Shown here piece by piece: positions 1 through 64,000 of a DNA stretch of 64,000 bases. Source of the stretch: Apiotrichum sp. Y4204 (taxonomy: Eukaryota > Basidiomycota > Tremellomycetes > Trichosporonales > Trichosporonaceae). Every line of letters begins with the position of its first letter. The stretch's first letter is position 1. The notes under the pieces were generated by a model, which saw only the letters and a program-made list of their open reading frames with translations, searched no databases and was not told the origin of the DNA. The stretch is from NCBI GenBank assembly GCA_025531455.1, contig JAMYHL010000010.1:248001-312000 (forward strand), in the 5' to 3' direction. The position numbers and the translations under genes were made by a program.

Positions 1-3000
1 ATGTAAGATGTTCAGCCGGATTTCGGGTGAGCCTAATTATCCCTCTGGCTGGGAGGGTGCCTTCCGGCCACGGCCGAACGGGCCAAGCTGATCTTGGAGT
101 TGACCATCACAAGCACACCAGGATCACGAAACACGTAAGTGTGCATACGACACACGACACGCGTGCACAGCTCGTGTTGACGACGGGGGCGCAGGGAGGT
201 GTTGTGGAGGTGAGCATCAGCTTGAAGGGTTGGGGGGGTAAGACACCCGGTCACCCGCCCCAGAACCCTGGGCCGCCCTGGGTCTGCAGGAGATAAGAGG
301 AACCAGAGTGCAGTCCCACATGCCGGCGGAGGGTGGCCGTCTAGGTCCAGCTTTGGCCGGGCCGAGGGGCGCGCACGACCATGCCGGCATTGGACGTCAG
401 GCCTGTGGCCAATGACTCCCTGGACGGTGGTGGACGGCATCCTGCATGTCATAGCCAATGCTGTAATAGCTGTAATCTGGCCCTGGGCCGCTCGCGATGA
501 TGCCTGCCCGTTGTATGCTGTCCGTCCCTTGCGATCGGACAAGACGAAACACCAATAAACGTAAACCCAACATGCAGTAAGTTACAAGGGTAGGCGATTT
601 AGAGTTGTTCGAGTACACGATGTGTAGCATACGTACATTCTCCGTCGTGTCGGTGTTCGCTCCGGTGTCAGAGAGGCGGGAATATGAGAGGATGTGCTCC
701 AATACGCGTCACCGTATCACCGTACAGCTGTACTACACGCACAGCACAGCGGGAGCCGCGCCACACTTACAGCATTCCTCCATCCGGTGCGCCCGGGCGT
801 GGTGGGTACCGTCCTTGGCATGGGCGTCACCAGCTACACGCGCACCGGTGTGCCGAACGACGCGTCACGGGCCAGGCCCGCTCCACTATGCAGTATGCAG
901 TGCACTATACTAATGAGTGTTTCAGAGTTTCGCAGAAGGCAAGGTCTGGCAATGTTTTGCTTCGGCACGCCTTCCGCGGCCGGTCACCCGCTCTCGAGCT
1001 GCACAACCGCGAAGGATCGACGGATGCGAAGGGGCGACGCACGGGCATCGGGCGCCTGGCGCTCTGGGGCTCAGATAGCGGCAACAGCACAGAAAACGGC
1101 GACACAAGCTGCATGTGGGTGGGGAGTAAGCTGCCACTGTACAGTATATCATGCTTTTAGCTCATGGCCCCACCCTGCACCACGCGTGTCTTTTCATGCA
1201 GCAGGGCGAGGTACACTAACGGATCTGGAGCGAAAACGCACTGACTTCACAGCATCGCGTTATTAACAACTCCTGGGACTGCGCATTCATGCGCTGCTGC
1301 CAGTTCAGTTTGCGCCGCTTGCGTTGCGTGCGTGGTAGCTTGTTCCCGAGCATACCAGTCCCGCAGCAAGGTTTGGCGGTCAGAGTACCAGGCCAGGTCA
1401 AGGTCCCGCATGTCGGGCATTCCGGGCAGCTTCGGCATTCCGGCCGGGTTGCGAGCTCACGGGGTCGAGGATGGTCACGTATCGCATCCGCCGAAATGGA
1501 GCTGTACGTGGCCCCGCAACGATGTCCGCGAACCCAAAACCTGGCAACATAATGTCACATGCGAGCAGTGTACCGCTGTCGCGAACTATCGCGCAGCTTG
1601 GCAGGCGTTCGATCTTGGGTCCAGAAGTGACAATGACCGGGATGGGGTTGTGAAGCTGGGATATGACCCTCGGGAAGCTGCAGTGCCACTTGCAGGCGGG
1701 TGTGGCAGTCACGCGCTGAGACTGCGCACGGTTACGGTCATGTCGTCTGCCTCCTGGCACGCGGCGCGTGCACCACATTTTGCCTCCCCGAGTCGCACTG
1801 CAACTGCGCAGCGGGCGCGCACGTACTACCCCGCGTGCACCCTCGTTACTCCATACCTGGCCATAGACCGAGACCGGCCCAGCACCGCCCCACACATCTG
1901 AAACGGCACGGGTGGGAGCGGGTTATGGTTCGTGAATCCAGCTACCCTTGGCGGGTCCGGCAGGTCGGATGAGGTTTCTCATCCTGAGGTCGTTTCGGTG
2001 TGAGCGGCTTGGACCAGGGAGGACAAGACGAGATTCTTCCCCCGCCCCCAATTAATTATCAGTGTGACAATAGTCACAAGGTTTGTGATAGGGATGTGAT
2101 AGGGTTGTGATGGGGGTCACAAGTCGGCCCGGCCGAAGAGGATCACACAAAGACGCCACATTGTGTGATGTGGACCCAATACCCTGCGTCGATCCCAACC
2201 ATCCCAGCGATCCTAGCGATCACCGCTCCCCGCTCCCTTTTCTCGTCAGCCTCACCCACACCAATCCCAAGCTCAAATCTAATCTGCAAATACGGAATCG
2301 CATCATTAATCCCTACAGATCACTAGTGTTGGCGGGCGGCGTACGTGTGGATGTGGGTGTCACCGGGGTGAACGTTTGTGGCAGCGAGAGACACACCACA
2401 TGGGTACTGCAGGTGTTGTCACCGTTCCTTGCGAGAAATCTCGGCTACACCTAACAAGAGCTGGGCTGGCAGTCGTGCGTCGCACACCGCACCCACGCAG
2501 CCGAGTCCAGGGCCAGGGACGGCGTTGGAGCTTCGCGAACCGCGAACCCTTCGGGTGTAGGCTTCTCGTAGCTCAGCGAGGCGCGTGCCTCGTGCCTACC
2601 TGTATGTCATCTGCATTGTCCGCTCACGGGGGCAACTCTGTGGCGGTGCCTCGTGGGCTTTGGGGTGGCATGTACAGTATGTATGTCCTGCATGTTCAAG
2701 CCGTTCAAGCCGTGATGAGGCGAGAGATGTCTGCTTGACGGCAGGCCAGGCTTGACGCGTGATGTCGCGGAGATCTACAAGTTCATTCTGCGTTGACAAT
2801 GAGGAACTCGTGCGCTGACCACTCGGTGTCTGCTCTTTCGGCCGGTGGTACACTTTTCGGCAGCTGATCTCTCGAGTGGGGAGAGATGGCCTTCTGCACC
2901 TGCTCATCTCCGTCCCTGTTGTTAGCCCCTCTCCGATGGCGGGCTGTTTAAAAATGTGCCTTGCACCCCTCGCAGTCGAGGGAGGGCCAGATGGTTCATC

Positions 3001-6000
3001 ACAAAGGTAGCGTTTGCCGTCTGATACACCGGAAACAAGATCCGGCTCCCGTGGGCCAGATAGGATGCCCGTTGTTCCTGGTGGGGTTTGCACCACGCAG
3101 CCGGATAGTGGCACATGTAGCGAGTCTCGGGAGCTTGGAAAGGGGAGGTGACGCGGTGCATGTTTGGAGTTGGCGGGAAGAGAGGAGATAGAAGGGCATC
3201 ACAGCTACAAGGAACAAGACGAAGAAGAAAATGAAAGCTGCCCCGCTGCCTGCCACTGTGCCTCCGTGAGAACATTGGCCCCGATTGGGCAGGCTCTCCA
3301 GACCAGCGCCCATTGTGGCAGTGACCCCAGATCTCAGTGGGTCGAGTACGATCTCTAGTCGAGGCCGGCCGGCGTGGTCTCGCGACAGTCCAGTAAAACC
3401 CAATGCGCCGTGTGTGGCAGTGCTGTCCGTCCTCCGGGGTGCGGCTGCCGGCGCCGGCGGCGTTGCAAGCCCGTCTGCCACACTCGCCTGCTCCGAGTCC
3501 TGCTCCTCCTGTCGCTGTGCCCCAAGTTCGAAGCTTCATCAAAAGCGTAACAGACTTGGAGCACAGTAGACCATCTCCTGAAGCCGTCGAGACGCACAAC
3601 GGTGTCGAGCCCTGTCTTCTGACTTGCACGGCCACCGCCCCCTACCACCAAAGAACAGTTCATCCCAGGTGTGGGCCAGTGGACCACGTGGACACTCCCC
3701 TTCTCGTCTGGGCTCCCCCGTGGGGCTGATCGGCCGGAGGGACCGCAGTCGGCCATCTGGTACATTTATTGGCATGCCGAGCGTGTTTTGGACGTTTTGC
3801 TTGACTTGAGAGTGACGAATGGCATTGTTAGAAATGCCCGAGACGGCCTGGCCGCTGGACTTTGGACTCTGCACGCTGGACAGAAACGGTTTCTGTACGG
3901 TATTTACTGAGATCCCGAAAAGCGAGACGACGGCGTTGGATGACCGATTCGCACGCCGATGACGAGTGAGCTGCGACAGCTGATCTGCAAAGCAGTGAAC
4001 AGGCTAATGTGCGGCAGGTAGATGCGGATGCATGGAGTGTGCATGCATTTGGTTCAGTACTGAAGAGCTGTGGTGTGGGAGCGGACAGTACAGTGTCGTA
4101 GGAAAATTGGCTGAAACTGAGATCCACCGTGGATCACGAGCCGCAGTCTTTCGTCGACGGACAAACCCAATCGCTGATCTCGAGGCAATCTTGCGTCCTT
4201 TTCATAACTAACAAAATACTTACTTGGAGAGCGCATTCCGGAAATCGCATCAGCCCTAACTGCTGATCTGGCGGGACGCACAGCTGTGCGCGGGTCGGGG
4301 GCGGGGGCGGGTACGCACATCCAAGATCTGAGATCTGTGCTGGACACCCAGAGAGACAGATCTACTAACGGGCCCGCGAGGGATGTCCCATCCTGCCAAA
4401 ATTATGTCTTCCGGGGTACAGAATTACAACGATGTAGATCGTGGGACACGCTACTCTGTGCCATACACGATCCAGCGACGAGAATTTGACATTTCGCCCT
4501 TCTTGACAGCTCAGCGTCCGTACGATCTTCTCACGGAACGACCAAGGAAGAGCTCAGAGCTCAAAGTCAGCCGCTCTGTTCTACAAGTGCAATTATTGCC
4601 GGACATCCCCGCAGATGCGTCTCAGTTTGGTACAGATCAGAGAACGCACGTCCGACACTCGGTGATCCACCCGGCTCACTGCCTGTTGAGCGAAAGATGA
4701 GCTTCAGGCTAGGAGATGACCGAAGACTATAGCGTGGCGTCCTCTGTGGGGCGGCGGCACTTGACACACCAAGCGCGTCGGCGCTCTTAAATTGTCGCTG
4801 TGTGTATAAAGAGAAAGGAGGAAACTGTCAACCCGGCTGGTCTGAGGACCATTGGGCCCCCACCATCAGGTTGGATATCTATAGTACATATTTTCAACAA
4901 CACAGCTTTGGCACATGCTTGGGAAGAAAAACGATTCCTTGTCGGATTCCATCATCCCAGACGTTCCCGAGCATCCCTACACGTTACAGTGTGAAGAGTG
5001 AGGCAGGCGTTTTTTGACATCCAGAGACTCTCGGGTCCGATCCTCGTAAGTCTCCGCCGATGAGCAGCACCGGCCTGTGCGCGCAATCGCCTTTTGAACG
5101 GAGTACCGGGGGGCTACGACGAGGCAAAAATAACAGACGGAAGGCTCATCTCATGCTGTATGGGCTGGGCATTCTCCTCTTTACGTCCAGGACACTTGGC
5201 ACCCCAAGCATAGCTAAACAAACAGTCCCAGTCGAGTCTGGGGACGTTTCTCGGCGGATCAACACTTCTGGACTCCTGGTTCAGCCATCAGTGGCCACAA
5301 GGCGGCATAATGTCATCCCACCTCCTAACACAGCGCGAGAGCTGCATGGAGCCTTTGCATTTTCCTTGTACTACTCTCACATAGTAACCGGTGATGAATG
5401 TAAGATTGATGGCGCCACTCTTGAAGCCAACACTGAAACGGACGCGAACGGAAAACAACTAACTCGATAGGGATCGAGCAAATTACCCTTGCAAAAAATC
5501 CAAATCACTACTAAACACACTCTCCCACCCTCAGCTCACCCAGCAAGCCGAACAACCCCAGCCGATCCGCACTCCAGCATCAACCGGTGTGTTAGCGGTG
5601 CGGCTACGGGTGACGAGTAGGCTCCTCCCACCTGTAGTCGTCGGCCCCTCAGATTCCTGAGGTCCAGCGTTCGATTCCTTGGAATTAAGCAGCTGGAAAC
5701 TGGGCGTTCCGCGGAGCACTGCGACCGGGACCCGGAAGCTCGCTGGAGGTATGCCAACCATCGCCCGCGGGTGGATAATACAGCCTCTGAAACGCGGTTC
5801 GGGTCCCCGAGCAACCGATGTGATATTTTTGATATTTTTGGCGCTTTTTGGCCGATCGGCCGACTTCTCTTCTATGAGGGTGGTTTGCGTTGGGCGCGAC
5901 GCGGTCTTTTGGGTAAAGCGTACAGTCTGCCTTGTCGATTTGACGGTCCGACTAATAAGCACTGTTGTACATCTGTCAACAACATTGCCATTCCGCGTCG

Positions 6001-9000
6001 ATCATTAATTAGGGTCGATCGATGGTGACGCGGTATGCTCAAGTCTGTGTGTTTGTGCTCGTGTAGTCTGTGCCCCAGGCCCCGATCGCGATGTGCCGCT
6101 CCAGTGATCGTCGACCCCCGAGATTGGCTGATGCGCCAAGAGCCCCGAAAGCCAAGGTCTCTCGCCAGGACCGTGGCGTGGAACGATGCGCGGCACATCG
6201 GGCCATTCCAGCGATTGATTTGGTCTTTATTACCCGGCCTGAGCTGCGTCGAGCTCCAACAAGCTTCATCTGCCGGCCCTCATCCTGCAATTCGGACCCG
6301 AGCTCTCTGAAGATTTCACTCATAGTTCAGTGTCGCGTCAATATCCTCTTATCCCACAGCAAGCCGCGCATTATGGCTGACTCTGCGTCGAGGGCCTCTC
6401 CAGAAGATCCTGTCCGTATACATCTCTGCATCTCTGGAACCAGGATGTATCGCATACCGTACCCGTCCATCTCTGAAGCTCTGAAACGACCACCAGCACA
6501 CCGCATTCGCTGCACAGTCACTGTGGAAGCTGTAGTATGACGTCAGTCCTCGTGGCCCTTGGCTCGATCGCGTGCGCGCGTGCGCGCGTGCGCGAGTGCT
6601 GATCTCTAATTATCCAAGGCGCGAGATCGTCGATTGCACAGGGCATGCAGAGAGCACGGAATGAATCGGGCGATCGGGTGGGATGTGCAGGGACACATTG
6701 CAGGTCGCAGATCGGAGATCGCAGTGCGGAGCCCGGCCGACTCTGCTCCGCCAGACTTGGCGTGCACTCGTCCGAAGCTCATGCTGTAAGCAACTACTAC
6801 CTTGGCATGTCTTGTCCCGCACCGTTGCACTGCGCGCACTGTGCGCGGCACGCTCGGCGCTCGGCAGTGTCATGCGCAGACCATGCTACCATGACGCACT
6901 GCCGACTGGGCGGTGTAGCGTGCACTGATCACCGAGGCGTGCCTGTGCATTCCATATTCCAGCGACGTCATCGCGCAATGACATCGTCTCAGTCATAACA
7001 CTTGCCACCCCCTGTATCCTCCGTTCCCATGTATGCGCGTTCCGGGGTGCAGTAGTGTAGTGTCGACGCGAAAAGCATGAGAAAGGAGAGCGAGACCGAA
7101 TCACAGAACCCTGCCTTGGGTGGCAACGGTGCGACCGCACCTGGTGGATAGAGGGATAGAGGAAACCCGTTCCGCCCCAATGTCCACGGTGTGCAAGTCA
7201 TCAAAAGTCCAAGTTGTCGCGTATCCACTTGGGATGTACAGTACGCGTACGCGCGATCCGCAGAGTCGGACGGCGCGGGCTCCACATGCGGAGCGTGTGT
7301 GGAGTTCGGCGGGCGACGTCGAGCTGCTCCATGCTCCGCCCCGGGACGATTGGTCTGCCTACGTGCACTGTCCGATGTCGACGCAGGCGCTGTGCGCTGT
7401 GCAGCGGGCGCTGTGCACTGGCGTTGTGTGCGATGCATCTTATTGCAGACAAGTAATTGCGGAGAGTGAGCATCATCGCGGTGCAGCAAACGCCCCGCCG
7501 TCCGCTGTCCGCTGTCCGCTGGCCGCTGCCCCCCCATTGGCCAAGCACAAACAGCCCTTCCGCACTCGTTTGAGATACCTTGACACGCTCCTAATGTCTC
7601 CGCGCCACGCAGCATCCTTCAGTGCCAGCGTTCCCGGCACGTATGTGATTGCAGCATTGGGCGCCACCGACAGCGGCACGGTCACCTCACAAATATCTCA
7701 TCTCTCACAGCTCAGACTACAATTACTACTGCTGTTGTCGGTCGAGGTCCGCCAGTCGCGTTTATCGGCGACTGGTATGCGCACAACAACCCCCCGTATG
7801 CACCCATATTATGAAGGCGTCCAGCGCTGGTCTACTGCGGAGAATGTCAGTCTTCTGCATGTCACACACGTCACGCTGTGCGGGTGCGTAATCTGAGGCA
7901 AGCGGTGCATCCGCGGTCGTCCTCCACATCGCCACCTCGTCACTCCGCACTCTCCCAGACATTTACTCACATTCTTCTGGCCTTCAGAGTGCATGCGAGG
8001 GGCTCTCAATGTTTCACGATAATGTAGAGCGCGTGGATGATACTGTGGAAGGTCAGCTGGATGACCAGTGTGTGCCAGGTCGCAAGTCAGATGGACGCAC
8101 CCAGGAATGTAACCCAAGATGGTGAGCAGGATGTTGATGAGGAGGTCGGCGCCGCATCCAACCTCGAGGAACACTCCGAGAGGCTACGGGGTCAGCAGAG
8201 TCACAGCACGGGGTGGGCCAAACGAACCGGGAGGATAACCGCCCTGTGGGAAGTCAGTATGGTTTCTCTTCGTTTCGGCGGCCGGCGGCAGCGGCAGTAG
8301 CGGCGGCAATAGCGGCGACCAACTGCCAACCCGCGCCGGCCGCTGCCGCCATCGCATCGGAGCTCACAGGATAATCTTCAGGATATCAGAACACGCTGCA
8401 CGGGTTAGCTTTGCAGTCGTAGATGCAGTCACGGTACGCACTAAGAGGCATGGTGGATGGATTGGGTGGGGGATTGGGACAAACAGAAAATGCAGGGCAA
8501 GTCTTTTAAGTATTTGTGGTGGCTGGAGGCGCGGGTGGCCAGGGAACGATGTGAGTTGTGCCGTGGGACAAGGCGACTGCGGGGACATGGGACGGAGACT
8601 TGGCTGCTTACTGCTCGGCCGCCTGTTCAGTTGGAGCCCATTGTGTGATGATGTCACCGCGTCACCCCACCACCCACTCCTCTCTCTCGGCCTCATCATT
8701 CCGGACCTGTGTTGCAGCCTGCCATCGGCTTTGCTCGCTCTGGACCAAGCTGGAACAAAATTCAAAAGCCAACCCCTCCAAGCTCCTCGTCTGATGGCCT
8801 CATGGTCGCCACCGTCGTCACCGTTGCCACCGGTTTTGCTTTTGGCCCTCTGGGCCACAGGCCCAAATGCACCGCAGTGCGCTTCGTCGCAGCTGACAGG
8901 CAGTGGGACATAAGCACGTATTAAGACCTGAAACGTGGCGCGGTGACTTGCCGCGCTTGCCGCAGCTGCCGCTTTGAGGATGGAAAAGCGGGCTCCTCAT

Positions 9001-9602
9001 GGGATTCCGCAAACAGTCCCGAATGGGTACTGCAATCTAACTGGGATCCTCATACCTTTGGGTGGCTAACTCATATAACTAATCAACACACACGCCACCT
9101 TCGAGAACAGCGATCGCGAGCGAGCACAGTACCGCGCATTGGCTGAGCGTCATTCACCCATCCGCCATCCCATCCATTCCATTAGGTTGGATCGTCCCAT
9201 TTGCCGTGGAGGAGATCGTCGCAACTCTCGCGGCGCTCGCGGCCCGCGCTGGATTCTATTTTGGATGCTTGACATTGCTGCACAACTTTTTTTGTGGAAC
9301 AAGTTGGATGCCGCCCAGTGCTAGTGGCCGAGACCTGTTCGGTCACGGGATGACCCAATGCCTCTGAGAGCTCTGCATAAACTGACACGGCGCGACCCCT
9401 GAGACTCCCGAGCCGCTGAACTGTTTGGGATAGAGCACATGCATATTATTGGTTCAGGTATAAACATGAAAGTACAGCGGTACAAAGGTTTTCGTGTTTG
9501 GGTGAAGAGCAAACAGGTCGTCAGAAGGGCTGGCGGGTAGGTGAAAGGAAGGGAGAAATGAATAGGAGGTGTGATTGCGAAAGACACAATAGTGGTAAAC
9601 TC
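1..9602. other. Gene-poor stretch, no supported gene
   Basis: No frame on either strand combines good length, protein-like composition, a recognisable domain and this genome's splice signals. The longest open frames (for example 7120-7896 plus) translate to Arg/Ser/Thr/Cys-rich strings typical of chance frames in GC-rich DNA. Short simple repeats occur: GCGCGT-type alternating purine/pyrimidine DNA near 6571-6595, a TCCGCTG heptamer run near 7500-7530, and GGC-rich triplets near 8280-8325. A B-box-like GTTCGATTCC occurs near 5670 but no tRNA folds around it. Non-coding RNA genes could be present and would not be visible to me. Confidence 0.6.
6571..6595. repeat. GCGCGT alternating simple repeat
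   Basis: About 25 bp of alternating purine/pyrimidine GCGCGTGCGC-type sequence. Such DNA can adopt Z-form; nothing else marks the site. Confidence 0.7.
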
Positions 9603-12600
9603 CTAGGCATCGACGTCCATCGCCTGGGCCCGCCGCAGGCCATCACACAGCTCCTCGACTTCGAGATCTGCCCCATTGAGTTCGGACGCGACGGAGTCCT
9701 TCCGCACATACGGAGTCGCGGTCGACATGTCCTCGAGGCTCGTGAGGCTCTCCTTCCGTCCGCCAAAGGTGTGCACGCTCGGCGAGGTCGAGTGCCGCCC
9801 CCGCAGCCGGGGTGCTGGTACAGGCTCCGGCTCCGGGGTAGGATCCTCGCTTTCGACATCGGGGACCGGCTCCGGGGTCTTGGATCGCCGCCCGACATCC
9901 CACTTTGGCGGCCATGCCGGCCAGCGGCGCTGGGGACTGGTGTCGGCGCTGGAGGAAACGCCGTCCCCACGCGGGCGGGAGCGGTCCAGATGCATAGGCA
10001 GTTTGGGGAAGGACGGGCGGCGGCTACGCGGGGCTGGAGGGATCGGGAGGCCTATTTCCGGCTCGACCGACGAGATGGACTTGATTGACGCGGCGGTGTG
10101 CACACTCGTCTCGTCGCTGCTCATCACCACGTCCTCCTTGCTCTTCACCTTGTCCATGTCCTCGAAAAGGCTCCCTTTTTTCCGCCCCAGACGCGCCTGG
10201 TGCCGCGGAAGGAGCTGCAGCAGCCGACGGGGCTTCAGCGGGTCGTTAGCGGCTGCGACGGCCGCGGCGCGCGCCACCTTCCCCGTGAGCGTTCCCGACG
10301 CGTGGGGCGCGACGCTAAAATCTCCCGCAAAGTTGTCGAGTGGTGTTGCAGGCGGCGTGTCAACTCTTCCGACAGGAGGGTTGATCACAGATGGACCTGT
10401 GGATGTAGGTTTGAGGCTGCACGCCTCGACTATGGGTGTGCCAGGGGTAGAGGACGGCGTGCGAACCCCGCTGGACTCGGACGACGCCGGGCCATCCGAG
10501 GTAGGGCGGCAGAGGCCGGGCGTCTCGGCCACGGGCGACATGGCGTCAGGGCTCACGGTGCGTGCGTGCGGAGGAGCCGCCTCGAGCTTGGCAAGAGTCT
10601 GGAGCTCGTGCGCGGTGCGTGGAGAGCTCGGACTGCCAGGCGGAGACGAGAACGGGGAGCCGAGCTTCGCTCCCGGACTATCCGCGGATGCGAGCGACTG
10701 CGCGGCCTTAACGGAGAAGATGGTGGTAGCGGTCGCGCGGCGCGCGCGCTGGGGGGTCGCAAAGGTGATGACCTCGGCAGCATCGTAGCCCGAGTCAGAC
10801 TCTGAGACAAACGATATAGTGTCCGCCGGCACCTTGAGCGAGCTCGCCAGACTGACGGGAAAGACGGAGGTGGATGTTTGCGTGAAGGCTTCCGGCTCCG
10901 GCTTCGTGATCACCTTCGCTTCGGACTCAACGACCGTCTCCACTTGCGGGGTCACCATCGGCTCGGTGAAATCGGCGGGCGGAGGGCTACTGGGCATGCC
11001 AGTCGCGGCATTGAAAGCCGTCTCACTCGTGGTGGACACCAGAGTCGGGTGGCCGATGCTCGATTTCACCGAGCGCATAGTGCGGCGCTTATCCCGCTTG
11101 TCCTTTTCTGCTGAATTTGGTTCGGGGTTTATAGGAGAGGAAGGAGTTTTGGTATTAGGAGACGACGGTGCGGCGTCTAGGTAGGACGAGCGCGGGACGA
11201 GGAGCGGAGAGAGCGGGGAGAGCGCCGAGGGAGTGAGCGGCGCCGGGTCGCCGAATGCGGGGAGGAGTGTTCCCGGTCCGGAAGGACCCCCACTCGGGAG
11301 GGTTACGCTTGCCCGGGAGCGCTGGCGGAACGAAAAGATGGGTGACCGCGACTGGCGCTGTGGCCGCACGACCGGGTCCGTGCCGTTCTTGTCGCCGTGA
11401 ATTCCACCGAGGAGGTCGATTGACGCACCGCGTGAGAAACTTCGCGACATGTGCCTATTCGGCGTGCTCGGCTCGCGCGAGTGGGACGGGCTGATGGCTG
11501 TCGGTGTGCCCACAGGCGTAGGGTTCTGCGGAGTGCGTGGCGTCGGCGTGCGAGGCGGCGTCGATTTGCCAAGCGACACGATCGGCAGAGGCGGAGGGAG
11601 GCTCATTGACAGAGAGCGGCGCGTCTTTGTCATGGACCCGCGGGACACTGACTTGGCGAGCGCCTCAGACTTGGCGAGCGCCTCGAGGTCGAGCGTCGGC
11701 ACCGGAGGCGCCGCCTCGGGTGGTACAGAGCGTTTTCCACCACTCGATGCGGTCTTGCCAAGACGCAGTGTTACACTCGACTTTTTCTTGCTGATCACTG
11801 CCCGCATCGAGCTGCCAGAGCTGGCGGGTATAGGGGGGACTGGGGGAGGAGCGTCGGCGGCCGCTGTCGGTTCGGACACCAGCGAGGGGGCCGAGGGGGC
11901 CGTGCGGCTGCGTGCAAGGGGTGGGCGTATGACATCCTTGTCGATGTTCTTGTCCTTGATCTTGGCTTCCTTGGTGGACAGCTCGGACTCGAGTCTGGTG
12001 TCAGCGTTGATATCGTGCCACAGAGGTCGGTCATGAGTGCCCCCCGATGTGCATGGCCATAGCCCTCATTCCGCGTCACGCTGTGATCGGAGCATAGCGC
12101 TGCTGTTGGACTGCAATGCAATTCACAGCAAGGTGGCATCTGCATGTCTGCAACTGCTCAGGACGTCACCGATCACTCTGCGACGCGAGACAATTGTGGC
12201 GCCACGACAAGGGGGCGTGCGCTGGCCATTGGTCATTGGCACATTGGTCACACATGGCCCGGTAGCACATGGCTGGCGCCACCCCGCGCGGCCCCACTGC
12301 TCTCCGTGCATCGATCCCAGACCCAAGATCTGGTCAGGAGTTTGGCGTATCATGGCTGAGGATCGAGGAAAGATCGGGGGGTGGGGATTGAGAGATGCCA
12401 TGCGCCGGATGCCCAAGACTGGACACGCGGCGACGACACAGCCATCCAGCCGCCCGCGGCTAGCACCGACATGACAGGTCATGAACTCACTTGTTCTTCC
12501 GTGGCGTGAGGCGCTTGAGCAGACCCTCGACCATGCGCCGCCCGCGGCCTGGCGTTGTGGGTTCACCCGTGGTGGCAAGGGGAAGCTCCGGAATGGGCGG

Positions 12601-13727
12601 GACGTCCACATCCATAGCCGTGTCATGTGAGCCCCACTCCATGCGGCACTTGCCCGACTTGATGGATCGAATCGAGGTGGACGACTTGATGCTCTTGGCC
12701 GAGCGCGTGCTCTTGACGGACGGCGCCTTGCGTGACGAGCGACGGGAGAGGAGGGCACTCATGCCGCTGCCACTACCCGAGCCCGAGGCGCCGTGGCTCG
12801 TACTCGAGCGGGGTTTGCTGCGCGCGCTCTCGTTCGACTTGCGACCAAACCACGAGTGTGTGCTGGATGTCTTGTCGTCGTTCTCCTCGCTCGAGGACGA
12901 CCAGCGGCTCACGAGCTGGCGATTAGGCGATGGTGTGGCGGTGTTGGCTGCGACTCGAAGAGAGTGGAGCATTGTTCCAAGGGCGCGGTCAACGCTTGCC
13001 TCGCCCCTATTCGCCTTGTACTGCTGGGGTGAAGCCGTGGGTGTGCTGTTGAATGCGGCAGACGATCGGCGACGCAGAGCGGCGCTGGGGCTGCCGTGAC
13101 TCGACGCCGGGGATGCCGCGACGCGGCGGAAGGGCGCGCGGCCCAGCCGCCGAGCCGCAGGCGTGCACGGGCGCGAGGGGCCAAAGGGGGACGAGACGGG
13201 AGAAGAGGCGCGCATCGGTCCAAACTGTGTGGTAAGTATGTAAGTTTCGGTGAGTGGCCTGAGTGGTTTCATCGGCGGCTTCAAGCAAGGATATATAGGG
13301 GGATCAGACTCACGAGATCAATGTCGTTGCCGGTCAGCTCAACCTTTGGGGCAGCCTCCGGTAGGCGGCTAATCTTGTTCTTGCTCATGTTCCTTCCGGG
13401 GGTGGTATTATTAGACGCTATCGACTTGGACTTTGACGAGGTCCTCGCCGTCGGAGAGCTCATGTGGGCGTGGGCGTTCCCGGAGGCTGTGCGCTGTTGG
13501 GACGTGCGGCGGCGGTTCTTCTCGCTGCGGGCCGCGAGGGTGCTGAGCGCCTCGGCGTGAAACTTGGGTGGGTGGGGGCGGGGACGGGTCGAGGCACTGA
13601 ACGAGTCCGTCTCGAGAAAGACGTCGTCGTGCGTCGGGTCGGCGACCAACGTGCTCGATGCAGTGAGATACGGATGAGAGATGGTGTGGTTGTCGATGCG
13701 GGCCATGCCCATTCGTTTATGCTTCAT
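9603..13727 (-). CDS. Large Ser/Pro-rich disordered protein of unknown function
   Basis: I do not recognise a domain. Proposed exons (minus): 13727-13314, 13224-12491 and 11994-9603, giving 1179 residues. Intron 1 (13313-13225) has donor GTGAGT and acceptor ACACAG and keeps frame. Intron 2 (12490-11995, 496 nt) has donor GTGAGT, a CTGAC branch point and a CACCAG acceptor, and joins in phase 2 to give KN-K-LESELS. Without intron 2 the second exon reads straight into TGA at 12489-12487, so this may be two genes, or one gene with a short isoform of about 395 residues. The second gene could then start at an internal Met near 11807. The product is basic, full of Ser, Pro and Thr, with SIKS/SVKS runs, a duplicated LAKSEALAKS and a C-terminus ending AMDVDA. 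Such composition suits a phosphorylated scaffold, but that is inference. Confidence 0.6.
11655..11690. repeat. 18-bp direct duplication inside coding sequence
   Basis: A GGCGAGCGCCTC-containing 18-mer is present twice in tandem and encodes the duplicated LAKSEALAKS of the Ser/Pro-rich protein. It keeps the frame. Confidence 0.7.
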
Positions 13728-16710
13728 GCTGCTGACCGCGAACCGCGAGCTCGCTCTGCGTTCGTCGGCGCCTGTCGAGGTGAGCGTAGGGGAGGCCTTG
13801 TGGCCTTGTGGGAGTGGGAGGGGTTGTGGCGGGCGGTGGCTGAGCTGCGTTGCTGCCTCAGAATGCGGCTTGCGTGGCTGATTCTCTTTTCCCTCTCGTC
13901 GTCTCTCTCACGCTCTGCTCCTATCCCTGCGTTGTCGTCCGTCGCTGGGAAATATCTCTTGCTCGTTGGACGGCGGGTTTCTCCAGCTCTCAGGTGGCAA
14001 CGCCGCTGAAGATCCTCTCAGGACCGTCTCTCCTGGTATGCCCTCGGTGCAAGAGGTCGACACAGGCTGTCGCTCTCGTATCAGAGCGTGGCTTGGAGGC
14101 ACCCGGACCAATGACAACCAGTTCAATAGCTACACAGGGAACGCCCAGCGGACCAAGGCGAAGAAAAGGAATGTGCAGCTGTTCAACTCCCGGGGTCGGG
14201 GTATGCTGTTCCGTAATAGAGGCCCCAGCAGTGCTCAGACGCTCGCGCGCGACGCGACCTGCTCTTAACAGCTCGCGGTTGGAGAGTCGTTCTGCAGACA
14301 AGGGTGTTCCGGGCGGCTAGGGTACGAGGGGCGGCAGGGGCGGGGATTGTGGCGCACAGTGGAGAAACGGCGAGCACAGGACAATGGCCGTCGGCGAGCA
14401 CAATGGAACACTCTGTGTGGGGTGCCAGAGTCAGTGCCCAGTGCCGGGTACTAGGTACTGGGTACTGGGTACTGGGTACTCGGTTGCGTCGCGTTCGTGT
14501 CGTGCGGTGTCTTGGAATGCGTTGTTTCGGAAAACGCAGGCCGCTGCCAGTGGGCCGCGGACGAGGTCGTGACTGAGGGGTGACCGCAGAGGCGCACGGA
14601 ATGGAATGGAATGTGTCTCGGTAGGCTGTGGTGGAATGGCAAGGTATGATGTAGAGCAATGGCAGCGGGGCACGACGGCGGTGGTGAGCGGGATATCGAG
14701 TGGTGGGGAGAGGTGGGGAGCGGTGAAGAAAGGAGAGGAGGGGACACTCGGCGAGAGTGAGAACAGGCAATAAGTATAAGAGAGGTGTTGTTTGGATGTT
14801 TGTTGCTTGCGTCGGGGGTGCGCGGTGCGTTCAGCGTGCAGCATGCAGCAATGATCGCGAGCACATCCGCGCATCCTGCTTGTGCTTCTGATGCGCGGTG
14901 CGAGAGCGCGAGAGGAAGCACGAAAAAGTCTTGTCGTCACCGTCGTGCGCTGGTCATGCTGCTCATCACATCCGACGATGAACACCCGAGCGTCGAATCC
15001 TGCAATGATTCCCACGACGCAGTGAATAGGAAGGGATCCTTCGTATCCTTCGGCTTCTGTCTCTTCCCATGGCTCGGGACTTTGAGGCGTGATCATCTGC
15101 ATCCCAGCTTCCCAGAGCAGTTGCAATGAATTGCAATCAACTCGGGTACTCGAGGTCGTGCAGCCCACATTGTCCCGTCCACTGCGCCATATTGCATTGA
15201 TACTCGTGCAAAAGGTGGATGGAAAGGACGGGGAATAAGGGGCTAAAGGACGCTCGCGCGCTCGGTCCCAGGGAAAGAAGGAAGCGTCAAGCGCGTCAAG
15301 ATTGCTTCGGCTTCGACTTCGGAGGCGGTGGCGCTCGCCATCGGAGGGGTCGCCATTGTCCTGTGCGAGCGTGATCTCCATGTCTCGAAACGTATCGAGT
15401 GATCCATTTCTCTGGCTCGATGGGCTAAAGGACTGTCAAACTGTCATGTCCTGTCAGCACACTTGTGGCCTTGTGGCCGTGTGAAGGCACTTTCCTGCCC
15501 AGGAGACGGGGCGCCGCCAATGAACGAGAGCCTGCAGTTTGTGCGGCAGGGGCGATGTCCAAGGCGCGAGGCGTGTGCGTCCAAAGATGCAAGAGAAGGA
15601 GACTGCACTCGCTGGCCATGGGAAACCGCGAAGCGGCTGGACAGAGAAGCTGAGCTAGCTGGGAAGGGAGCTGGGAGCTGGGAGCTGGGCTAGCTGGGAG
15701 GTGAGGTGCGCACGAGGGATTGGGACGTTTGAGCACATGCGTACATCGTTGGGCATTCGCGCACTTGCGTCACGGTGGAAATGGCCTTACGAATATGCGT
15801 CCTTGAATAACGGTGTTCCCGGAGGAACTGATGGGGACAAGAAAGATGGTTTGGAAAGTAACCAGTTAACCAACTGTTCATCGTGGAGCGGAGAGTGTTA
15901 TTTGCGCCGTATCGGGAAGAAAGCTGTGGATCCCCGAGCTAGCTAGCAGCTAGGCTCTCGACCAGATCTCACGGAACATTGAATGGCGGAGAGGGCCGCT
16001 CCGCGTCCTACTTCCCACCTCTTGCCAAGCTGGCTAGTACGCCAGCAGATGAGCACCCCTTCAATGTCCACTGCATCTTATCTGATGCGATATGGATTTA
16101 TGCACCAGTGTCCGAGACATGAGACACAGAACCGATATCTCAGTGAGCGTATCGGGGCCCCACAGCTACTGTATATGAAGGGCAAACCGGACTCTAGCTC
16201 AAGCTCCCACCTGACTGTACCAGCAGCTCAACGTTACGATGCGCAAGCTCCCCCTCGCCAGTGTGTTGAATGTTTCTGGGAAGGCGAGGAAATACTCGTT
16301 GGGAGTAAGAAATACTCGATGGAAAGTATGAGGACGAAGTGTTCTTGTCTCGCCTTTGCACGTGCAGCTCGGCTATTCCTGAACACTAACCTGAGTACCT
16401 CAGTGCTCGACTGCATTTCCCACACCTTTTGGCGTGGTACCATGTCGTCACTGGGGTACTGGGGTTTCTCCACGTCGCCCCGAGACTCCGATAGCAATCG
16501 CTTTCGGCTCAACGACCGATCAGTTTCAGTCTCCTGTCAATGGTATCTACGCTCTGCAGCTCGACGTCCGGGACTGTGTTACCGCTACACGCTGTGCGCT
16601 GTGCTGCTCATTGCTACATGCATGCCTTTTGACTTCTCCAGGATGCGCGGTCCGGTCGCCCGGGCCTGGCACCTTCATCCGCTCTACGTGAGTATGTGCT
16701 GAGACGGCAC
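13728..16710. other. Intergenic, no supported gene
   Basis: This lies between the 5' end of the Ser/Pro-rich gene and the 3' end of the enoyl-CoA hydratase gene. Pyrimidine-rich plus-strand DNA near 13880-13930 may be part of a promoter. The longest frames (14431-15381 minus, 15983-16702 plus) have no domain, odd composition and no supporting splice pattern, so I do not call them. A small heptamer repeat lies at 14446-14481. Confidence 0.5.
14446..14481. repeat. ACTGGGT heptamer tandem repeat
   Basis: About five copies of a 7-bp unit (GGTACTG / GGTACTA variants) in a row, in non-coding DNA. A likely polymorphic microsatellite. Confidence 0.8.
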
Positions 16711-17780
16711 TTAGTTGTCGGTCCAGGTAGGCTTGCGCTTCTCGGCGAAGGCGGCCATGCCCTCCTTCTGGTCGGCGGTGGCGAAGAGGGCCTGGAAGAG
16801 GCGGCGCTCGAGGCGGAGACCCTGGGCGAGAGGGAGCTCGAGGGCTGGAGTCAGTGTGTTGTACACGAAGATTGTATGTTATATAAGCTGGGTACCGCGG
16901 GCGTCACCCAGGAGGTCTGTGCGCGACCTCCGGGCTCGGCCCGGGTGCTCCTCCGCGTCCTTTCCGCGACTTACCGGCGTTGACGGCCTCCTTGCCGGCC
17001 TGCGAGGCGACGACACCGAACTTGGCGATGCCCTCGGCGACCTTGACGGCCTCCTCGACGACGGACTGGCCCTCCTCGGTGACGCGCGAGGCGAGGCCCC
17101 ACTGGCCGGCCTCAACACCGGTGATCTTGCGGTTGGTGAGGACCATGTCCATGGCGCGGTTCTTGCCGATGAGGTGGACAAGGCGCTGCGAGCCACCACC
17201 ACCGGGGATGATGCCGAGGGTGATCTCGGGCTGGGCAAAGGTGGCCTTGGGCGTGCAGATGAGGAAGTCGGTCATCATGGCGAGCTCACAGCCACCGCCG
17301 AGCTGGGGTTAGAGTGATACGGGGAGAGTGGCGTAGCGCGGAGACAGCAAACATCTCCTGCTTCTCCCTGGCGCAGCAACTCACAGCGTAACCGGCAACG
17401 GCGCCGACGATGGGCTTGCGGATGTCGGCAATCTTGGCCCAGGTGCCGAGGAAGTTGTTCTTGTAGGCGTCGGCAAACTGCTTGTCCTTCATCTCCTTGA
17501 TGTCGGCACCGGCCGCGAACACCTTCTCACCGCCGGTAAGGACGATGGCGCGGATGGCGGGGTCGTTGTCGACCTTCTCGAGCTCGGCGTTGAGCTGGTC
17601 AAAGAGCGGGGTCGAGAGGGCGTTGAGGGCCTTGGGGCGGTTGAGGGTGAGGATAGCAACCTTGCCCGACTCGGACTTGGACGCGAGCACGAGGGGCTCG
17701 GCCTGCGTCGACATGGCGCGCACGTACGAGACGTAGGCCTGGCGGGCGGCGGCGGCGGGGCGGAGGGAGGTGCGGAACAT
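16711..17780 (-). CDS. Mitochondrial enoyl-CoA hydratase (crotonase family)
   Basis: Hydrates trans-2-enoyl-CoA to 3-hydroxyacyl-CoA in fatty-acid or branched-chain oxidation. Exons (minus): 17780-17385, 17302-16975 and 16844-16711, giving 285 residues, normal for the short-chain hydratase family. The first about 25 residues ([14 protein letters not shown] start) are Arg/Ala-rich without acids, as in a mitochondrial presequence. The oxyanion-hole region GADIKEM is present. Both catalytic glutamates sit 20 residues apart, E138 in [10 protein letters not shown] and E158 in [16 protein letters not shown], the spacing found in animal ECHS1. The C-terminus [12 protein letters not shown]...[10 protein letters not shown] is typical of the family. 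Introns (82 and 130 nt) have CTAAC/CTGAC branch points. It is divergent from the eIF2-alpha gene, with about 870 bp between them. Confidence 0.95.
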
Positions 17781-18650
17781 GGTTGCTATCGGGTGTTTTT
17801 GGTGTTGGGGAGAGAGGGGATTGTGAGGTGTAAGATGTTGATGGCTTTATAAGGGGCCAGCAAGTGGTGCTGTGGGGCCTGGGGTGCTGGGTGCTGGGAT
17901 ACGGGAAACGAGAATGGTCCCCCCCCCCAATGATGGTCCGCGCCGAGCGAAAGCAACGCGCTACAGTGCTTGTTTTCTGTGCCATTCTGTGCGCGAGCAC
18001 CCCCAGACTACATCATTCGTTGCTGGCGCGCGCTTCTCGGTCGTTCGGCTAAGTTGGAAGAGCGTATGTAGCCCTGTATGCCCTGGGCTGGCAGTGCAGA
18101 TGGAGCTAATAGCCGGGGTCCCACCACAGCGCAAACGCGGGGGTTCGGCCTTTACGCGGCGATTGTAGACAAAGTGACAATCAGGAGCAATCAGATGGCA
18201 GTATACGTAAGCTAATCACTTTCTGATAGGCGAGGTGCAACGAAACAAGAGCCGAAAAATCGCGTGTACTTCTCATGGCCACCGCGTGCAGACTGCCACA
18301 TCACGTGGGTGGTCAGAATCCCGGCTCCGGTGTTTTCCACGTGGTAAAATGATGGATTTCGGATCAGCGTGAGTCAGAGAGATGGTCGAGTGACAAAAGG
18401 AACATCGAACAAAAGTGCTTTGGGTGCTTGGAGAGGTGATGGCGAGCGAGCAGCTTTGTATATCGACCACGACCTTGTATACTCTTCATCAAACCAAAAG
18501 GGCATTTTCCTCGCATCTCGTCCCGCCCCGCCCCGCCTTTATCCGCGCCGGTCCCGTCTCTCCCATCCCGATCGCCGCGACTTTCACCTTCGCGTTCCGC
18601 CTTTGCGACCCACTCTCTAATCCCCTTCTCCCCCTCACATCTCCGCCACC
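17781..18650. promoter_or_regulatory. Shared divergent promoter region
   Basis: The only space between the divergent starts of the enoyl-CoA hydratase and eIF2-alpha genes, so both promoters should lie here. The eIF2-alpha side is pyrimidine-rich on the plus strand from about 18500 to its ATG. I see no convincing TATA box on that side. Confidence 0.5.
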
Positions 18651-19829
18651 ATGCCCCGCTTCTACGAGAACAAGTACCCAGAGGTCGACCAGCTCGTCAT
18701 GGTCCAGGTCCAGTCCATCGAGGACATGGGTGCCTACGTCAAGCTCGTGCGTTGCTGAGAGCAGAGTGGAGCGGGATGGGGTGCAAGTTATGAGTAATGA
18801 GCGAGGTGACCAAGGGCTTTGTTTGGATAGTTATTGCATAATTCTATCCGGCGCGCGCAATTGCCACTTGCCACTCGCGACTTGCACTCCCCGCTTCCCC
18901 ACCCGCGCGGCCCATGTACGACCTACTGACCCGCAGCTCGAGTACGACGGCGTCGAGGGAATGATCCTGCTCTCGGAGCTGTCGCGTAGACGTATCCGTT
19001 CGGTGCAGAAGCTCATCCGTGTCGGACGTAACGAGGTTGTCGTCGTGATGCGTGTGGACCCCGAGAAGGGTGAGAACTGACGACTGCTGGCTCCCACGTC
19101 TCCCCCACTCACACACACAGGCTACATTGACCTGTCGAAGCGTAGGGTGTCCGCAGAGGAGGTTGTCAAGTGCGAGGAGCAGTACGAGAAGGGCCGTGCG
19201 GTGGACTCTATCCTTACGCAGGTTGCCAAGCGCCGCAATGTGACCCCCGAGTCGCTGTACGAGAGCATCGCGTGGCCCCTGCACAAAAAGTACGGACACT
19301 CGTACGAGGCATTCAAGCTCTCGATCCAGGAGCCCGAGGCGGTGTTTGGCGGCCTTGAGATTGAGCCCGACACGCTCCAGGAGCTCAAGCACACCATTGC
19401 CCGCCGTCTCACCCCCAAGCCCGTCAAGGTCCGCGCCGACATTGAGGTCAAGTGCTTCGACTACCAGGGCATCGAGGCCATCCGCCGCGCCCTCAAGGCC
19501 GGCGAGGCCCTGTCGACCGAGGACGTCCCCATCAAGGTCCGTCTCGTCGCCCCGCCGCTCTACGTCATGTCCACCACGTCCACCGACAAGGCCGCTGCTA
19601 TTGACACGATGGAGAAGGCCGTCGCCGCCATCACCGCATCCATCGAGTCGGAGAAGGGAGACGTCGTCGTCAAGATGGCCGTAAGTCGGGAGTATTCTTA
19701 TTTTTGCTCACTCCCCAGCCCAAGGTCGTCTCGGAGACGGACGACGCCGAGCTCAAGGAGCTCATGGAGCAGTTCGAAAAGGCCAACATGGACGTTGCCG
19801 GCGACGACGACTCGGACGACGACGAGTAG
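18651..19829 (+). CDS. SUI2: Translation initiation factor eIF2 alpha subunit
   Basis: Regulatory subunit of the eIF2 heterotrimer that delivers initiator Met-tRNA to the 40S ribosome. Exons: 18651-18746, 18937-19069, 19121-19680 and 19719-19829, giving 299 residues (yeast has about 304). The N-terminal S1/OB domain begins YENKYPEV and contains [15 protein letters not shown]. Ser48 there is the equivalent of the serine phosphorylated by Gcn2-type kinases (Ser51 in the usual numbering), and the surrounding RRRIRS is intact. The helical domain and the C-terminal alpha-beta domain ([16 protein letters not shown]) follow, then an acidic tail DDDSDDDE. The start lies in a good context (GCCACCATG). 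Introns have GTGCGT, GTGAGA and GTAAGT donors. Confidence 0.97.
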
Positions 19830-20220
19830 GCGCCCCGCCACCACATGGCGCTGTAGGGCGCTTGCGGCGCAGCGCAGTATACATCTTGATCTTGCCCCCC
19901 CGGATCAGGGACAGTAACTATAGAGGCCGGCCGCCAGCCAGCGCTGGCGCGGCCACGAGCATATGCGAGCATACTGGAGCATTCGATTTGGGTTCATCTG
20001 TCTATGCATCGACATATGTACCAGGCGGGCCGCGAGCCAGAGGCGAGCGGCGAGGAATACAGTTTTCCAAGAGGGGAACAAAGAATAACATCAGGGGCAC
20101 ACGGCCGACGTTTTAATCTCACTCCAGCACATCCCACTCTAAGTGCAATCGCCATTCTCATCTCAGTGCATCACACTCACATCCACTACTAACGCCATGC
20201 ATTTCTAATCATCAAGTCCA
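19830..20220. other. Convergent 3' intergenic
   Basis: Space between the stop codons of eIF2-alpha (plus) and the Sec2-like gene (minus). It must hold both 3' UTRs. No gene or clear repeat seen. Confidence 0.6.
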
Positions 20221-23200
20221 TTACTCGTCATCAATGACGCCGACCCTCGCGCGCCACATGTCCTCCTTGAGGCGCACGACCTGCCGCCACGCACGCACCT
20301 CCCACGCGTCGCCGACCGCAAACGTCTTGTCGGGCGTCTCGCGCGGCTCGTCCCCCTGCGCCTGCTGCGCGCGCAGGGTCGAGCTGAGCGGCGCGCTCGC
20401 AGGCGTACGCGGCGGGGGCACGGACGTCGGGCTGTTCGGCACAGAACGCTGGCGTGGAGGCAGCGGCGGGGGCACAGGACGCGCTTCGGTACTTGTCGGA
20501 GTTGCGAGCGTCAGCGGCGAGGGCTCGGCGAGCGCACCCTCCGTCGTCCCCGATACCGCTAGCGTGAGACGCTCGGTTGGCGTCTTCGGCTCCTCGGCGG
20601 GCATTTCCTTGGAGGCCTCCCCAGTCGCGGTCTCCTCGGTTTCCGCCTTCGCCTCATCCTTTTCGGTCACGGCCTCGCTCTTCTCACCCTCCGCCTTCGC
20701 CTCGGCGCTCACACTCGCCTGGGTAGGCGTGGCGGGCGGGCTGGGGGCGGCCGGGGTGCGCGCGGCCGCGCGCTTCGGGAGCGGGGGCGGGCCGCGGTTG
20801 GCCGAGCGGGGCGGACGAGGGGACGCCGAGGGGTTTGGCACGCTCGGCGAAGTGGGGAGCGCGGCTGCGGATGCGGGGGGCGTGCCCGGTGTCGGGGTGG
20901 GTGTGGGAGATTCAGCGTCGGGAAACTCAGCGGCGTCGACGGCGTCCCTTGCCGTCTCCCCGTCTGTAGCTTTCTCCTCGACCTTCTCAGTGTCACCGTT
21001 CACGGAACCCATCACGGTCGGACGCAACTCCGGAGTCGCCTCGGGCGTTGCGAACGACTCGGAGCCGGAATGCGATGCGCGGGATTCGGAGCGCGGGGGC
21101 GCGAGAGCTTCGGGGATGTCGGCTTGTACCTCGCTGGAGGGCTTGGACTGGTCTGTCGCTGGGGTCTCCGCTGACTTCTCCACTGTCTCCACCATCTCCT
21201 CCTTCTCTTCCGCCCTCTCGGCCTCTTCCTTCACCATCTCGGCCTTCTCCTCTTTCTCTCCTTTCTCCTCCACCTCCCTCTCCCTCGCCTCCTGCTCCCG
21301 TTCGTCCTCCTTCCTCCCCTCGTCATTAACCTCGTCCTCGACACTCATAATCTTGTTCGCAAGCGGCGACGGCGCGGTGGGCTGGTGTGCAGCGGTGAGC
21401 GACTCGTCCTTCACCCCACGGGGCTCCTCGTCTTCGGGCGTCGTAGGCTCTCTCTTGTCCCCCGGCGTGGCGGGCCGCGACCACGCCCATCCGCCCATCC
21501 ACCCAGACTTGCGGCGCGGCTCGGGCTGTGCGGGCGGCGATGTAGGCGCCAAGCGCATGGGCGAGCCCTCGGCCGTCGGCGTCGTGGCTGTCGTCGAGGA
21601 CGTGTGAGAGGTACCGGAGGTGGCCGACGTAGGGGTTGGGGTCGTGGGTACGACGGAGGGCGTGACGCTCGGCTCGCGCGAGTGATGGACATCCTCGCTG
21701 TTCCACACGGGGACGACGATACCCGTGCGGACAAAGTGCCAGAGTGCGCAGGCAGCGCGCAGACGCTCAAGACACCATCCGTTTCGGCAGAGCGGGTAGG
21801 TCTTGTCGTGCTCGCCGGCGGTGCGGAAGACGTAGACGTTTGAGTGTGTCACGGGGCCATGAGGGCCGGCAGTTGGAGACGAGAAGAGAGAGATCTTATT
21901 CAGGCTGAAACCGCGGGATGTATGCGAGTTTCCAGATCCCCCAAAGACGTGCTTGCCGCAGAGAGCACATGATATGCTATCGGCCGGACCGAGAGAGGCG
22001 GCGGTAACGGGTTCGATGAGGAGGTCACCGGCGATGATGGCTGCGCCGACGGCACGGCGACTCACCCATCCGAGATCGGGGGCGGCGTCGAGGCGCAGTG
22101 CGGGCTCGTGGTCCTCTGTTATGCACCTTGCGAGGAACGGCTGTGCGAGGAGTGTGGGGACAGCAGGGGCTGGATAGAGTTCGCGGCCGCGTGCGCTGTG
22201 CGGACGCGCGGCGCGCAGATGCTGAAGGAATATGATGAACTCGGAATACGGCGGGTGACTGGAGAGGAATCGACGGGGAAGCGGGGCTGGGCCGGCCTTG
22301 ACGGGCGACGGTGCCTCGGTTGTCAGCGTCTGCAGGTGCTGCTGCATGTCGCGCATCGCAGCCTCGGCAACAGCCAGATTCTCCTCGGTCTCCTTCAGGC
22401 GTTCTTCGGCCTGCGCGCGCCCCATGCGCTCCGTTGCGACCATAGTGTTGGCCTGCGTGTCAGCGGGCGAGTAAGGCAATTCCACCCACCTGGTCAAACA
22501 GCTGCGCGGCAAGATCGTCCACCTCGTTCTCGACCTGCGCGCGACGTTCCTCTGCTGTTCCGCGCTTGCGCTCCTCCTCCACCAAACCGGCCGCAAGACG
22601 CTGCATCTCGGCGGTGATCTGGTCGCGCTCGACCAGAAGGCCCGTGTTCATGCTTTCCTCCCATTGAGCCTTTGCACGCTCCAACTCCGCGACGTGCGTT
22701 GTTGTGCGCGACTTCTCGTCCTGCAGCGCGAATATCTGGTCCTCGAGGTCCGCGTGCCGCGAGATGCTGGCTACTAGCTTCGTGTTCAGCTGCTGTGCCT
22801 GTTCGGACAGGAGCTCGAGCTGCTGCCGCAGCGATGAAATGAGCGACGTCGTCGGACTGTCAGGCGCATGTCGTGCTGACGGGGAGAGCGGCTCGAGATC
22901 ATGCCCCGAGGCGAGCGTCAGGCCGGTGTCCACTGGCGGAGGCCGCCTCGCGGTGGAGGATGACGGGGAAGCGATGGTCTCAGTTTCCGGTGCGCGCTGG
23001 GGTAAGCATCGCGTTTACGGACCACGTTTCGAAGCAATCGCTGCGGCGGACGCAAACTCCGCGCCAGCTGAAAGCACAGCGCGCGACAGCCTCCTTCCCA
23101 GACATACCTCGATGGTCCGTGCGGGCGACGATGGGGCATCGAGGCCGAGCATGGACGGAGCAGCAACTGGTGCCGGAGAGGCAGGGCGAGCCGTGTCCTG

Positions 23201-23389
23201 GTCGGCGAGCGCGGTCGGGGCAGGCTCCAATACGGGGACGTCCACGGCCGTGGTCTCCACAGCGGTCACCTCGGACGCGTCAAGAGCTGGCATCGGAGCC
23301 GCGGCTGTCACTTCCACTTCCGCTGCGTCAGGCCGAGCCGCCTTCTCGAGAGACGTGCGCGGCGCGTCGTCGTCTGCGCCGCTTGTCAT
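20221..23389 (-). CDS. SEC2: Sec2-type Rab guanine nucleotide exchange factor
   Basis: Sec2/Rabin8 proteins activate the exocytic Rab (Sec4/Rab8) on secretory vesicles through a parallel coiled coil. Exons (minus): 23389-23108, 22996-22490 and 22452-20221, giving 1006 residues. Intron 1 (111 nt) runs GTATGT to CCCCAG; intron 2 (37 nt) runs GTGGGT to ACGCAG. A coiled coil spans about residues 146-313. It contains the signature stretch around LFDQANTMVATER, where known family members have LFDEAN. About 110 residues downstream a compact region has SCALCGKH (C424, C427) and CRNGWCLERLRAACALW (about 481-498), possibly a metal site. The remaining about 500 residues are Pro/Glu/Ser-rich with KEEKAEMVKEEAERAEE-type charged runs and PPLP motifs, ending at a short folded-looking tail (AWRQVVRLKEDMWRARVGVIDDE minus its last residues). 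Confidence 0.85.
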
Positions 23390-24481
23390 GGTGATGAATG
23401 GTGGGGACGATGAGGGAGAATGTGAATGGAGAGGAGAGACATGAACCAGATCAGATGGGATGGGATGGGATGGGATGGAAATGGACGTGGAGAGTGGCTT
23501 GACGTCGTCGCATGCGGTGGCCCGTCGCCAGGCACCACTGATCCAAGGGGGTTCTATTAGGGTTCTATTAGGATTGGGAGGGATTCCTAATAAGCAACGT
23601 TCGTGGCGCCCCGGACTCCTAATAGGGACAAGGTTTGTTTTGAATAGTGTGTTTCTTTCCTACACCAATAAGGTAGCCCCAGCTTCTGCTTCGTCTCTGC
23701 ATCTCCGCAGTCTTGGGCTCTGATTCTCAAGAACCGTCCCCTGATGTGTCGCCGCTTTCATGGGAATCAGGTTCGCAGTGTTGGGTAACAGCGCTAACAA
23801 TCCCGAGGATGTTAGGTCTGTTCCCCGCCAGGACCCAGGAACGCGACCGAAACATACCAACTACTGGTGGCACGACGCGTCCAACAGCTAGGAGCGGGAG
23901 GTGACACGCACTTCGTAGCATGGTATGCGCCTGGGGAATAGAAAACACGTTTTTTTGGCGAACAAGAGTTAGGGGGACGAGTCGAGCGAGCGCGAGAACG
24001 AGTCGGACAACCTGCCGCAGAGGGAACGACGCCGAGTGCCACCTGGTACCTGGTGCGACTTGGCTGGAGGCTGTTGTGCTTCGTGTCCGCCAACCTACTC
24101 GGGCCTATTGTTGCACGATATCTGTCTGCATGTCTGAACCTGTATTTGTATGATTGATTGCACGGTCACCACCACTTACCTACCTCTGGACATGCATACA
24201 CTCTCTGGACCGCGCTCGTTACTCTCTCTCTCTCTCATCTTCTCATCATTCTCGCCACTCGATCAATGAGTGCCACTCTCCAGAGTCTCGGATATCGTTG
24301 ATCCACCAAAATTTGGTCCCGCCCTCCCTTCTCCCGCCCCTCCTTTTCGAGCTCGCGAGCTCTTGGTCGTCCGTTTCATCACACGCACACCCGTCTTGGA
24401 TCTCGTCAGTCTCTTCTCATCATCCCACATCTTCTATCGCCCACCCCAAACCCCCCCACCCCCCATCTACGTCCGCTCAGC
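23390..24481. promoter_or_regulatory. Divergent promoter region between SEC2-like and WW genes
   Basis: The starts of the two flanking genes face away from each other across about 1.1 kb. A GGGAT pentamer run sits 70 bp upstream of the SEC2-like ATG. Plus-strand CT-rich DNA at about 24220-24480 directly precedes the WW-gene ATG and probably forms its core promoter and 5' leader. Confidence 0.5.
23457..23479. repeat. GGGAT pentamer repeat
   Basis: Four to five tandem GGGAT/GGGATG units in the SEC2-like promoter. They could be a binding array or a simple microsatellite. Confidence 0.7.
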
Positions 24482-27400
24482 ATGGACTTTGAGGACGAGG
24501 TCGACTGGGGCATGGGCGACGACGACGTCATCTCCCTTGGCGGAGACGACATTGCCCTCGACGGTGAGTACGAGCCGTAGCGAGTGCGAGTGTTTCGCAC
24601 GAGGCTTGAAGCCAGCGGAGCGGACATGAGTGCCCTGTGATAGTCGATGCTGCTCAGGACGTCCTACTAGGATGGCTGGTTGCGAGTCTGATAACTATCG
24701 CCTGATTTCCTAGCTCAACAGAGCGGAAAGAGGCAATCCCGATTCTATCCTCAAAAGTTGCGCATCTGACACTCGCTCCAGACGTCGCACCGGAGCCAGC
24801 CAAGCCCGCCGTCGCGAGCAAACCTGCTCCCTCCCCACCGAAATCGGCTGTGGAAGCACCAAAAGCCGCACCTGCAGCACCAGCAGAACCCCCGACTCGC
24901 CCCGCACCGCCCTCTGCTCCCCGCAGCGCGCCGTCCTCCCGCCCCGCTACCGCAGCCTCCTCTCCCGCAGCAGTACCCAAACCCCCATCACCACCTAACC
25001 ATAGCAATAGTCCCCGCCCACCGACCGGACCAGCTGCCGACCGCGGACGCCGCTCGACTCCCCTTGCCAACCAGGCGCCGCCCCCGCCGCAGCCCAGCCT
25101 GCCCGCCAAGGCAAGTATTCCTGCCGCCGGGTCTGACGGTCAGCCGGAGCGCGACCAGCGCAGCGAGCCACCAAGAGGGCCGAGGGGAAGCCGCGAGGCT
25201 GACGTGCGTGATATGCGTGATCGTGAACAGCGCGACCGTGGAATGCGCGACCAGCGCCAACAACGCGAGACGCAGCGCAACCCGGGACGCAACGTGCCTC
25301 TCCCCACTGGTCTTCCTCCCAAACCCCCATTGCTCTCGACGCGCAATCTCGGGGCGAACAACAACATGGCGACCTCGGCTGCGCTGCGCGATGCGCGGAA
25401 CACCCGGGATGACAGGCCGGTGGATAGGATAGACAGGGCCAACAAGGACAGGGAAAAGGAAAAGGAAACCGTCAAGGAGGATGACCGCCCTATTCTCACA
25501 CCAGCGGTCGCAAACGGCTCCCGCCCACCGGCCCGCCGCGAGCGTCGCGCAACGCCGTCAGACGATGCTGACGACGACCTCCCGCCAAACTGGCAGCGCG
25601 TGCTCTCCAACTCGACCGGAACATACTTTTACCACAACAGGGTGACAGGCGCAACGAGCTGGGACAAGCCTACCGCGGATGACGGAAAGAAGGATGAGAC
25701 GAAGACTGACTCTGATCACCCCTCGCATCGTGAACGACGCGACCAGGACAAGCCCGAGGACGCTGAGCAGCGTCCAGCACCTGCTGCACCTCGCAACGAC
25801 CGTGAGCGCCAGCCTCAGTCCCTCGGCAGCCTTCGGGATCGTCTTGGTGGGCGTCTCGCGGATAGGACTGACCGGCCTGCGCCCGGTTCACACTCGCCTC
25901 AGCGCCAGGAGGACGCTGCTCTCTCCTCAGAACCCAGCCGGCCGACGCCCCCTGTCCACCCGGACCGCGCCCGTAGTCTTCAAGCCGACCGCCCGGGGTT
26001 CCCTAGCGGACCGCGGAACGATGACAGAAGCTCCAGTACGTGTCCAACCATGCTGTCCCCAGCCGCCGAGCAACCGGCGTTCGTGTTCGCGTTTCGTGAG
26101 CGTCCTATTGCCATTTCCGTTTCGTGACGGTGTATGATCGTATAACACGACAAGCCGATGTGGGGCGTATCCCATGTTGTGAGCGTGAGACGCGCTTCCC
26201 GCGCGAAGCGAGTGTGCAGCACGAGGAATGCGGCCGAGAGTCGCCGCTTCAGACATTTAAAGTGCCCTTTCCATCGGGATCCCACCAGAAACCAACTCGC
26301 GCGGCTGGCCAAGTTTGAACTATGCTTATACGAAGACGCGACTCGCGCACGCAGCCCCACTCGCGCCCCGACTGGACCCCGAACGGACCGTGACCGCCGA
26401 GACCAACGCAGCGAGCGCAATGGACGGGACGACCATCGTGCAGACCGTGGCCCCGAGCGCAGCGACGGGTCCAATACCACACCGCCTCAAGCCACACAAC
26501 CTCAAGCTCCGCCGCAAGAGACCCCGTCTGACCGCCCGGCAGGTCCGCCGATCCACCCGAGCCGCGCGGCGGCCATGAACCCGATCCGAGACGGCCGACC
26601 AGGTGACCGCGGCCCGCCGCGCGATATGCGCAATGGACCCCGCGGGGGATTCCGCGATGGTCGAGATGGACGGGACGGACCCCGGGATCTTCGTGACGGT
26701 CCACGTGATGGACCCCTGCCAGGTCTCCGCGATGGGCCTCGTGAAGGGCCCCGTGACTTGCCTCGTGATGGGCCTTCCAACGCCCCACTTCCGCCCCGCG
26801 CATGGGGTCCTGGCTCCGTCAACGACCACCGTCAAGGTTTCCGCCGTGACGAGCCAGCTGGGCGGTGGCCCCGGCGTGATGCGCCCAACGGCCCTGACCG
26901 TGGCGAGCGGAGGTGGGAAACCAGGCCGGATGACAGGCAGGTTGGCAGACAGGAAGGAAAGCAGGATGGAAGGACGGAGAGACAAGACAAGCCGGCAACG
27001 AAGATCGACACAGCCCCCGTGGCTTCACTGACTCTGAATGGGTCCTCCAACCCGCCACCAGCTGTGCCACCCGCCAGTGCCAACGGCCCATCTGACGGCG
27101 CAGGCAAAGAGTCTGAGGCTGCGCGTCGCGCCCGTCTCCGCGAGGAGGCGGAGGCTGCGCTTGCCACCCTCAGGCGTATCGAGGCGGAGGCAGCCGATGT
27201 GTTGGCACCAGAGGAGGCGCAGAAGCTGAAGGAGCGGGCGACCACATCGGATGAGCGAAAGCCGGAGGCAAAGCCCGAGGCCGTGGCGGAGGCTAGGAGC
27301 GGTGCGGAGAAGACAGATGCGGAGCCGAGTGGACGGAACGAGGTGGCGACCGTCAATGCCATCGACAGTCGCGATCGCGAGCGCTCGACTTCCTCTCGCC

Positions 27401-28162
27401 GCGGCCACGGACGAGGCCGTGATCGTGGTGGCGACCGTGGTGGCGACCGTGGCGCGCCGTTCCGCCAGCCACTCGGCCCGCCGCCAAACGGTCCCGTTGG
27501 ATTCGGACGCGATGCCCCGCGCCAGCCCCCAGCACCCACCGGCGCTGTTGGACGACCGGATACCCTTGAACGCCGGCGCTCGCGCTCCCCGCAGCCGCGG
27601 TACGGCCCCAACGCGCCCGGTGCGCGCCGCGAACGCTCACCTGGCCGGGACACCTGGCAACAGCGCGACAACCGCATGGGTAACCGTGGTGGGCCGGGCA
27701 TGCCGGGCATGCCGGGCAACGACCGCCGCGTACAGGGCCAGGACAAGCCGTCCTCGCCGTCGCCGTACTCGTTCAAAGACTTACCCGAGGGCTACGACCG
27801 GTACATCCCTGGTGCTGGAGGTGACCGCGAGCGTGAACGCGAGCGGCCACGGGACCAGCGCGGCGACAGGGACCGCAACCGCCGAGACCGCGGCGACCGG
27901 CGAGACCAACGTGACCAGCGCGACCAACGTGATCAACGTGACCAGCGCGACATGCCCGACCGCGGCCCGGAGCGACCGGGCAAGCGTCCCCTCGAGGGCG
28001 CGATGTATCCAGTGAGTTACAGGACTAGTACAAACTGACGTGCAGGACGCAGAAAAGCGCATGCGCTCGCCGAACGCTGGAGGTGGTGTTGGCGGCGCTG
28101 TACCCGGAGAGAGCTGGGGCGAACGGCGAGAGCGTGAGATGCGGGAGAGGGAGCGGCGGTAG
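24482..28162 (+). CDS. WW-domain protein rich in Arg/Asp/Gly/Pro
   Basis: Exons: 24482-24563, 24782-26035, 26336-28011 and 28046-28162, giving 1042 residues. The third acceptor is the least certain: the 300-nt intron 26036-26335 has donor GTACGT, and only an AAG acceptor at 26335 keeps frame with the clearly coding downstream exon. The N-terminus is acidic (MDFEDEVDWGMGDDD). One WW domain lies at about residues 291-325 (LPPNWQRVLSNSTGTYFYHN, then SWDKP), with both signature Trp and the Tyr-Phe-Tyr core, so it should bind Pro-rich ligands. The rest is low complexity: Pro/Ala-rich, RDGPR and RDQ repeats, an RRRSRSP patch and an Arg/Glu-rich C-terminus. The mix suggests pre-mRNA processing or transcription (inference). 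A helical EAARRARLREEAEAAL segment lies at about residue 690. Confidence 0.8.
27907..27951 (+). repeat. 9-bp coding repeat (RDQ)n
   Basis: Five near-perfect nonamers (CGTGACCAG/CGCGACCAA variants) encode RDQRDQRDQRDQRDQ near the C-terminus of the WW protein. Synonymous differences between units show it is not freshly expanded. Confidence 0.85.
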
Positions 28163-28758
28163 TCGTAGATGGGTGTATGCATCGTTGTTTCCATCATAAA
28201 CGCGGTGTCGCGTATCGCCGGGTGGAGGCCGTGGAGGTGGAGCCATGGGCCATGCGTATCCCATGCACGGACCATTCCTGACTCACGTGCGGCATGCTCT
28301 GTCCGCATCCGCCCATCCGCGCAACGTCACCCCCCCGCGCTCAGAGGGGTCTAGATCTCTGCGCTGCTCGACGTGGTCGGAGACGCGGAGACAACCAGAC
28401 AACCACAAAGACAGAGACAAGAGACAAGGGATTACAAGCTAGCTTATACAAGAGAGGGGGGGAACCACAGACCACTCCATCTCTGATCAAGCTATCAACA
28501 ACACACAGCACAGCACTCTCTCAGCACTAAAATCCCCCCACATCCCCGCTCCGCCCGCCTACATCCCATACGGCCAGTGCCAGTCCGCCAGTCTCCGCCC
28601 GCTGCGCCGTGCGCAGCTCCACGCTGACCTCCAGATAGAGCGAGCGAAACAGATACAGATACAGCGGATACGGATACGGATACGGATATCGTCTCTAGAC
28701 CCGTAGACGGCTAGACCCCCTTCTTCTATCCTCCCCCCTCCAGCACTCCCATCCCACC
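28163..28758. promoter_or_regulatory. Intergenic region with promoter of the TBC gene
   Basis: About 600 bp between two plus-strand genes. It contains an ACAGAT/ATACGG hexamer run (about 28648-28690) and pyrimidine-rich DNA just before the TBC-gene ATG. No other gene is seen. Confidence 0.5.
28648..28690. repeat. ATACGG / ATACAG hexamer repeat
   Basis: About seven tandem hexamers with drift from ACAGAT to ATACGG, 70-110 bp upstream of the TBC-gene start. Confidence 0.75.
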
Positions 28759-31700
28759 ATGTCCCTCCCGCTCCACCTGCGCGCGTACACGGAGAAGACA
28801 AAGGACGAGCTCCTGCGCGACTTTTTCAACGCCCCCTTCCCCGACCAGCTGCCCGCCCCCTCCGAGCCCGCCGTCACTGTCAAGCCGGCCGCCAGGCGGG
28901 GCGGGAGCGTCGCCGGGCTGCAGAGCATGGATATCAGTGCGGTCCTCTCCGTCGAGGGGAAAGAGGACGTTTATGTGAGTTCTGGAGTAATCGTAACCGC
29001 GCTTGGATCCCACAGCTCACTTTCCAGGCGGGCAAGCTCTCGCTCCTGCCCCCGTTCCTGTGCTTCATCTCCAACGACCGCCGCTCGTGCCGCTGCACGC
29101 TGCCGCTGTACACTGTCCGCCGCGTCGAGCGGTGAGTAGCCGACCGAGCAGCTGCCATCTTGAGGCGACCAAGCTGCCCCCCGACTCGCTACATTTGCTG
29201 ATTACAGGTTAAACTCGCGGGCGGGCGTGTTCGCCCTCTCCCTCGCGACATGGCACGGCATGCGCATCGTTAGTACCCCGCCGAGGCTGACACTAATGGC
29301 AGATCCTCCAGCTCACCAGCCTCCTCCCGACCGCAGAACACTTTGCGATCCTCCTCCGCGACGCGCTCAAGTCCCAGGTATGTGTGCAGTGGGGAGAGTT
29401 GCGAGGTCGTGCGTGGTAGGAGATGCGAGTGTGGGAGATATGGGTATTGCTGCTGCTCGGGATTGCTGGTAGCTGGCGTCCTACGGCTAATGTTGCCATA
29501 CAACGTCCAACTCTGTGCTGCGTAACGCAGACGCGATAGTATTGCGAGCGTAGGCTACCCAGCGACTCCCCTCGACTCCTCTTTCCGCGCAAAACCCTCC
29601 CCAGACAGCCGCCCAGACTCAAGCTCACCCCCAGCTCGCGGAGATGAAGGCGCTCAAGGGCTTCCTTCCCTCGCTGTACTCTGAATATCTCCTGAACTCT
29701 GGCGCGACCTCTCCGCGGCGGGAGGTCCCCGAGGCACAGCTCATCGCGACCGAGACGGCCGAGGGCGAGGGCGACCTGCGCGGACCCGGCGGCGAGAACC
29801 GCGGGACGTACGAGCGCGGCCTAGGCGAGAAATTCGGGTTTCCAGGCGACGCGCGCAAGATGCGCGAGCGCAGCAAGATGAAGCTCTGGCGCGACTACTT
29901 TGTCGTCCATGGACGGAACATGACCCGTGAGAGAGAGCGGAGAATGTAGCTGACGGCAGTGCTCCGGTATCCGCCCTTCCAGCGCCTGCTCCAGGTCGGC
30001 CTGCCCAGCAGGCTGCGTGGCGAGCTGTGGGAGGTCATGTCGGGTTCTATCTGTATGTGCAGCTGGGGTGTCCCGGTTTAGCTGACACCAGACCTCCGCT
30101 TTGCGAATCCCCAGACGTACCAGCTGCTGCTGTCTGAGAACGCGGGCAAGAGCTCGCAGTCGACAGACGAGATTGAAAAGGACCTGAACCGCTCGTTACC
30201 AGAGTACAAGGCGTACCAGACGGAGGAGGGACTCGCGCGGCTCCGGCGCGTGCTTGTCGCATACTCGTTCCGCAACCCTGAACTCGGATACTGCCAGGCG
30301 CTCAACATTGTCGTTGCTGGTCTGCTCATCTACATGTCCGAGGAGCAGGCGTTCTGGCTCCTCGAGGTGCTCTGCGACCGGATACTGCCGGGCTACTACT
30401 CGCCGTCGATGGAGGGCACGCTGCTTGACCAGCGCGTGTTCGAGTCGCTCGTGAAACGCTGCCTGCCGATGATCCACGACCACTTCCGGTCCGTGGATGT
30501 GCAGATCTCCGTCGCGTCCCTCCCGTGGTTCCTCTCCCTGTACATCAACTCGCTCCCGCTCATCTTTGCGTTCCGCATCGTCGACTGTGTTCTCGCCATG
30601 GGCGTCAAGGTGCTGTTCCAGATTGGCCTCGCAATCCTCAAAATCAACGGCGAGGCGCTGCTCGAAGTCACCGACGACGGCATGTTTATCAACCTGATGC
30701 GCAACTACTTTTCCACGATCGGCGACTCTGCGCACCCGACGCACCCGGACCCGCGCGTCCGCAACATTACAAACTTTCAGGAGCTGCTGGTCGTCGCGTT
30801 CCGCGAGTTCAACGTCATCACCGACGAGACGATCACGAGCGAGCGCCGCAGGCTGCGCGCGATCATTGCCGACGAGATTGAAAAGTTTTCCAAGCGCGCG
30901 GCCGTGCGCAACCTCCGCAACGTTGGGCGGTTTAGCAAGGAGCAGGTCGGGATCGTGTACGACCACTACTTTAATGCTGTTTGTGCGGCTGCTGGAAGCG
31001 AGTCGATTACGCCAAACGAAGACCAGATTGTCGAGCAGCCCCGCCTCACGGTCGACTCGCAGGGGCGCGTCGAGACCCGCATAGACCAGCGCACGTTCAA
31101 GATCCTCCTCGCTGACGTGTGTACCTGGGCGCGCGAGGAGACGGTCACCACCAACGCGTTCATGCAGCGCACCGAGCGGCGTATTGCGGACCACGAGCTG
31201 ATTGATCGGTGGGTGAAGTGTTAGGATTCTACTGACGGCAGTCTCTTCTACGCATGGGACTCGCAGAAGGTCGGCACGCTGTCGCTGCAGGATGTGGTCA
31301 TGGGTCTCGACCGCGTCATGTCTGGCGGGCTGATGGAGTCGATAGAGTGGTTCTTTGAGCTGCACGACAAGGACGGAGACGGGTATCTGACAAAGGACGA
31401 GGTCATCCGTCTCTCCGAGTCGCTGCTTTTCATCTTCCGCAACGAGCCGGGAGATATTTATCTTGCCGCTGTCTCGCGCTTCATCCTGAACGCGTACGAG
31501 TTTGGCGACGCGACCGCCCCCGAGACGTCCCTCCCAGCGGTGCAGGAGACGGGGACGTCTGACGAAAAGACGGCGTCGGAATCCCGCGAACACTCAAACG
31601 CAACCCTCGGCCCACACAACCTCCCGTACCTCTCGCTGGCGACGTTCCGCATGGTCGTGCTCGCCGACGAGCTGCTCGAGAGCTTCTTCGGGCACGACCT

Positions 31701-32573
31701 CGCGGCATCGTTCCAGCTCGAGGACAACGAGGAGGTCGACTACCACAAGACCCACGCCAAGCCGGACGGTCTCCTGGGCGGTCTCGTGAACCTGGTTGTG
31801 AATGACGAGTGAGTCCCAAGCTATCTATCCTCCTTTGAGCTGCCCTTCTCTGACACCAGAAACAAATCGCGCTTCAACCGTCTCGCGGACGGCATAGGAT
31901 CCGCACTGGGCAAGCACGCCGAGTGGCGCAAGCCATCGCTCTCCAAGGCCGACCCGAATGCACCCGTGCCGGTGGAGGTACGCGCGCGCGAGTCGCTCCT
32001 CACGCCCTCGCAGCAGCGTCTGCGGAGTGCGTCCACCACGTCGCAAGCCTCGATCAAGACGAGCGCGAGCGTCAGCACAGTGGGCACATCTGCGTCAATT
32101 TCCGACGCGCGCTCACCCGACGTCGAGCGCCGAATGCGCGAGGAGAGCGAGATGGTGCGTGCCGCCCAGGAGGCGGTCATGCACCGGCCCAACTTTGCAA
32201 TCGACGCGATTGGCGACAGCGACGGCGAGGACGAGGGCGGCGAGGACGACGCGGGCGTCATGGCCGAGGTCGAGGCGTTCCTCAAAGCACACGGCGGCGC
32301 GGATGATGAGAATGCCGTCAAGGGCGAGCAGAAGAAGGCTGCCTTGGGTGAGTCTTAGTGTTAAGCGTGAGCGCGACTGCATCCATGACGCGTTCGCGTC
32401 GGTCGGTGCGGCAGTAATCACCGCGCCACGGCGTGATACGCTGCGCCACATTTTCTTTGTTTCATTTTGCATAATTACTGACTCCAGACCTCCTTACGGC
32501 GGACACGATCGGCACGCCGACGACACCGATCGCCCGGCGAGCAACGGGGTCGGGGAGCCTCGTCGACCTTTGA
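28759..32573 (+). CDS. GRAM-TBC-EF-hand Rab GTPase-activating protein (Gyp2/Mdr1, TBC1D9-like)
   Basis: Speeds GTP hydrolysis by Rab GTPases. Ten exons: 28759-28974, 29016-29131, 29208-29268, 29303-29377, 29605-29926, 29960-30052, 30092-31208, 31242-31808, 31860-32347 and 32488-32573, giving 1046 residues. All junctions keep frame and have GT..AG ends, mostly with CTGAC branch points. A GRAM-like domain lies at about 60-157 (TFQAGKLSLLPPFLCFISND). The TBC domain, about 270-520, has both catalytic fingers: R328 in IEKDLNRSLPE and Q363 in LGYCQALN, so it should be active. A canonical EF-hand loop DKDGDGYLTKDE spans 709-720, after a degenerate first hand near 672-684. The C-terminus is Ser-rich and acidic. 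Order and motifs match yeast Mdr1/Gyp2 and human TBC1D8/9. Confidence 0.93.
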
Positions 32574-35017
32574 GCTGTCTATATCGGTGTGGGATGCATG
32601 TATGGTGATAGAGTGCGAGGGATGCACACAGGGGGATAGAGAGTCTGGGCCCGACTGTGATGATCAAAACGGGGTGCATGAGAGGTATCGGCGGGGTGTG
32701 GCCTCTGTCTCACTTTGAGCCTGGAATCATGTACAGCAGCTGCGTGGCGGGCCGGACGCCACATTTGGGGGTTGGGGCCCACAATACCGTGAGGCCATAA
32801 GGGTCAGTCAGGCTGGCGTCGCAGCATCTCAGCGTCGCAGCTGTTACAGCTCGCGCCGGCGCGCAGCGAGGCGCAATCTCAGGAATCAGGAAATGATAAT
32901 TTACAGTCACTTGTCATGCTTGTCAGCCCCCCCTGGTGATGGAGGCGGCGTGGGGAGGGGGAGAGGGGACGCGACTTGCGACAAGAGTTTATTAGAGGGG
33001 GGCCGGGGGGTGAGATACTGAATTGCTCCATTTTAGCCTTTCTAGCCATCCTTGCAGGCTGCGTATATGCCAAGCACAGATGCACAGTCGGGAGTAGGGG
33101 AGTGTACTGTATATCGCCTCCTGTCCTCTTGGAGCTTGAGAAAGGAGGATCGAGGATCGAGGATTGGGGGCTGGACGGTCAGAGATCAGAGAGATTCCAC
33201 GAAGATCAATCAATCATGTCCAGCCGTCTGGTTGCGTCGAGAAGAGATCCAAGATTCCAAGAGCTGCGAGATGATAAAGTAATAATGCCCATGCCCATCT
33301 CGACAACCCCCTTCAGCATCCAGGCCATCCAGCTCATCATCCCTAGCTCCCCCCATCCCATCCCTGTGATCTGATCATCGAGTATATCCAGTACCCCGGA
33401 AACCCATTTCCCTACAAGCGACTCGCCGCGTCCTCTCTCTCTCTCCAACCCTGTATATATATACACACATCTACCCTGTGTGTGGGGTGTTTCGTCTCCA
33501 GACACCAGGGACCGGGCCGCAAGAGGAAAAGAGGAGAGGGTAGCGAGCACATTGCATCCAGCAGCAGCGAGAAAAGGGGGTGCGACTGCGACGAGAAGCG
33601 ACAAGTGGATCAAGTGAACACGAACAAGCCATAAGGAAAGAGAGACCTCGAGCACCAGAACGAGCACGCCCATCGCATCTCTCTCGTCCCATTCCTCAGT
33701 CTCTCATTCCTGTCTCGTACTGTCTTTTCTTGTCGCTCATTTTCTCATCCATTCCCATATTCCCATCTTTCATCGCAATCTCATCTCAATCTCCTGACAG
33801 CCGGTCTGTCTCTTTCATTTCTCGATCTCCGTTTCCAGAAAAAGAGCATTTAGAGTTTCAACAGCAGCGTTCACCGCCAGCACCTCCCCGTTCCAACTCC
33901 CAGCACTCTGCATCGTCGCGCAGCGCGTGGCCTCTCGGCATATCTGCATTTCTGGCGTACTGTTTCCCCCGCCCCCCCCCGCTGTATACAGAAACAGTAC
34001 GGCGTCTCATCTCAGCCCGCCTACTGCTTTCGCCTGCCTGCAATCTGCAACATACCCCCGACCCCTTCTGCCCCTCTCTCGGCCCCTGTCTCTCGGCATC
34101 CCGGCCATCCGCAACGTACCTCCACCGTCGCAGCACGCGCACCAGTAGTAGTGCTGTGTATAACACCTCGGTGGAATCTATCTGTGTGGTTACGTCCTTG
34201 TTGTTGTTGCGTGGGCCGTGGCGTTGGATAGCGCGGGAATTGCTGTATTTCGCGAGCACCGCCTTCAAAGCTGCCCATTTCGGGTGCACTTGTGACCTTG
34301 CCTCCGGTACAATCCACGGCATTCCAAGAAGAAGCTCTACGATCTCAAAGGCATTCTGCGACATCCTGTGCGCTTTTGAGGCGGTACTCTAAGCAATTCC
34401 AGCAGAATAGTGCGGGAGTACTGCTTTTACTCCTTTCTCATTGTCATCACAGCCATCGTGCATCGTGGTCATTCGTGGTTCCCAGGCAGCCGGTTCTGCA
34501 CAGGAATACACACACAAGGAATAAGAAATCACAGTTCTTCATCTCCACCCAACAAGCACAAGCTCTGGGCGCGCACCTTTCAGCCCTTTGGAACACAGCA
34601 GCACTACCGACGACACAAGTCGACAACAAGGAACTCAAGGCGTAAACCCTATTCCCCTTTCACCACTCCTCCCGCTACTTCATCCCCTCCTCTTCCCGTC
34701 GCTCTCGTCGGCTCGTCAGGTAGCCTTCTATCTGCGCTCGCCCCCCTCGCCCCTCGCTCCCTCCCCCGTTGTGGACACCGTTTCCTTGAAGCGACCACAC
34801 TCCTCCATCCCACGCTCTCCCATTGTTTCATCAACGCTTTCTCAACACACGCCGCTCCCCGTCATCGACTCTCTACATCGTTTGACGTTCCCATTCCCGG
34901 CCCACTCGCGCCCACGCCGTACACTGGCGACACGAGAACACGACCACCACTGACGCCGACAAGGAGGAACAAAGAACGTCGTCGATACCCACTCTTCCCT
35001 CCGCGCACCTCCTCACC
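32574..35017. promoter_or_regulatory. Long upstream region or leader of the membrane-protein gene
   Basis: 2.4 kb with no supported gene. A TATATATATA box at 33454-33463, preceded by a CT run, is followed by about 1.5 kb of plus-strand pyrimidine-rich DNA up to the ATG at 35018. That looks like a long 5' leader, possibly with introns. Open frames inside it (33580-34392, 34410-35021) are Ser/Pro/Leu-rich and look like translated CT-rich DNA rather than genes. Confidence 0.5.
33454..33463 (+). promoter_or_regulatory. TATA-like element
   Basis: TATATATATA just after a CTCTCTCTCT run. It could set the start of a long transcript for the gene at 35018, but it is 1.55 kb upstream of that ATG, so the link is inference. 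Confidence 0.35.
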
Positions 35018-37063
35018 ATGAAGCTGTCGGTGGCACTACCGCTCCTGGCGGCGCCGCTGCTTGCCACGGCCCAGACGCTTGTCACGCCGCCAGCACCAAC
35101 AAAGAACAATCCCACCCCGTCGCCGAACCCGTCGCCGAACCCGCCGCCGAACCCGCCGCCAGCGAACTCCCCCTCCCCCTCCCCCACGCCCACATCATCC
35201 GCCGCCGGCACCCCAATCTTCACCTTCTTCCCGATCAACACAATGACCGCATGCCAGCAGACGCGCGTGCAGTGGAAACTCGCAAATGTCAACCCAGCTG
35301 ACTATGTCGTTGACATCTACGCCTACAATATTAACGTGGATCAAAGCGTTCCGCCCCCGCCCCCGCCGCCACCGACGTCAACTGCTGCGCAGCCAGCATC
35401 GACATCGGCAAAGCCCCCATCCGAGCCTGACACGGAGCCCAAGAACCCATCGACACCGCCACAGCCGCCGCCGCTGTCAGCCCCGCCAGCGCCCAGTGGA
35501 ACCCTGGGTGGCGGCGCGCGGCCGGCCCGGCGCGCTCTTGCACCGCACCACGCGTGGAATCTTGTCGCCCGTGCGCAGCCACTGAACGTTACCGTTGTGT
35601 CAGGTTGGGATGCGAGCGTGGGCTACAACTGGATTCCGAACGTGCCGCGTGGCCGCTACCAGCTAATCGCGCTCGTGCACAACGCGGAAAACACTGCCGG
35701 CGTGTCAGACGTCTTTACCGTCGAGGAGGGGTCAGACACGTCGTGTATCGATGGTGCCTCGGACAAGCCTTCGTCAACAAGCACAGATGCCAACAGCAAG
35801 GCTCCCAAATCTGCTACATCCGCAGCCCCCGAGGCGAGCACCACGAAGGCGGATTCCGCTGGACAGAGCAATGCTTCCAAGTCTTCTGGCGTCTCGGGCG
35901 GTGCGATCGCCGGAATCGTCATTGGCGTTCTTGCGGCGGTCGCCATCCTCGCCCTGCTGCTCTTCTGCTGCAGGCGCCGCAAGCAGCAGAACGCTTCTGC
36001 GCACCGCAAGGACATTATCGGCTCGCCCTCCGACTTCCGCAAGGCCCGCCGCAGCGGCCGCCTGAGCAAGTTTGGCTTCCCGCTCGCAGGTCGTGCACTT
36101 AACAGCACGACGACGAGTGAGGCCGGTCATTCGAACGGCCATTCATACGGCCACTCGACGAATCCTTCTGGCTCCAACTGGGACGCTGAGAAGGCGCTTC
36201 CCATCGCACCTACGAAGGCCAGGGTCGCCGATCCCACAGTCTCCGGATACCCGCCCAGGAGTCAGAGCGCAATGTCGCGCGAGAGCGAGAATCCCTTCGA
36301 GACGGCCCCCTCGACCCCGATTGACGAGAAGACGCCCGAGGGATTGGATGCTGCTGCACTCACTGCCGCCACCGCTGCTGCTGCGCGCACGATCACTCCC
36401 CCAGGCCGCGCTGCCACCGGTGCCAACCCCCGCTTCCCTCCGCCTCACCACCCGGGATCACTCCCGCAGAGCGCCGCTGCCACCGACCGCGACTCGTCGT
36501 CCCTGCACGCAGACTCCGATCTCGCCTACCGCCAGGGCCCCGATGTTGGTCCCCGCCCGCAGGCTTCCATCCCTGGTACACCGGCGACTCCAGGCCCCAT
36601 GTACCAGGCCGACACTCCCACGCATCTGATGGCTGCCTACGCCCCAGGCCACAAGTCTGAGCGGAGCACAAGCAGTGCACTGGACGGCATGCTTGTTGAC
36701 GCACCGGCTGTTCCGAACGCGACGCCTCAGCGTCTCCCGCCGGTAAGCTCCCTCGAGCAGAACTCGTCCAACCTCCCGCCGTCGTCGTTCAACGCCGTCC
36801 CCACGACCGCCACGCCCAGCTCTCCAAAGGGTCCTGAGCGCAAGACGTCGCTGCGCCGTAAACCTGTGCCCAAGCTTCTCGATGGGGAGGAAGCCGCCGC
36901 CGCCAAGGACCCCTCCCCATCACACAGCAGCCACGGCAGCCTGAGCAGCTCGAACAACCACGCACAGCGCGACCAGTTCGGCCTCGCGCTCGACACTGCA
37001 GACTTTAACCGCGGCCTCAACTTCCAGCTCATCCCTGACCCCCCGCTCCCGCAGAACGATTAA
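35018..37063 (+). CDS. Type I membrane protein with split extracellular beta-domain and long cytoplasmic tail
   Basis: A single 681-residue frame. A signal peptide is evident (MKLSVALPLLAAPLLATA, cleavage near 18/19), then a Pro/Asn/Ser-rich stretch with NPSPNPPP repeats. The extracellular domain starts FTFFPINTMTACQQTRVQW (about 66-105). A Pro-rich insert of about 80 residues interrupts it, beginning with eight prolines at 112-119. It resumes with YNWIPNVPRGRYQLIALVHN...VFTVEEGSDTSC (about 190-247). Two outer cysteines could pair. A Ser/Thr-rich stalk follows, then one membrane helix at about 295-318 and a basic stop-transfer CRRRKQQ. The tail of about 355 residues is Ser/Pro-rich and disordered. 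The layout resembles fungal wall-stress sensors or a widespread basidiomycete single-pass family; function not known. Confidence 0.85.
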   Translation: MKLSVALPLLAAPLLATAQTLVTPPAPTKNNPTPSPNPSPNPPPNPPPANSPSPSPTPTSSAAGTPIFTFFPINTMTACQQTRVQWKLANVNPADYVVDIYAYNINVDQSVPPPPPPPPTSTAAQPASTSAKPPSEPDTEPKNPSTPPQPPPLSAPPAPSGTLGGGARPARRALAPHHAWNLVARAQPLNVTVVSGWDASVGYNWIPNVPRGRYQLIALVHNAENTAGVSDVFTVEEGSDTSCIDGASDKPSSTSTDANSKAPKSATSAAPEASTTKADSAGQSNASKSSGVSGGAIAGIVIGVLAAVAILALLLFCCRRRKQQNASAHRKDIIGSPSDFRKARRSGRLSKFGFPLAGRALNSTTTSEAGHSNGHSYGHSTNPSGSNWDAEKALPIAPTKARVADPTVSGYPPRSQSAMSRESENPFETAPSTPIDEKTPEGLDAAALTAATAAAARTITPPGRAATGANPRFPPPHHPGSLPQSAAATDRDSSSLHADSDLAYRQGPDVGPRPQASIPGTPATPGPMYQADTPTHLMAAYAPGHKSERSTSSALDGMLVDAPAVPNATPQRLPPVSSLEQNSSNLPPSSFNAVPTTATPSSPKGPERKTSLRRKPVPKLLDGEEAAAAKDPSPSHSSHGSLSSSNNHAQRDQFGLALDTADFNRGLNFQLIPDPPLPQND

Positions 37064-38127
37064 GTGTGTATCCTGTACCCCCACGGTCATTACTCTGCTC
37101 TGGACAATGCTAGCGTCCATCCGAGTCCGAGTTATTACGAGTCAGCCACGAGTCACCCCTTCCCCTCCTACACAGACTGCCGGCGCCAGGCCGCCGCGCA
37201 GCCTGTGTCCATTAAAATATATAGCTTTATTGTGTGCGCGATGTACACTGGTATTCATTTGTGAATGAGGGGAATTGCATCCATACAGATGCCTGGAGAG
37301 GTGTTTCGGCGATTGTTGATGTGCTTGCCACTCCACGAGACATGCCCCGTGGAGACTGTGTCTGTCGTCTGGACACTGTCCATTCCGAGCCAGCCTTCTT
37401 GGGAACTGCGCCAGCGCGCAGCGATCCCACGGGAACATGCCGCGCTCCGCTCGCTCCGGAGGGAAGGCGGATATGCGACCGAACCGACTCAGGTGGCGGA
37501 CAAGTTTGTGCACAGAGATTGTTGCTTGACGACGAAACGTTGAGACTTTGGACTCGCTGGAATGACCTTTATCTGCAACCACAATTTTTATCCCCAGGTT
37601 TGCGGTAGCCGCAATTCACCGAACGACTGCGTACCGCGTACCGATCGAGCCGAGGCGCGACAACGCGCGAAACAAAAGACAGCATCTACGATGTACGCGA
37701 ACGATGCTGCGGAGCGCGGAGCGCGGGCGCGGGCGCGGCCGGGACGAGAGTCCGGACCAGCGGCCAGCGGCATGGGGCGCGGCGTGCACACGGAGACCGG
37801 CCCCGACCTCCGAGTGTGTTGCATGTTGCACGGTTCGGCGCCACATTCCACCGCGCCCCGTTCCAGCTGCTCCTCTCTTTGTTTCCCACACCACCATGAC
37901 ATCACTGCGGTACTGCGACCGAGATAAGGCGGTGACGCAGGCCAGGGGGGAACACCTGGGGAGATAAAAAGTATGACGATACGGAGGGGGCATCGTGGGG
38001 ATATCCTGCGAGATGGCCGAGATGGTGGACGGGGGAGCGGTGGAGTAGGAGTATAGGAGGTATATATGATGCAGCTGTCTCGAGAAAGCTAGGCAAACTG
38101 AACCCCCAAACTCTCACACATCTCAAA
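37064..38127. promoter_or_regulatory. Intergenic region with pyruvate decarboxylase promoter
   Basis: About 1.06 kb between two plus-strand genes. It holds the 3' UTR of the membrane-protein gene and a TATA box close to the downstream ATG. No further gene is supported. Confidence 0.55.
38061..38068 (+). promoter_or_regulatory. TATA box of pyruvate decarboxylase gene
   Basis: TATATATG lies 67 bp upstream of the ATG at 38128, a suitable distance for a short 5' leader. A strong TATA fits a highly expressed, carbon-regulated gene. Confidence 0.6.
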
Positions 38128-40487
<2,360 letters not shown>

Positions 40488-41058
40488 GAAGGATGGAGAT
40501 ATTATGAGCGAGGGAAGATGTCGTGAAGAAAAAAGCTATTTATTCTGTGATTTAGTTCAAAGATGAATGGGTAAATCATGACAAGGGCGATAAGCAGATT
40601 TGAGTTAGCCGGGTGGATCAGATGACAAGGCGAATGGACCAGAGACACAATGTCTTGATCTTGAACGTGACATGAGTCGCAGAGTCGGCAATTCGGTTCG
40701 GAATCAGCTTATAAACATTATCGGCTAAGAATAAGATAACACCCACAACACTTGAAGGACACAACTTCACGATGGGAGATACGACTACGGTCTAGATCAG
40801 CTTGAAAGCTTTAGGCTTACAGTAGAACGTTGCGCCAAGCTGCTTCGACGATCACCTCGCCTCTCCAGTCCTGCACACTTGCTGGTTTGGGCCAGCCACA
40901 CACACGCACTCACGCACACACACACTCGCATACACTCATACATCCGACGAGACGCTTCCTGCCCCGGAGACCAGGCAAGCCGCGACCATTGAAACTCTTC
41001 AACTTGAAGAAGCATTGACAGAGAAACCGGCTGACCCAAAAAATTGACCGGCATCCAT
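40488..41058. other. Intergenic, 3' of pyruvate decarboxylase
   Basis: Holds the PDC 3' UTR and a CA-rich microsatellite (about 40906-40940). No gene supported. Confidence 0.6.
40906..40940. repeat. CA-rich microsatellite
   Basis: Imperfect CACACG/CACACA run, 120-150 bp upstream of the tRNA gene. Confidence 0.7.
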
Positions 41059-41144
41059 GTGGCGGTAGCTCAGTGGTAGAGTAGCAGATTGCAATTACCG
41101 CAATCGTTATCTGTTGGTCCCCAGTTCGAACCTGGGTCGTCACT
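41059..41144 (+). tRNA. tRNA-Cys(GCA) with a 14-nt intron
   Basis: The cloverleaf folds by hand. The 7-bp acceptor stem is GTGGCGG with TCGTCAC; D stem GCTC/GAGT; anticodon stem GCAGA/TCTGT; T stem CCCAG/CTGGG with loop TTCGAAC; discriminator T73, as usual for cysteine. The anticodon GCA is at 41091-41093. The intron, 41095-41108, starts one base 3' of the anticodon, the standard nuclear tRNA intron site, leaving a 72-nt mature tRNA. A run of five T follows as the Pol III terminator. Confidence 0.95.
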
Positions 41145-41149
41145 CGATA

Positions 41150-41154
41150 TTTTT
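41150..41154 (+). terminator. RNA polymerase III terminator
   Basis: TTTTT begins six bases after the tRNA-Cys discriminator base. Confidence 0.85.
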
Positions 41155-41230
41155 GTTCTTTGTGCCTCCAAATGCCACGGGGGGCAAGTCGAAGTGAAAG
41201 AGGAAACTGCGAGGCCAAAAGGCATCCGCT

Positions 41231-42279
41231 ATGCATGTCCTCGCGGATGCTCAACCCGAAGCTCGTCGTGCCCCGGTCGGCGCAACTTCCGGCAGAAGCA
41301 GCATTCTGGAAGGGGGCCCGGGCAACCCGCACCACAGCCAGGCGGACGAGGGCGACGCCGTGGAATTCGGGGACGTCGGCGAGGCAGTGGAGTCGGAAAC
41401 CGAGAACGATTCACAGAGGGAGACGGAGGACGAGGACGAAGACGTGGACGGCGTATCCCAGGTAAACGTCCCTTGGGGGCCATGCCAACAGGTCATGATA
41501 GGAGAGCGCTCGAGTTCCTCCAGCCGTAAATCAACTGCGGAATACTTCTGTCGCTCCTTACGCGGGACGTGATGCGCGAAGCGACGGACGCGCTGGGCGA
41601 GTACACGTTTAGCGCGACGCTGAGCAAGCATGATTTCCGCTTCGTGCCGCCCGCGGGGTCCGAGCTCGCGCCGCTCGTCTTCCGCTGCCATATCGTCGCG
41701 TCAATCGCTCCCGGGCCGCACTCAGTTTTGTGGGGCCACACCTCGGTCCTCCCCCGCTGCGACGACGACGCGCCGAACCAGCGCATACTCGCGGTCGCGC
41801 GGCGGGACACTGTCCCCGAATTGCTCGAGGAGGACACCGAGTTTGACGAGTACTCCGATCCCGAATCCATTACCAGAGTCACGGCACCCTGCGTTGCTAT
41901 TGCCAATGTCGGTATGACCGACATGTCGGGATACTAATCCATGCCGGCTGGTGTCGCGGCCCAGCGCATGATACTCTTTCTCGAAGACGTGAACCACCAC
42001 ATGCCCCCTCGTACGCTTACGAATGCGCTTCAGCGTCTTCCGCGGATCATGGGCGAGCATTCTACGGGAATGGTGGATTTTCGTGCCGCGGTTCTCGGTC
42101 TCGCAGAGGCGAGGGAGTGGAGCATTGTTGGCGAGGGGAAACGGATTGTGGTCGAGGACGAGGGTGCCAGGGCAGCGTTCATGAGGGATGGGGGCGAGAA
42201 CGAGGATGGGGGCATGTGGCACTCTTTCCACTTTAAGGCAGAGTACAAGACTTTGGGAGGTAGATTTCTTTATAGATAA
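41231..42279 (+). CDS. Hypothetical protein locus, gene model unresolved
   Basis: I do not recognise it. Three open pieces look more protein-like than chance. 41231-41461 is acidic (ESETENDSQRETEDEDEDVDG) and ends at a CAG/GTAAAC donor. 41572-41911 contains FSATLSKHDFRFVPPAGSEL and ends at G/GTATGA. 41987-42279 contains EDVNHHMPPRTLTNALQRLP and REWSIVGEGKRIVVEDEG. A strong TACTAAT branch-point sequence at 41931-41937 supports an intron from 41912, but the nearest CAG acceptor (41964) gives the wrong frame. An AAG acceptor at 41986 restores it, giving 210 residues if the start is at 41572. The first piece can be joined in frame only to a weak GAG acceptor. It may be a real small gene or a decayed one. 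Confidence 0.35.
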
Positions 42280-42633
42280 TTTTGAGTGACTTGATGATAG
42301 AGCATGGTTATCATTGTTGATGGGCTCAAGTTCTTATCGTTATCAGTGGGGATCATCCGTCGAATGAACGTCTGTGTGTATGGATCTACATTGGCGCGGA
42401 TCTTGGGTTGCGTCCATTATCCGCACGGTAAGCGATGCTTGAGGACCACGAGTGCAGTTCTCTTGAGCACCTCTCTTGATCACCTCTCTTGTTTCAGACT
42501 GTTACACATGCATTGCAGATAGGTGGCAATTATCACCGGAGACACTGTTGAAGAAACCTGCTATAAATACCTGTTGAAGAAACCCTTGTAATCTAATCTC
42601 TATGGCCCCTCTCTACTTCCCATTGATATACAA
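42280..42633. other. Convergent intergenic
   Basis: Between the hypothetical plus-strand locus and the 3' end of the MFS gene. It contains a short direct repeat (CTGTTGAAGAAACC, twice near 42545-42590). No gene seen. Confidence 0.5.
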
Positions 42634-44183
42634 CTAAGTCCAGAGATAGGTCATGATAGTGGCGGGCCCGGGCTCCTTGCCCTCCTGCCTGAGCTGGCGG
42701 CGCTGCTCATACCGGAGACCAACGGCCGTAGCGACGAACAGCACGGCTGTGACGCACATCGAGCCGAGGTAGAACTTTGCGCCGACGTTCCAGTTCGGCG
42801 CCTCCTTGGTCGGATATGCCCAGAGGGGAATAAATGCGACATTGAGATATGAGATTGTCGTGCCTGTTGCGAAGAGGACGGCGCGAACCTCGGGGAGGTG
42901 GTTGAGGAAATCGGCAGCCCATGATGCGACGACGAGGTACGCGGGCAGACCGGCATAGTTGAGCAGCCAGCCAGCCATGTACGCCTTTTCGTTCTTTGGG
43001 CGGATGATGAGGATGATCTGCGAGGTGATGTTGATGATGGTGTGGAGCATGAGGGACGGGAGGCGGGCGCCGAACCAGTCGCTGAGGCTGCAGAGGACGA
43101 TAATGGCGAGCGCGCAGACACCCTGGCCCGCCATGGGGATGTGGTTAAGCTGCGCAATGCTGTACTTTTTAGAGCCGTCGGGGTTGGTGAGCGACTTGAG
43201 CCAGAGGTTGAAAAAGGTGGACGGAACGTTGTTGTAGCCGTACGCCCAGCAGAGGGCGATGGCCCACAGCTGCCAGTACTTGAAGGCATTGAAGAAGCTC
43301 TTGACGGTGAGCGGGCGCTGGGGCTCGCGCTTGACGCGGGCAACGCGGCGGCGGGCAATGGCATAGTCTTCGTCGGTGAGATACCACCGCGCGAGGGGAT
43401 TGGGCTTATCGGGCATGCCGGGCTGGCAGAAGAGGGCGATAATGGCGATCGCAATTGTGCAGACACCGTTGACGATGAAGCCCCACCGCCAGCCGCTGCG
43501 GCCGAGGGCGCCGTCGAGGTTGGTCGAGAGTGCAGCCTGCATGACGCCCGAGACGATGCCGCCAATAGGCATCGCAAGGTTGAAGACGGCCATGCGCGTC
43601 GCAACCTCGTTTGGGAGGTACCACTGGGAAATGACGGTAGTGTTTCCGGGCCATGCGCTGCCCTCGAAGAAACCGACGAGGAAGCGAAGACCGTACACGG
43701 TGTTGGAGCCCTGGACGAGCGAGAGGCAGCAGGTAATCACACCCCAAATCAACTCGCAAGTCGGAAGCCACCAGTGGGGACCAATGTGGGACACGATAAT
43801 CGCCGAAGGGAAAAGCGAGATGATGTAGCCGACGCTGTCTGTCAGTCTGACGCTAAAGCAGGGTATACTCACTTGAACATGGTGGTGTAGAAGTTGTACT
43901 CGTTGCCCTTGACGTTGATCTCCTCCTTCATGCCGGAGACATAGGCGTTTTGGATGTTGTACTGGTCGACGACCTTGAAGATGAAGGCGATCATGGCGAC
44001 GAAGCAGTAGATGATATCCAGCTTCCAGCGCATGATGCGCTCACGGCGCTGCTCGGCGGGGGTAAGCTCGTCAAACGAAGCGGCCTCAGACTCGACGATT
44101 GAGCTCTCCTTGCGGAGAATCGAGCCATTGTCCGGCGTGTGGACGGCCGTTGCGTAGCCGTCTGCGAACTTTTCGTCGCTCAT
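42634..44183 (-). CDS. MFS transporter, allantoate/pantothenate permease (Dal5/ACS) type
   Basis: Plasma-membrane secondary transporter for small organic anions, by family. Exons (minus): 44183-43873 and 43834-42634, separated by a 38-nt intron (GTGAGT to GACAG), giving 503 residues. A cytosolic N-terminus of about 55 residues is followed by about 12 hydrophobic helices, starting IIYCFVAMIAFIFKVVDQYN. The helix 4/5 region has GFFEGSAWPGNTTVISQWY, a pattern of the anion:cation symporter family (Dal5, Fen2, Liz1 relatives), and a central loop follows PGMPDKPNPLARWYLT. The C-terminus YEQRRQLRQEGKEPGP is cytosolic. The substrate cannot be read from the sequence; allantoate, pantothenate, nicotinate or a dicarboxylate-like anion are the options. 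Confidence 0.9.
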
Positions 44184-46073
44184 CGTGTGCTAGTGAGTGT
44201 GGGGTGAGTCGGGGATGATATGGGGCCAACAACCGGCCTGAGTCCTTTTAAAGAGCTGCTTTTCGGCACGCACGAGCAGCACACCGGTCATGACTCGAAC
44301 GGACGCGACATGGCGCGACTCGAACCTGGATGCCCTGTCTACCTCTGACGCAAAGTGATAAATTTCCAGGTCGCGTCAAGAGAACAACATAGCTCGTGCT
44401 CGCTCGCGGGCTCGAGGGGCAATAACGCGCGAAGCGCATTCCTATTTCGCCGACCGTCCCGAGCTGTGGTTGGTGAGTGGACGCGACAATCCAGAGATTT
44501 CTGGCCTGGATGCGCCCAGGAACAACTGCTATTTGGTCTTGGCACGATGGGGTGATTGCACTTGTGTTGCTGGTCTCGATGCACTATGGCGTGATCGGCT
44601 TACAGTCCCGACCGTGCTGCTGGCTGCAGGGCCAGCACGGGGGTCCCAGAGCGGCATCGGAGACCCCGTCTGTGCCTCGATGTATTTTTATGGTTGTCTG
44701 GTCGGTGTCCAATAGAGCGTGGAATATGGCCGATGTTCAGGGGGCAGAGTAAGGGTCAGATGGTGATAGATGGAGGGAGCTTCGCGGAGTACCCGAAGTA
44801 TGCCGACGCGTTGTGCTGGCTGATGCTGTTCTCCTGGACTCTGCTGATGCTGACTAGGGCTGCTGACTGACTAGGGTCTGATATCTGGAGTTGATATGCG
44901 GCATGAGCACGCCATGCGCATGTGATGGCGAGAATGGAGTTCAAGAGGTGAGATATGGCACGCCACAGATTGAAACGGCGACTACCATTGGTCCAGTTAG
45001 CCGACATTGCTCTTTACCCATAATGATCACCACTACAAATTTCTATCTGATGTCGTAGTGGCATTGCACATGGAGACGCTAAGATACGGTACACAGACTT
45101 CCTGGGACCGGGTTGACCGTTGATACAGAACACCGGAAGCGCAAGCGATCAGGACGTCGGACGAGCCACAAGGAATGCTGGTCTTCTTGCAGTGGTGTGT
45201 CCGTCGTGTTGTCCCGTCGTGTTCCTGATCCAACCAACTAGCCAGAGCTGCAGAAGACTTGGAACAGGCCATCGGTGCCTAGATGAGGGATACTTCTCTA
45301 TCTCAACACGGGAATGCCCAGGGTGACACTCTGTGTCTGTCACTTGGCGTGCTCCGGGGGCGACTAACGGCTTTAAAGGCTCGGTCGGCCCTGCATTCTG
45401 TGGAGGTTATCGGTACTGCTCCTGAAACTGAGTCGGATGTCGTCGTCCTGGTACGTGGGCAGGCGAGACATTGACAGGGGTCTGACTGCTCTGTAGCTCC
45501 CAGTTTCCAGACTTCTGGTTCAGAAGCCTGTGCCAACGCTTGTGTGAAGGAGGTTGAGACATCCGCGAGACCCCCCGTCTGACAGGCGGATGAAAATCGA
45601 ACTCTCAGCATTGCCCGCGGGAGCTATGTGTTCATTAGAGCTGTTGCTGAGCACGACATTTTCGTTGCCCGACTTGATAAGGCCGGCAGTGTTCCTTCAT
45701 GGAGTGGTGGATGTTTGTGGTAGCTCAGCAGGCTTCGATCTGACTGTGGGCTCAAGAGTCGACTCTCTGCCGAGCAACGATGGCAGCTTGAGTGTCTTTG
45801 GTTGCTCGCCACCAATCCTGTTGCTGGAAATCGCCCTTTCAGCACGAACTCTGTTATCAGTAGCTGTGGCTATTGAGGCAGTAGTCAGTAAACGTTAACA
45901 GAAGCTCAAGCTCGCTTCGTCAAAGTGAGTGTGCAAAATACTGGCACGACAATCTCCCACAGAGCGCGCTGTTAACGTTTCCACAGGGCCAAACAGCTCA
46001 CTCATCAGAGCGCTACGCCACACAAAACTCATAATGTCATGACTTGAATCCTCCAACCCACACGTTCTCCAAC
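44184..46073. other. Intergenic, no supported gene
   Basis: 1.9 kb from the MFS start to the 3' end of the GST gene. It should contain the MFS promoter in its first few hundred bases. A 9/10 inverted repeat with a 34-nt spacer (44321-44330 with 44365-44373) resembles, but does not complete, a tRNA. Small frames such as 45554-45898 plus have no supporting features. Confidence 0.5.
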
Positions 46074-47031
46074 CTACAACTTTGCCTGCGCCTTCTCCGC
46101 CTTGGCCTTCTCCTCGGCGGCCTTGCCCTCCTTCTCCTGGCGTGCGACGGCGCGGCCCCACGCCGGCCGCGCCCGCATGCGCTCAAGCCACGCGAGCGTC
46201 TTCGGCCCCACATCATACTTGCCGAACGCGGCCGTGTGCACCATCGAGTTGATAGGGTACGCGAGCATGAACTGAAGTGAGCCAAAACCCTCCAAAACCA
46301 AGACCAGAACTAGAAAATCTCACGTCGCCCTCGCCAAGGAGGTCTGTACCCGAAAAGTTGGTGTTTGTCGCCAAAAAGTCTTCAATCTCGGCGAGCTGGA
46401 GCGTCACATTCTTCTTCACCCAGCCGTTGCGCAGCCAGTTGCCGAGTGTGTCAATGCCCTGCGCCTGGTCCGCCGTGACCCCCGGTTTCTTCGGGAGCGC
46501 GCCCTGCGCAATCCCCAGAACGCGCCCCGGCTGCAGGTGGAGCATCATCGAGCCCTCGGAAAAGTGTGACCAGAAAAAGGACGGCTCCGAGGGCGTGCGC
46601 TCCAGCCCGGCGTGCGGGAAGCGGCTGAGGAGATAGTGCACGATAAAGCCGGTCTCGGTGATGACCCGGCCGTCGATCTCCAGCGCGGGGGTCTGCTGTC
46701 AGCCTGCGTCGGACAGAGCTTGCGGAACATCAGGAGAGAAATAGTGTTTACTTGTCTCATCGAGACGGAAGTCGACACATGATCGCACCACTGGGCTCTC
46801 ACACCACTCGTTGTACCCTTCCGCCTCTACGCGCCGCAACCGCAACCATACCTCCTCCGCACCCACCTTTCCAAGCCGCGACACCTTGCGCATACCAGGA
46901 GATGTCGGCCCGACGAACGGGTGCGCCTGCACGTCGTACTTCAACTCCAGCTCCTCGAGGAGCCAGAAGAGGCGGTCCGCGCGCGACGCCTGCAGCGGAA
47001 TGTAGTGGAGGGTGATGTTGGGCTGGGACAT
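46074..47031 (-). CDS. Glutathione S-transferase, Gtt1-like
   Basis: Conjugates glutathione to electrophiles or reduces peroxides. Exons (minus): 47031-46867, 46692-46324 and 46271-46074, giving 243 residues. The thioredoxin-like N-terminal domain begins ITLHYIPLQASRADRLFWLL and continues across intron 1 (174 nt) to RLGK-TPALEIDGRVITETG, containing the conserved cis-Pro and the E-S/T-G glutathione-binding turn. The helical C-terminal domain resembles yeast Gtt1 (EGSMML near 130). A Lys/Ala/Glu-rich tail (KEGKAAEEKAKAEKAQAKL) is extra. An in-frame ATG at 47067 would add 12 residues (MLRRTLATATAT, presequence-like), but the TATA box ends only 10 bp before it, so I favour the second ATG. Confidence 0.9.
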
Positions 47032-47067
47032 GGTTGCAGTCGCGGTTGCGAGCGTCCTGCGGAGCAT

Positions 47068-47574
47068 CGGCGGGAGATATATATATATAGCTGGGAGCAG
47101 TGGAGAAAGATGATGGCTGATGCGGCTCGGTGTCGGGCATCCACCCTCGTCGACGCCCGGACGCTCGGCGTTCGGGCACAAAGTTGCCGCTGCAACCGAC
47201 TCGGCTGTCGCTCAGATCCGACGGACGCATGGCTGACATCATCGCATGGCATCGCATGGCACCACAACAAATCTCAACATCCCCATCCGTGACTGGGTGT
47301 CCCTTCAGCACCTGCAACTGGGTGCATACAAGAGCATAGAACACAGAAAATAAAAGAACATGACATATGGGATGCAAATCGTCAGCGGGCTTGACGAGAG
47401 ATCCATGAGGAGATCGGAGTGAATATAAAATGCCCGAGACCAGCAAGGGCGTGAAAAAAAAAAGTAAAAGATGAGGAGAAAGTCTACGAGACTACCATGA
47501 AAAACCAGGGGAAACAAGGTGCAGGTGCGGTTGGCTAGTTGGCCATTGTCCCTCAAGTACTGTCGCGAGCTCGG
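47068..47574. promoter_or_regulatory. Intergenic, GST promoter and 3' end of the transglycosylase-like gene
   Basis: The two minus-strand genes are in tandem. The GST side has a TATA run; the other side should hold the 3' UTR of the upstream gene, with an A-rich patch at 47454-47470. No gene seen. Confidence 0.5.
47077..47089 (-). promoter_or_regulatory. TATA box of GST gene
   Basis: TATATATATATA-type run on the minus strand, about 46 bp upstream of the favoured ATG at 47031 and only 10 bp upstream of the in-frame ATG at 47067. Transcription starting about 30 bp downstream would skip the first ATG. Confidence 0.6.
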
Positions 47575-48815
47575 CTACTTTCCGCAGTGCGCGCGGTTGT
47601 GCCAGAAACCGCGCTCCCAGCCCTGCTTGCCCTGGAGCCAGCCGTTGAGCATTTGGTCCATGTAGTCCATGTTGGGCTCTGCCGGTCAGTTGGAACACAA
47701 AACTTGAGACAAAGTCCCTGTACTCACGAGCAAAGCAGCCATCCTTCCAGGCAATCCCGTCGACCGTTGCCTTAGTCATGCCCTGGGACCAGCCGTTGTA
47801 TGCGCCGAGGCCGAGGAGGACGCTGCCGCCGTGGAGATCGATGCGGTTGCGGAGGTACTCGGCACCACGGTTGATGTTGAAGTCGACGTCCATGCAGCTA
47901 AAGTGTCAGTAAATGTGCACTGCGTTGTCCCTTTCCCCCTTTGATGGTTACTAGACTCACTCTCCTCCGGGCGCGCCGTCGCAATTGATGCCGAAAAGCT
48001 GCATGAGACCCTGCTCGCCAGCGCCACCCTGTTTCTTGGGCTCGCACGTCGACTCCTGCTGGGCGATCGCGGCGAGCACGATGGCCGGGATGCCGTGGCG
48101 GGCTCCGTACTCGTAGAACTTGTCAAAGAATTGCGTGCACTGGTCGTAGGGCGGGGCGCCGGTAAGCTCGACAGTCTTGATCTGGTCAAAGGTGAGGTGG
48201 GGCGGGTTCCAGCCTCCGCCGTCGAGGCCGCATTCGAGCCACCAGCGCTGGCCGTTCGGCGAGTTGGCGTCCGGCTGCGGCTCGCCACAGGGTCTGTTGT
48301 TAGATGAGCCGCAAAAAAAAAAAAAGTACGTACCCGTTGCCAGTGATGAAGCCGCCGTTGTTCTGAGGGGGCTTGGTTGGCTCCGGGTTCTGGTCGGTAG
48401 GCGGGGTGGGCTCGGGCTTCCACTCGCCGCCCTGGTTCTGGTCGCCACCCTGCTGCTGGCCACCCTGCTGCTGGCCACCCTGCTGCTGGCCACCCAGCTG
48501 CTGGCCACCCTGCTGGTGGTCGCCCTGCTGCTGCTGGCCCTGGTCCTGGGGCTGGCCCTCAGGCTTGTCCTCAGACTCGGGAGTCGGGGGGATGACCTCG
48601 AGCTGGTTGTTCTCGCCCTCGGGCTTGGGGCGGGGGCGGCACTGCTGCCCACGGCGACGGCGGGAACCACGCTGCCGGAGGCCGGCACCAGTGCCGGCGG
48701 CGGGCGCGCGCGCGAGGTGGCCGTGTGCGACGGCGTTGCCGTTGCCGTGGACGGGGCCGGCAGCGGCGAGGGGGAGCGCAGTGAGCAGCGCGGCGAGGAT
48801 GGTGGTGGGGAGCAT
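47575..48815 (-). CDS. Secreted lytic transglycosylase / lysozyme-fold (SLT) protein
   Basis: Exons (minus): 48815-48334, 48293-47961, 47897-47728 and 47678-47575, giving 362 residues; all junctions keep frame. A signal peptide (MLPTTILAALLTALPLAAA) precedes a basic segment and a Gln/Gly-rich linker with QQQGG repeats (about 95-135), then a Pro/Glu-rich spacer. The domain at about 205-345 carries the transglycosylase pattern: a helix ending IPAIVLAAIAQQES, with E241 as the predicted catalytic acid; GEQGLMQLFGINCDG; a helix with INRGAEYLRNRI; then LGAYNGW. These are the ES, GLMQ and AYNG motifs of SLT/GH23 enzymes, which cleave peptidoglycan in bacteria. Cysteines fit an extracellular protein. 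The substrate in a fungus is unknown: bacterial peptidoglycan, chitin-type polymer, or none. Confidence 0.87.
48446..48530 (-). repeat. 15-bp coding repeat (QQQGG)n
   Basis: Five to six copies of a CTGCTGGCCACC-containing 15-mer, several identical, encode the Gln/Gly linker of the secreted SLT-like protein. The near identity points to recent expansion and likely length polymorphism. Confidence 0.85.
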
Positions 48816-49483
48816 TGTGAAAGAGTGACTGGAGTGAGAGGGGGATGGGGGAGGGAAAGGGGAAAGAGACGGGGATGGAGAGAAAAGGAACGAGAGAGAA
48901 CACAACACGACAGTGATAAAAGAGACAAAGACAAGAATGTCTTTCGGTCTGTATCCACTGCCAACCTACGGACTGGGCACTGCGGGCTGCGAGGGGTTAG
49001 GTGTGAGCTGGGTGAGTCTTTGGTCAGTACACCAGGCCCTACCAAGCCCACCAGGCCCCAAGGGCAATTGTCCCCGATCCTCTGCGATTCTCTGATCCCC
49101 CCAGCGCAGCATGGAGAGAGACAGAATGGTCGTGGTGTATCAAGAGTGGTTGGTTTGGTTGCGTTCGTGTGCCCATTTCGAGTGCCACCGTTATGCCAAG
49201 CACCGCCCAGGACGCCGAGACTGCCGAGAATGCCAAGGCAGTCGGGAAGGACGTGAGGGACAGGCCCTACACGCGGCTGGGGATCCCGGGGTGTGCCCCT
49301 TTGCACCTGAAACTCGGTCAGAGTCAGTGGAATTCAGGACAGGTGTGTGGTGTGTGTGGGGTGTGGTACTGGTCCTGCGCGCGGTACTGCTCTGTTGTGA
49401 TACAATGCACAGGGGTTCAGTGATACAGTCAGGTCAGTGATCAGTGATCGATGCGCCAGCCACGGCACGGAAGAGAGTACAGT

Positions 49484-49508
49484 ATGTGTGTGTGTGTGTG
49501 TGTGTGTT
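49484..49508. repeat. TG dinucleotide microsatellite
   Basis: Twelve consecutive TG units. Confidence 0.9.
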
Positions 49509-49811
49509 GGAACGTTGGAAGAGGCAAAACAGTAATTAAGCGCACGGGAGCCAGGGCACTCCCCCGCCGAATCGCAGGGTATGGGATTGGAGGACAGCGC
49601 AGGATCGCACACTAGTCCTTTCAGTCCGATAGTCCACGTTCGATCGGACGCGTCGCGGGTGTACGCGCGCGTTTGCCGCGAACCCCATTCCTGACCTTTA
49701 TCCTGGACGCGTTCTTGGCCTATACTACTGTTCCACGAGAAGCCGAGAAGCTGCATTCATCGCCATCCTGGGGCTTTCTTGGTTTCTTGGCCTTTTGTGG
49801 GCCAGGCCGCA

Positions 49812-49852
49812 GCTCACAGTTCGCAGGTCGCAGCTCGCAGTTCGCAGCTCCA
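49812..49852. repeat. Degenerate TCGCAG repeat
   Basis: Alternating AGTTCGC and AGCTCGC/AGGTCGC units, five to six copies, non-coding. Confidence 0.65.
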
Positions 49853-50368
49853 GCTGTCAAGGCTTGCAACCTGGAGTTTCCAGCCCCGTGGCGTCAGTGT
49901 GTTTTCCCCTCGTGGAGGCCGGTGCGCCTGTGTGTGCTCTGCGTGTGGGCCCCTTCCGGCAAGTCCTGGTGGCGCGGCGGGTTGGAATGAGTTACAAGGT
50001 CAAGGATCAAGGTAATGGTCACAAGCCATGCAAGTCACCCGAGGGATCCGAGGGCCGAGGGGCCGCGCAAAGGAAAACTCTGAAGGCAGGCTCGGTGGCC
50101 ATTGGCTTTTGGTAGTCATCTGCTGTACCGCTGTCCTATTCTGTCTGTCTGTATTCGGGAGCACTCGCCCTGGGAAAGTGTACCTGGGCCGAGCAGCAAT
50201 GAAACGCACATTGTGACGTCAACCGCAACGCACACTCGCTAACTGTCCGTCCGTCCAGTGTAGCTAGGAGTATAGCCATTACTCCGTATGTTCCGCACAA
50301 CACCCCGGTTGATCTGCTCCTCTGGAATCCAATTCATCTAGGCTAAAAGCTATACATCTACATCTAGT

Positions 50369-53300
50369 CTACCAATCATCGTCCGGGGGTGGGATGCCGC
50401 CGCGCTTCGGCCCGTCATCGCCGTCGCTGTCGTCGCTGTCCACAATCTTGGCGCGCTGGAACATCTCGTCCATCTCCTGCTTCTTGCGCTCTTCGGCGGT
50501 CATGACATTTGCGGCGGGGACAAACTTGGGCCGCTGGACCTTGGTCGCTGGCGGGGCGGCGGAGAGCGGCGTCATGCCCGCGGGACACAGGGCGACACGC
50601 GACGGCGGCGTGTCCTCTCCTTGCAGCCATGCTGCGGCAGTGCTCACTGCCCGCGGCTCGATTGTTGGCACGTAGATGTCGTCCTGGAAGAACTCTGGGC
50701 GGTTGCGCGGGATTGTGAAAGCCACGTCCTCGATGGTGTTCGCCGTCAGGCGGAGCGCGTGCGCGACCTCGACCTTCTTGACGTCCACGGTCGTCTTCGG
50801 GAGGAACACAACCGATAGCTGCGGCGAGCTGCCGGTGAAGTCTGAGAGTTTGCTAATCGTGTCGTCTTTGATCTCGTACGCTGAGATTGTCCGTTCGCCC
50901 TTGCCCCACACCTGCAGGATGTTTGTGTCGGAGTCGTAAACCGGGAAGAGGACGCTCGGAGATACGCCAAGAGATTGGGTGGCGATCGTTGTGATCTCGC
51001 TGTCTCCAATCTTGTAGAGGTTTAGCTGGCGGACCGAGCCGCGTCCAAAACCGAGAGACAGGATGTGGGACTCGTCGACCCATGCGAGCTGGAAGCTGCG
51101 GGGGCTGGCATGCGCTTTCCCAATGACCATCGTGGCGAGATCGCGAGGGTCGAGAACAGCAACCCTCGAGTCCTTTGTTGCAACCGCAACCCGATCTCCG
51201 TAGGGCGACAATGCAAATCCGGTGATCTGTCGTCAGTCTCAGCAAAGGCCACTAACTCACGGCTTTGACACCCAGTTCCACCTGTTTCACCTCCTCACTG
51301 GCAGAGAGGTCAAAGAACCGCAGGCTGCCGTTGCCAAATTCGTTGGTGGCGACAACCAGCAGATCCTTGGCTGTCGGGTGGAACACAATCTGAACAATCT
51401 TGTCGATCTTGTTGCCGCGCAGCACCTGAGCCGGTTCCGGGCCAGGTCCCTCGACGCCCGGCTTCCCGACATTCCATACCCGCAGCACACCATCTTCACC
51501 GGCGAGAACGACGTGGTCCGAGTACAGGTCGACCGCAAAGTCCGCGAGGCCGACACCGCCGGAAAGGTAGCCGATCCCGCCGACCGGGAGGCGGCCGCGC
51601 TTGGACAGCGGGTGCACGCAGACACGGCCGCCGGGCCCGTCGATGGGGAAAACAGCTATGTCGGGAGTCGCCCGCAGGACAATGCTGTCCTGGTGGAGTG
51701 TAACGACAGGCGGGATGTGGTCGTAGCTCGGGATAAGCGGCGACTTGCCGGCAATGTATTTGCGAGACCAGTAGGGGTTGAAGCGCGCCGAAGGGGCTGC
51801 GGGCTGAGATGGAGTGGGTGTAGCAGCGGGCGGCGGAGTGGCAGCTGCGGCAGAAGGCGCGGCAGAAGAAGTAGGTGGTGAGGCAGGTGCTTCCGACTTG
51901 GCACCAGAGACAGGAGCAGACGACGGAGCAGAAGCAGGGGCAGGGGCAGGTGTAGCGGCAGGAGCAGTGGCCGAAGAAGCAGGAGCAGGGGCGGCCGCAG
52001 CAGCGGCATTCTTCGGCGCGTCCTTCTGCTCCGTTTTCGGCGCCGCCTCGGGCGTCTCGATAGCAAGCACCTCGCGCTCGGCGCCAAACTTGACGCGCAC
52101 AAGGCGCCCAGCCCACGGCGCGGACGCAGACACGGCAGCATCAGGCACCCAGAGCTCGTAGGCCGGCATATAGCGCTCGACAAACTTGCGGACCTGGTCG
52201 TCGGACAGGCCCTTGCCGCCGTTCTTCTCCTTCATACTGTGTTCCTGCTGCAGGCGCCACTTGAAGACGTACTCGTACGACGTGGGCTCGACGGCGATGA
52301 ACGCCGAGAAGAACGGGTACACCTTGTCCCCGAACTCGCCGAGATACGTGTTCAGCTCTTCTATCGACTCGAGCGAGTGCTGCGGGAAGTACTTGCCGTC
52401 TTTGGCGGCGTACCGCGCCTTGAGCTTCTCGGAGGAGAGCGGCTGGAAGCCGAACGACCAGCCCTCGAGAACGAAGACGTCAATGGGGCCCTCGATCGAG
52501 ACAGTCTCAGAGCTGCGGTCCCCCTCGCCGCCGCACAGCGACTTGTCAAAGATAGGCAGTTCTACGCGACCACCGTTGTTGATGTCCTTGACCGCCTGCA
52601 GGGTCTTTACGGCGAGGTCGATGTCGTGCGTGCCGGGTGGCCCGCGGCCGCTAAGGAGCGGGTTGTTGGGGTGCTCGTCGGCCACCTTCTTGAGTCCCTT
52701 GTGCGGGAGGTACAGGTCGTCAAGGGAGAGTACGGCGGGGCGGAGACCTTGTCCCTTGAGCCAGTCGAGGAGCGCGTCGCAGAGCGTCGTTTTGCCGCAG
52801 CCTTGTGGGCCTTGGAACCCGACCATGAGCGGGCCCTGGGCGCCGCTGGACACGTGCGCCTTCTGGTAAGCGAGGATGTGGGGCCCGATGTTACGGATCT
52901 TGTAGGCGGTGGAAGAGTAGGTCTCATCGCCTTCAAGCGGCGGCACGTCGCGGTTCGGTGGGGGAGTGGATGGGTGAGCGGGGAGGTCAGAGGCTGGAGG
53001 GGTCAAGCCAGATGTAGCGGCGACTACAGGTTTCGGCGAGGCCAGTGGGGTGGTCTCTGTGGCAGGCGCAGAGACTGCCGGGATGGTAGGGGGAGGGGGA
53101 GGAGCAGTGGCCTCCGACTTTGGCGCGGCCGCAGCCGGTGTAGTATCTGCATCTCCCCCGGAGGCAAGCTTCGGAGGACTCTGCGCCTTGCCGTTCGCAA
53201 TAGCCTTCTCCCACTCGCCCCTCCTGGCCGGATCTACGCTCGTCCTCAGCGGCATGTTATCCCCGCCGGCGAGCCAGTCGCTAGCGCTCTGCTCGGGAAC

Positions 53301-54449
53301 GGTGCCAAGCGGGTCAGGGTAGAGATCGCCATGGTAGTCGATGAGCTGGCGGCGGGGCACCTTGACGTGCAGGGGGAGAATCGTGTCTCCGTCCTTGTCC
53401 TGCGTGGGAAGGAGGACAGCCGCGATCTGCGCCTCCATGACGGGCAGCGTCGACCAGTGCGCGACGGCCACACTGCTGCTCGTGAGCGGAGACGGGAGGG
53501 GGTGCACGACCTCCTGGTATCCCTCTGAGCCTGAGAGCTCGACCTGGCGCAGCGTCATGTCGCCCTTACCCGCGAGGAAGACGATGCGGCGCTCTTCGTC
53601 GACGAGCGGCTCAAGCGGGCCTTGCGACGTGTCCAGTGCCGCGGTAAACGAAGTCGCGAGCCCCGCGGCCGCAGTGTACAGCGAGTACTGCCGCGTGCGG
53701 GACCGCGAGAACGAGGTAACGAACATGTCACCGCCGGCAAACGCCACGCGGACAGGCTTGAGCGCCTGCATCTGCGACGAGAGGTCGCGGCTGAGCTGGG
53801 GTGCGGAGCCGGCGCGCGGGTCCCAGATATGCGCGGCGCCCTTCTTCGTCACGCCCGCGACTAGGCGGCCGTCCGCGCTCCATGCGGCTGACCAGAGTGG
53901 AATGTCGTTCGGCGAGGAGAGAGTAAGGGCCGGTTCTGGCGCGGACACGTCATAGATCGACACGACAGTACTGGCACCCAGCGCGAGTCCGGCAGTGGTG
54001 GGGTGCGCCGCGACAGCTGACACCTTGGAGCTGATCGTAGCGCGCTGGGCAAGTCCGTCCCCGTTGACAGTATAGTAAGTGACCTGGAATCAGCACCGCA
54101 CTTCCTCCCAGCTCGCCGCTCTGGTCTCATCCCCACTCACCGAGCCATCGCCGCCAGCGACGTACATGCCACGATCCTCAAGGCGGCTAAGATCCCAGTC
54201 CGCGACGGCCCCAAGCTTGCCAGTCCACACATCCCCCTCGTGCTCCCCGACCGCTGCGTACCCGCGAACGCTGACGTCTCCGCCCGGAGTGAGCGTCACG
54301 ACATGTTCCGTGTTCGCCTTCACGACCGAGCTGTATGCCGCCGTGTTGGTCGGCGCGTTGGACGACAGGCCCGTGCGGTACCACGCGTCCCGCGGCGGCA
54401 CGGCGGGCACCGCGTTGCGGAATTTCGTCGCGCCAAACTTTGGGGCCAT
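50369..54449 (-). CDS. Tandem coronin (coronin-7/POD-1-like) with inserted D-glycerate-3-kinase/Tda10 domain
   Basis: Exons (minus): 54449-54141, 54083-51261 and 51226-50369, giving 1329 residues. Introns of 57 and 34 nt keep phase 0. Coronin unit 1 (about 1-400) starts FRNAVPAVPPRDAWYR and includes RRIVFLAGKGDMTLRQVE, LPLHVKVPRRQLIDYHGDLYP and ASDWLAGGDNMPL, as in coronin-7. After a Pro/Ala linker, a kinase spans about 490-755: Walker A GFQGPQGCGKTT (about 523), LSLDDLYLP, NPLLSGRGPPGTHD, IFDKSLCGGEGDRS, VFVLEGWSFGFQPL and YVFKWRLQQE. These match D-glycerate kinase (GLYK) and yeast Tda10. A second Ala/Pro linker leads to coronin unit 2 (about 865-1300): GGRVCVHPLSKRGRLP, GEDGVLRVWNVGKPG, DSDTNILQVWGKGERTISAYE. 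The C-terminus is acidic and ends PPPDDDW. The kinase and both linkers lie in one exon. Confidence 0.92.
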
Positions 54450-55274
54450 CGGCGCTAGAGAGTGGATGAGTGAGTGGGTTGAGTGGGATTGAGAAGGGGT
54501 GGGAAGATGGGCATGGGATGACTGCGGGAGCTCGACATTGTCTCATGGATGCCCCTCGTCATTCACAACATGCACGACTGTGGTTCGGCTCGTTGCGCAC
54601 AGCACATTCGACAAACGTCACGTGCAGGGTCAATGACGGCGCGGGGCTCCAGAAAACAAATCACGCGAAAAACTCATGGTAGTCGCGTGAGTGCCTTGGA
54701 GGTGATCACGTGACTCAACTTTTTCTTGATGGAGGGCTGAAGGGCATGATGTGGAAAATCGTGCAATTCGAGGGCGTTTTGCAAGCCCACACAATGCACA
54801 CAAAGTACAAAAACCAACTGCTACAGCGACAGTTGTCGCGACTGACGAGGGACACGCAGAGAACGGAGCACCCGACTGACTGAACTCCCCGCTGTATCTG
54901 CGTATATCAGATATCCGCCACACATGTCCACCCTGCCAATCCAATCCTGTCCGGCCTGTCCATCTGCCAGATTAGAGTTTCTCGGCCATCTAGTTGTCGC
55001 CCATAGTACCCGTCGCCTACGCCTGCTCGGGGCGGCGCGCGACCCTGCGGCGACTCGGCGTCCGACGTCCGGCGTCAAAATCCTGGCAAAGGATGGTCCG
55101 ACCTCGGATCTCGTTCGCGCCACAGCGGAAGCTTTCCTCCATCCTCCGCTACAATGGTCAAGGGTCAACGGTCATCCTGCTGACGAACTGATGTCCGGCT
55201 ACTAACGGGCTCGGAATATTTCAGTTGACGCGCCTTTCTTATCTGATCCGCCGACATCGGGCCTAGACATGGGC

Positions 55275-55300
55275 CGTAGACCCCGTAGACCCCGTAGCGC
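55275..55300. repeat. CCGTAGACC nonamer repeat
   Basis: About three tandem nonamers, the last one degraded, in non-coding DNA. Confidence 0.7.
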
Positions 55301-55430
55301 CGCTTGCCCATACCTTCCTAGCGCACTACTTCCGTAGCTCGCTCCGTGCCGCCGTAGCGGCGGCTCCGACAGTCAGGAGATTAGGATAGTGGGAGATCAG
55401 GCGGTACTGTATCTGCGGTTCCGAGGATGG

Positions 55431-55465
55431 CGAAGCACGAAGCGCGAAGCGCGAAGCACGAAGCG
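55431..55465. repeat. CGAAGCR heptamer tandem array
   Basis: Exactly five copies of a 7-bp unit, alternating CGAAGCA and CGAAGCG, non-coding. Confidence 0.85.
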
Positions 55466-58400
55466 CAATGCCTCGGAGCTACGTCTGGCGACGGTCCACA
55501 GAAAACAGGATAAAAATGGTTCCCACGAACCCACGGCTCGGGGTTAGTCCGACAACCCTGTTGATGACTGGGCTCGAAATTTTATCAGGGAGGGCTCCAC
55601 TCCCAGGAATGGGGTACCGTCCATTTTCTCGGCAGGGTGGTAGCGGGGTCTGTTCACCGCGCGAGCGGTGTATGCATGCTGGCCTGAGCTTGAGCTTGTG
55701 CTGACTCACCCCCAGGCCGCCAGTCTACATTGTTTAGGACTGGAGGGGTAGCTGCAGGATTTGCGATCGCAGGCGCAGCACCTGGCCAGGCCGCGCCGAC
55801 ATGCCATAAACGCTTCCTTTCGGGTCACTTCTGAGGTTCTGCACGCGACCGGTTATGAAGAATCGAGGGCCTGGTCCATCATCTTTGTCGCACCCGCTGC
55901 TTCTGTGTTGTCATTGTCTCCAATGCAAATCCGGCAGACCGGTAAATAGCCGGCGCTGTCAGTGCCACCAATAAGTCCAGTCTGCGACCACTCCTCAAAA
56001 CCTCGACCTCGAAGCAGCAGCGGAAGCAGCTGGTACTACGCCGATTCAACTAGGACCTAACTGATACAGGTGATATGAATGGGAACCGGCACCTGATCGG
56101 CCTTGAAAGGTGTGGCGCCGGCATGGCCTCTGTTTATGTCTTCTAGCGCCTTGTTTATCGCCTAGCCCACAGAATGCGACACCTGCGCCACACGGTGATA
56201 TAGAAAGGGCGATCGCGGGCGATTTTCGCGGGCGGCCGTGCGTGACCCTTCATCCCATCGCTAGTATTCCTGCAGGCAGGCGAAGGCTGCGTACTCTTCA
56301 CGAGTTCCTGATGGAAGTATCATGGGGATTGGACTGGTAATGAAAGTCGACCAATTGACAGACAGGGTCGCTTCCCAGGATAACGGAACGCCCCTCGGCT
56401 TTGCGGCTGCAATAGGTTCCGGTCTCAGCCTCTAAACTATGATCCAGTGGCGGCCAGGCAAGAAGATTTCGAGGTCCTCGCCATATCCGCAAGCCACTGA
56501 CGACGATGCCGTAGCGCCATTGTCCGGAGTCCGGAGCCTGGTCTGATTTGCATCAGGGACCAGCAATGGCCCATCCCGAGGATGGTATCCCGCTGTTTAC
56601 CCCCGCGCCGTTGATTGCCGGCTATGCCCATGCAGCGTCCAGGCACCATGCGATCCGAAGTCAGCTCGTGGCCGCAGATGAATGATGATAACATTTGCAC
56701 CACACGACTTTGCTGGCCAACAAGACGGTCCGAGGAACCCCCGACCTGGGCCTGGTTCCTAGGTCTGTTGTGCCTGGTGTGCGTGCGGGTGATCAATGCC
56801 GCAACCATGCCGCTACCACCTGCAAGTAAACGTAGTATGAACGTGAGCACCTGAGTTAAGTCACACGAGTTGTAATGAGTCAAAGGCACAAGAGTTGTAG
56901 TGGAGGCACAGGAGTATACCCTTGAGTCGTAATAGATTGAGAGCGGGATAACCGGGGCAGTCCCGAATCATATGGGATTGCGATATCGCTCAGAAAAGGT
57001 CGGACTCACACAACAACTGTCGTGCCTTCGACGTCATCCAAGAATGGGGGGAATTTCGGAGTTACTGGCGACCAGAAAGCTGTCTTCGACATCGAGTGCA
57101 ATAATTGAGCATACAAAGAGCCTGCTGTAAACAGAGGCAGTTCACGAGATCGGCTGACAAGTGGGCCGCATGTAAAGGTTGCGATCGTCGTGCGGTCCGC
57201 ACCGCGTTATCACGATCAGCCCTTCGAGTTGTACACATGTTACATGAGCGCGGTCACGACTGTGTGTGCAAGTCGCGAATCTTTGTTCCGACAACAGTCA
57301 CAGTTACTGCTTGTCGCTTCCTGAAGATGCTGTTCACCGTCACGAAAAGAAGCTTTGAAGCGTCACTTGACTCGCGCATTGTTCTACCTCATCTGTTGCT
57401 ACGGTCTCCACAACGACATGAAACGCAGTAAATCCACTCGGCGGTCAAGCGTCCGTCCACAGGGACCCCCGCAACCCACAGACCCCAACCCCAAACTCTG
57501 AACTCTCCACTTGAAGCGGGGCAGCAGGCTTTGCGGCCCGTGAAGAGCGTCCAGCCAAGCCCAGTACCCCGCTTTCACGCGTTCTCGTAAGATCAAGGTT
57601 GGAGATTACTAGTAGACCGTGTCTGAAAACTAATCTCCAAACGTCAGCAAGTGTTGTAGCTAATATCTCAATTCCTGCCAATGGGGGGAGGACTATGGGG
57701 GTGTCGGTTAGTATTCAAACTCTGCCACCGCGGGTGCGTGTATGAACAAAGGAGTGGTCGGGAAAGCAACGTGGTGGATCCTTCAGTCCAAGCATGCTCG
57801 GTAGTCCTCGGGTCTCGATTGGCGGCCCATGTGCGACACGTTCTCCGCAAAGCCAAGAGGCCCCTGTTGCGCCGCACACGTCGCCGACGCTTGGTCCTGG
57901 GCCAAACCCCGAGCGGACGAGGCTCAGCCGCCACATGCCGCTCGGCCGCTCGCGGCGCATCGTCAACGTGGTCTGTGTTGCGCCGCTGGGTCCCAAGTAT
58001 CGGCCCCGGCCTCAGGAAGATCCGAGGTGCTCGGTACCGCCCGGAATGTCACCCAGAATGTCAGCGGCGTGGGCGAACATGTCTGGGACTGGTCGTTGTC
58101 AAACCACAACACCGCGATGCTTGTCCTTGTGGTGGTGGCTGATGACGCGCTGGCGCCGCGATTGAGACAGAGGTCAGTGTCCAGGATCTCCAGGATAACA
58201 GGGGCTCGAAGGGAGTTGCCGCGGACACGACGGGTGAACCTGACGGCTTGGCGAGGTCTGGGCATTGCGCATTGCATCCTCCGAAACAGGCATTCGACAG
58301 CGCCAGTGTCGCTGTGCGCTCGCCATCTCCGTCACAGGCTCACAGTCCTATTCACAGCCTCAGACGACGGAGAGTCCTTCCCAGAAACACTCTGCCGAAG

Positions 58401-61400
58401 ATGGAACTCGGCCGCACCGATACGGAAGCCTCAGCCACGACATGGCGTGGGCGCAATTCGCGTAATTCTGTATCTAGCGATATGTGTTGCCTTGACCTAT
58501 AACAGGTCGCCGTGTTTTACCTGCGGACGCACACATTCCTACCACGGGTACCCATGCAGGCCAGACATGCATGCACGCTCCGCGCGGTCCAGCGCGCGGC
58601 GCACCGAAACACATGCAGGGGAGCCGCGACTCATTCGATCGTCAACGCGTGTAACGCGAACATGCCTGCCATCGCGCCTCCAGCATCGGATCTACGCAGA
58701 CCCGTCACTCGCGTACCGCGTTACACCGGGATATATACCAACATTACCGATGATATCAGCGATCGTATTGAGCCTCCGCGCGGGCCGGGGAGATGAGAAG
58801 CTACTTTCTGCCGCGTGGCGCGCGTGGAGCGGCGAGGCTCGCGGTCCGAGGTGGAGCCGACTCGTGGAGACCACAGACCGCCGCAGACGGGCAGAGCTTA
58901 AGAGCACTGCATGCATGCAGCCGCACCGGAAGGCAGCCCCCCGCACAGACTAGACGCGCTAGACGTCCGCAGTCTGGCGCGACGGAGCTACGGCTACGCG
59001 TGACCGGTCGTCCGGGATCGGGGCAGACACGTCGGGCACACCGGCGATCGATCGCCAGGAGGAGTTCGGGACAATCAGATCAACAGGAGGATTTGCGAGG
59101 CCCGCGCGCCGTCAGTTTGCGGATGGCCAGTTAGCGCAGATCCAGTTAGCGCATATCCCCTGCAGTCTGTTTGCATGCTTGCGTACGCGCGTTCAAAGGC
59201 GTATGTATTGGTGTCGATTTGGGCGCTAATGTACGTACTAGTAAGCTAGTAAAACTGCTAAAAAGCCCAGAAGTAAGATGAAGCACCCACGAAGCGTCCA
59301 GAATGTGGAGGCTCAATGTAGAGAGTTGTCCCACGGCATGGCGTCTGTATTATTATGCTCTTTCCTCCTGCGTTGAGCTTCAAAGGCGGGTGATGGACCC
59401 GATTAGCATGGGTCACGCCCGTCCCTTGAAGGAATCAAAAAAAGGGGGATCGCTATGTGTCAGGTTGTGCAATTTGCCCACTCTGCAGCAGGGGCGCCAG
59501 GCAGGCGCGGCAGGGGTTGCTGCTATTTTCTGCCCTCACCGGGCTCTTGCTTCGTCCTGGAGGCGGCGAGGGTGTGCGGCTTGGCCCATTCTGTCCAGAA
59601 AGGACAGGTTTAGGTCGGCGAGCACGAGGGCCCCGCCGCGAGGCACACGATGACTCGTTCCCAATGTACCGTGCCGTAAGGAGCGAATCTTCTCCTCTGC
59701 TGTTCCGCCGGATAAAAAAATTAGATGTTTAGTTTGCGGGAAGAATAATCCTCCCCCCTTATTGCATCGTGCTTATTCAATCCCAGATTACAGGCGGTGG
59801 TAAAACCGCAGAGCACTAATAATCCATCTGTGGCTCCCGCTGCCAGCCAGCGGACGACTGTTGATGATCGAAGTGGCACTGTCTGCACATCTACACTGTA
59901 GTAACGGTTTTGTATGTACAGCGCGAACATGGCGGTGCAGTTGATCTCAGAAGAATTTTTTTTTTTTTTGCGTGCCCAAGGCGATGACCTGCGGATCAGC
60001 TTGGGTCACGACGTTGTCGATCCATTGTTGCGCGAGGTGCATCGCATATCGTATATCGCATGCTTCGTAGCGCTCGTTGCCCAGCGTGGCGGTCGGGCCG
60101 CGGGCCGCGTGTTCGTCCAGAGTCCCCATCATGTGCGGGCATCCAAATGATTAACAATTTTCATTCACGGTTTGATCATCTGGGCTTACTCTCCCTGAGT
60201 CGCCATTTGATGCTATTACCTTTTTCAGTGAAGTTCTCTATGGACATGCTTGCATGTTTGCTTGTTGCTGTTAGCGGACAGTCTGAACCGAGGGAGACGG
60301 GCAAACGTAGGCTCCTGCATCTGTCCTGACCGCAGTCTCGGCGCAGTTCGACGGTCCGCCAGAGGGACAAGATGACCGAATCCAGGTCCTACCGATCCTA
60401 CTCACGGAACCACAGTACTACAGGTCACAGACCCCCGGGGAGATACGATGATCCACATACATCCGGAGATCCTGTGATAATCCTGTGATCCTTTGATACT
60501 GTGAACGGTGTGTGCAGCCATGCAGATCTGGGGACTGGCCGGACTGGGCGTTGTGTGGGCAGTGCGCGGTGAGAGTGGCCAGGCCATCCACGCCATCCAG
60601 GCGCTTGGACCCTTTGGCCCAAGCCGCCCCAGCACCCCACAATAGCAGTATTCACCCGGGATATCGGGTAGGACCGATCGCCCACAGTTGCTCAAAAGCG
60701 CCACACCGCCCAAACGGGCGAAGCGACCTGCAGCCTGCGGGAGTGCGGCCTGAGGGCTGTTCGTGCAAGGTCGGTTTTCACGAACGTCGCAGGCAGCAGG
60801 GCCAAGGACCTGGTAGTTCCTGATGGGACCTGCGCAGAACAAGAGAAGCTTTCTTTCCCTGACCTGCCCCGGCCCAGGAATTTAGACGCACACCACGCTG
60901 GACAAAGAGTGGCAAGTGTGTGCTCCGACACTCTAGTGTTCCCTCCCATGCGCGCGCATGCAGCGTGAACCACATCGCCAGAGTCACCAGAAAACATGTT
61001 TACCGCAGGATCTCGGGTACGGCTCATCTGCCCCACCCGGCCGCGATAAAGTCTCATCGCCGGACCGCATGATGGCCAGGAGGGTTATAGCGCGGCAATC
61101 GGTCTGGGTTGTCGCGCCCGGGCGGACTCGACAGCGGAACCCTCGGTCCTCCCAGCAGCCGCAAAGGTAAACTCAGGCAATCCCAGGCAAACTGTCCTAT
61201 CTGTCTGGCGGGAAGAGCCTGTCCGATGATCCTATGATGCATGAAGGAAGAAGAAAAGTGAGTGCCCTCTTTCTTGTGCGGCGCTCTGGGCCTCTTTGTT
61301 GGGCGGCGCTTTTGGCGTCATTTGTTGGGGAACGAGAGTCGCAAGGCGTCGAGGATGAGAGGGACAAGTGCGGCTTCTGGACTTCTGGGCGCTCCCTTTG

Positions 61401-62007
61401 AGACTGCTGGCCTGCTGGGACTCTCTTTTGGGAGACGCCAACGCCAACTGGCGCGTGCAACAAACACTTTGCCCGCTCACGCCCCGACACGTCCCACCTG
61501 GGTCCCGGTCCTCGCGCCTCACGCATTTGCTTCCCCTTGGCCGGGGTCCTTTGCTCCACAGCACCAATTCGCCTCCTGGATTCTTTTTGCAGGTCAGACG
61601 GGCTAATTTTTCCTCTAGCTGCTCACCTCTGTAGCATAGAGCAGGCAGAGCGCCTGTGCGGCGCCCGCGCCGACCCGGGGCTATTACGCGCTCTACGCTA
61701 TTTTCTGCTCTCCCCCCCCTCTCTGATTCTGCGCGTTCTCTGATGGCTCCCCTCCTTCTGCATCTGCCCCCCTTCCGAGCTGAGACATTCCGTGGACCAC
61801 CCGTAGATTAGACTTCGCTTCCCCTCTTGTACCCCCGAAAAACAGGGGCAGACGCGCAGTCAAGATGTCTATCCATGCCGCCGCCTCCCTCTTCCTCCCC
61901 CGTCGGACGCGCGTTGCCGCCCCCTCCATCACCACAACACCACCAGCTGTACAGTAGTACATGCTGCATGCTACCACCTATCGAGAGCCCCCCCTCCTTC
62001 TGACAGC

Positions 62008-62015
62008 TATATAAA
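62008..62015 (+). promoter_or_regulatory. TATA box of barrel-protein gene
   Basis: A perfect TATATAAA lies 176 bp before the ATG at 62191, followed by C/T- and A-rich leader DNA. Such a strong TATA suggests a highly or conditionally expressed gene. Confidence 0.7.
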
Positions 62016-62190
62016 GCTGGTCTTCATCCCCCTCCAACATCCTTCTTATCCTTCAACAATCCAAGACTCGACAAAAAACGTAGCTTGACGCTCACTCTCT
62101 TTCCCCCCGTCACAGTCTTTATCGGTTCGATACCAGCCCACCCACACGTCCACCTCAACACCACCCCACACCCTTTTGTAAACTCTCAAC

Positions 62191-63093
62191 ATGCTCTTCT
62201 CCACTGTTGCTTTCGCCGCCATTGCCGGCTCGTCGCTCGTCGGCGCCGCCCCCATCCTTGAGGCCCGCAAGGAGGCTCCTGACCACTGGAAGCACAACAT
62301 CCTCGAGAACTACCTCGACTACCACACTCGCTACCTCGCTCTCTCGTGCTACGAGAAGCACGACACCGAGTTCTTCTCGCAGTGCTGCCGCCCTCTTCGC
62401 TCCAACGACCAGCTGACCGACCGCCCCGCCGAGTGCACTCCCTCGGACGAGGCCCTCGAGGCCGCCAAGACCCGTGTTGCCGCCAAGGCCGGTGCCAACG
62501 CCACCGCCCCCACCGAGGACGCTGCCGCCGCTCCCTCCGACGACGCCGTCTCGCAGTACGTCTCGCACGCTGTTGCCCAGCAGACCGAGGCCGCCGCCCC
62601 CACCCCCACCGCTCCCGTTGAGGCCTTCGCCGCCGTCGACCCCACCTCCACCGCCGCTGAGGAGCCTAAGTCTACCGAGCAGGCCGCCCCCGAGACTACG
62701 GAGCAGGCCGCCCCCGAGCCTACCAAGGAGGCCGCCCCCGAGCCCACCAAGGAGTCGAACAACAACGGCCAGACCTACAGTGGTAAGGGCACCTACTACC
62801 TCCAGAAGGAGGGTGCTCACTGGTCCGGCCTCGGCTCGTGCGGCTGGAAGAACTCGGACGCCGACTTCATTGCCGCCATCTCTACCACCCATGGCTCCAC
62901 CTGGGGCAACTCCAGGTGCGGCCAGATGATCAAGGTCACCAACCAGGCCAACGGCAAGTCCGTCGACGTCCAGATTGTCGACACCTGCCCCTCCTGCGAC
63001 ACCGCCGACTCGATCGACCTCTCGCTCCCTGCCTTCCTGCAGATTGCCGAGCAGGACACCGGCAGGATCGACATTGACTGGCACTTCATCTAA
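62191..63093 (+). CDS. Secreted RlpA-like double-psi beta-barrel protein
   Basis: A single exon of 300 residues. The signal peptide is MLFSTVAFAAIAGSSLVGA. An N-terminal segment (about 25-90) has three Cys (SCYEKHD, QCCRPL, AECTPSD) and reads as a small helical module, WKHNILENYLDYHTRYLALSC. An Ala/Pro/Thr/Glu stalk follows, with repeats of EQAAPE and KEAAPEPT (about 150-188). The C-terminal domain (about 195-300) begins YSGKGTYYLQKEG and has GLGSCGWKNSDADFIAAIS, WGNSRCGQMIKV, VQIVDTCPSCDTADSIDLSLPAF and DIDWHF. This is the RlpA/barwin/expansin-like double-psi barrel, with the conserved VDTCPSC and D-L-S elements. Fungal members are secreted and often wall-associated. The catalytic Asp pattern is partly present, but activity is unproven. 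Confidence 0.9.
   Translation: MLFSTVAFAAIAGSSLVGAAPILEARKEAPDHWKHNILENYLDYHTRYLALSCYEKHDTEFFSQCCRPLRSNDQLTDRPAECTPSDEALEAAKTRVAAKAGANATAPTEDAAAAPSDDAVSQYVSHAVAQQTEAAAPTPTAPVEAFAAVDPTSTAAEEPKSTEQAAPETTEQAAPEPTKEAAPEPTKESNNNGQTYSGKGTYYLQKEGAHWSGLGSCGWKNSDADFIAAISTTHGSTWGNSRCGQMIKVTNQANGKSVDVQIVDTCPSCDTADSIDLSLPAFLQIAEQDTGRIDIDWHFI
62649..62753 (+). repeat. Coding repeat of the Ala/Pro/Glu stalk
   Basis: GAGCAGGCCGCCCCCGAG-type units, about four, some almost identical, encode the EQAAPE/KEAAPEPT stalk. Confidence 0.75.
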
Positions 63094-64000
63094 ACTACTA
63101 GCCCCCAAGCTATAGTATAGACGCCTCTCATCACACCACACACCATACTACACCACACATATTTCTATATCATGGGTCGCGTATCGTTCCTTTCCACTTG
63201 TGTTGTAGCCGCTTCGTTCGCTGGGGGTCTGGATTACCCCCCCGACCGAAGGCCGTAGATTTCATTAGTGGTACACGTAGCAGGCTGCGTGTCAGAACCA
63301 TATGCAAGGAGCTGGCTCCCGGACCACTTGATTCCCGCTGCACTGCGCTTTTCGCGAGCGCTTTTCGCGATCACTGATTTCTTGCTCTCAATGGGAGCCC
63401 CCTCAAATCTAAACTTGACAGTCGAGTCCGCGTCGGGAGGATAACCCTGCCGGCATACCTGTGGGGCCAGCGTGCCACCACGCCTGAATCAAACGACCTA
63501 TGCAACCCAACACAGGCACGTCCCGATCGCAGAACAAAGGACACACATGGAGCGTCAAGCATCAGCGCATCAAGAGGTCAAAGACGTCTGTGCATGACAC
63601 ACAGCACACTCGATGTGCAATATCAATGGAAACAAAAACACACCGTCAGGTGTCAAGGTGACAAGGAAACGAGGACCGGATGTCCTCTAAGCCAAAAATC
63701 GGGTGATCTTATCTCTGCTCGTGCGATTTCCGTTGGCGAGTGCGGGACACCGCCCCGGCGAGAAGGTTAGACCGCGCATTCGCGAGGGTTCGAGCGTCCC
63801 GCCCCGGAGGTTCGGGGCAGTGCGCGGAGGTGCGGAGGTGCGGAGGTGCGGAGGTGTGGAGGGAGCGATGAAGACAGAGCGACGGATGCATGACTGGGCG
63901 CCGGGCGCGGATTGCAAGACTTTTTCTGCCCCGTACCTGGCTGCAGAGATACATACTGACAGTGTGGAATGTTGGAACATTAGGCAATCGAGATAATGCG
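63094..64000. other. 3' flank and window end
   Basis: 3' UTR of the barrel-protein gene, then non-coding DNA with an 8-bp tandem repeat at 63824-63855. No gene supported up to the window edge. Confidence 0.55.
63824..63855. repeat. GCGGAGGT octamer repeat
   Basis: Four perfect 8-bp copies followed by a degraded fifth. Confidence 0.9.

Follow-up and report, generated by a model that had tools for sequence, protein, structure and literature searches.

Why should a coronin, with its actin-binding function, be linked to a glycerate kinase? The question was raised by Eckert et al. 2011 (PMC3203266) for Filobasidiella (Cryptococcus), whose class-3 coronin carries a D-glycerate 3-kinase domain between its coronin units. 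It returns with a gene of Apiotrichum sp. Y4204 that lies in the window, the whole 64,000-nucleotide stretch of DNA that was analysed. The initial annotation of this DNA took the combination to be undescribed, a claim that falls with that report of the same architecture. The fusion is real, conserved and known in kind since 2011. What we add is its reach into the Trichosporonales, the constraint on the kinase, the apparent insertion of a near-whole kinase and its probable losses. Among the open-literature titles and abstracts listed in our searches, none pointed to a later paper on the kinase fusion. A coronin, CNAG_05301, is included in a table on septins of C. neoformans (PMC11651612).

Gene structure and modules of the predicted protein

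The minus strand from 54449 to 50369 can be read as a three-exon gene with in-frame GT...AG junctions and a predicted product of 1329 residues, a gene model drawn from the sequence. Exon 1 (54141..54449) holds the start codon at 54449 and residues 1-103 of unit 1, and its junction is also found in the second copy of the gene described below. Intron 1 (54084..54140; 57 nt, and 58 nt in the second copy) and intron 2 (51227..51260; 34 nt in both copies) each run from GTGAGT to CAG. Exon 2 (51261..54083) comprises 2823 stop-free nucleotides within a 945-codon stop-to-stop frame. It encodes residues 104-1044 and reaches into all three modules, taking in most of unit 1, linker 1, the kinase, linker 2 and part of unit 2. 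Exon 3 (50369..51226) supplies residues 1045-1329 and the stop, that is, the remainder of unit 2 and an acidic tail ending in PPPDDDW. In N- to C-terminal order, all on the minus strand, the modules are coronin unit 1 (53193..54449; residues 1-400, intron 1 included), linker 1 (52932..53192; residues 401-487), a complete GLYK/Tda10-type P-loop kinase (52053..52931; residues about 488-780), linker 2 (51786..52052; residues 781-869), and coronin unit 2 with the C-terminal acidic tail (50369..51785; residues 870-1329 plus the stop, intron 2 included). The initial annotation had given the coordinates, the motifs and the stop-free 2823-nt exon correctly, as the exons join in frame to 1329 residues. 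Its description of low-complexity linkers on either side of the kinase is borne out by the content of Ala, Pro, Ser and Thr, whose combined share is 70% over residues 401-480 and 85% over residues 782-869. Linker 1 is mostly of low complexity and its counterpart in the relative P0002 is predicted to be disordered; linker 2, also of low complexity, differs more between the two copies than any other part (79% amino acid identity). A scan for sigma-70 promoters and terminators was uninformative for a fungal gene.

The predicted product is a class-3 (tandem, coronin-7-type) coronin with two units in one chain. In searches of PDB sequences, coronins matched unit 1 over residues 121-378 (best Coronin-6, 7kyx, E 3.3e-22; Coronin-1A, 2aq5, 2.5e-21) and matched unit 2 more strongly (best Coronin-1B, 9qey, E 3.4e-40). 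PF16300 was above its cut-off of 27 bits in both units (45 and 48 bits), lying at residues 338-378 in unit 1. DUF1899 (PF08953), found at the start of the coronin unit, is a marker for coronins and stands outside the 2011 definition of class 3 in its accessible form. Two Pfam scans gave no match to this profile in either unit of the fused gene, and it does match the short coronin of the same genome. Because some fused relatives carry it (P0011, P0013, P0015 and P0029), we read its absence as divergence of a short motif and not as exclusion from class 3. The acidic tail, a candidate C-A (central-acidic) region, ends in DDDW and several of its positions are nearly invariant (alignment A2); its putative C motif was judged by eye only.

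Between the units, residues 488-780 matched the PDB sequences of C. neoformans D-glycerate 3-kinase (6ckg, E 5.5e-65), GLYK (7xpc, 3.2e-45) and yeast YGR205w (1odf, 2.4e-37). Pfam and NCBIfam scans of the kinase returned weak P-loop matches, none above the curated cut-off. A structure model of 318 aa, built with 26 sequences, reached a mean pLDDT of 92.4 and a pTM of 0.89. Foldseek placed it closest to 6ckg (E 2.1e-33, TM 0.85/0.92, rmsd 1.5, 41% identity) and matched it to 7xpc and 1odf as well. A weaker Foldseek match was the N-terminal domain of the S. pombe Tad2 adenosine deaminase (7eey, E 3.7e-5), a P-loop kinase fold joined to an unrelated enzyme. Across 64 kinase sequences, of which 35 are fused, 44 positions were near-invariant, that is, filled in at least 55 rows with at least 97% agreement, and the window kinase carries the common residue at all 44. 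The Walker A motif GPQGCGKT (52788..52811, minus strand; residues 528-535) belongs to a pattern kept in 35/35 fused rows and in 25 of the 29 others; it was missed by P0081, P0083 and P0084, which have broken models at this place, and by 7xpc, in which the motif starts with Ala. Two further kinase patterns each fail in one fused row (P0001 and P0020). By its modelled fold and overall sequence, its Walker A and its other conserved positions, the module is a GLYK/Tda10 kinase. Both family assignments in the initial annotation were right, and its complete P-loop kinase between two coronin units is upheld by the PDB matches and by PF16300 in both units. A 2024 review assigns the glycerate kinase of plants to class III, which is present in yeast as well (PMC10970406). 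Catalysis by the fusion is plausible, and the names of its family point to D-glycerate as the putative substrate.

The shape of the whole chain was modelled on the relative P0002 (1182 aa, lacking about the first 105 residues), which stood in for the window protein. Mean pLDDT was 76.4 and pTM 0.42. The linkers of P0002 (305-415 and 718-789) fell below 50 in pLDDT and its kinase scored 77-95 per block of ten, a profile that looks like independent modules on flexible tethers. Since overall confidence was low, we make no statement on contacts or packing between modules.

Copies in the genome and distribution among relatives

The fused gene occurs in two copies, on contigs C2 and C131, which are 95.0% identical in nucleotides over the coding sequence; both are open and use the same splice sites. 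The second copy has the same architecture and 1334 aa. Between the copies dN/dS (NG86), resting on few substitutions, was 0.05 in unit 1, 0.27 in linker 1, 0.11 in the kinase, 0.30 in linker 2 and 0.14 in unit 2, so that in the kinase synonymous change exceeds replacement change. A decayed kinase is ruled out by these low ratios together with the 44 kept positions. The separate Tda10 paralogue that the initial annotation had proposed to look for is present at C99/C137, with 52-53% identity and an intact Walker A. A search of the genome with 6ckg returned the same four places (C2, C131, C99 and C137) and no third kinase type. The four loci looked at each occur twice (C2/C131, C99/C137, C57/C142 and C106/C150). 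Together with the size of the assembly, 48.9 Mb over 182 contigs, this suggests that it is hybrid or diploid.

A second enzyme-bearing coronin gene lies at about 779-3332 of locus L011 (C57:416000-423500), with a second copy on C142. In this short coronin an intron follows a Pro/Ala/Lys-rich linker and a dUTPase comes after it (PF00692, E 6.1e-29); the coronin side matches PF08953 and, partially and below cut-off, PF16300. A separate dUTPase is encoded at C106/C150. Downstream of the short coronin, the third frame of L011 contains, from 3669, an open frame of 523 codons made of repeated PNAL/PNAD units. For Tremellomycetes, Eckert et al. 2011 (PMC3203266) reported a short coronin that bears a dUTPase.

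Among public protein sequences, 33 carry all three modules in the order unit 1, kinase, unit 2, and at least 24 shorter pieces are made of kinase and unit 2. The full-order tag had been assigned to 36 proteins, of which P0032, P0034 and P0035 were excluded because their N-terminal match was really to unit 2; several of the 33 begin inside unit 1 (e.g., P0001, P0002, P0003, P0006, P0007 and P0009). When the kinase part of the full product served as query, 38 proteins were retrieved, comprising 32 full fusions, three kinase/unit 2 pieces and three other fusions. The search with unit 2 gave 52; new among them were one full fusion, P0043 of Cryptotrichosporon argae, and 16 tandem coronins that have no kinase: P0039 from Vanrija albida, P0040, P0041, P0042 from Cutaneotrichosporon HIS471, P0044 from Mrakia frigida, and 11 others that include turtle and fern proteins. 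No tandem coronin of Filobasidiales or Tremella appeared in this search, in which the 7989 candidates with the most shared words were scored. A search with the kinase alone gave at least 21 kinase plus unit 2 pieces among the best 120 of 1205 matches. The fusion is present in Cryptococcus, Kwoniella, Naematelia, Kockovaella, Cutaneotrichosporon, Cryptotrichosporon and Tremellales sp. Uapishka_1. The order Trichosporonales includes Cutaneotrichosporon, Cryptotrichosporon and Vanrija, and Tremellales includes Kwoniella and Kockovaella; Mrakia belongs to Cystofilobasidiales and Naganishia to Filobasidiales. The closest named relatives of the window gene are Cutaneotrichosporon. Of nine relatives, six could be split into modules, and in these the kinase was about as similar to ours as the coronin units were; the C. 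neoformans protein P0013 aligns across unit 1, kinase and unit 2 (identity 0.54 for the N-terminal part, 0.62 for the kinase and 0.57 for the C-terminal part).

Could adjacent genes have been joined by misassembly or by a faulty gene model? The model is predicted from the sequence and would in principle admit such an artefact. Against it, one uninterrupted exon spans both linkers, and the 2011 paper had already described long bridging exons in Filobasidiella (PMC3203266). The initial annotation had proposed to survey relatives for the same architecture, for split proteins and for misassembly, and what emerged was the same module order in the second copy, on another contig, and in the 33 public proteins. 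On these grounds we reject the artefact as highly improbable.

The same type of kinase also occurs in other company. In P0036 and P0037 it sits on the C-terminus of a PF06824 protein and in P0038 (Quaeritorhiza) it is found together with PF10436 and PF02518, so this kinase type seems prone to fusion. P0062, a kinase whose record names Athelia sp. TMB, adjoins the Tremellomycete group in the tree, through either contamination or transfer. Vanrija humicola has a free-standing kinase model of 259 aa that starts at Walker A (P0071), and the tandem coronin of V. albida (P0039) is without a kinase; P0071 is either a relocated kinase copy or an incomplete model.

Evolutionary history of the fusion

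A tree was built from the coronin parts of 44 proteins. In it, 39 rows (35 that carry the kinase, both copies from this genome among them, and four that do not) split from Mrakia and the outgroups with 100/99 support. The Mrakia tandem coronin, which is without a kinase, falls outside the fused group; it groups with the fern rows, both long-branched, and the chosen outgroup did not form one side of a branch. P0041 was unplaced. The Vanrija rows (P0039 and P0040) and the HIS471 row (P0042) lie inside a group of 14, 11 of them fused, with 100/99 support. Because these kinase-less rows are nested among fused ones, the kinase was probably lost later in Vanrija and perhaps in one Cutaneotrichosporon (HIS471), if the gene models are right. 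In P0042 the stretch PGLPPLKGDEDDTSTS, which stands ahead of the kinase in sister species, is still present, and because PGLPPLKGDEDDTSTS persists, its kinase-less reading may be due to a false intron.

Trees of the kinase were constructed at two scales, and both carry long-branch warnings. With 62 rows, the 35 fused rows formed one side of a branch (77/67 support; 79% of 200 bootstrap trees). A wider, quick tree of 158 rows placed stand-alone kinases within the fused group; the fused label needs five changes there, at least three of them forced by well-supported branches. An AU test did not reject all fused rows as one clade (p 0.218); in this test P0061, a partial kinase from Tremella mesenterica that may also belong to a fusion, was scored as not fused. 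The simplest reading, with moderate support, is that the fusion arose once, in the common ancestor of Tremellales and Trichosporonales. The N-terminal segment of the fused kinase, GE(T/D)..STSYK.R, is found 7-15 residues from the start of stand-alone kinases of Naganishia and other relatives. In its strict form, with Walker A behind it, the pattern occurs in 22/35 fused proteins and 5/88 proteins of stand-alone size, counts that miss variants such as P0010, P0060 and P0081. Because the fused kinase has kept this segment, nearly the whole stand-alone coding sequence appears to have entered the linker. That the stand-alone kinase of Trichosporonales was in turn released from the fused gene is hinted at in the 158-row tree and not in the 62-row tree, and was not rejected by the AU test (p 0.208). 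A descent of the Kwoniella-type stand-alone kinases from the fused kinase of Tremellales was disfavoured (AU p 0.038), this group having been picked after seeing the tree.

Possible roles and comparison with known systems

We propose, with a probability of about 0.6, that the gene encodes a tandem coronin with an active kinase on flexible tethers, a near-whole GLYK/Tda10-type kinase having been inserted into the linker between the units, most simply once. The kinase would fold independently between its flexible linkers, bind ATP and phosphorylate a small substrate, probably turning D-glycerate into 3-phosphoglycerate. The coronin units would hold it at actin or endomembranes, and the stand-alone paralogue may serve bulk metabolism. 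Kinase and coronin activities may be coupled.

A kinase that is active could also sit inside the coronin as a frozen accident, its position functionless and selection retaining the enzyme as such. This fits the long linkers, predicted to be disordered, that flank the kinase of P0002, and the retention of both coronin units where the kinase is absent (Vanrija and perhaps Cutaneotrichosporon HIS471), by which a coronin can manage without it; the fusion of the same kinase type to a PF06824 protein also suggests a fusion-prone enzyme. Yet of the 39 rows that make up the Tremellales-Trichosporonales group in the coronin tree, 35 have retained the kinase, and that the short coronin of these fungi bears an enzyme too is a coincidence hinting at use. 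We regard an accident as unlikely on balance, and still as the rival with the most in its favour. The kinase might instead have lost its metabolic activity and serve the coronin as a nucleotide or metabolite sensor or as a structural spacer, and the stand-alone paralogue in the same genome could have freed the fused copy for such a role. A mere spacer would have no need of the 44 near-invariant positions that are kept, and in the 62-row tree it is the stand-alone Trichosporonales group, not the fused group, that has the longer branch (1.24 vs 0.23), which leaves this explanation improbable.

With the tethered, active kinase as the preferred reading, a broader and more doubtful idea is that Tremellales and Trichosporonales made both of their coronins enzyme carriers, with the kinase on the tandem and dUTPase on the short one. 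Small-molecule phosphate chemistry would then take place at, and perhaps be read out by, coats of actin or endomembranes, and the catalytic cycle or product of the kinase would regulate the coronin. The fusion is now known in two orders, and natural relatives without the kinase allow a comparison. One species that has it, Cutaneotrichosporon oleaginosum, is a workable biotechnology yeast, in which the question of 2011 becomes testable.

The nearest known system is the Filobasidiella fusion, which resembles the window gene in its kinase between the units, its long bridging exons and an extra stand-alone kinase in the genome; in the accessible text of 2011 Filobasidiella is the sole genus named for the kinase fusion, which is termed species-specific, whereas the window gene is from Trichosporonales (PMC3203266). 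The short coronin-dUTPase fusion of Tremellomycetes, as described in the same paper (Eckert et al. 2011, PMC3203266), is another small-molecule enzyme on a coronin in the same fungi, but it has a single coronin unit with the dUTPase at the C-terminus. With D-glycerate 3-kinase GLYK and yeast Tda10 (YGR205w; PDB 6ckg, 7xpc and 1odf) the window kinase has its predicted fold and conserved positions in common; the solved structures are stand-alone chains of 290-337 residues, whereas the window kinase is embedded in a scaffold. Coronin-7, POD-1 and other class-3 tandem coronins share with the window protein the pair of coronin units and the acidic tail at the C-terminus, but of the 52 proteins retrieved with unit 2, 16 are without the kinase, the Mrakia, turtle and fern proteins among them.
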